A stretch of DNA of 36,304 nt from Bacillota bacterium (GTDB lineage: Bacteria > Bacillota > Clostridia > Tissierellales > MES13), in assembly GCA_009711765.1 (NCBI GenBank), contig VEND01000109.1:1-36304 (forward strand), given 5' to 3'. Shown piece after piece: positions 1 through 36,304 of this stretch (position 1 is its first letter; every line of letters begins with the position of its first letter). A program made the position numbers and the translations under genes. The notes beneath the pieces are model-generated. The model did not search any database and was not told the origin of the DNA. It saw nothing but the letters and a program-made list of their open reading frames with translations.

Positions 1-125
1 TCCTTTGTCGATATGGATAAGACTGATCCATTAGATGCATATATTATTGCTGACTTTGCTAGATGTGGTAGAATTAAGTCTGCCCCCTGGCGGGGAGCTC
101 AATTCCTTGCTTTACAAAGACTTAC
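1..125 (+). pseudogene. IS110-family transposase fragment
   Basis: The frame is open at the left edge and reads SFVDMDKTDPLDAYIIADFA followed by RCGRIK. This matches the conserved 'TDP.DA..IADF.R.GRI' segment of the N-terminal DEDD (RuvC-like) domain of IS110 transposases. Similarity stops near position 125, where the frame runs into AT-rich unrelated sequence (LFNNTINKIFLF) and ends at 252. It is therefore a truncated remnant, unless the element's 5' part lies intact outside the window; even then the C-terminal serine domain is missing here. It marks the left border of the accessory stretch. Confidence 0.75.
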
Positions 126-211
126 GCTTTTTAATAATACTATAAATAAAATATTCTTATTTATAAGTATTTTATCTAATACATTTTTATACTTAATTGA
201 CTTTTTTATGA

Positions 212-1069
212 TTATAAAAAATTATATACCCAGTTTGCAAACAATAAAATAGAATGTGCTCTCCAAGTTATCGTTGGTCCATTCTTTGTATAATAATTCT
301 TAGGCTCTTCTATTTTAATACCTTTACTTTTATCCCGTATATATTCATCCCTTAAACTAAATTTATCATATTCACTATGTCCTGTAATAAAAACCTTACT
401 TTTATCTATACTTGAAATAATATATACTCCAGCTTCTTTTGATTTTGACAATATCTTTAATTCTTTAACTCCTTTTATATCCCTTTCTTTTATTGTTGAA
501 TATCTTGAATGTGGAGCTAAAAATTCATCATCAAAACCTTGTAATAATCCATTTATTTCATTAACTATGTTATGTTTAAATACACCAAATATTTTTTTAT
601 TAACATTTTGTTTAGGTATATCATAATGATAATATAGTCCTGCTAATGCTGCCCAACAAATATACATTGTAGATTTTACATTCTCCGTTGTATAATCAAT
701 TATTTCTAATAGCTCATTCCAGTAATCAACATCTTCAAAGGAAAGCTTTTCTAAAGGTGCTCCAGTTATTATCATTCCATCATATTTTTTATCTTTAATA
801 TCATCAAATGTCTTATAATATTTTTTTAAATAACTACTATCACAACTTTTAGTTTTATGAGTTTTTACATACATAAAATCTATTTTTACATCCAAAGGAA
901 TATTAGAAAATATATTTAAAAATTGAACCTCAGTTTCAACTTTTTTAGGCATTAAATTTAAGATAATAATTTTTGCTTTTTCATATTTAAATTCATTATT
1001 CTTTATTATATGAACTTTACCATTTACTTTCTTTACTGATGGTAAACATTTATTTAAAAAAACTGTCAA
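212..1069 (-). CDS. metA: Homoserine O-acetyltransferase (MetA family)
   Basis: This 285-aa protein of the MetA family activates homoserine for methionine synthesis in the cytoplasm. The sequence shows the family's acyl-enzyme cysteine in ICWAALAGLYYHY (Cys138), the catalytic His231 and Glu233 in TGHSEYD, and the GAPLEKLSFEDVDYW loop. The glutamate after GAPL (Glu107) occupies the position where E. coli-type succinyltransferases have Gly111. Glu there is known to favour acetyl-CoA, so acetyl transfer is predicted. The TTG start is supported by GGGGAGGAG about 5 nt upstream. It lies about 20 bp downstream of metY on the same strand and should share the S-box-controlled transcript. The product, O-acetylhomoserine, is the substrate of MetY, so the two genes form the direct sulfhydrylation route. 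Confidence 0.93.
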   Translation of the reverse strand: MTVFLNKCLPSVKKVNGKVHIIKNNEFKYEKAKIIILNLMPKKVETEVQFLNIFSNIPLDVKIDFMYVKTHKTKSCDSSYLKKYYKTFDDIKDKKYDGMIITGAPLEKLSFEDVDYWNELLEIIDYTTENVKSTMYICWAALAGLYYHYDIPKQNVNKKIFGVFKHNIVNEINGLLQGFDDEFLAPHSRYSTIKERDIKGVKELKILSKSKEAGVYIISSIDKSKVFITGHSEYDKFSLRDEYIRDKSKGIKIEEPKNYYTKNGPTITWRAHSILLFANWVYNFL

Positions 1070-1088
1070 AATACTCCTCCCCTTTTAT

Positions 1089-2366
1089 CTAAATACTATT
1101 TAGTGCCCTATCAAAATCATTTATTATATCGTCTATTTCTTCTATCCCTATAGAGACCCTTATCATATCTTTTGTAACTTTAGAAGCTTTTAATTGCTCT
1201 TTTGTTAACTGTCTATGGGTCGTTGTTGCTGGATGTAAAACTGAAGTTCTAACATCTCCTACATGGACTACTAATGCCACTAATTCTAAGTTTTCTATGA
1301 ATTTTTTTATTCTTTCTTTTCCCCCTTTTAATCCAAAGGTTAAAATTCCACTTGCTCCTTTAGGTAAATACTTCTTACTTAATTCAAAACTTTTATGATT
1401 ATCAAGTTTTGGATAATTAACCCAAGTTACCTTGTCATGTTCTTTTAAATATTTAGCAAGTTTTAATGCATTTTCACTGTGTCTTTTCATTCTTAAATGA
1501 AGTGTCTCTAAACCTAGATTAAATAAGAATCCATTAAATGGACTTAATGTAGCTCCTATATCTCTTAAAAATTGTACTCTTGCCTTAACTATATATGCCT
1601 GTTCTTTAAACTTTTCAACATATTTTATACCATGATAACTTGGATCTGGTTTAATAAATTCCTCAAACTTTCCATTATCCCAGTTAAAATTCCCTCCATC
1701 TACAATAACTCCTCCAACACTTGTTGCATGTCCATCTATATATTTAGTAGCGGAATGGACTACTATATTAGCTCCATGTTCAATAGGATTACATAGATAT
1801 GGAGTAGGAAAAGTATTATCAACTATAAGTGGTATATCTAATTTTTTTGCTATTTTACTGAATTTCTCTATATCTAAAACATTTAAAGATGGATTACTTA
1901 GTGTTTCAGCGAAGATTACTTTAGTATTATCCCTTTTAAAACTTAATATCTCTTCTATACTAATTTCTGGATTTACAAATGTCACTTCTATACCTAATTT
2001 TTTTAATGTTGTAGAAAATAAAGTATATGTTCCTCCATATATATTAGCAGAAGCTATTATATGTTCTTTAGCTTTACATATATTTAGTATTGAAATTAAA
2101 GTTGCTGATTGTCCTGATGCCGTAGCAAGGGCGCCTACTCCACCTTCAAGTTCTGAAATTTTTTCTTCAAATGCTGAAACCGTTGGATTACTTATTCTTG
2201 AATACATATGTCCTTGTTTTTTTAAATCAAATATTTCTGCTAGATGCTCTGAACTTTCATACTTAAATGTTGTACTTTGAACAATAGGAAGAATCCTAGC
2301 TTCTCCAGATTCTGGTTTATAGCCTCCTTGAATACATAATGTTTCTTTTTTAAAGTTATTAGTCAT
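1089..2366 (-). CDS. metY: O-acetylhomoserine sulfhydrylase (MetY)
   Basis: This 425-aa PLP enzyme of the Cys/Met metabolism family is predicted to convert O-acetylhomoserine plus sulfide to homocysteine. Visible motifs are MYSRISNPT (Tyr55/Arg57, cofactor phosphate contacts), TASGQSA, the aspartate in VDNTFPTPY, and the Schiff-base lysine in VVHSATKYIDGH (Lys208). The C-terminal VVHVGDVRTSVLHPATTTH segment is typical of O-acetylhomoserine sulfhydrylases. I chose the ATG at 2366 because AAGGAG precedes it. A longer reading to 2432 would begin inside the riboswitch terminator and is not credible. It is the first gene of the metY-metA operon, directly behind a SAM-I riboswitch. Confidence 0.95.
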   Translation of the reverse strand: MTNNFKKETLCIQGGYKPESGEARILPIVQSTTFKYESSEHLAEIFDLKKQGHMYSRISNPTVSAFEEKISELEGGVGALATASGQSATLISILNICKAKEHIIASANIYGGTYTLFSTTLKKLGIEVTFVNPEISIEEILSFKRDNTKVIFAETLSNPSLNVLDIEKFSKIAKKLDIPLIVDNTFPTPYLCNPIEHGANIVVHSATKYIDGHATSVGGVIVDGGNFNWDNGKFEEFIKPDPSYHGIKYVEKFKEQAYIVKARVQFLRDIGATLSPFNGFLFNLGLETLHLRMKRHSENALKLAKYLKEHDKVTWVNYPKLDNHKSFELSKKYLPKGASGILTFGLKGGKERIKKFIENLELVALVVHVGDVRTSVLHPATTTHRQLTKEQLKASKVTKDMIRVSIGIEEIDDIINDFDRALNSI

Positions 2367-2390
2367 AATTATCTCTCCTTTTAAATTAAT

Positions 2391-2423
2391 AAAAAAAACA
2401 CCTCTTAGAAATAAGAAGTGTTT
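2391..2423 (-). terminator. S-box attenuator terminator upstream of metY
   Basis: On the minus strand, AACACTTCTTA and TAAGAGGTGTT form an 11-bp stem (one G-U pair) around a short TTTC loop, followed by a run of T's. It lies between the SAM aptamer and the metY ribosome binding site. This is the expression platform expected of a SAM-off switch. Confidence 0.9.
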
Positions 2424-2440
2424 TGTATGCATCCATAAAA

Positions 2441-2549
2441 CATCTTATCTCTCAGCTTATAGCTGCAGGATTTAGCACATTTCTAACTAAATACTAGTTA
2501 GTTGTTGCCGGGCTTCAAAGGGCCTGTCCCTCCACCTCTCTTGATAAGA
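2441..2549 (-). ncRNA. SAM-I (S-box) riboswitch aptamer
   Basis: Read on the minus strand, this contains the canonical S-box core: TTATCAAGAGAGGTGGAGGG, then ACAGGCCC, TTTGAAGCCCGGCAAC, a P3 arm, GTGCTAAATCCTGCAG, a P4 hairpin (CAGCTATAAGCTG) and a closing GAGAGATAAG that pairs with the opening CTTATC. S-adenosylmethionine binding stabilises P1 and lets the downstream terminator form. The context (metY-metA) agrees with methionine biosynthesis control. It sits downstream of a second riboswitch-like unit on the same leader. Confidence 0.95.
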
Positions 2550-2580
2550 AATAATATTAAATTTTAGTATAATATTTTTT

Positions 2581-2618
2581 ATAATATAAAATCCTTCTTA
2601 GCAATTGACTAAGAAGGA
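2581..2618 (-). terminator. Intrinsic terminator of the distal leader unit
   Basis: A perfect 10-bp stem, TCCTTCTTAG paired with CTAAGAAGGA around a CAATTGA-type loop, is followed on the minus strand by TTTTATATTAT. It lies about 20 nt after the distal aptamer-like element and about 30 nt before the S-box. Its 5' arm can pair with AAGGAGGA at the 3' side of the distal element's P1. That gives a mutually exclusive antiterminator. Confidence 0.8.
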
Positions 2619-2639
2619 CTATTATCAGATATTCTCTCC

Positions 2640-2728
2640 TCCTTATCAATGTTAGTAGAACCACCTTACTATTAGTAGGTTGGTGTAGGGTCATCGAGCT
2701 AACTCTCTACCCTAACTCCCAATAAGGA
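2640..2728 (-). ncRNA. Divergent S-box-like structured leader (candidate riboswitch)
   Basis: This 89-nt element on the minus strand has a closing helix TCCTTAT/ATAAGGA. It has a first hairpin with GGG/CCC flanking an AGA bulge, a GAG-TTAG-CTC tip and GATGA, which is a kink-turn-like arrangement matching S-box P2 (GGAG..GATGA). It has a P3-like arm from CCAACC to GGTGG, and a CTAA that could pair with the TTAG loop as in the S-box pseudoknot. No P4 hairpin is visible. The order (GATGA, CCC, CAACC, GGTG) resembles the SAM-I clan, but the sequence is not a standard S-box. The ligand is inferred, not shown. Confidence 0.55.
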
Positions 2729-2750
2729 CTTTATTAAATTATTTAAAAGT

Positions 2751-2779
2751 ATATTATCATAGACGTAATAGAGTGTCAA
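2751..2779 (-). promoter_or_regulatory. Sigma-A promoter of the metY-metA leader
   Basis: The minus strand reads TTGACA (2779-2774), a 17-nt spacer, then TAATAT (2756-2751). Transcription would start near 2744, upstream of both leader elements, so both riboswitch-like units are on one transcript. Confidence 0.8.
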
Positions 2780-2796
2780 TTATATTTTTAATATAA

Positions 2797-3051
2797 CTAT
2801 CTAATTGGCATTACAAAAACTATTTGTTGAATACGAACAAAGGTTGGTTGATCATCTTCAAACTCTTTTATTACAACATGATCAGGTTTAACATCTACAA
2901 GGGTCCCTTGTACTGTACCTCTTATTGTATCAATTATAACTCTTTTACCTATTATACTTTTTAATGTTTGTAATACGTAGGGTTCAACTAATAATATATT
3001 TTGAATAGGATAATAATTATTATTTGGCATATTCATATATCCACTATACAC
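2797..3051 (-). CDS. DUF2642 (YuzF-like) family protein
   Basis: This small protein of about 84 aa contains the sequence VLQTLKSIIGKRVIIDTIRG, followed by a VKPDHVVI segment typical of DUF2642/YuzF proteins. Those are short, probably single beta-barrel-like domains common in spore formers and found in spore coat proteins. The function is not known. I chose the GTG at 3051 because GGAGG lies 8 nt upstream. The in-frame TTG at 3057 is only 2 nt from that Shine-Dalgarno sequence. It precedes the metY leader on the same strand. The metY promoter lies just beyond its stop codon, so it is probably a separate transcript. Confidence 0.75.
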   Translation of the reverse strand: MYSGYMNMPNNNYYPIQNILLVEPYVLQTLKSIIGKRVIIDTIRGTVQGTLVDVKPDHVVIKEFEDDQPTFVRIQQIVFVMPIR

Positions 3052-3143
3052 TTTCAAAACCTCCTTTATATTATCTCTATTTATTATATGTTAGAGGTTT
3101 TTATTAAGTTATCCTTAAAATAAATTTATTTAAAAAGGGACTA

Positions 3144-3788
3144 TTATAAAAATGGCCTGTCTAATCTTTTGTCCAAAGCATTGTTTTTCCTTAACACTGT
3201 ATGCCAACCTATATTATTTAATCCTACTTTATTAACTAACCTAAGCATTTTTAACTTAAACTTTGATAGTTCATATGGTTTTTCTAATCTTTGTACAATT
3301 TCCTTGTCAAAAGTATGGTTTTCTTCATATGCCATACCTAAATCGGCAATTGATTTAAGTACCTTTTTAAACATTTTAGGATACATATAAATACCAGCTG
3401 CTTCCCCCTTTGAAACTGTACCTAAGTAGTTATAATTTAGTTGCTTTGCTAAATCTTTAAAATAACGTTTAAGAAACTTATGTTGTGCAGTTTCTATAAA
3501 TCCTGCTTGAACAATAAAACCAATATATTTTTCTTCTGAAGTTTGTGGTTTTAACTTTTCTATAAACTTCATAACAATTCCTGGCATCGCATGAATATAT
3601 AATGGTAATACAATAATTATTGTATCAAAACCCTCTATATAACTTACAAGCTCCTTAGGATTATACTTAGCAATACATTTTATTTCACAGGGATTTTTCA
3701 TATTTTTTATAAACTCTTTTGCAAAAATTTGAGAATTACTTTTATTAGAGTTTCCTTTAGGTGACCCGTTTAAAATTATGGTGTTCAT
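3144..3788 (-). CDS. Flavodoxin-fold NAD(P)H:FMN oxidoreductase-like protein
   Basis: This 214-aa protein begins with MNTIILNGSPKGNSNKSNSQ, the beta1-strand plus FMN-phosphate loop (GSPKGNSNKS) of the NADPH-dependent FMN reductase / flavodoxin-like family. The later TIIIVLPLYIHAMPGIVMKF resembles the second FMN-contacting strand and loop (PLYxxxxPxxMKxFIE). It overlaps the upstream gene by 4 bp (ATGA), so the two are translationally coupled. The C-terminal half (after about 130) is alpha-helical and basic, and not recognised. The redox partner and substrate are unknown. Confidence 0.75.
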   Translation of the reverse strand: MNTIILNGSPKGNSNKSNSQIFAKEFIKNMKNPCEIKCIAKYNPKELVSYIEGFDTIIIVLPLYIHAMPGIVMKFIEKLKPQTSEEKYIGFIVQAGFIETAQHKFLKRYFKDLAKQLNYNYLGTVSKGEAAGIYMYPKMFKKVLKSIADLGMAYEENHTFDKEIVQRLEKPYELSKFKLKMLRLVNKVGLNNIGWHTVLRKNNALDKRLDRPFL

Positions 3789-4267
3789 TCATTGTCACCT
3801 CCATCTAAAATAAATTCCTCAATTGGCTTTATCGTAATATTCTTTGAGTAGAACTGATAAAATACACGATTGATATAATCTATAAAAATCTTACGCCTAT
3901 CAGGAGTTTCAAATTTTCCTTCATAGTAAAATTCTATATCAGGATATTTTTCGTATCTGGGAACATGCATCGATTCTCCTGTTTTATAAGTTGTATATGG
4001 CAGATAAAGTGGTATCATTCTATCAAAAAGAGTTTTTAAATTACCACTAACAAATCCCTTTGTAACCTTTGAAAAAAATATAGCCTTATCTGCTGTTATA
4101 TAATGATGATAAAATTCATTTAAATCTTTATAAGTACACCTTCCTGGTGTCTTCCACCAACAGGACCAACAACCAATACAATCCTTTACATCCGTTTGAG
4201 TTAAATCAAGTGTAAATACATTTGGAAAGTGGATACTTTCACATTCTTTTATTACTACTTTTTTCAT
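3785..4267 (-). CDS. Flavodoxin-family protein with CxxC-W-CxxxPGxC motif
   Basis: This 160-aa protein is a short NADPH-dependent FMN-reductase-like (flavodoxin-fold) protein. The segment DCIGCWSCWWKTPGRCTYKD matches the 'CxGCxxCWxxTPGxC' motif of this group. The later FFSKVTKGFVSGNLKTLFDRMIP corresponds to the FMN-contacting strand and helix. It lacks an N-terminal GSPR loop, which is common in this subfamily, so I do not call it truncated. AAGGGGG precedes the ATG. It is the first gene of a two-gene operon with the other flavodoxin-fold gene, suggesting a paired flavoprotein system. Confidence 0.72.
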   Translation of the reverse strand: MKKVVIKECESIHFPNVFTLDLTQTDVKDCIGCWSCWWKTPGRCTYKDLNEFYHHYITADKAIFFSKVTKGFVSGNLKTLFDRMIPLYLPYTTYKTGESMHVPRYEKYPDIEFYYEGKFETPDRRKIFIDYINRVFYQFYSKNITIKPIEEFILDGGDNE

Positions 4268-4504
4268 CTCAATCCCCCTTAGATACTTCCATATAGTTTA
4301 GACTCTTAACGTTTTGATCCTCAGTTATAAATGTAAATCCCCTTTAATTAAATAACAACAAAAATTAGTTTGAAAATTCTTTTCACTCTTAAATTCCAGT
4401 GATTTTTACACTTACTAAATATGATTATTATTAGATATTAAAATTAATGAGTCTAAAATAGAATCATATTAATCTTATTACTAACCACTTTTTTTATGAG
4501 TAAG

Positions 4505-4909
4505 TTATTTCCAGTACTTATCAAAAAAATTTATATCTAGATTATTATCTACTACGCTATAATTATATCCATCTATAGTTATTTGATTTTTTTGTGGAAT
4601 TATGTAGCTAGCATTATTATTACTTAAAATATTAAGCATATATATCTCATCATTTAATCTTATTACTTTATTATTTTTATCCCTTTTTATTTTGTACTTA
4701 TTAAGAAACTCTAGTAGCTTGTTTATATCATCTTTTTTATCAATTATCTTAGTCTGATTATTAAATAATATTTCTACTTTTTTTATTTCATCAGCACTTG
4801 GTCTTATAGCTTCAATAATACCCATTGTTCTATAGGTATAAATATGCCTTAAAAATAAAACTGATATTATTAAAAGAGTCATTATTAAAATCTTTGTGAT
4901 CTTTCTCAT
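4505..4909 (-). CDS. Hypothetical membrane-anchored protein
   Basis: This 134-aa protein is not recognised. It has a basic N-terminus and one hydrophobic helix (residues 5-22, ILIMTLLIISVLFL), either a signal anchor or an uncleaved signal peptide. A lysine- and asparagine-rich extracytoplasmic domain follows, with an alternating IKKVEILFNNQTKIIDKKDD pattern, suggesting a small beta-rich fold. An AAGGA site lies about 11 nt from the ATG. It lies downstream of, and in the same direction as, the HEAT-repeat gene and may belong to that transcription unit. Confidence 0.55.
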   Translation of the reverse strand: MRKITKILIMTLLIISVLFLRHIYTYRTMGIIEAIRPSADEIKKVEILFNNQTKIIDKKDDINKLLEFLNKYKIKRDKNNKVIRLNDEIYMLNILSNNNASYIIPQKNQITIDGYNYSVVDNNLDINFFDKYWK

Positions 4910-4986
4910 ACAAAACAGTCCTTTACAAGTTTTTATATTAATTATATTTATAAAAATCTTTATGCTTTTTTAAATTTAACTATAAA

Positions 4987-5693
4987 TTACTGTATTACTC
5001 TTCTATCTATCTGTTTTAAGCTTCTTATAGCTTCCCATCTATGTTGCTTTACATTTGACATGCTATATTTTTTAAGTATATCCTGTACCTTATTACATTT
5101 AAAAGACTGAAATGCTCTTAACAACTTCCATATCATTAAATCATCATTTTTATATTTATTTAAAAGTTCAACGATATCATATTTATATGTAAAGTCATTC
5201 TCATAATATGATATATATCCAATAGCATCTATTGCCTCTAATATCTCAATATATTCTCCATGATATAAACATTTTCTAAGTGATTTTAATGCTGGCTTAC
5301 CTATATTACACATTGTTCTTGCAATTATATCTCTCGGCAAAGGATAATTTTTCTTTTTAAATTTTTATTTGGTAATGATTTATGTTGATTATTACCAACT
5401 TTACCTAAATAATTTATTAGTACTTTACTTGCTTCTTCACCAAAATATCCTATGGATTCTGATAGAGCTATTTTAGTATATAGTTTATCCTCAAAAATTA
5501 ATCTATTTATAAGAACATTCATAACTGTTTCTTCCCTATATTTCACTAATAACTTAGCATTTATTGTTCTATCAGTAGCCACTTTAGACTCTAATAATTC
5601 CAAAAGTTCTATTTTTGTGAAATCCTTATATTCTTCTAAATCATATTCTTCAATGTAACCTCGTTTTCTTAATTGTTTTATATTACTTTTCAT
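4987..5693 (-). pseudogene. HEAT-repeat protein, interrupted by a -1 shift
   Basis: Two overlapping frames encode one protein of about 235 aa. The first frame starts at ATG 5693 (MKSNIKQLRKRGYIEE), overlapping the stop of the upstream gene by 11 bp, and contains SESIGYFGEEASKVLINYLG. It ends prematurely near 5325. The second frame continues from about 5355 with KKKNYPLPRDIIARTMCNIG and then ALKSL and EAIRSLKQI repeats. The 'GNNQHK...YPLPRDI.ART.' sequence is continuous in related HEAT-repeat proteins, so the join is real. The switch occurs at T-TTA-AAA (5361-5355) followed by AAG, a classical -1 slippery heptamer. Equally, one A may be missing from the A-tract. HEAT repeats mediate protein-protein interaction; no specific role is known. 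Confidence 0.7.
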
Positions 5694-6186
5694 ATATCTC
5701 AGTAATTGAAAAACGTCGAGCATCTGGATTCTCAATGAAATTAATTTTAAATATAATTTTAGGTTTAATAGTTACTATATAACAAGACTCTTTATTATTA
5801 TAAGTATAGTTACTTATCTTCTTAGCTTTTTTTAAATTATTCAAATTGTTCTCAAAATATTTCTTACAATATTTAACACTATATTTGCTATAGTAAACAT
5901 CAGTAGGAGTTTTAAATAACCAAACTGTTTTATCAGGTAATTTAATCTTTAATTTTTCATTATTGTAAAATACAGTATGTTCTTTATTAGGAGATAAATA
6001 ACTCTTTATATCTAACTGAAATTCTTGATTAAAAAAATAAAAAGAGGAAAATATTATCAATGGAATAAATACTATTATCTCATATTTTAATATCTTTTTA
6101 TTTATACTTAATATTGTTAAAAGCAAAATTAACAATATAACTATTCCCATAAATACAAAGTAAAATATAGAACCTAATCCCCACAT
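5683..6186 (-). CDS. Hypothetical two-helix membrane protein
   Basis: This 167-aa protein is unrecognised. Two hydrophobic helices occupy residues about 4-27 (IFYFVFMGIVILLILLLTIL) and 33-52 (YEIIVFIPLIIFSSFYFF). An extracytoplasmic or cytoplasmic domain rich in Lys, Asn and Tyr follows, with a short WLFKTPTDVYYSKYS segment. TAAAGGAG precedes the ATG. Its 3' end overlaps the start of the HEAT-repeat gene, so the two are translationally coupled. Its promoter carries the same upstream box as the RRNPP regulator promoter, which suggests control by that regulator. Confidence 0.6.
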   Translation of the reverse strand: MWGLGSIFYFVFMGIVILLILLLTILSINKKILKYEIIVFIPLIIFSSFYFFNQEFQLDIKSYLSPNKEHTVFYNNEKLKIKLPDKTVWLFKTPTDVYYSKYSVKYCKKYFENNLNNLKKAKKISNYTYNNKESCYIVTIKPKIIFKINFIENPDARRFSITEIYEK

Positions 6187-6256
6187 AAATTATATCTCCT
6201 TTAAAAAAATTTAATTAAAAATATCTAAATGTTTTATAGTAACATATAATATCTTT

Positions 6257-6318
6257 ATTTTATCACATTGTTGTTTTTTGTAAATATTGGTTTTAAATGT
6301 TAGATGTTTTTTCCTCAT
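6257..6318 (-). promoter_or_regulatory. Promoter with RRNPP-linked upstream box (copy 2)
   Basis: On the minus strand, TTTACA (6284-6279), a 16-nt spacer and TAAAAT (6262-6257) form a promoter for the membrane/HEAT operon. Immediately upstream of -35 lies a ~35-bp block (6282-6318) that is nearly identical to the block above the regulator promoter at 15761-15799. It contains AGGAAAAAA, CTAACATTTAAAACC and AATATT. Spacer and downstream sequences differ between the two sites. That is expected of a protein binding site rather than a simple duplication. Confidence 0.6.
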
Positions 6319-6347
6319 TGTGAGTATATTTTTCAATAATTTTTTAT

Positions 6348-6412
6348 AAGGTAAAACTATTATTAGTAAACGAAGTCAGAATGCCTGAAATGACTTTAGA
6401 ATATAAATTCTT
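6348..6412 (+). pseudogene. 65-bp scrap of the NMT1/SsuA-like lipoprotein gene
   Basis: This short stretch reads AAGGTAAAACTATTATT, then diverges slightly, then ATGCCTGAAATGACTTTAG and AATAT. It aligns with the segment of the substrate-binding protein gene around 16448-16510 and its truncated copy at 9073-9135, with a 2-bp deletion and a handful of mismatches. No reading frame survives. It is the third trace of the same gene in the window. Confidence 0.75.
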
Positions 6413-6480
6413 AGTTATTTATGATAGGAGGTATTGAAATTAATTGAATTTATCGTCATTTATGCCTTAATATAACTTAA

Positions 6481-6510
6481 TTGACATAATTACATGTAAT
6501 GATATATAAT
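6481..6510 (+). promoter_or_regulatory. Promoter with internal palindrome
   Basis: TTGACA (6481-6486) and TATAAT (6505-6510) are separated by 18 nt. The spacer contains a perfect 12-bp palindrome, ATTACATGTAAT (6489-6500), well placed to be an operator. The promoter faces the 28-aa peptide gene at 6591. Confidence 0.55.
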
Positions 6511-6590
6511 TTATTTAGTTTCATGAATGTAAAAATAATATTATATATATTGAAACATTATTTTATTATAGTTTAGGGGGAGATAAGTAT

Positions 6591-6677
6591 ATGAGTAACA
6601 ACAATAATGGTCTAGGATTTTGGGGAGTTGTAGGAGCAGTTCTTGTAGCTCTAGTGATTTTTGCAATATGTGGTTAA
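6591..6677 (+). CDS. 28-aa YjcZ-like small hydrophobic protein
   Basis: The 28-residue product begins MSNNNNGLGFWGVVGAVLVA and continues LVIFAICG. It is an Asn/Gly-rich head followed by one hydrophobic helix, the pattern of the YjcZ-type small sporulation proteins of Firmicutes. GGGGGAG lies 8-9 nt upstream of the ATG. The assignment rests on composition and length, not on a diagnostic motif. The next gene begins 1 nt after its stop codon, suggesting coupled translation. Confidence 0.6.
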   Translation: MSNNNNGLGFWGVVGAVLVALVIFAICG

Positions 6678-6678
6678 A

Positions 6679-7059
6679 ATGATAAGATATAGTTTATTTA
6701 CTGAAGATGATAAGCAAAATCTCTTTTTAATTTCATTATCCGCAATTCTTTTTTATATTAATGAAGCAATAAAGTTTAAAGTAAAAATACCATATTTAGG
6801 ATATTTGCTCAGATGTCATTATAATGATTTCTTAGGTGGAATTTCGTTTATGGCTTTAATAAATGTTATTCTATTTTTTAGTAAATATAATAAAATAAAA
6901 AAGCTTAAAATTATTCTTCTTATTGGACTCATGTGTAGTATATTTTGGGAATTAATTACACCAATTTTCATAGTTGATAGCACCGGTGATTTTTGGGATG
7001 CTGTTTCATATGGTTTGGGTTTTACAGTCTATTGGATAATCAAAAGGATCAAAAAATAA
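6679..7059 (+). CDS. Hypothetical polytopic membrane protein (VanZ-like topology)
   Basis: This protein of about 126 aa has four predicted membrane helices, roughly at residues 12-30, 48-66, 77-96 and 104-120. It has conserved-looking polar spots: CHYNDFLGG between helices 1 and 2, FWELITP in helix 3 and STGDFWDAVSYGLG before helix 4. This arrangement (HxND, WE, DxxD) recurs in small uncharacterised membrane proteins related in topology to VanZ. I chose the ATG at 6679, immediately after the stop of the 28-aa gene. No separate Shine-Dalgarno is visible, so translation is probably coupled. The function is unknown. Confidence 0.6.
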   Translation: MIRYSLFTEDDKQNLFLISLSAILFYINEAIKFKVKIPYLGYLLRCHYNDFLGGISFMALINVILFFSKYNKIKKLKIILLIGLMCSIFWELITPIFIVDSTGDFWDAVSYGLGFTVYWIIKRIKK

Positions 7060-7529
7060 AGTTACAACATAGACTATTTGATAGTTTATATGTTAAATCC
7101 ATTTTTTAAGGTTTAGTTATAATCATCTCTAAGATATCACCTCAAATCAATATTAAAGAGATGATGATTTATTACCACCAGCTCTATTTTCCTCTCTTGT
7201 ACTTATTTTCCATATAGACTTAGATAATAAGTTATTTACTCTTCAAATAATTCATCTTTTGGGGCTTCATTAGTATAAAGCACTTTATCCAAAAAATATC
7301 TACCCTTGGGTTATCTATATGAAAGGGAGAATTTATCCTTTTTTAAAAAACAAACCAGAAGTGGACAAAGTAGAATATTATGCACACCTCTGGTTTGAAC
7401 ATTATATAGATTATAAATTTAATTGCTAATTAGGAGACTAATTAATTATTAATATTTAAATTTAAATAGTGAAGTTTTTTTGCTTAAAATATAGTGCCAC
7501 TTAATTCTATTACTAATAATTTATTTACC
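7060..7529. other. 470-bp gene-poor interval
   Basis: No intact gene is visible. An imperfect hairpin has arms AAACCAGA (7352-7359) and TCTGGTTT (7389-7396), extended by GTG/CAC pairs. On the minus strand a short stop-terminated reading (about 7310-7237, GRYFLDKVLYTNEAPKDELF) may be the tail of a lost gene, but I cannot assign it. Confidence 0.4.
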
Positions 7530-8303
7530 TTATTCAAATATCTGACTTCTTATCTTTTTCTGTTCAGACTCTGATACCTCACTATCTGGTTTAGTGTGAA
7601 ACAAAATTTCATTTCCTAACCATAACCCTCCAATTGATGTCGCCATATGATTAGCACATTTTTTTAACATTTCAAATTGCTCATCCAGATTATCTGTTTC
7701 GTACATTCTGTTAATAATATTAAACAAGTAAGTATCATTATTTCTTATGTAATTTAAATGATCCTTCGGCTTCCCTACCTCTAAATTTTTAATTCTTGCA
7801 TAGCATTGCAAGAACCAATCAAAGGATGAATATATAAAATACTTAGAATATAATTCATTATCATGTAGTCTATACTCTAGTTTATCTAACACATGTTTAA
7901 AAGTGAATCTAAATGTGTTCTTTTCATACTCTGATAAACCATTAGGCATCTTCCATTTTATTTTTATATCATCCAAAACTCTTTTAATTATATCATCTCT
8001 ATCAAAAAGAATTCTACAATTTAAATGAGCTAGTAAAAATTCATTATCTGGAACATCATTTGAAAAATCTTCAATGGATAAAAGCATACAATCAATTGGA
8101 ATACCTGAAATATGAAAGTGTACACCAGTAATGTTTTTCGATATAGGCTTATCAAATATAACAGTTAAATCATAGTCACCACCAACACTCATATCAGTAT
8201 ATGCTCTTCCTCCATATTCAACAATTCCTACTACTTTCTCTTTCTTCATCATATGCTTGATAAAACTATCAATATCTTTAAATGTATTGTTATCTATTAG
8301 CAT
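7530..8303 (-). CDS. Nucleotidyltransferase-fold protein
   Basis: This 257-aa protein has a polymerase-beta-type nucleotidyltransferase signature: VEYGGRAYTDMSVGGDYDLTV with the Gly-Gly loop (31-32), the paired acidic residues Asp43 and Asp45, and a third carboxylate at Asp71 (IPIDCMLL). The C-terminal half is helical, with Trp and aromatic residues, and resembles the helical domain of aminoglycoside-nucleotidyltransferase-like proteins. GGGGGG precedes the ATG. The gene stands alone, with no neighbour on the same strand within 1 kb. The substrate (antibiotic, nucleotide or protein) cannot be told from sequence. Confidence 0.7.
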   Translation of the reverse strand: MLIDNNTFKDIDSFIKHMMKKEKVVGIVEYGGRAYTDMSVGGDYDLTVIFDKPISKNITGVHFHISGIPIDCMLLSIEDFSNDVPDNEFLLAHLNCRILFDRDDIIKRVLDDIKIKWKMPNGLSEYEKNTFRFTFKHVLDKLEYRLHDNELYSKYFIYSSFDWFLQCYARIKNLEVGKPKDHLNYIRNNDTYLFNIINRMYETDNLDEQFEMLKKCANHMATSIGGLWLGNEILFHTKPDSEVSESEQKKIRSQIFE

Positions 8304-8632
8304 ACTATCCCCCCTAAAATTTAATAATTATTCTATTTTATTACTTATTTGTATTTTTGTCAACAAAATTTATAATCCTAATCTTTTTTACTGAATTGTA
8401 TCATGTAAATCATATCCTCTTTAAAACAACGATTTACATATATATTCTAGTAAAATTCAAAAACTCCTTTTTTGTAATTTATTGTAGAAATATTCATATG
8501 ATTACATTATTTAGTTTAAATCTTTTAAATTACGAATTAAAGATAATCCTATAATATACATACTGTAATAGCACGTTGACAAATGAAGGAATATAAGTAC
8601 TATAAGTAGAGAATTTAAAAGAAATCAAGTTG
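8304..8632. other. Gene-free interval before the SBP duplication
   Basis: AT-rich sequence with no supported gene. It ends where similarity to the leader of the full-length lipoprotein gene begins (about 8633 here, about 15995 there), which marks the left duplication junction. Confidence 0.5.
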
Positions 8633-9238
8633 TAACTATAACAAATCAAGTGAATATACTAATACTATAGATAAAAACAAGGGGTGGTTTAATGGTTAGA
8701 AAATTTATTGTTTTTGTACTTGTTTCTTTACTCTTTCTGGATGTAAGACTAATGAATTAAAAACAGTAAGATTAGTAGAAGTTACCCATTCAGTATTTTA
8801 TGCTCCTCAATATGTAGCTATAACTCAAGGTTTTTTTAAAGAAGAGGGTATAGAAATTGAACTTACAAATGGAAAAGGTGCTGACAAATCAATGACAGCT
8901 GTTTTAAGTGACCAAGCAGATATTGGTTTTATGGGACCTGAAGCATCAGTTTATGTTTATAACCAAGGAAAAGAAGATTATGCTGTTAACTTTGCTCAAT
9001 TAACTCAAAAGGATGGTTCTTTCTTAGTAGGAAGAGAAAAAGATCCTGACTTTACATTTCATAAATTAAAAGGTAAAACTATTATTGGTGGACGAAAAGG
9101 CGGAATGCCTGAAATGACTTTAGAATATGTTCTAAAAAAGCATGATTTAATGCCTGGTAAAGATGTAAATGTAAGAACTGACATACAATTTGCAGTAATG
9201 GCAGGAGCTTTTACTGGTGGTGAAGGTGATTTTGTATA
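8633..9238 (+). pseudogene. Truncated duplicate of the NMT1/SsuA-like lipoprotein gene
   Basis: The leader, ribosome binding site and ATG (8692) are nearly identical to those of the intact gene at 16054. A 16-bp deletion inside the signal-peptide codons (after TTTCTTTACT) shifts the frame and removes the lipobox, giving a stop after about 22 codons. The original frame then continues open from 8892 (MTAVLSDQADIGFMGPE) to VMAGAFTGGEGDF. Similarity then ends abruptly, and a TAA follows at 9237. About 150 C-terminal residues are missing. The copy cannot make an exported binding protein. Confidence 0.9.
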
Positions 9239-9641
9239 ATCATTCTTATGATACCACCATTTTAATAATGATTTAAATCAATTACTCACTCTTCCATTCC
9301 AGTATACCTTTTTAAAATATTTATTTAATCTTTTAATTATTTTTTCTAGTATTTTTTTATGTTTGAAAAAAATTTATGTTACACATTAACTTTATTACTA
9401 ATATATACCTTTCCATGGGGAATAAAACTGAGAATAACCTTGATTAATATAAAAACGAAAAAATTTGGGCCTTTGACATCAAACAGTTTAGTTATAGATT
9501 AAATATTTAAAAAGTACTACTATAACTTTATTTTAAGTAAATTAGTAATCAATTATAACTGGTGTGAAATTTTTGTTAACATAGATGATAGATAAAAAAC
9601 TATCTACTTTTGTGAAATATATCTTATTTTCTCTAACCTTA
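9239..9641. other. Gene-free AT-rich interval
   Basis: I see no supported coding sequence, RNA gene or clear terminator in these 400 bp. The left border is the break point of the truncated lipoprotein gene copy. Confidence 0.4.
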
Positions 9642-10259
9642 TTATTCCATTAAACTTTCTAGAGTTTTAAATAGCTTTTTGGAAATTTTCGCCTTGACAT
9701 ATACTACATCTTTTTTTCGCCTATCATCATTCTTTTCTAACTTAGGTATTACTAAATAATAGTTCTTTAGGATAGCTATATTTCCTAAATATGTAATATC
9801 TTTATTTTCGTTTGTCTCATGCTTTACACCTTGGAATTCAAAACTAAAAATTACATTTTCTCTATTTATTTTTCTAACAATTTCACCCTCTAGTTTAGAA
9901 ATATTAGTAAACACATTATTTATTTTTTCATTATCTACAATTCTTTTTCTCCCAACTCTTATTTGTATTATTTTCTGCTCTATAAAATTAAGAGCTTTTT
10001 TATCCTCTTCTGACATTTCTGACATTCCTGATCTACCTTTGTATTTTTTACTAATTTCTTTTAAATCATCTCCTAACTTTTGTAATTTTTTTGTGTCTTT
10101 ATAATTATTAATAATAATCTCTTCAGGAACAATTAAAAAATTTAATTTTATCTTTTCGTTGTCTGCTAATTCATTTTTTTCTTTACCTTTATTACAGCTA
10201 ACTATAAATAAAAAAATGAAAATAATAAGCATGCTACATCCTATTTTTTTTATTTTCAT
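9642..10259 (-). CDS. Putative lipoprotein of unknown function
   Basis: This 205-aa protein has a lipoprotein signal peptide: a basic MKIKKIG, a hydrophobic core MLIIFIFLFIV and the lipobox IVSC (Cys22). The mature part is Lys/Glu-rich with helical stretches (residues 55-110, for example TKKLQKLGDDLKEISKKYKG) and a beta-rich C-terminus (NVIFSFEFQGV...YLGNIAILKNYYLVIPKLEK). No family is recognised. AAGGAGG precedes the ATG. It is probably monocistronic and surface-anchored. Confidence 0.65.
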   Translation of the reverse strand: MKIKKIGCSMLIIFIFLFIVSCNKGKEKNELADNEKIKLNFLIVPEEIIINNYKDTKKLQKLGDDLKEISKKYKGRSGMSEMSEEDKKALNFIEQKIIQIRVGRKRIVDNEKINNVFTNISKLEGEIVRKINRENVIFSFEFQGVKHETNENKDITYLGNIAILKNYYLVIPKLEKNDDRRKKDVVYVKAKISKKLFKTLESLME

Positions 10260-10463
10260 AGTTTACCTCCTTGTACTTGTGAATGCTCGTTATAAGAATT
10301 TCAAATTCATTACCAAAATCTTATAACATATTCTTTTTGCTTTATTTATTAAAAGGTTATATATTTTTCATATATTTACATTACTATATATGAACTAAAT
10401 TAGTTGAATTTAAAATAATTGAAATATTGAAAATACTATGTTTCACTTAATAATTTTATTTCA

Positions 10464-10523
10464 CTCCTCTAATGGGTATAAATGTAATATACACAACTAT
10501 AAAACAAAAAACCAATAGAGGAG
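10464..10523 (+). promoter_or_regulatory. Inverted repeat hiding the transposase ribosome binding site
   Basis: Arms CTCCTCTA (10464-10471) and TAGAGGAG (10516-10523) can pair in mRNA reading into the element. They sequester the AGAGGAGG Shine-Dalgarno of the transposase at 10534. Such structures limit transposase translation from outside transcripts in many insertion sequences. Confidence 0.5.
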
Positions 10524-10533
10524 GAAATTTCTT

Positions 10534-11514
10534 ATGCATTGTTTGAATAATTATTCCCAAACTTCTATATTTGATCAATATCATAGCCTTGTTATTGATT
10601 TTTACGAAAATCCAAGTAACTTTTTTAAATCATTAAAAGGACATTTCGATATTGACGTTTTTATCCCTGATTCTTTTAAAAAAGCTTATTACTCTTAATT
10701 CGGTAGAAATAGAGAATTCTCTCTAAAATCTATACTTTGTGCCCTTTTAATAAAGCATTTTTTAAGATTACCTAAAAATACTATCCTCATTACCTTCTTA
10801 CACTTTTCAAAAGAACTTAGATACGACTTCTGTCAATTTTATGATAAACTCCCTGATGAATCTGTTTTATCAAAATTTATAACAACTTTTACTTCTGAAA
10901 TTAAAGATTTTTTAATAACTTAGTCTCTCATGCTATTTCACTTTTAGAAGAAATGGATAATAATCTAAGTTCTGAACACCCTCTTAAAGGATCGTCAGAT
11001 TTACTTATATATGATACTACTGAAGTTAAACCCTCAGTTAAAGAGAATAATCCAAAGTATTTTCAATCGCTTTACATAAGCATAAAAAGTACTCTAAAAA
11101 GAGCGGTAATAAAGATTATGACCCTTATAAAGCTACAATTGGTGAAATGTCGAAGGCATCTTCCGCTAACCCTTTTATAAAACTTAATTATCTCAATGGA
11201 CACCATGGATATTTCTTGAAATTTGGTATGCTTTCTAATGGCTTTGGCCTCCCATTACATTTAACATCTTTTGATGACTTAAATGTAAAAATTGATGATT
11301 CAAATCTTTCTAATGGTAAGGGGCATAAACAAACTTCTGATAATGCTTCTTTAAAACCTATATTAAATGTTTTATAGTTCATTTTCCAGATTACGAGACT
11401 AACGATTTTTTAGCAGATGCAGAATTTGATTCTTATGCTAATTACGCTTATCTAAAGGCATCTGGTTTTGAAAAAATACTTATTCCTATATTTATGACAC
11501 CTTTTTCTTTTTAA
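10534..11514 (+). pseudogene. Degenerate DDE transposase (IS4/IS1182-like)
   Basis: The start (MHCLNNYSQTSIFDQYHSLV) has a good ribosome binding site. The frame is interrupted by TAA at 10696 (after FKKAYYS) and again near 10921. It then changes frame between the segments at 10953 (LLIYDTTEVKPSVKENNPKY), 11147 (GYFLKFGMLSNGFGLPLHLT) and about 11390 (DYETNDFLADAEFDSYANYA). DTTE and ADAEFDSY resemble the first two acidic catalytic sites of DDE transposases. The element is cut at 11521 by an ISL3 end. The exact IS family is uncertain. Confidence 0.75.
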
Positions 11515-11521
11515 ATATTAT

Positions 11522-12750
11522 GGCTCTTTGTCAAATGTTGTGAAAAATACTAAATACCTTAGGATTAAATAATTGCTTATTTTAAAAATATTTTAATGTG
11601 TACTGTAAATATATAATAAACCAGTATTATTAATATAGCATTGAAAATTTATTTCTTTTGATTTTCAACATACATAGCCAGTACTGGCTATGTATGTTGA
11701 GATTTAAACAATCTCTCAATCATTTGCTAATTGATTTTCTCAAATATATTACTAGTCTTAAATTAAATAATTCGCCTTTTAAATTTCTAAAACTGACATA
11801 AATATCCTTATTTTCATATTAAAGATATTTGGCACACCATAACCAATTCTTTTTACTAACTTTATTTTATTATTAATGCCTTCGGCAAAACCATTTGTTA
11901 TACCAGAATCAAAATAATTCAAATTTTTTTCCTCCCAACGCTTTATAGTCTTACAAGCTGCATAAAAAGGAGTAAGTTTGTAATTTGAGATTCTTTCATA
12001 CCAACAATTTAGTGCCTGTAATACATTTTTTTCATCTTGCATTTGTAATATATCTCTAAACTCTTCTTTTAACTCCCATGCCATTTCTAGTTCAGGACTT
12101 ATTTCTAAAGTTCTACAAGCTTTTGATATTCTTCATCAATTAAATCTTCACCCCGTTTTTTTAGAATAGTTTTACTCATATAGAATTTTTTTCTCGCAAC
12201 TTTATTTACCCTTTTTTGAACTTGTTTTCTTATTTCATCTAAGCTTTTATTGATTCTTGCTACTAAATGAAATTTATCAACTACTACTTTAGCCTTAGGA
12301 AATACGGCTTTTGCAACTGATTTATAAGGTCCCCACATGTTCATGCAAAAATATTTAATTTTAACTCTTTGTTCATCAGTCCAAGATTCAAAATACTTAA
12401 TTAGATCTTCTTTTTTTCTACTGATTAGAACATCTACAATTTTATTATTAATAGGATCAGATATAACAACACCATATTTATGGTGCTTATCAATAGAAAA
12501 TTCATCTTTACTAATAGCTTCAAGATTATTAATTCTTTCTTCAATCTCTTCATCGATAATTGGATCTAAGTATTTTAAGACTATATTTTCTATTGAAGTA
12601 TAACTTAATCCATTTTCTTTAGAAATATTTGTATAATCTCTGTATTTAGTTTTATATAACAGATTATAACCATATCGTTTTGTTTTTCTGAGTTCTTCAT
12701 ATAAAATACTTAATTCCTTAATTATTAATTGAATATATCTGTATTTATTG
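11522..12750 (-). mobile_element. ISL3-family insertion sequence remnant
   Basis: The right end is the typical ISL3 terminal sequence GGCTCTTTGTCAAATG at 11522. The minus-strand transposase reads IRRYGYN-like and YTSIENIVLKYLDP, then KDEFSIDKHHKYGVVISDP, MNMWGPYKSVAKAVFPKAKV, VDKFHLVARI, and after a shift near 12105-12125 AWELKEEF and GITNGFAEGINNKIKLVKRI, ending at 11779. These are the hallmark blocks of the ISL3 DDE domain. The N-terminal zinc-finger part and the left end are absent; the remnant runs into the SurA-like gene at about 12745. The frame switch fits loss of one A in an A-run. Confidence 0.85.
11665..11700. repeat. 36-bp perfect palindrome inside ISL3
   Basis: TCAACATACATAGCCAGT is followed directly by its exact reverse complement, giving 18-bp arms with no spacer. 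It lies between the ISL3 right end and the transposase stop codon. It could act as a bidirectional transcription stop or a recombination or cruciform site. Confidence 0.85.
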
Positions 12751-13375
12751 ATATTTCTTTATTTTTATTTTTTTTCTTTTTATTGCTATCTGTTCGTTAA
12801 TTTTCTTTTTTACTAATTTTTCTATTTGACTATGAGATTTATTTGGATATTTCTCCTTAATTGTAACTCTGTAAAGTCCTTTATACTTACCAATCATTAA
12901 AGCATTACGGTAAGCTTTAATGGTCTTTTTACTATTCCAAAATTCATCCTCACTTACCCCTAATGAAGTTAGATAAACGTTAAAATCTTCTTTTGATTTT
13001 TCATTTTCAGTTATTGTCTTCTTTATAGTATTAATATAATTATTAACTTCAATATCAGAAACTTTTATACCTTTTTCTTTACTCAATTCTCTTATAATAA
13101 CATTTTTAATAATAAACTCCTCTATATCTTTTCTTTTATTAGACCTTAGAAAAGCTCCTATTCTCTTGAATTGGTAAGAATTTATTTTTTCACTACCAAC
13201 TTCTAAAGTTATTTCTTGGTCTAATTCATTCTTCTTTATCTCATTTAATTTTTTTCCTATTTTTGCAAATACATTTTAAAGTCATCAAATCACTTTTATT
13301 TTCAGCATAACTTATTGTAGTTAATGCTATTATAATAAACAAAATTAAAGTTATTATATATTTTTTATTTTTCAT
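12745..13375 (-). pseudogene. SurA-N-like exported protein, frameshifted and ISL3-truncated
   Basis: The gene begins at ATG 13375 behind AAGGAGG with a signal peptide (MKNKKYIITLILFIIIALTT-ISYA). Within about 35 codons the frame is lost around 13290 (one extra base or two missing). The continuing frame reads KIGKKLNEIKKNELDQEITL, then FIIKNVIIRELSKEKGIKVS and TSLGVSEDEFW. This is the helical SurA N-terminal (chaperone) domain pattern seen in PrsA/SurA-like proteins, with no prolyl-isomerase domain. The 3' end lies at the ISL3 junction, so the natural C-terminus may be lost. It is the last gene behind the regulator-peptide cluster. Confidence 0.65.
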
Positions 13376-13420
13376 AATTATAAAACCTCCTTATTTTTAC
13401 TACAAAGGTGAATTTAATTA

Positions 13421-13993
13421 TCAAAAGTTAATATTAAGTTCAGTAGTAATTTGCATTGGAGCAACAGCATCATCAGCCCACCATGTAAATCCTGTTTCTA
13501 TTAATTCAGGGTAATCTATAGTTATAGAATCTTTGCATGCTCTATAACTAACTATGTCAGTTGGACTATAAATAATATCATTGGTTGGTTCATCATTAAA
13601 ATCTGCAAATGTAAATTTATCTTTAATATCATCATTTACCATAAATTTAGCTGAACTTAAACTAAAATAATGATAAAATGGTGCATTCACACCATTTTCG
13701 ATACTTGCATAAGCATCTTGTTCATTTGTTTCTATTTTTAAGTTTCCACAGACCTCCTTTGGTGTATATTTTATCGAATAAGTATAAACCAATTCTACAG
13801 GTACTGGTACAACTGCAACATCATTAGTCCAATAAACAATTTTCTTATATTCTCCTCTTTTATATTTTTCTTCCATTTCACCACCTACACTTGTTGGAAT
13901 AACATTAGAATCATCCATTGCAAAAACAGGTGCTGTAGTTATGTAACATAATATCACACCTATAATTATTAATATCCCAAAACTTTTTTTCAT
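13421..13993 (-). CDS. Secreted protein of unknown function
   Basis: This protein of about 190 aa starts at ATG 13993 (MKKSFGILIIIGVILCYITT, then APVFA as the likely cleavage site) with GAGGAGGG upstream. An alternative reading from 14062 adds 23 residues without a ribosome binding site and is rejected. The mature protein is acidic and aromatic (KIVYWTNDVAVVPVPVELVY, TGFTWWADDAVAPMQITTEL). It has two cysteines that could form a disulfide, and it looks beta-rich. No family is recognised. It lies downstream of the regulator, pro-peptide and short ORF on the same strand. It is a candidate output of that regulatory cassette. Confidence 0.6.
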   Translation of the reverse strand: MKKSFGILIIIGVILCYITTAPVFAMDDSNVIPTSVGGEMEEKYKRGEYKKIVYWTNDVAVVPVPVELVYTYSIKYTPKEVCGNLKIETNEQDAYASIENGVNAPFYHYFSLSSAKFMVNDDIKDKFTFADFNDEPTNDIIYSPTDIVSYRACKDSITIDYPELIETGFTWWADDAVAPMQITTELNINF

Positions 13994-14114
13994 TTTATAT
14001 CCCTCCTCGTATAATATAGTTAGAACATTTGATAGAAAATAAAATTCTCTCCTACCTAACATTCCTACGAAAATCAGTTCATTATTTATTTTACTTATTC
14101 TTAAGGAATGTTTA

Positions 14115-14180
14115 TTACATGCTTCCCGGCATAACCAGAGTTTTTAGGCTATTTCTATTTGGAGCCCTCACTAAATTCAT
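14115..14180 (-). CDS. 21-aa short ORF with strong ribosome binding site
   Basis: ATG at 14180 is preceded by AGAGGTGAGAACA, and the frame MNLVRAPNRNSLKTLVMPGS-M ends at TAA. The peptide is basic, has no signal sequence, and lies between the pro-peptide gene and the secreted-protein gene, co-directional with both. No family is recognised. It may be a real small peptide or a leader of the downstream gene; the only support is the Shine-Dalgarno site and the position. Confidence 0.4.
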   Translation of the reverse strand: MNLVRAPNRNSLKTLVMPGSM

Positions 14181-14207
14181 TGTTCTCACCTCTTTTAAAT
14201 AAAATAT

Positions 14208-14360
14208 TTAACCCCTTGTACCACCATCATCTATATTATTATTTTCATAAGTATCGGCAATCGTAGATAATGGACTTTTAATATTGAAACCACTACCTTG
14301 TGTTATAAATATATTAAATATTAAAACTACACTAACAGAAAACAAAATGAACTTTTTCAA
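14208..14360 (-). CDS. 50-aa exported pro-peptide (candidate RRNPP signal precursor)
   Basis: This gene begins 24 bp after the regulator's stop codon. I chose the TTG at 14360 because GGAGGG lies 6 nt upstream; the ATG at 14366 directly abuts the Shine-Dalgarno. The product has a Sec-type N-terminus (MKKFILFSVSVVLIFNIFIT) and a short hydrophilic tail, GFNIKSPLSTIADTYENNNI-DDGGTRG. This layout (a small exported peptide directly behind an HTH-TPR regulator) is that of PapR, NprX, Phr and clostridial Qsp pro-peptides. In such systems a C-terminal oligopeptide is released, re-imported by an oligopeptide permease and bound by the TPR domain. The role is inferred from context, not from sequence identity. 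Confidence 0.6.
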   Translation of the reverse strand: MKKFILFSVSVVLIFNIFITQGSGFNIKSPLSTIADTYENNNIDDGGTRG

Positions 14361-14383
14361 TGTCATCCCTCCTTTCTGATAAA

Positions 14384-15678
14384 TTAAGCTTTCATACATT
14401 CATAGGCTTTATTAAAACTTAATATCGCTTCTCTTTCGTTCTTTATTTCATTATAAGTATTTCCTAATTTCATATATGCTTTAATCAGTCTATCTTTCAT
14501 TTGAACTGACTTAAGTATTTCTATTTGTTTTATTAGTATATCAATAGCTTTATTATATTCACTATTTTCTAGATAATAATTGATGTAATGATCTAGACCA
14601 TCTATTAAACTTTTCTTTATATCATTTTCTTTACTAAAATTTATACCATCATCTAGATATTTTAATGCTTTTACCCTATCCCCAGTTTTTATGAAATACT
14701 TATAGAGTTCATAAAGTGTATTAGGTAAATCTTCTGATTTAAGCTCTTCTTTAATTCTTTTAGCTGTCATTAAATGGTTAAATGCCTTCTTATATTGCTT
14801 TGATTCTAAATATATATATCCTAAATTGTTTTCAATATATGCTTTAGTTCTAATGTTTTTCTGTTTTTCTTTCTTTTTAACATTTCATTCGCAGTATCTA
14901 AAAGTTCTTCTGCTTTTATATAATTTCCACCCTCTATAAATATAGATGCTTGTTTTACTAAACTCTCTGAATACCTACTACTATCTTCTAGCTTTCTATC
15001 TATATCACACACTTTTTCAGCATAATTAATAGCTTTTTCATTTTCACTCATTCTGTGATGGCAAGTTGATAAATTAAATAAAATATCACTTTCTAATTTA
15101 AGATTTTTATAGTCTAAAGACTCATATTGAAAGTAGGCTTGTCTATATTTCTGTAAAGCAATTTCATATAAACCCTGGTTTATATAAATGTTTCCTTCTT
15201 TTATATAAACTTTAATTATTCCTTCATTGTTATCTACTTTTAGCCAGTTATAAATACTTTTCTCTAAATACTCTAAAGCTTCTCTATACTTTTTTACTTT
15301 TATATAATACTTAGCTGTTAAATAATTAGTTTTTCCTAATGATTCTTTTAAATTATATTTCTTTGCTAATTTACTAATTTGTGAATATTTTTTTTGTATT
15401 TCTTTTATTTTTTCTAACCTTACTTCTACTTCCATTTCTTTTATTAGTAGTTTTATTATCCCTTTAGCTTGCTCTAGTTCTGTTTCTAATAAGTATTCTA
15501 ATTCAACTTCTAATTTTTCAGCTATATATTTTAATAGTTCAATATTAGGGCTAGCTTTATTGTTTTCTATGTAACTTAAATGTGCTTTTGATGCATATTC
15601 TCCACCAAGTTTACTTAAAGATAATCCTTTTTTGTTTCTTAGTCTTTTTATCTTTTCACCCACAGTTAATATCTCCAT
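14384..15678 (-). pseudogene. HTH-TPR regulator of RRNPP type, split by a -1 shift
   Basis: Two frames give one 431-aa protein. The first (ATG 15678, AAGGAG upstream) has an XRE-type helix-turn-helix at residues 5-62 (KIKRLRNKKGLSLSKLGGEY, LSYIENNKASPNIELLKYIA) and TPR helices from about 85 on. It stops at 14821. From about 14875 the -1 frame continues with AYIENNLGYIYLESKQYKKA and further TPRs to KLGNTYNEIKNEREAILSFN-KAYECMKA. The join is at an A5 tract (14878-14874) in TTA-AAA-AG. This size and domain order match NprR/Qsr-like peptide-responsive regulators. One missing A, a sequencing undercall or programmed slippage could each explain the break. A strong promoter lies upstream. Confidence 0.78.
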
Positions 15679-15735
15679 ATTTGAAACTCCTTGTTCATAT
15701 ATTTGTTTTTTTCGTTTAACTTATATATTAACTTA

Positions 15736-15799
15736 ATTATATTAAGCTGTATATTTTTGTCAATATTGGTTTTAGATGTTAGGTATTTTTTCCTATTTT
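15736..15799 (-). promoter_or_regulatory. Regulator promoter with conserved upstream box (copy 1)
   Basis: On the minus strand, TTGACA (15763-15758), 16 nt and TATAAT (15741-15736) form a near-consensus sigma-A promoter. Directly upstream lies the ~35-bp box shared with 6282-6318, with near direct repeats CTAACAT and CTAAAAC. The position just above -35 suits an activator or autoregulator. Confidence 0.65.
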
Positions 15800-16053
15800 T
15801 GGTTTGTTTTTAGTTTTTCTTTTTATTGTTTTAACTACATCTATTATTTCTAATAAATTATAACTTAGCTGTTCTTTGAAAAATAAAAAAGAACCTGTTT
15901 TCAATAGTTTTGTATAGTATGTTACAAAAAAAGTTATTAAGCCTTCTATTCAACTTTAAAGAACTTGAGTACTTTTGATAAAGAAGCATATCTGTAACCA
16001 TAACAAATCAAGTGAATATACTAATATTATAGATAAAAACAAGGGGTGGTTTA
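15800..16053. other. Intergenic region upstream of the SBP gene
   Basis: Part of the divergent region between the regulator and the lipoprotein gene. From about 15995 the sequence (AACAAATCAAGTGAATATAC and following) is duplicated at 8640 together with the AAGGGGTGG ribosome binding site. No clear -35/-10 pair could be assigned for the plus strand. Confidence 0.4.
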
Positions 16054-17055
16054 ATGGTTAGAAAATTTATTGTTTTTGTACTTGTTTCTTTACTTATTGT
16101 TACAATGTTTCTTTCTGGATGTAAGACTAATGAATTAAAAACAGTAAGATTAGTAGAAGTTACCCATTCAGTATTTTATGCTCCTCAATATGTAGCTATA
16201 ACTCAAGGCTTTTTTAAAGAAGAGGGTATAGAAATTGAACTTACAAATGGAAAAGGTGCTGACAAATCAATGACAGCTGTTTTAAGTGATCAAGCAGATA
16301 TTGGTTTTATGGGACCTGAAGCATCAGTTTACGTTTATAATCAAGGAAAAGAAGATTATGCTGTTAACTTCGCTCAATTAACTCAAAAGGACGGTTCTTT
16401 CTTAGTAGGAAGACAAAAAGATCCTAACTTTACCTTTGATAAATTAAAAGGTAAAACTATTATTGGTGGACGTAAAGGCGGTATGCCTGAAATGACTTTA
16501 GAATATGTTCTAAAAAAGCATGATTTAATGCCTGGTAAAGATGTAAATGTAAGAACTGACATACAATTTGCAGTAATGGCAGGAGCTTTCACCGGTGGCG
16601 AAGGCGATTATGTAACACTATTTGAGCCAACCGCTTCATTACTAGAAAAAGAGGGAAAAGGCTATATTGTTGCTTCCATTGGAAAAGAAGGAGGATATAT
16701 ACCTTATACATGTTATAGTGCTAAAAAAAGCTATATAGAAGAAAATCCTGAGATTATACAGGGATATACCAATGCAATCTATAAGGGTATGCTTTGGGTT
16801 CAGAATCATACAGCTGAGGAAATAGCTGAAGCTATACAGCCACAGTTTCCTGATGCAGATAAGGATATTTTGGTTACTTTAATCAATAGATATAGAGACC
16901 AGGATACTTGGAGACCAGATCCTGTTCTTACTGAAAAAGGCTTAAATCATATGATGGAAATAATGGAGCTAGCAGGTGAACTTGAGGATAGAGCTCCTTA
17001 TGAAAAGATAGTAACTACGGAATTTGCTAAGAAAGCTATGGAAAGTATTAAGTAA
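16054..17055 (+). CDS. ABC transporter substrate-binding lipoprotein (NMT1/SsuA-like)
   Basis: This 333-aa lipoprotein has a signal peptide with lipobox FLSGC (Cys23). The NMT1/SsuA-like fold follows: VTHSVFYAPQYVAITQGFFK, EEGIEIELTNGKGADKSMTA, DQADIGFMGPEAS, KGKTIIGGRKGGMPEMTLEY and GEGDYVTLFEPTAS. Relatives bind nitrate, sulfonates, taurine or thiamine-pyrimidine precursors at the outer face of the membrane. No permease or ATPase gene is adjacent, so it is an orphan binding protein here and its ligand is unknown. AAGGGGTGG precedes the ATG, and an intrinsic terminator follows. Two damaged copies lie 7-10 kb upstream. Confidence 0.88.
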   Translation: MVRKFIVFVLVSLLIVTMFLSGCKTNELKTVRLVEVTHSVFYAPQYVAITQGFFKEEGIEIELTNGKGADKSMTAVLSDQADIGFMGPEASVYVYNQGKEDYAVNFAQLTQKDGSFLVGRQKDPNFTFDKLKGKTIIGGRKGGMPEMTLEYVLKKHDLMPGKDVNVRTDIQFAVMAGAFTGGEGDYVTLFEPTASLLEKEGKGYIVASIGKEGGYIPYTCYSAKKSYIEENPEIIQGYTNAIYKGMLWVQNHTAEEIAEAIQPQFPDADKDILVTLINRYRDQDTWRPDPVLTEKGLNHMMEIMELAGELEDRAPYEKIVTTEFAKKAMESIK

Positions 17056-17063
17056 TAAGTAAT

Positions 17064-17088
17064 AAAAGCGGCCAGTTGGTCGCTTTTT
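17064..17088 (+). terminator. Intrinsic terminator after the SBP gene
   Basis: AAAAGCGGCC-AGTT-GGTCGCTTTTT forms a GC-rich stem with a T-run just after the stop codon. Confidence 0.88.
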
Positions 17089-17393
17089 AAATGGGATGAT
17101 ACATTTCCAATCTTGCTTAGTCAAAGAATAAACTGTCCCTTTAAATTCCAATAAATACACTTCTTGATAGCTTGCCCTATTATCACTAACAGAAATAAAC
17201 TTAACAGTTTAATATTAAATTTATTTCTAATAAAAATAGGTCAACAATAACTAATTAACAAGTATATTTTAACTTTTCTAATCTAAAAATAGCAGAAAAT
17301 ACTTTTAAAAATATTTCCTGCTACTTCATTAATCTATATTTATATATTAGAGTTACTATCTTATTCATCTATAACCTATAGGCTCTCTTTACA
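17089..17393. other. Intergenic region between convergent genes
   Basis: No gene is visible between the convergent lipoprotein and deacylase genes. AGCAGAAAATACTTTTAAAAATATTTCCTGCT (two halves, 17291-17322) can form a hairpin and may terminate the leftward operon. Confidence 0.45.
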
Positions 17394-18983
17394 CTATAAT
17401 AATCTTCCTGCACCCTTCTTTACAATCCTCTTATCCTCATAGACTATTTCACCATTTATTATTACGTGTTCGATACCCTCACTGAGCTCATGAGTATTTA
17501 CATAATCAGCAGTATCCTTAATATTTTCAAAATCAAATACAACGATATCGTCACAATTCCCTTCAGTCAGCGAACCTCTACCCTCTAGCTTTAAAAGCTG
17601 TGCAGGTAAGCTTGTCATTTTTTCCACAAGCTTTTCAAGGCTCATAATACTTTCTTCCTTTATAAAGGAGCAAATTGCTTTTGGGATACTTCCAAATGTT
17701 CTTGGATGTGATGCAAGCTCAGGTGTTGAAACAAAGCCATCAGTTCCTATCATAGCATAAGAATCCTGAATTAAATACTTAATATCATCATTTGATATAC
17801 AGAAATAAGCACACATACCAATACCCTTATTATCAATCAACAAATCAAAATACGTATCAAACTCGTCCTTACCAAGCTTCTCTGCATATTCTGCAACAGT
17901 CATGCCTATAGCATCCTTAGTATTTAAGCACCATGTCAAGAATACACCTTCAAATCCACCACTATTTTTGTAAAAATTTTCATAAGGAATAGTAGGGTCA
18001 TTCATTTCTCGTTTAACTTCTTCTCTAAATTCTATTCCCTTAAGTTTCTTAGTAAAAGCTGGAATACCTTCAGATAAATACTGTGGTGGAACACAAGAAT
18101 AGATATGGGTTAAGCTTGCATCGTATGGATATAAATCAAATACAATCTTCACGCCTTCATTACGCGCCTTATTAATTATAGCATTAGCCTCTTTTACTTT
18201 TCCCCAGTTTTGCTTTCCCATAGCCTTATAGTGAGAAATCCAAAGCGTAACATCAGTAGCCTTTGCTATCTCTATAGCCTCCTCAATAGATTCAATTAAT
18301 CCATCTGATTCATTTCTCATATGAGTAACATATATGCCTTCATACTCCTTTACAATCTTACATAGTTCAATAAGTTCTTCCTTAGGTGCATAAGGGCCTG
18401 GCACATAAATAAGACCCGAGCTCAAACCTGCAGCACCATTCTCCATTGCACTCTTAACATGTCGCTTCATTTCCTCAAGTTCTTCTTCTGTAGCTTTTCT
18501 ATTGTCAAAGCCCATCACTGATAGTCTTAAAACACTATGTCCAATAAAATTCTTAGTGTTCAATACTAAATCCTGATTTTTAACAAAATCAGTATAGCCT
18601 TCAGATGTCATAAATTTATCTAATTGAGACTTAACATCCTCTGAGCAATAAGGAGCATAGGTATTCATATAATCCTGTCTGAACTTCTCACTAACTGGCG
18701 CACAACAAATTCCACATTGTCCTGACACTTCAGTTGTTATTCCTTGCGAAACCTTTGCAAGAGCCGGGTACTCTTCACCAATTACAACATCTCCATGAGA
18801 ATGCGTATCTATAAAACCGGGTGAAACATATAGATTTGTAGCATCAATAACCTTTTTAGAATCGCCTGTTTCCTTTGGTCCTATTTTTACTATTCTTCCA
18901 TCTTTAATGCACACATTTCCTATATACTGAGCATTACCAGTACCATCAATTATATTTCCATTTTTAATTAATATATCAAACAT
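17394..18983 (-). CDS. D-aminoacylase / N-acyl-D-amino-acid deacylase family amidohydrolase
   Basis: This 529-aa protein is a metal-dependent amidohydrolase of the D-aminoacylase type, predicted to cleave N-acyl groups from D-amino acids or related amides in the cytoplasm. Motifs are GFIDTHSHGD (His61, His63), EVSGQCG (Cys90, the bridging-cysteine position of this family), GLSSGLIYVPGPYA, YVTHMRNES (His221), ISHYKAMG (His251), YPYDAS and IGTDG (Asp415, catalytic base position). The length fits the family (480-540). AAGGAGG precedes the ATG. It is the last gene of the M81-permease-M20 operon, which points to degradation of an acylated or D-residue-containing compound. The exact substrate is unknown. 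Confidence 0.87.
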   Translation of the reverse strand: MFDILIKNGNIIDGTGNAQYIGNVCIKDGRIVKIGPKETGDSKKVIDATNLYVSPGFIDTHSHGDVVIGEEYPALAKVSQGITTEVSGQCGICCAPVSEKFRQDYMNTYAPYCSEDVKSQLDKFMTSEGYTDFVKNQDLVLNTKNFIGHSVLRLSVMGFDNRKATEEELEEMKRHVKSAMENGAAGLSSGLIYVPGPYAPKEELIELCKIVKEYEGIYVTHMRNESDGLIESIEEAIEIAKATDVTLWISHYKAMGKQNWGKVKEANAIINKARNEGVKIVFDLYPYDASLTHIYSCVPPQYLSEGIPAFTKKLKGIEFREEVKREMNDPTIPYENFYKNSGGFEGVFLTWCLNTKDAIGMTVAEYAEKLGKDEFDTYFDLLIDNKGIGMCAYFCISNDDIKYLIQDSYAMIGTDGFVSTPELASHPRTFGSIPKAICSFIKEESIMSLEKLVEKMTSLPAQLLKLEGRGSLTEGNCDDIVVFDFENIKDTADYVNTHELSEGIEHVIINGEIVYEDKRIVKKGAGRLL

Positions 18984-19102
18984 ATTCTTTTTCCTCCTTA
19001 AAACTATTTAATGGCATTTTTTAAAAGCTTTCCACTCCTTTACTTCCCTACAAAAATGCAACTTAATTGACAAATACGGGTTCCACATTCAAAACTAATG
19101 TC

Positions 19103-20311
19103 TTACTTATTATTTTTTAGCCACTCTATTGCTGTATTTGCATAGAGAGATGTTCCAAAATATAAAGCATTTTCATCAAATATTGCCTTTGGATGATGTG
19201 GCGGATATTTATATTCGTCTGAAATCGAACCTGCTCCTAAAACTACCATAATACTTGGAACTAATTCACTCACAAATCCAAAATCCTCTGAACCTGAGAT
19301 TTTTTCAAATAATCCATCTGCAAATGTAGCTCCATCAAAGACTCCTTCTTCTCCTAACAGCTCTGAAGCATATGTTGTAAATTGTTTAACTAATTCTTCG
19401 TTATTCCTAACACTTGGACATCCATTAGAAAACTTAACATTAGCTGTTGCTCTAAATGTTGATGCTATTCCCGTTGAAATCTCTTCAAGACGCTTCTTAA
19501 TAAATTCCCTGTTTTCTTTTCCAAAGCTTCTTATAGTTCCTCTTAAATAGCCAGTGTCAGGAATAATATTTGATGAAGTTCCACTGTGTATTTCACCAAC
19601 TGTAAGAACCATATCCTCCATTGGAGCTATCTCCCTTGAGTTAACGGCTTGCAATGCTGTATGAATATGAGCAAGAACATTAATTGGATCTATTGTATCA
19701 TGGGGCATTGCTCCGTGACCGCCTTTCCCCTGAACATTAATTTCAAACCAATCTGAATTACTAGTTACTATCCCTGAAGGTAAAACTAAAGCTTTGCCTG
19801 ATTGAAGGGGTGTACCCGTAGTCACATGAATCATCATTGCAGCGTCAACCGTTGGATTTTCAAGTAACCCTGCTTCAATCATATTTTTTGCCCCAATCAA
19901 AGGTTCCTCTGCAGGCTGGAACATTAATTTCACCTGACCTTCTATTTCATATTCATAATCTTTTAATAACTGAGCAGCACCAAGAAGCATTGCTGTATGC
20001 ATATCATGACCACATGCATGCATATTATTATTTTTTGATTTAAACTCAAAATTATTTTCTTCAACGATAGGAAGGGCATCCATATCTGCCCTAAGCATAA
20101 ATGTCTTACCAGGCTTTTTCCCTCCTGCAATTGCCACAACACCTGACTTACAAATCTCCTTAGGTTCATATCCCATTTCCTTTAGTTTTTTGATAACATA
20201 CTCAGTAGTTATCGGTAAATCCATACTGGTTTCAGGATTCTTATGAAAATATCTTCTATGCTCAACGATGGTGCTTTGAATTTCTCTTGCTTCATTTAAT
20301 AATTTTTTCAT
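19103..20311 (-). CDS. M20D amidohydrolase (aminoacylase / hippurate hydrolase-like)
   Basis: This 402-aa protein of the M20D peptidase family is predicted to hydrolyse N-acyl-amino acids or similar amides. Metal-site motifs are all present: RADMDALPI, HACGHDMHTAMLLGAA (Cys100, His102), QPAEE (Glu135/136), His162 in MMIHVTTG, the dimerisation-domain GKGGHGAMPHDTIDPI, and the C-terminal PHHPKAIFDE. AAAGGAGG precedes the ATG. It lies between the deacylase and the paired permease genes, all in one direction with short gaps. It should act on the imported compound or on the product of the M81 peptidase. Confidence 0.92.
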   Translation of the reverse strand: MKKLLNEAREIQSTIVEHRRYFHKNPETSMDLPITTEYVIKKLKEMGYEPKEICKSGVVAIAGGKKPGKTFMLRADMDALPIVEENNFEFKSKNNNMHACGHDMHTAMLLGAAQLLKDYEYEIEGQVKLMFQPAEEPLIGAKNMIEAGLLENPTVDAAMMIHVTTGTPLQSGKALVLPSGIVTSNSDWFEINVQGKGGHGAMPHDTIDPINVLAHIHTALQAVNSREIAPMEDMVLTVGEIHSGTSSNIIPDTGYLRGTIRSFGKENREFIKKRLEEISTGIASTFRATANVKFSNGCPSVRNNEELVKQFTTYASELLGEEGVFDGATFADGLFEKISGSEDFGFVSELVPSIMVVLGAGSISDEYKYPPHHPKAIFDENALYFGTSLYANTAIEWLKNNK

Positions 20312-20432
20312 AATTCGCCTCCTTTAAGCTTATATATACTATCAAAATTTCAAGTAATAATCTTACATAGTTCTTGCTTAAAAATAATTACTATGATAGG
20401 AATAGCATAGAATGTTTTAATCCCTATATATC

Positions 20433-21125
20433 TTAGGCTGTTTTTTTTACTTCTTCGGTTTTATTTTTTGTGTAAAAACCCAACTTGTAGAGTATTATTG
20501 TTACTATTACTGATGAGAATATAAGGGCTGGTATTGTATAAAGAGATGGAATTAACTGGAATTTAATTATAATTATACCTAATACAGTAGGAACAATCAC
20601 AGCCTTATAGTTCTTAATTGCCGAAGCAATAAAAAGCGCACCAAACAAACTAGGAACAATCTGATCGAAACCAATCTTTATTGCAGGAATGGCAAAAAAC
20701 TTAGTAAAAGGTGCTAACATAAGAACACCAATAACTATAACCACTTCTGAAGTGATTGCAGAAACAGCTACTGCTATAGTAGAAATAGCGTCACCTTCTT
20801 CACTGTTTGCATCCAATTCAGTTGCTTCTAACGCAACAATGCTACTTGGAACTCTAATGTTCATGAAGTTACCACTTAATAACATTACATAATAAGCTGA
20901 TGAACCAATAATCGGGGCAAAGCTTAAGAATTCACCCAATGACGCCGGAACCATAATAAGCATGATCGTCGTGAAGCCTGCAATGAAACCTTCTTTTGTA
21001 GGCAACAAGCCAAATTTTAACCATAAAGTTAACGGTATCAAAAACGTACTTAATAAGAAAATAACAGCTGAAATTCTTCCATAAAAATGAACTTTATTAT
21101 TATATTTGTTATTAATATCTGACAT
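20433..21125 (-). CDS. Membrane protein, partner subunit of DUF5058-type permease
   Basis: This 230-aa polytopic protein has about six hydrophobic helices, including VIFLLSTFLIPLTLWLKFGL, FIAGFTTIMLIMVPASLGEF, a SYYVMLLSGNFMNIRVPSSI re-entrant-like segment, and C-terminal ALFIASAIKNYKAVIVPTVL. Helix-breaking Pro and Gly residues and an acidic ELDANSEEGD loop suggest a transporter half. It starts 12 bp after its DUF5058 neighbour, with TAGGAGG. The two nearly equal-sized membrane proteins probably form one carrier. I do not recognise a named family for this half. Confidence 0.65.
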   Translation of the reverse strand: MSDINNKYNNKVHFYGRISAVIFLLSTFLIPLTLWLKFGLLPTKEGFIAGFTTIMLIMVPASLGEFLSFAPIIGSSAYYVMLLSGNFMNIRVPSSIVALEATELDANSEEGDAISTIAVAVSAITSEVVIVIGVLMLAPFTKFFAIPAIKIGFDQIVPSLFGALFIASAIKNYKAVIVPTVLGIIIIKFQLIPSLYTIPALIFSSVIVTIILYKLGFYTKNKTEEVKKTA

Positions 21126-21137
21126 TATCTCTACCTC

Positions 21138-21842
21138 CTAAAGATTAAATAATATAACAGCTACGATTGCTATAATCATACTGAATGAAAGTGCATATTC
21201 TTTAAGCCAAATTTGTTTCCATTTTACAATAGCATACGTTAAAATTGCCATTAAACCAGAAGCAACGACTACAGCAAGCAGTCCGTTACCACCTTTAAAT
21301 ATCGGTGGAATGACAAAGGTAGCTTGTACACAGATCAAAATTGTACCTAAAATAAGATTTTGAAACGTTGAATCTTTAGAAGTTGCCTTTTTAACTTGGG
21401 TTTTATATTTTTTTAATAATAGTATTGGTAACAAAAAGGTTGGCATAACACCCAATGTCATTAACCAAACAGAGTTAGCAAAAGCTTGTGGCGTATAGCC
21501 AGCTTGTCCGAGACCTGCAGCCCCCATACTTTTACCACCTATTGCTGCTACCGTAATTTCATACATCAGTGATCCAGCCATACCTAGACGTGCCCAAGAT
21601 ATAGGAATACCAAGTGCAGGAGATATAGCAATAAGACCTATAATAATTGCTATAGATGGTATTATACTTGATATAGATGCAGCCTTTGTAGCTTTACGAA
21701 TTTTTTCAGAGCTGATGTTTAGTTCTAAAGCCCGCTTTCTTGCCATCCTGTAGAAAAAAATGGCCTGTGTAAAAAGAAGTCCAAGAATACATATTACTAT
21801 TACATACAATATTTTAGAATTTGCAATTTCTAAATAACTCAT
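21138..21842 (-). CDS. DUF5058 family membrane protein
   Basis: This 234-aa polytopic protein has about six helices (for example ILYVIVICILGLLFTQAIFF and SSIIPSIAIIIGLIAISPAL). It has the Gly-rich GIPISWARLGMAGSLMYEIT-VAAIGGKSMG segment characteristic of DUF5058 proteins. AAAGGAGGG precedes the ATG. Members are found next to amidohydrolase and peptidase genes and are thought to be carriers, although no member's substrate is known to me. With the following gene it forms a likely two-subunit permease for the compound degraded by the flanking hydrolases. Confidence 0.72.
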   Translation of the reverse strand: MSYLEIANSKILYVIVICILGLLFTQAIFFYRMARKRALELNISSEKIRKATKAASISSIIPSIAIIIGLIAISPALGIPISWARLGMAGSLMYEITVAAIGGKSMGAAGLGQAGYTPQAFANSVWLMTLGVMPTFLLPILLLKKYKTQVKKATSKDSTFQNLILGTILICVQATFVIPPIFKGGNGLLAVVVASGLMAILTYAIVKWKQIWLKEYALSFSMIIAIVAVILFNL

Positions 21843-21892
21843 AATAAGACCCTCCTTTAATATTAATTAAATCCTTATGAAATCTTTTATAA

Positions 21893-23389
21893 CTATTTAG
21901 ATATTTTATTAAAATTTACATCTTTATCAATTGGATAAATTGGATACTGTAAGTTTTTATACTCTAGAAAAGAAAGGTTAGACGTACTAATTCCTGGAGT
22001 GTCCACTGTGATAATTTTTTTTGCTACTGTTTCAAAGAAACCTCTAAAATGATGCATTGATTTAAGGGCAACAATTTTATAATCATTAATATCAATTCCA
22101 TGAAGCAAAAATATTTGATTATCAAATGTCTGAAAAGGTACCGAACACACAATTACATCAACATTACCTATAAGCAGTCTTGCAGATTTTCTAAAATTAA
22201 AATCCATACCCTTTGCAAGGGGACTTTTCAACTTAAACTTTCCATCTGTAAGGCTTTTTACATAAGCATCCTTCACTTCAATAGGTTCTCCATGAATATT
22301 AACTGACTTCCCTCCAAGCATTATATCTATTTTTTGTCCTACCCCTGCTTTATGGGCTATCTCAGCTACTTCTGGATCAAATATAAATCCAAAGCAAGTT
22401 TTTTCAATATTCCTTTCAAGCATTTCTCTAAGTAGATGTGTTCCATCCCCTGGAGTACCAGCTCCAGGATTATCTGAAGTTTCGTTAATTATTATAGGAC
22501 CACCTTCAACTGCCATGGCATTATCAATACCACTAGCAGCATTTTCATAATTTGCAGTAAATTCCTTTCTAGTATCCCATATTTTCTGTGCTATTTCATC
22601 AGCTGCTTTTTGTGCAAGCTCATCATTATTGTCTGTAACTGCTAAAATAGATGAACTTGTAAAAGGGGTATCTGCATATGGAAAACCATGGAAAAATGTA
22701 GCATCTAAAATATCATTTTTTTTTACATAATTTGCTACAAAATCTCTCATTTCCTTTGCCGGTGAGTCAAAAGTGCCCCCCTTAGAACAAACAAGAAGCA
22801 TAGGTATTCTCATAAGCTTTGAAACAGGTTTTATTTCTCCTCTAACAGTACGAATGATTAATTCCATTGCTTTTTCCCCTGCTTTATGACAGTCAATGTG
22901 AGGATATTCTTTAACCCCAATAAAAATATTTGCTTCTTTTAACATGTCTTCTGATATGTTTCCATGTAAATCTAAAGTAACTGCTATTGGTATCCCATAT
23001 CCAACCTCTTTTCTAATATTACGCAATAGGTCGGTTTCCAAATCAAAAACATCTTCAGCCACTCCTGCCCCATGAAGAGATAAACATATGCCATCAATTT
23101 CATTCTTCAAATCCACTATTTTTTGTATCATTTTTTCTTTTAAATAATCATAACTCTCTTTTTCAATAATTGGAGCAGCATTAAAAGTTGAAAATGTAGG
23201 TATAAGTTCAACTTTCCCCATCTCCTCTGACTTAGCAATCATACCAGATACATAATCAGTACTCCCCCTTGCCAAATCTATTACTTCCTGTCCTTCAAAC
23301 CATCTAATTTTTTTAAATGTTTCAACATTTGCCCTTTCTACTGTAAAAGTATTTGCTTCATGACCAAATTGACCAATTAATATTCTCAC
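21893..23389 (-). CDS. M81 family metallopeptidase (MlrC-like)
   Basis: This 498-aa protein belongs to the M81/MlrC family, metal-dependent hydrolases named for the enzyme acting on linearised microcystin fragments. Motifs are GQFGHEANTF (residues 6-15), LSLHGAG, VTLDLHGNIS and VKEYPHIDCHKAG, which carry the putative metal ligands. INETSDNPGAGTPGDGTHLL is the conserved C-terminal active-site loop. The GTG start at 23389 has AGGAGG 6 nt upstream. It is the first gene of the hydrolase-permease operon. The family's physiological substrates in clostridia are not established, but the operon suggests a peptide containing D- or modified residues. Confidence 0.9.
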   Translation of the reverse strand: MRILIGQFGHEANTFTVERANVETFKKIRWFEGQEVIDLARGSTDYVSGMIAKSEEMGKVELIPTFSTFNAAPIIEKESYDYLKEKMIQKIVDLKNEIDGICLSLHGAGVAEDVFDLETDLLRNIRKEVGYGIPIAVTLDLHGNISEDMLKEANIFIGVKEYPHIDCHKAGEKAMELIIRTVRGEIKPVSKLMRIPMLLVCSKGGTFDSPAKEMRDFVANYVKKNDILDATFFHGFPYADTPFTSSSILAVTDNNDELAQKAADEIAQKIWDTRKEFTANYENAASGIDNAMAVEGGPIIINETSDNPGAGTPGDGTHLLREMLERNIEKTCFGFIFDPEVAEIAHKAGVGQKIDIMLGGKSVNIHGEPIEVKDAYVKSLTDGKFKLKSPLAKGMDFNFRKSARLLIGNVDVIVCSVPFQTFDNQIFLLHGIDINDYKIVALKSMHHFRGFFETVAKKIITVDTPGISTSNLSFLEYKNLQYPIYPIDKDVNFNKISK

Positions 23390-23514
23390 AATAAACCTCC
23401 TATTATATAGCTATTTTAACCATAAAGTTTAATTTACTAGGGTAGACACTTAGAATCTTTTTATGTTACCCTTTCTAAATAATTTTTCATCCGAATAAAA
23501 AACAGATTTCATCA

Positions 23515-23571
23515 ATTCTGTATGATTATTCAGAATATTTTGTTATAAATTATTATAGTATAAATACTATT
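23515..23571. promoter_or_regulatory. Two inverted repeats upstream of the M81 operon
   Basis: ATTCTG and CAGAAT flank a 10-nt spacer (23515-23536), and ATAGTAT-AA-ATACTAT forms a 16-bp palindrome (23556-23571). Both lie between the PucR terminator and the M81 gene, so they are candidate operators for the adjacent PucR-type regulator. Confidence 0.4.
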
Positions 23572-23595
23572 CGATAGGTATGTCTATTAAGACCA

Positions 23596-23638
23596 TTAAA
23601 AAAATAGGATGTTGTGCTTTTAGTACAACATCCTATTC
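23596..23638 (-). terminator. Terminator overlapping the end of the pucR-like gene
   Basis: A perfect 13-bp stem (AATAGGATGTTGT and complement, loop about 9 nt) is followed on the minus strand by a T-run. The stem includes the stop codon region of the regulator gene at 23633. It separates regulator transcription from the M81 operon. Confidence 0.85.
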
Positions 23639-25231
23639 ATTCATTTGTATCAGTTTAAGTGAAATAGCGATATTTAGCTTCTGTTCGCTATTTGATAAGT
23701 CAAGTTTTAATATTTCGGATATTCTCTTAAATCTGTACTTCATAGTATTGTAATGTATAAAAAGCTCTTCTGAACTCTTTTTAAGATTCCAATCATTTTT
23801 TGACAATACTTTTACATTTTCAAATAGATTAGTACCATGTTTTTCGTCATACTCTATGAGCTTTCCTACTTTGTCTCTACAAAACCTTTGAGCTTCAGAA
23901 CTTTGATAGATAGACTGAAGAAGATTAAATATTCCCAGTTCATTATAATATATAGTATTATCATTCCCGTAAATAATTCGGCCAAGCTTTATTGCCTTTT
24001 TAGCCTGATAATAACTATGGTGTACATTCTTTACATATTCCATATATTTTCCTATGCCAATAGATACAGTAAAACGATAAGATTTGTTAATTACTTTTCT
24101 TAACTTATCACATGTTTCTTTTAGCTTATTAATAAAAATTGATACATCCTCATTTCCATGGTCTAAAAGAATAACCATATAGTCACTAAAATTGCCGTGG
24201 ATAATGTCATTAAAATATTTCTTTAAATGTTTCCTTGTATCGAGAAATATTTCTTCTCTGATATTTATAATTTCTTTAGTAGGATTATAATCATCAGATT
24301 GCAAGTACTGACTCTTAAAATTATCAATATCTACAACAACAACTATCTTACCTTTTTCAAAATTCCATCCATAAATTTCACCTCTACGATTTAATTCTTC
24401 AAGAGAAGTCACATTATCTGTAATTAGATCCTGAACAAATTCATTTCGATAGTTACTTTCTATTTGGTAATTTGAAATTTTCTTCTGTACTTGGAGTTTT
24501 ATGACGGTACTGGCATGTTCTATAGCAATTTTCTCAAAGTCTGTTAAATTGTATTCTTGCTGATTCTCAGATAAAATTATATAGCCATATGTTCTATATT
24601 CCATTTCAATTTTTATGCTTTTTTTGGTGGAAATCATTTTGTTAAGCCTAGAATTATCAAAGTTCATATTTAAATCTCTATTAAATTTTCCAATAACATG
24701 TTCCTCAAAGTACTTATCGTAATAGATAACATTCTTTTGAAGTATATCGCTCAAATTATCAATAACATTTTTAATGTTACCACCTAAAATCATTTTATTG
24801 GTAAATAATCTTAGAATTTTATCAGAGAACTCAAGTCTTTTAGCTTGTTTATTAATAATCTCAGCCTGAACTGGACTCGTTATATCCGAAGCTGATAATT
24901 CAATAGGAACAGCTATTATTGGCAAATTCAATGAATTTGCCACTTTAATTACTTCTTTTGGAATTTCATCGATAAACCTTCCCAACTTTATACCTAAACC
25001 TGAAGCTCCATATTTTTTCATATTAACAATCAAATCAATCAATCCCATGGGATCCTCCCTAAAAAAGTAGCCGGTAGTAATTACAAATTCACCGTTTTTT
25101 ATATATTCATATCCTGGAACTTCACCAAAAGTTGCTGTAGTTACCAATTTATCAATTCCTCCTCTGCCAGCTATAACTTTTAGCCCTTTTAAACTTGGTA
25201 AAGTTAAAATCTTTTTTATTGTTAATTTCAT
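23633..25231 (-). CDS. PucR-type transcriptional regulator
   Basis: This 532-aa protein has PucR-family architecture. The N-terminal PucR sensor domain (about residues 8-130) includes LKVIAGRGGIDKLVTTATFG and EFVITTGYFF. A central GGDEF-like region (about 290-410) includes VVVDIDNFKSQ and FTVSIGIGKYMEYVKNVHHS. The C-terminal HTH_30 helix-turn-helix (about 475-530) is NWNLKKSSEELFIHYNTMKY-RFKRISEILKLDL. Characterised members control catabolic genes (purines, GABA, amino acids) in response to small effectors. TGGAGG precedes the ATG. It lies directly upstream of the M81-permease-M20-deacylase operon and is the natural candidate for its activator. Confidence 0.92.
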   Translation of the reverse strand: MKLTIKKILTLPSLKGLKVIAGRGGIDKLVTTATFGEVPGYEYIKNGEFVITTGYFFREDPMGLIDLIVNMKKYGASGLGIKLGRFIDEIPKEVIKVANSLNLPIIAVPIELSASDITSPVQAEIINKQAKRLEFSDKILRLFTNKMILGGNIKNVIDNLSDILQKNVIYYDKYFEEHVIGKFNRDLNMNFDNSRLNKMISTKKSIKIEMEYRTYGYIILSENQQEYNLTDFEKIAIEHASTVIKLQVQKKISNYQIESNYRNEFVQDLITDNVTSLEELNRRGEIYGWNFEKGKIVVVVDIDNFKSQYLQSDDYNPTKEIINIREEIFLDTRKHLKKYFNDIIHGNFSDYMVILLDHGNEDVSIFINKLKETCDKLRKVINKSYRFTVSIGIGKYMEYVKNVHHSYYQAKKAIKLGRIIYGNDNTIYYNELGIFNLLQSIYQSSEAQRFCRDKVGKLIEYDEKHGTNLFENVKVLSKNDWNLKKSSEELFIHYNTMKYRFKRISEILKLDLSNSEQKLNIAISLKLIQMNE

Positions 25232-25296
25232 TATTTAAACCTCCATTCTAACCCTTCTAATAAAGTTTCATTCTCATATTTCTCATTCGTATTTAT

Positions 25297-25606
25297 TCAG
25301 CTTTTTTTATATAATATCACACTTTTAATAATATCCCCTTGCATTTTCAAAAAATTAGTATTTGATACATCAACAGCACTTGAACCGTAGTTGAGATAAG
25401 TCATATACCCTTGGCCAATAGTTTTTTCATCACAGCCGAGACTTTTAGCAATGTTTCCAAATCTATTACTCCCTTTTCTATAGTCTTTACATGCTTTAAT
25501 TTTTGTTTCTTTACTAAACTTGGATTTTCTACCCATAAAAAAATACCTCCAAAGTCGATTAGTAATTTAATTAATTACTGTGACTACTTTGGAAGTATCC
25601 TATCAT
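25297..25606 (-). mobile_element. IS3-family remnant (OrfA fragment)
   Basis: The minus-strand frame starting at 25536 reads MGRKSKFSKETKIKACKDYR, then IAKSLGCDEKTIG and YMTYLNYGSSA. This is the N-terminal helix-turn-helix of IS3/IS150-type OrfA. After about 58 residues it departs into unrelated codons and stops at 25297. Upstream, at 25582-25606, a TGATAGGATACTTCCAAAGT sequence on the minus strand looks like the element's left end. OrfB is absent. Confidence 0.75.
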
Positions 25607-25664
25607 AATAAACAGTTTTTATTATTTTAACTGTCTACCACAAGGGGAGTATATCAACACTTCA

Positions 25665-25926
25665 AGGTTCTTTATATAATATGTTTCTAGCTACTTCATA
25701 ATCATCCCAAATTGCTTACATAATATTATGAACATTTTTTGCATCTCCTAATAGATATATCTCTATCTGTCATTTTCATTTCATTATAAAGTGAATTATC
25801 TGAACGATATCCTACTGCTGTTATGATTGTATCTGCAGTAATTTCTTCTGTACAAGTTTCAGTTAAGATTTTAACGTTATGGAAATTTAGTAAATCTTTC
25901 AACATATCATGGTTTGCAAAACACAT
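25665..25926 (-). pseudogene. C-terminal scrap of an FAD/NAD enoate-reductase-like enzyme
   Basis: The reading MLKDLLNFHNVKILTETCTE and TADTIITAVGYRSDNSLYNE matches the NAD(P)/FAD domain end of BaiCD/2,4-dienoyl-CoA-reductase-like proteins. After RDI the frame shifts to YLLGDAKNVHNIM, then an in-frame stop, then AIWDDYEVARNI, which is the usual C-terminal GD..V.N...A..D...VAR end. It is an inactive remnant. It is distinct from the intact copy at 27661. Confidence 0.72.
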
Positions 25927-26121
25927 AGCACCGCTACGCCATTATTGTTTTCCACTGCCTTGATGTTCAACTCTAGAAATAATGGCGGTTTTAATAGCCA
26001 GTTCATCACCGATAAGAGGATAGCTGTTAATTTCTTGACTAAATTAAAAATAGATAGCATTGATTTTAATCAGTGCTACCTTTCTATCATACATAATATT
26101 CTGTGGAAGTATGTTGTTAAA

Positions 26122-26270
26122 TTACTTCTTTGTATCAATAATATTTAGTATTATAGCTTTACATTTTCCACAATTAGTACCTGCTCCTGTAATTTCTTGT
26201 ATTTTTTCTATAGTACGAGCACCGCCAACCAATGCTTTCCTAATGTACTTTAATGTCTTTTTCCATTAAC
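26122..26270 (-). pseudogene. BFD-like [2Fe-2S]-binding domain remnant
   Basis: On the minus strand IRKALVGGARTIEKIQEITG is followed by AGTNCGKCKA and a natural-looking end IILNIIDTKK-stop (26124). TGAGTxCGxC is the second cysteine pair of bacterioferritin-associated-ferredoxin-type domains. The expected upstream CxC pair appears only in a different frame (CKCVRAK near 26310), so the gene is broken. Such domains occur as partners of FAD oxidoreductases, which fits the adjacent debris. Confidence 0.65.
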
Positions 26271-26397
26271 TTTGGAAAGAGCATTTTGGCTCTTACACAT
26301 TTACAAAAATATCATGATCAGAAGTTTTTTGCATTACACTATATATTCCACTGCTTACTTATATTTTTACACTATCATTCATTATTCATATTTCTTC

Positions 26398-27543
26398 CTA
26401 AGCAGTTTCTAATATTTGCATTACTGCTTCTCTTGTAACTTGCCTATGAGAAAAATTAATTGTAAGTTCATTCATTGTCTGTTCACATATCTCTTCCAAA
26501 GATCCTTTATCTACACCAAGTTCTTTTAATGTAGGTATATTAATTTTTTTGCTGAACGCTCTAATCTCATCTACAACTAATTTAGTCATATCTTCTACTG
26601 ATAGACCTTCTTGAATGTTTAAATCCATTGCTAAACCTATTCGTTTGATCTTTTCAGGAATACAATCCCCACTAAATTCTATTGCATACGGTAGAGCAAT
26701 TGCACAGGCAATGCCATGTGGTATATGCCATTTTGCACCCATTGCATGTGCAAGAGCATGTCCTAAATGAACAAATCCATTACTAAATGCTACTCCTGCC
26801 ATCATGCTTCCTAAGCTCATATTAGATCTTGCATCCATGTCTTTCTCATTTTCAACAGCTTTAGGAAGATTATTGTAAATAATGGAAATGGCTTTTTCTG
26901 CTATGGCATCCGTCATTGGTGTGGCAAGTGTACTTGTAATTGCTTCTACTGCATGTGAAAAAGCGTCCATACCTGTCGCCACTGTAATACTTTTTGGTAA
27001 TCCTAAAGTTAAAGATGGATCTATTATAGCTAAATATCCTCCTACATTCATACCTGCCAAAACAACTTTTCTGTTATTTTCTGTATCCGTAATAACACTA
27101 GCAACAGTTACTTCACTTCCTGTACCAGATGTTGTAGGTATAATAATTAAAGGTTTTCCTGGATTCGGCACTTGATTCATTCCAACATAGTCAAGAATTG
27201 AGCCTTCATTTCCTAAAAGAATATTAACTGCCTTTGCTGCGTCTATAGAACTTCCGCCACCAATAGCAACTATACCATCTACTTTTTCTTGTTTTGCAAT
27301 GTTTGCAGCTTTTTCTACCAAATAGACTGGGGGATCTGGAATAACTTCATCAAATTCAATTGTTTCAATACCTGAATTATTGATATTCTCAATAATTCCA
27401 TCAACAATACCAGCTTCCTTGATTCCTTTATCATAAACACAAAAAACTTTTTTACATTTAAAAAGTGTTGCCATTTGTCCTACTTGTTGGGAAGAACCCT
27501 CACCAAAAATCACATTACTTGGAACACTAAAAGCAAAATTCAT
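26398..27543 (-). CDS. Iron-containing alcohol dehydrogenase
   Basis: This 381-aa group III (Fe-dependent) alcohol dehydrogenase interconverts an alcohol and an aldehyde (or hydroxyacid and keto acid) with NAD(P)H. The nucleotide-binding GGGSSIDAAKA (95-105), PTTSGTGSEVT (137-147) and the iron ligands Asp193, His197, His262 and His276 (GMDAFSHAVEA, HLGHALAHAMGAKWHIPHG) are all visible. The length is typical. ATAGGAGG precedes the ATG. It sits about 120 bp downstream of the enoate reductase gene on the same strand and could act in the same reductive pathway. The substrate is not evident. Confidence 0.93.
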   Translation of the reverse strand: MNFAFSVPSNVIFGEGSSQQVGQMATLFKCKKVFCVYDKGIKEAGIVDGIIENINNSGIETIEFDEVIPDPPVYLVEKAANIAKQEKVDGIVAIGGGSSIDAAKAVNILLGNEGSILDYVGMNQVPNPGKPLIIIPTTSGTGSEVTVASVITDTENNRKVVLAGMNVGGYLAIIDPSLTLGLPKSITVATGMDAFSHAVEAITSTLATPMTDAIAEKAISIIYNNLPKAVENEKDMDARSNMSLGSMMAGVAFSNGFVHLGHALAHAMGAKWHIPHGIACAIALPYAIEFSGDCIPEKIKRIGLAMDLNIQEGLSVEDMTKLVVDEIRAFSKKINIPTLKELGVDKGSLEEICEQTMNELTINFSHRQVTREAVMQILETA

Positions 27544-27660
27544 TATCCTAACCTCCTATTTTAATTGTTAGTGTAAACTACATCTTTCCAAAACCCCTTC
27601 TGATAGGAACAATTCATAACCTTTTACATTTTGAAATAATTATGATTTTTATACAAATTT

Positions 27661-29586
27661 TTATATTTGAAGTCCTGCTCTAAAACCTTCATCTACAGCT
27701 TTCAAGGCATTTCTAACCTCTACTGCATCTCCTACTGTTATAACCTCTTTAACTTTATCTTTAAGTTTTTCAGCTAATGTATTTACAGATCTTGAACCTA
27801 TTGCCATAACTACTGTATCTACATTTTCCAATCTAGTTTCATTGCTTGCTTCATCAGCAATTATAACTGTGTTATTTAATATTTCCTTTACTGAAGTATT
27901 AGTTAATATCTGTACCTTATTTTGTTCTAAATCTTTTAATAAAAAGTGTTTCACTGCTGGTTCTCCATCTTTAACTATTTCAGGAAACATTTCAACTATT
28001 GTAACCCTTTTACCATGATTAGCAAGATGAGCTGCTGTTTCTGTTCCAACTAATCCACCACCTATTACAACTACATTTGTACCTGTATCTTTTAATCCTG
28101 CTAAAACATCATTAGCTGTTACAACGCTATCTAAATCCTTTCCTGGTATATTAGGAATAAATGGCTCTGCCCCAGTAGCTACTATAACTACATCTGGTTC
28201 CATATCTTTGACAATTTCTTCAGTTAAGCTAGTATTTAAATATACATTTACATCTAATTTTTTCAATTGATCCTTTTGCCATACAGTAAGTGTATTAAGT
28301 TCTTCTTTTGATGGAGGAACTGCTGCCAAAATCCATTGTCCACCTAGCTTACTATTTTTTTCATACATATGCACTTCATGCCCACGTTTAGCTGAGACTA
28401 TAGCAGCTTCCATTCCTGCTACACCGCCTCCAGCAACAAATACTTTCTTTTTATTCTTTGCTTCTTCAATCTTTATTTCACTTTCATTACCAGTCATTGG
28501 ATTTACAAGGCATTTTACTGGTAATTGTTTCATACTTCTTCCTGCACATCCTTGTACACATCCGATGCAACTAATTATATCTTCAAATTTGCCTTCTTTA
28601 ACTTTCTTTGGTAAATGTGGATCAGCAAGAGAGGCCCTTCCCATAGATACTAAATCTGCTTTTCCAGCACCTAAAATAGATTCTGCTATCAAAGAGTCCG
28701 TTACCCTACCAGCTGTAATTACAGGTATAGAAACTACTTTCTTAATTTCACCCGCAAAATCAGAGCTCCAAGCATGTTTTACTGCTGCTGGCGGTATGAT
28801 ATATTGAGCAGTTGCGTAAACCCCATTAGAAGCATGGATTGCACTTATTCCTGCTTTTTCTAACATCATAGCAATAACCTTACTATCCTCTGTTGTTAAT
28901 CCACCTTCAACAAATTCATTTACTGACATTCTATACATAATAGGAAAATCTTTTCCTACTTTCCTTTTTATGTTCTCAATTACTTCTAACGCAAATCTTG
29001 CTCTATTTCTAATATTTCCACCATATTCGTCTGTTCTTTTATTAGAAAATGGTGACATAAATTGATTTATAAGATATCCATGAGCACCATGAACCTCAAC
29101 TCCATCAAAACCTGCTTTTTGGGCTCTTAATGCTGCATCTCCGAATTTTTCTACTATTTCATGTATTTCTTTAACAGTTAATTCTTTAGGAGTTTCTCCT
29201 ATAGTAGGGTCTGCTATAGGAGATGGGGCTACTGGCTGTACCCCAGTTATCATACTTGCTGTTTGTCTTCCAGAATGATTGATTTGAACGACAATTTTAG
29301 ATTCATGTTTATGCACTCTTTCGGTTAACTCTTTATGACTTTCAATCTGCTCATCATTCCATAATCCTGGAAGTTTTATGAATCCTCTTGCATCGGGACA
29401 CACCGTGTAATTTTCAGGAATGATAAGTCCCCATCCACCTTTTGCCTTTTCCTCAAAATATGCAATAAACCTCTCACTAACAGTCCCATCTTCATTTACA
29501 TAGTTAACTACCATTGGTGGTACTACAAATCTATTTTTAACTTCCATAGTTCCAATTTTTATTGGTTCGAATACTTTTTTTAACAT
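27661..29586 (-). CDS. NADH:flavin oxidoreductase / enoate reductase (FadH/BaiCD-like)
   Basis: This 641-aa enzyme has three parts. The first is an N-terminal OYE-type FMN barrel (residues 1-335; EVHGAHGYLINQFMSPFSNK, RTDEYGGNIRNRARF). The second is a [4Fe-4S] site with Cys340, Cys343, Cys347 and Cys359 (CIGCVQGCAGRS...KC). The third is a C-terminal FAD/NAD domain pair (VFVAGGGVAGMEAA at 382; VVVIGGGLVGTETA). This is the arrangement of 2,4-dienoyl-CoA reductase, 2-enoate reductase and BaiCD-type enzymes, which reduce C=C bonds conjugated to a carbonyl under anaerobic conditions. AAAGGGGTG precedes the ATG. It is probably co-transcribed with the Fe-ADH. Confidence 0.92.
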   Translation of the reverse strand: MLKKVFEPIKIGTMEVKNRFVVPPMVVNYVNEDGTVSERFIAYFEEKAKGGWGLIIPENYTVCPDARGFIKLPGLWNDEQIESHKELTERVHKHESKIVVQINHSGRQTASMITGVQPVAPSPIADPTIGETPKELTVKEIHEIVEKFGDAALRAQKAGFDGVEVHGAHGYLINQFMSPFSNKRTDEYGGNIRNRARFALEVIENIKRKVGKDFPIMYRMSVNEFVEGGLTTEDSKVIAMMLEKAGISAIHASNGVYATAQYIIPPAAVKHAWSSDFAGEIKKVVSIPVITAGRVTDSLIAESILGAGKADLVSMGRASLADPHLPKKVKEGKFEDIISCIGCVQGCAGRSMKQLPVKCLVNPMTGNESEIKIEEAKNKKKVFVAGGGVAGMEAAIVSAKRGHEVHMYEKNSKLGGQWILAAVPPSKEELNTLTVWQKDQLKKLDVNVYLNTSLTEEIVKDMEPDVVIVATGAEPFIPNIPGKDLDSVVTANDVLAGLKDTGTNVVVIGGGLVGTETAAHLANHGKRVTIVEMFPEIVKDGEPAVKHFLLKDLEQNKVQILTNTSVKEILNNTVIIADEASNETRLENVDTVVMAIGSRSVNTLAEKLKDKVKEVITVGDAVEVRNALKAVDEGFRAGLQI

Positions 29587-29639
29587 TAATTTTCACCCCT
29601 TTTATATGATTTAATTAATAAGCCTTTACTTGAATCAAC

Positions 29640-29807
29640 ATCATCTAAAACTAAAATTTAAAAAGGTCTAGATATACCAGCACCTAATCCACTAATGAAA
29701 CCAAGTATAATCTTTTAATCCTTACAGAACTTTTTAATTGCTTCTATAACTTCTTAACCTTTACCAATCCTCATAATTACTTTATTATTCAATCTTTTGA
29801 AATCCAT
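29640..29807 (-). pseudogene. PPC/DUF296 domain protein remnant
   Basis: From an ATG at 29807 (GAAGGT upstream) the minus strand reads MDFKRLNNKVIMRIGKG-stop-EVIEAIKKFCKD-stop-KIILGFISGLGAGISRPF-stop. This matches the start of PPC (DUF296) proteins, in which 'G.EI...I..F...I..G.ISGIGA' is conserved. At least three in-frame stops show it is dead. Confidence 0.7.
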
Positions 29808-30240
29808 AAGTTTACCTTCTATTTATTGTGACTCTGAAAGTAAATGCTCTACGCACAACAGTTTGTACACATACTACTAGAATCTCAACTATTAAAGAAT
29901 TGACAGACCATCAAGGAAGTACGGAATATTTAAAATAAATTCCAAAAGAGATCCACCTCTTGCAAATACAAGTGACAAGTATACAATACAGACATTATAT
30001 AAGCTATGTCCTTAATATTTGAAAACAACGATTTATAGGATCCAAACGCTCTATCATAAAATTAACGATAATCATATAGATTGAACGTACGTCCATACTC
30101 AAGAACCCAATATTTTTCTATTGATTGTTCTTATCTAATATGAATAGACAACAACTCCCGATTGGATTTAGTTATAATAAAATAGTATATTTAAATCCTA
30201 AAAAAGAGCTTTTATCATGAGTAAAAAAATCTATATTATC
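29808..30240. other. Gene-free degraded interval
   Basis: I could not recognise any gene in this 430-bp stretch on either strand. Short open segments with stops every 20-30 codons are present, consistent with decayed coding DNA. Confidence 0.4.
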
Positions 30241-31041
30241 CTAATATCCAAGGCCTTTATTAGTGCTTTTAGTTCCTTTTATATCGTTTACCATTGATGA
30301 AAATGCACTGTGTAGAATCATTGCATCACTTGATACTACAACACCATCAAACCCTTGTTCGAAAAACGTCTTTGCTTGATCTGCATTTAGGGCCAATATT
30401 AGACAGAATTTATTTGATTTTTTACATGCATTTACTATATGTGCTATTGCTTCTTTAAATTCATCTGTATCAAACTGACCAGGTTTTGAAAGTGCTACCG
30501 ATAAATCAAAGGGACCTATGAATATTCCATCAACTCCATCAATGGCCGTAATTTCTTCAATATTTTCAAGAGCACCCATAGTCTCACATTGAGGAATAAT
30601 AAGACTTTCACGATTAGAAATTTCGAAGTACTCAGTAAGATTTGTAGCAAAATTGTCCTTACCCCAGCCAGAACCACGTCCAAAGGCAACCCCACGGTTT
30701 CCTACAGGGAAATATTTTCCGTATTCCACTAGCTTTTTAGCCTCTTCAACATTTTGTACATTTGGAACAATAATTGCTTCTGCTCCAATATCAAACATCT
30801 TAAGCACCGATGAACGCGTGGAATCCTTAATACGTACAAAAGGAGATATTCCACGAAGCTTTGCTGCCCTTATAAATTCCATTGTGCTTTCAACGTCATA
30901 AGGAGCATGCTCTGTATCAATTAGCAAAAAATCAAGACCTGTAAGTCCTAAGCACTCAACACCATTTGCATTTCCTATATGAAAAAATGTGCCTATTGCC
31001 TTTCCACCATTTTGCATTATTTCTTTAGTTATATTTTTCAT
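30241..31041 (-). CDS. HpcH/HpaI-family 2-keto-3-deoxy acid aldolase
   Basis: This 266-aa class II (metal-dependent) aldolase of the HpcH/HpaI family cleaves 2-keto-3-deoxy acids into pyruvate and an aldehyde. Motifs are LLIDTEHAPYD (Glu44-His45), FVRIKD (Arg70), IIPQCETMGALENIEEI (Gln151, Glu153 metal ligand) and GIFIGPFDLSVAL (Asp179 metal ligand). The length is typical (about 255-270). GGAGG precedes the ATG. It follows the broken dehydrogenase, transporter and dehydratase on one strand, so it is the likely final step of an aldonate pathway started by the IlvD-type dehydratase. Confidence 0.9.
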   Translation of the reverse strand: MKNITKEIMQNGGKAIGTFFHIGNANGVECLGLTGLDFLLIDTEHAPYDVESTMEFIRAAKLRGISPFVRIKDSTRSSVLKMFDIGAEAIIVPNVQNVEEAKKLVEYGKYFPVGNRGVAFGRGSGWGKDNFATNLTEYFEISNRESLIIPQCETMGALENIEEITAIDGVDGIFIGPFDLSVALSKPGQFDTDEFKEAIAHIVNACKKSNKFCLILALNADQAKTFFEQGFDGVVVSSDAMILHSAFSSMVNDIKGTKSTNKGLGY

Positions 31042-31070
31042 TATTATGCCTCCTTACAAACCTAATTTTT

Positions 31071-31439
31071 TTACTGCAGTAATAGTATTTCACCACCAAG
31101 CACTATTGCCACAATATTTCCTACAGTTTCACAAAGCTCAGCAAAGGATTCTGCTGTATTATATGCTACATGAGAGCTAAACAAAACATTATCCATCTTA
31201 CACAACTCATTATCTACATCCTTAAATGCTCCTTCTTCAAACGTATCAAGACCTGCAGCAGCTACCTTACCTGATTTAAGAGTATCTATAAGTGCAGCCT
31301 CCTTAATCATAGGTTCACGTGCGGTATTAATAATAATTGCTCCATCCTTGATACGTGCAAAAGCATCCTCAGCAATCATATGCTAGCTTTGATCATTAAG
31401 AGGAAGATTAAGAAAAATAATATCGGATTTCTCTATAAC
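31071..31439 (-). pseudogene. D-2-hydroxyacid dehydrogenase, C-terminal remnant
   Basis: The frame VIEKSDIIFLNLPLNDQS is followed by an in-frame TAG (31385-31383) and then HMIAEDAFARIKDGAIIINT, AREPMIKEAALIDTLKSGKV-AAAGLDTFEEG. This is the NAD-binding and catalytic part of D-isomer-specific 2-hydroxyacid dehydrogenases (Leu-Pro-Leu, 'AR..-D..AL', 'GLD.FE'). The catalytic-domain N-terminus and GxGxxG loop are missing, and the catalytic His region is replaced by SSHVAYNTAES. It is non-functional in this form. Confidence 0.82.
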
Positions 31440-31561
31440 TTAATCATAATATATTTAAGTTGTATATATTCGGTTAGGAAATTGTCAATACTTGCCTGAA
31501 GCTTATTCATTGTCTTCTTAACTTCCTCAGTTTCGGAATGACTCTTACACATTTTGTATAC
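31440..31561 (-). other. Possible short ORF between transporter and dehydrogenase remnant
   Basis: On the minus strand an ATG near 31541 opens MCKSHSETEEVKKTMNKLQA-SIDNFLTEYIQLK and about six more codons. No ribosome binding site is visible and no family is recognised. It may be residue of the dehydrogenase deletion event. Confidence 0.25.
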
Positions 31562-32749
31562 TTAATCATCCAGTGGCAGAGTTCCATCTTTCTTATCCTT
31601 CCATAAACGGTAAGGAACTGCAACTAGTACAGGAAGGAAAACAACCGGCGTCATAATCAGTGATACATACGTAAATCCATATCTTACAATATTTAGTATG
31701 CCAAAAGAACTTCCAACTGTACATAAAATAACAAATGAAAGTGCAACCACAAATTTACGTGAAAACTCACTGCTGTTTTTCCACACCTTACCCAGTGGGA
31801 CCTGAAGACGATTTGTAATCGTAAATATAAGAACAATACCAGTACTTAACATTGCTGAAATAGCCAAAATTGCATAGAGAACCTGAGTAATTTTACCTCC
31901 GCCTATGATATTGCGGATAGCCCACATCGTCGGAATGGATTCATTTTGGATTTCCGGCATTCCTGATGCAAATACGATAGTAAATACAAGTGTTGAAGCT
32001 AATGCTAAAATAGCGTTAGTTATTGCACTTATTAAGACATCTTTTCTAGTTTTAAGTACTCCAACAGATGCAGGTATCGCCCCATCAGAACCAGCTAAAA
32101 GAAATAACGAAAATGATATCATGGTAAACCAAGCAACTGTATGTGTAAATCCAAATGTCTCAGGTTGTGTACGAGCAGTTACAAACTGACTCATTCCTTC
32201 CCATGCAGGTCCAATGCCTAAAGCTGCTATATAGATGCAGACCCCTAAAATACACAATGTCAAAGCAGTTCCCATTAAACGCAGGATATTAGCCCCACGC
32301 AAGGCAAATATCATAATCACTGCAGAAAACCCAATGGTACCAATTACAATAGGTATATTCCATAAGTCTTGAAACAGAATTGCTGCTGCTGATATCTGTG
32401 CAGCTATAGAAATTAAAGCGGCCATAATCGTACCTATCTCCTTAACGTTTGAAACAATAAACTGCAGAGGTTTAAAACGATAAATAGTATCATATTGCTG
32501 ACGATAATCTTTTGGCTTATAAATCCGATTTATCTCAAGTAGGCACAAGCTAACTGCAAAGCATATAATGCTTGCAACGATCGGTCCTAAAAATACACCA
32601 ATCCATCCTTTAGTAAGAAAAAAAGCAACAGTTTGTGTGCCGGAAGCAAAGCCCGGTCCTACATATGCGGCAAACATGACTGCTCCAACAGAGATAGGTC
32701 CCATATATTTTTGAATACCTGCCTTAGGTTTTATCGAAACGTTTTTCAT
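31562..32749 (-). CDS. YkvI-type membrane transporter
   Basis: This 395-aa polytopic protein with about ten or eleven helices resembles the YkvI family (APC/NSS superfamily). The first helix has FAAYVGPGFASGTQTVAFFL, matching the Gly-rich unwound substrate and ion site 'vGaGFASGqE...FF'. Helix 6 carries SFSLFLLAGSDGAIPASVGV. GAGGGG precedes the ATG. It lies between the dehydratase and dehydrogenase genes in a GntR-controlled cluster, so it is likely the importer of the sugar acid or related carboxylate. The substrate is an inference from context. Confidence 0.78.
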   Translation of the reverse strand: MKNVSIKPKAGIQKYMGPISVGAVMFAAYVGPGFASGTQTVAFFLTKGWIGVFLGPIVASIICFAVSLCLLEINRIYKPKDYRQQYDTIYRFKPLQFIVSNVKEIGTIMAALISIAAQISAAAILFQDLWNIPIVIGTIGFSAVIMIFALRGANILRLMGTALTLCILGVCIYIAALGIGPAWEGMSQFVTARTQPETFGFTHTVAWFTMISFSLFLLAGSDGAIPASVGVLKTRKDVLISAITNAILALASTLVFTIVFASGMPEIQNESIPTMWAIRNIIGGGKITQVLYAILAISAMLSTGIVLIFTITNRLQVPLGKVWKNSSEFSRKFVVALSFVILCTVGSSFGILNIVRYGFTYVSLIMTPVVFLPVLVAVPYRLWKDKKDGTLPLDD

Positions 32750-33014
32750 AAAATCAATCCCCTCTATAATTTAGTGTGCGTAACTACCTTAAAAATGCTT
32801 TTACCTCTCATTCTCGTAAGGTTATTTTAAACCTGACACAAATTAATTTAATCCATTGTTTTAATATACGGAACAACAACCCAATTGCACCTATGTCAAG
32901 CATATTCACAGTACTCCTGTTTATTTCTTTGATGCGTACAAACGGCATCAAACATCGCAATTGAGCTGTCTTTATCATCAAAAACATTTATTCCTACTCT
33001 TATTTCCTATTTCA
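32750..33014. other. Intergenic region with TGACACAAATTAA motif
   Basis: The 265-bp gap between the transporter and dehydratase genes has no gene. At 32834-32846 it carries TGACACAAATTAA on the plus strand. The same 13-mer occurs on the minus strand at 34741-34729 in the dehydratase promoter. It may be an operator for the cluster's GntR regulator. Confidence 0.4.
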
Positions 33015-34658
33015 TTATTTTAATACAGCTCCTTTTGCCCCAGAAGAAACAGATCTGATATAGCGTTGCACATATTGTGGTTTGTTTGATACTTCTGGTT
33101 CTTTCTGTACCGCATTTTTTTTACGCATATCCAGTTCCGTTTCTGATACATTCACATGTATTCTTCTATTGGGAACATCAACAGTAATCTCATCTCCATC
33201 ATAAATTAAACCTATAGGTCCACCATCCTTTGCTTCCGGTGACGCATGTCCTATGCAAGGTCCTGAAGTAGCACCAGAAAAGCGACCGTCGGTAACCAAC
33301 GCAACTCTCTTTAATCCATTCATTTGAATCCCAACAGTTACAGCCAATGTTTCCGGCATTCCGGGACCTCCCTTTGGACCTTCATTACGTATTACTACAA
33401 AATCTCCTTCTTCAATTTTTTTCAGACGTAGGGCTTCCAAACATTCATGTTCCGACTCAAATACTTTTGCCTGACCTGTAAATTGCATCATATCGCTTCC
33501 CACTGCCGATTGTTTTACTACACAGCCTTCTGGTGCTAAATTTCCATATAAAACGACAAGTCCGCCTTCTTCATAGTATGGTTTATCAATTGGTCTAATA
33601 ACATTCTCATCGATTACTTTTGCTTTGGATACAATTTCTCCTATTGTTTCAAACGATACATTCAAGGCGTCCTTATGTAGAAAGTCGGAAAGTCTACTCA
33701 ACATGGCTGGAATGCCTCCTGCAACAAATAAATCATTTACATTGTCATCACCATTTGGCCATACACTAAGAAGTGTAGGTACTTTATAGCTGTATTCATT
33801 AAAAAGATTAATTGGCAGTTCAATCTCACAATTATAAGCAATTGCAGGAATATGAAGCAATGTATTCGTTGACGCCCCCATAGCCTGAGCTGCCATAATT
33901 GCATTATGGAATGAATCTTCAGTCATAATCTGTCTTGCAGTCACGTCCTTTTTAACTAGTTCTACGATCTGTTTCCCACTTTCCCTGGCATATATAGATT
34001 TTTTGGTATGGAAGCCAGGCATAATTGTAGAATATGGTAAAGCCATCCCCAATACCTCTGCAAGAGCTTGCATAGAATTCCCTGTACCCATATTTTCGCA
34101 TGCACCGCATGATGAACAAAATGTACTTTCAACTTTCTCTTTAAGTTTTACAGTTTCATCTACTTTTGCTTCCTCACCATAAGATTTAAAGTGTATTTCA
34201 GTAAAGTTTGCTCCACCTGTTACAAAGATAGATGGTAAATCCAGACGTCCTGCTGCCATTAACATACCCGGAACAATCTTGTCACAACTTGCAATAAACA
34301 CAATCCCGTCAAATCTCATACTAATAGCATGCATTTCTATAATATCTGCAATGAGGTCTCTTTGTGGTAGTATATATTTCATACCGACATGTCCCTCTGC
34401 TATTCCGTCACAAGGTGCTGGAACGTTGAACTCCATCGGAATTCCACCGGCTTCAATAATACCTTCCTTTACTCTTTGGGCAAGTTTATCCAAATGAATA
34501 TGACCGGGATTTACATCCGTAAATGAATTTGCAATTGCAATAATTGGCTTTTGTTTTGCATCCTCTAGCTTTACTGTCGTGCCCGCGAAAATATTCTGTC
34601 TAACATCGCTAATTGGAAAATCACTGTTATCAAAAATATCCATACTTTTTTTCTTCAT
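33015..34658 (-). CDS. IlvD/Edd-family dehydratase (probable sugar-acid dehydratase)
   Basis: This 547-aa Fe-S dehydratase of the IlvD/Edd family shows NSFTDVNPGHIHL, PAPCDGIAEGHVGM, IASCDKIVPGML, the cluster-binding region CSSCGACENMGTGNSM, and the C-terminal GFSG-equivalent TDGRFSGATSGPCIGHASPE. Members remove water from 2,3-dihydroxy acids. 'MGTGNSM' resembles sugar-acid (arabinonate/galactonate) dehydratases more than amino-acid DHAD ('FTANTM'). The neighbouring aldolase and GntR regulator also favour an aldonate. I prefer the ATG at 34658 (TGGAG upstream) over 34676. The promoter lies at about 34712-34742. An ilvD role in valine/isoleucine synthesis is less likely, as no other ilv gene is near. 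Confidence 0.85.
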   Translation of the reverse strand: MKKKSMDIFDNSDFPISDVRQNIFAGTTVKLEDAKQKPIIAIANSFTDVNPGHIHLDKLAQRVKEGIIEAGGIPMEFNVPAPCDGIAEGHVGMKYILPQRDLIADIIEMHAISMRFDGIVFIASCDKIVPGMLMAAGRLDLPSIFVTGGANFTEIHFKSYGEEAKVDETVKLKEKVESTFCSSCGACENMGTGNSMQALAEVLGMALPYSTIMPGFHTKKSIYARESGKQIVELVKKDVTARQIMTEDSFHNAIMAAQAMGASTNTLLHIPAIAYNCEIELPINLFNEYSYKVPTLLSVWPNGDDNVNDLFVAGGIPAMLSRLSDFLHKDALNVSFETIGEIVSKAKVIDENVIRPIDKPYYEEGGLVVLYGNLAPEGCVVKQSAVGSDMMQFTGQAKVFESEHECLEALRLKKIEEGDFVVIRNEGPKGGPGMPETLAVTVGIQMNGLKRVALVTDGRFSGATSGPCIGHASPEAKDGGPIGLIYDGDEITVDVPNRRIHVNVSETELDMRKKNAVQKEPEVSNKPQYVQRYIRSVSSGAKGAVLK

Positions 34659-34711
34659 AATACTCCACTCCTCCATAAGTCATTTTGATATTTATCATCT
34701 TCTTTATCATA

Positions 34712-34742
34712 AAGTATATGATATTCATTTAATTTGTGTCAA
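34712..34742 (-). promoter_or_regulatory. Promoter of the dehydratase gene
   Basis: On the minus strand TTGACA (34743-34738 region) is followed 18 nt later by TATACT. The TGACACAAATTAA motif overlaps the -35 box, a position suited to repression by the upstream GntR regulator. Confidence 0.5.
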
Positions 34743-34870
34743 AATTCAGTCTTTTTTCTACAACCATCTTTATATTGCATAGATTTTCACGCTGATAAAA
34801 CAGATTCTTACAAATCTGTTCTTTAAATAAAACGCATTTAGTAAATGCTCGATAAGAAAGAGGGGTGCAA

Positions 34871-34925
34871 ATAAAAAAGTTCGTAAATTTTCTGAGTAAA
34901 ATACTCCAAAATTTTACGAACTTGC
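34871..34925 (-). terminator. Terminator of the gntR gene
   Basis: On the minus strand AAGTTCGTAAAATTTT and AAAATTTACGAACTT pair around a GAGTATTTTACTC inner hairpin, followed by TTTTATTT. It lies about 90 bp after the regulator's stop and before the dehydratase promoter. Confidence 0.85.
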
Positions 34926-35010
34926 TGTATACAGTCTTCTTAAATTCTATATAATAAGAACCAGGAATTTCTCCATTCACCGATTCCTATGTTCTAAAAA
35001 AGTAAAAGTT

Positions 35011-35688
35011 TTATAAATACCTCATTGCATGAAACATGCCTTTACAATCTTGAATCATTTCTTTCCGGGCTTGATCTGAAAGGTGATTTTTCAATGCATA
35101 GTATATTCCAATGTGACGATTCTGCATGTTGACAAATTCCTGTGTTTCTATACCATTTATAAGTGAACACCAACGATACCGTAAAACTTTATTTTTTATA
35201 ACCTCGTAGGCCTCTTGTATATATTCATTACGGCAAGCATCAATGATTGCCTTATGAATTTGGTCGTCTAATACTGGAATGATTGAATAATTTTCTGATT
35301 TTATGCACTTTTCGAATTGAAATACTAGATTTCGTAACCCTTCCAGTTCATTTTGTGTCATTCGCTTAGCGGCATGATATGCAGCTTCCCCTTCAATCCC
35401 AATACGCATCTCACATAACTGTTTGCATTCTTCGTATTTAACCAATGTAACCCTTGGTGTTTTTCCCTTGCGCTTTTGCACAAGTCCATCTTCGCAAAGC
35501 TGTTTTATTGCTATTTGTATTGGTGAACGGCTTATTCCAAAACTTTTAGCTATCTGAGTTTCATTCAGTTTTGTCCCTGGAATTATATTCAATGAGATAA
35601 TTTCTTCAAACAAATATTTATAAACAGCTTCATTCAACGATAAAAAAGGGGACGCATCACGTAATTTTTGAAATTTTTCATAGTTCAT
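35011..35688 (-). CDS. GntR-family regulator, FadR/FCD subfamily
   Basis: This 225-aa protein has a winged helix (residues about 20-85; LFEEIISLNIIPGTKLNETQ, IAKSFGISRSPIQIAIKQLC, EDGLVQKRKGKTPRV) and an all-helical FCD effector domain. The FCD domain has metal-ligand-type residues in VLDDQIHKAIIDAC and NRHIGIYYALKNH. FCD members sense small carboxylates and usually repress uptake and catabolic genes for sugar acids. I chose the ATG at 35688, which has GAGGAGG 7 nt upstream, rather than 35706. It is followed by its own terminator and then the dehydratase-transporter-aldolase cluster, which it presumably controls. Confidence 0.9.
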   Translation of the reverse strand: MNYEKFQKLRDASPFLSLNEAVYKYLFEEIISLNIIPGTKLNETQIAKSFGISRSPIQIAIKQLCEDGLVQKRKGKTPRVTLVKYEECKQLCEMRIGIEGEAAYHAAKRMTQNELEGLRNLVFQFEKCIKSENYSIIPVLDDQIHKAIIDACRNEYIQEAYEVIKNKVLRYRWCSLINGIETQEFVNMQNRHIGIYYALKNHLSDQARKEMIQDCKGMFHAMRYL

Positions 35689-35729
35689 TACAGTACCTCC
35701 TCGCAACGCCTTTGATTTTCAAACCTATC

Positions 35730-36204
35730 TTAGAAAAATTTAGTTTCTTCTTTAAGTATATCAATTGCTTCTCTAGTTCCCTCTTTCTCTACATAAGTAG
35801 AAGCAGAAAGATTGTAGTCTTGCTTTTCAATTTCTTCATTATTAATAAGGCAAGAAAAATATTTCACTTTATCTTTTCGCTCAGTTAAGGTATTAATTAT
35901 TCTTTCTATATTCCGATTAGTTAATTTATTGCTTTTGGTTACTTTAACACATTCTTTTGATGCATCTATAAATAAAGTTCTATTTTCATTTTTAGATCTT
36001 TTTAGTACCATGATACAAGTAGCAATACTTATACCTACGATACATTACTCCTGGAAAACATACAATCGCAGCTGTGCCGTTCGTTGCAAGCCAAAAGAGC
36101 AAATGCATAATGAGTGCAAGATCAACTTTTGATTTTGGTGCTAATACTACAGCTGGCGAAAATCGCGGATTATTAATTGAGTAAATTTCATATTTTTTAA
36201 CCAT
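35730..36204 (-). pseudogene. hsdM: Type I restriction-modification HsdM remnant
   Basis: The upstream piece reads [33 protein letters not shown] and the downstream piece [20 protein letters not shown], then NRNIERIINTLTERKDKVKY. Both are conserved parts of N6-adenine methyltransferase HsdM ('DLAFI.H.L..L...G.AAIV.FPGV.YR', 'LFIDAS'). About 30 residues between GVMYR and the CIMVLK-type strand are deleted and the frame changes. The N-terminal NPPY-containing part and C-terminus are missing. No hsdS or hsdR is visible in the window. Confidence 0.8.
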
Positions 36205-36236
36205 TGATATTACTAAATTTTAATAAAAAACAAAAA

Positions 36237-36304
36237 GGGTTTCACCCCAACATGTCGAATAGATTAAGTGACAAAACAAAACCATCCAAAAGGAGTGAAA
36301 CCAC
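36237..36304 (+). mobile_element. Left end of a further insertion sequence (partial)
   Basis: GGTTTCACCCC (36238-36248) and GGAGTGAAACC (36292-36302) are near-perfect inverted repeats, the second overlapping an AAAAGGAG Shine-Dalgarno at the window edge. This layout, like that at 10464-10523, suggests the end of an IS with the transposase start just outside. The family cannot be named from 68 bp. Confidence 0.4.

Follow-up and report, generated by a model that had tools for sequence, protein, structure and literature searches.

A probable, partly decayed RRNPP-type receptor-pheromone locus with a new peptide motif and a candidate regulon of secreted proteins in a Tissierellales-like bacterium

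The window, by which we mean the whole stretch of 36,304 nucleotides that was analysed (contig VEND01000109.1), contains a set of genes in which a preliminary description had seen an RRNPP-type quorum-sensing cassette, with a peptide that it did not recognise and secreted proteins linked to it. All genes of the cassette are located on the minus strand in the order originally given, from about 15.7 to 12.7 kb, and the first of them, which codes for an HTH-TPR regulator, starts at 15678 (Table 1). However, the regulator was not recovered as the single ORF of 431 amino acids that had been proposed: the ATG frame stops at 14821 after 285 amino acids, and the remainder is open in another frame (14884-14384). 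The pro-peptide ORF of 50 codons was confirmed and runs from a TTG codon at 14360, preceded by AAGGAGG, to a stop at 14208; it ends with NNNIDDGGTRG and is located 23 bp past the end of the regulator gene. The short ORF of 21 amino acids is also present, but it belongs to a leader element that recurs in other genomes of the order and is degraded here. The exported protein of 190 amino acids that follows (13993-13421) agrees with the secreted protein described at this site, and the last gene is co-directional and SurA_N-like as suggested, but split across two frames rather than intact. A scan of positions 12700-16100 against Rfam gave sub-threshold chance matches only. The cassette interpretation as such is supported by the conserved pairing, the fold and the shared promoter, with the reservation that frameshifts interrupt both the regulator gene and the SurA-like gene in the present assembly.

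Table 1. Features of the cassette and of the second promoter copy in the window.
Feature	Position	Strand	Basis
Regulator promoter block (TTGACA, 16 bp, TATAAT, then AAGTTAA)	15690..15811	-	Conserved over regulator genes and satellites; BLAST copies in this genome and in that of the sister species
Regulator, N-terminal part: XRE-type HTH and first TPRs, 285 aa to frameshift stop	14821..15678	-	Closest orthologues 40-52% identical
Regulator, C-terminal TPR part, other frame	14384..14884	-	Frames meet near 14875-14879; intact orthologues
Pro-peptide, 50 aa from TTG, Lys-Lys and hydrophobic leader, C-terminus NNNIDDGGTRG	14208..14360	-	C-terminus conserved beside orthologous regulators or relics
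Degraded leader element with the 21-aa ORF: ribosome-binding site, ATG, 5' inverted-repeat arm; 3' arm lost	14089..14196	-	Covariance model R1, 55.7 bits; alignment
Exported protein, 190 aa, no known family	13421..13993	-	Signal peptide read directly from sequence
SurA-like exported protein, signal-peptide part (split gene)	13241..13375	-	Sequence reading
SurA-like protein, remainder in other frame, open up to 13272	12745..13272	-	SurA_N_3 match
Second copy of regulator promoter block, 77% identical	6244..6333	-	BLAST E 1.3e-11; alignment
Membrane or exported protein, 167 aa, directly behind second promoter copy; candidate regulon member	5683..6186	-	Position behind promoter copy

The regulator of the window matched an XRE-type HTH and TPRs in Pfam, and together with its orthologues it forms one well-supported clade (support 100/99). 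The structure predicted for the intact orthologue in genome G026 (L049) has a mean pLDDT of 94.4 and shows nine pairs of TPR helices as well as five helices at the N-terminus. When this model was compared with solved structures in Foldseek, the best RRNPP match was apo NprR (5dbk_A, TMt 0.71), followed by RapF, RapI and Rap-Phr complexes, but eukaryotic and designed TPR proteins score similarly and the fold alone is therefore not specific. The regulator profile also matched Rap proteins in their TPRs and SinR, ComR and Rgg (4yv6) in their HTHs. The nearest named regulator found was RstA, with 24.7% identity over 99%. The intact orthologues have the TPRs and the N-terminal HTH, optional in these proteins, of RRNPP receptors and a length within the range of 250-500 amino acids given for the family (PMC10075063); the window copy is frameshifted. 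A search for the regulator in named genome contigs gave only partial and weak matches (Sporosarcina, Enterococcus) that could not be used, and our searches did not support an origin of the receptor from phages or plasmids.

The pro-peptides of the window and of G026 both contain Lys-Lys and a long hydrophobic stretch, recognised by eye only, which is a putative export signal. The pair in G026 is intact, with an ORF of 54 amino acids that ends with SDDDGGIRG and is located 16 bp behind the orthologous regulator, so that both pairs fall within the limits used for an adjacent pro-peptide (10-100 amino acids, -60 to 400 bp). The sequence behind the regulator in G043 ends with NNDNGRVRG, that is, the variant DNGRVRG, and the leader of this pro-peptide is out of frame by one base at a run of eight A. 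Orthologous regulator-peptide pairs, the check that had been proposed for the original claim, were found in these two genomes and as relics elsewhere; few relatives have the pair, and in most of these it has decayed.

The pattern DDGGxRG followed by a stop codon was identified in 4 of the 249 genomes of the order and the reversed control pattern in none, which is more than expected by chance. The four genomes are that of the window, the sister species G001, in which the copy is a relic, G026, and G049, in which the start of the regulator is fused to the peptide end ...ELADEDDGGLRG (contig C140). Looser searches and reading of the flanks added ...YELDDGELRG (G024), ...YELDDEDHGGLRG (G011) and DGGLRG (contig C234 of G011), bringing the genomes with pro-peptide relics to G001, G049, G011 and G024. 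All four strict cases adjoin a regulator, a relic or piece of a regulator, or the leader element, and this holds also for the cases with the looser motif, with the exception of G024, where the peptide relic alone was recognised. While intact pairs are few, both the pairing and the C-terminus of the peptide are conserved between genomes (window, G026, G043 and the relics). We suggest that the C-terminal segment, the last 7-11 residues with the consensus DxGxxRG, is likely to be the pheromone.

The leader element is about 105 nucleotides long and consists of a ribosome-binding site, an ATG with a short ORF and an inverted repeat (AGCCT..AACTC / GAGTT..AGGCT around TGC/GCA). The covariance model matched 13 of 248 genomes of the order at E <= 0.01, including a few weak matches that are probably due to chance, and about ten genomes have the element; G011 accounts for eight matches and G049 for three. 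Low-scoring matches such as that in G138 look like ordinary hairpins and were disregarded. The weak match in the window (55.7 bits) is explained by the degraded 3' arm. Under stricter filters, the same model found nothing beyond the window's own copy in a class-wide sample. By our own count, 13 of the 17 good copies are followed by an exported or membrane protein whose start is 165-320 bp downstream of the start of the element. That the element encodes a conserved small protein is not favored, because the reading frame is broken in most copies. The short peptide had no match in Pfam, plasmids or phages. In a covariation test of the hairpin, 90% of the cells pair, compared to 16-39% in slid versions, with almost no compensatory change. 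The pairing is thus conserved at the level of sequence, and the leader is a conserved inverted repeat that could act as either DNA or RNA, a folded RNA being one possibility.

Two further copies of the regulator promoter were found in the same genome. One is located in the window at 6244-6333, and the other, at C72:8861-8942 (E 1.4e-17), precedes a lipoprotein of 268 amino acids with a weak match to Peptidase_MA_2. Counterparts of all three promoter sites are present in the sister species. The intact cassette of G026 and an exported-protein operon on contig C34 of this genome have promoters that are 72% identical over 139 bp; the operon on C34 contains the leader element and neither regulator nor peptide. 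Similar promoter pairs were observed in G049 and G011, and there are parallel cases also in G001. In several copies, all that is left of the regulator is its first residues, which are fused either to the pro-peptide end or to the leader. Among the secreted products are an amidase, a subtilase, a matrixin-like protein and a lipoprotein that is peptidase-MA-like. Some leader copies have no recognisable promoter match, and both satellites in the window's own genome are without the leader. The simplest history that we can read from these sequences is that the operon was duplicated and that the receptor and the pheromone were subsequently lost from most copies, which would have left the promoter, the leader and the secreted gene.

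The two frames of the regulator meet at a run of A near 14875-14879, and the break in the SurA-like gene is likewise located at a run of A. Five regulator orthologues, from four other genomes of the order, are each encoded by a single unbroken ORF of 427-433 amino acids. We also considered a programmed frameshift in the regulator and rejected it, as the slip site is a poor classic heptamer and the orthologues have no break there. The frameshifts may be either real mutations or errors in the draft assembly. If both were errors in the A-runs of a draft genome, the local copy would be fully intact, a possibility that we take seriously but lean against. The location of both breaks at such runs speaks in its favor, as do the frames on either side, which are still open and similar to the orthologues. 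However, the regulator has been lost at the same place in the sister species, the leader element is degraded here and the neighboring genes are fragments, which makes real decay plausible. Unless the frameshift results from an error in the assembly, the regulator-peptide copy in this genome probably does not function.

Our best reading of the findings is an RRNPP-type receptor-pheromone system that is related to the orphan RstA and has a new peptide motif as well as a regulon of secreted proteins with copied promoter and leader sequences. What the sequences themselves show is the pairing and the peptide motif, along with the predicted fold and a shared promoter that is followed by exported genes. 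We consider it probable that an RRNPP-type quorum-sensing system is particular to some Tissierellales-like bacteria (an order that we infer) and that the locus is a local copy of it in partial decay; in this system, a receptor with an HTH and nine TPRs is paired with an adjacent, putatively exported pro-peptide. By analogy with described systems, the pro-peptide would be exported via Sec, trimmed to its conserved C-terminus and taken up again through an oligopeptide permease; the genome encodes seven Opp-type binding proteins, but these are of a common type and not specific. The re-imported peptide may then bind in the TPR groove of the receptor and change its DNA binding and action at the promoter block that its own gene has in common with the exported-protein genes of the satellites. 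In RstA, repression of its own promoter is exerted via an inverted repeat that overlaps the -10 box (PMC6414698), which is a plausible model for how the receptor could act at the promoter block here.

Not all members of the receptor family are accompanied by a peptide. Two orthologous regulators beside cca (L047 and L050) and one on contig C27 of G049 have no adjacent pro-peptide, which indicates that the receptor family can exist without it. One could imagine an orphan RstA-like regulator that is blind to the peptide next to it, in which case the peptide would be an effector, bacteriocin-like or located at the surface, that is co-expressed with the secreted proteins. The nearest named protein, RstA, is without an adjacent peptide gene and all other downstream products are exported, as this explanation would have it, but the peptide gene follows the regulator gene immediately, an arrangement typical of RRNPP pairs, and conservation is confined to the hydrophilic C-terminus of an otherwise divergent peptide, which is what a pheromone would be expected to show. 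We find the effector explanation unlikely. That the cassette and its leader represent a small mobile or repeat element spreading in these genomes, with the internally deleted copies as non-autonomous derivatives, would agree with the multiple copies in G011 and G049, the internal deletions that join the regulator start to the peptide end and the conserved inverted repeat, but seems very improbable, given that no recombinase or flanking repeats were recognised, that no copies were found in phage or viral collections and that the copies usually head genes for exported proteins, which fits gene duplication under a common promoter.

Candidate RRNPP pairs number in the thousands in large surveys of complete genomes (PMC10075063), and a new pair is therefore not unusual in itself. 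We found no description of the DDGGxRG motif, the leader element or the copied promoter in the papers that we read. The gene pair and its peptide motif are probably previously unnamed, and the system is probably a variation on the RRNPP theme, with a local copy that has probably decayed. A broader hypothesis, possible but short of probable, is that it represents a new subfamily of RRNPP systems whose regulon was built from the receptor-pheromone operon as its template: the promoter, often together with the leader, would have been copied before many genes for secreted proteins and the receptor and pheromone deleted from the copies, so that one remaining receptor could control dispersed secreted enzymes. 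If true, this would be a simple route by which a quorum-sensing regulon can grow, in which further genes for secreted proteins acquire copies of the promoter and leader of the receptor itself, and the sequence of events could perhaps be reconstructed from the relics in several genomes. The system would also add a peptide-linked branch next to the orphan RstA-like receptors, which have no known ligand, and name a peptide motif that can be tested.

Among the known systems, AimR-AimP of the arbitrium phages of Bacillus resembles the receptor described here in having nine TPRs, a resemblance only. AimP peptides are short and end with -x-R-G-(A), which recalls the -xRG end of the peptide in this study. 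In contrast to arbitrium, the system is chromosomal and has a clear XRE-type HTH and no terminal Ala, and no relatives were found in viral contigs or phage records. The combination of HTH and nine TPRs with a peptide gene directly downstream is shared with NprR-NprX of the Bacillus cereus group, as is the likely output of extracellular degradative enzymes, whereas the identity to NprR is about 15% in the structure alignment. The NprX peptide differs in sequence from the peptide here, and a leader element and copied promoters are not known for NprR. In Qsr-Qsp of Clostridium acetobutylicum, a clostridial HTH-TPR regulator is likewise followed by a pro-peptide gene, of 39-50 amino acids (PMC7376267). 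Qsp peptides have conserved Leu, Pro and Trp residues (PMC7376267), which are not seen near the C-terminus here, where the motif is DxGxxRG. RstA of Clostridioides difficile is an HTH-TPR regulator of similar length that acts on its own promoter and has been described as an RRNPP orphan with no adjacent peptide gene (PMC6414698). An orphan arrangement of this type is not what we observe in the window, G026 and G043, where the regulator is followed by the peptide; here, a conserved pro-peptide, a leader element and genes for exported proteins come after the regulator.

The cassette is flanked on both sides by a partial duplication, since a 115-aa ORF is near-identical to part of the substrate-binding lipoprotein encoded on the other side. 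Several further ORFs in the window resemble fragmented or split genes, and the transposase-like one among them lies near the cassette.

Coordinates of duplicated, fragmented and split genes in the window
Position	Strand	Observation	Reading
4987-5735	-	Pair of ORFs that overlap but are read in separate frames	Looks like a single HEAT-like repeat protein broken by a frameshift
8892-9239		115-aa ORF	Partial copy of lipoprotein gene
11779-12084	-	Transposase-like ORF, resembling a C-terminal fragment	Looks like an ISL3-type transposase
16054-17055		Substrate-binding lipoprotein gene
31071-31379	-	102-aa ORF, resembling a piece of a bigger dehydrogenase	Parent protein looks like a D-isomer-type dehydrogenase

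Behind the orthologous regulator L048 in G043 (contig C3), the leader and the C-terminus of the pro-peptide are out of frame with each other at a run of eight A, which may reflect phase variation, decay or a sequencing error. A single contig in G049 (C140, L063) carries two cassette relics, in both of which the start of the regulator is fused to the end of the pro-peptide, and their upstream regions are 92% identical over 222 bp.

Regulator orthologues without the pro-peptide were identified in two genera (L047, G010:C87; L050, G026:C68), in both cases adjoining a cca-like tRNA nucleotidyltransferase gene. More distant relatives in the Clostridia family f58 (L069-L085) are HTH-TPR genes arranged in tandem pairs, and no obvious pro-peptide gene was found with these pairs.

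In the sister species (L061, G001:C5:28000-42000), an agr-like block encoding a LytTR regulator, an AgrB-like protein and a histidine kinase is present twice in tandem, and the pro-peptide relic is located immediately behind one of the copies.
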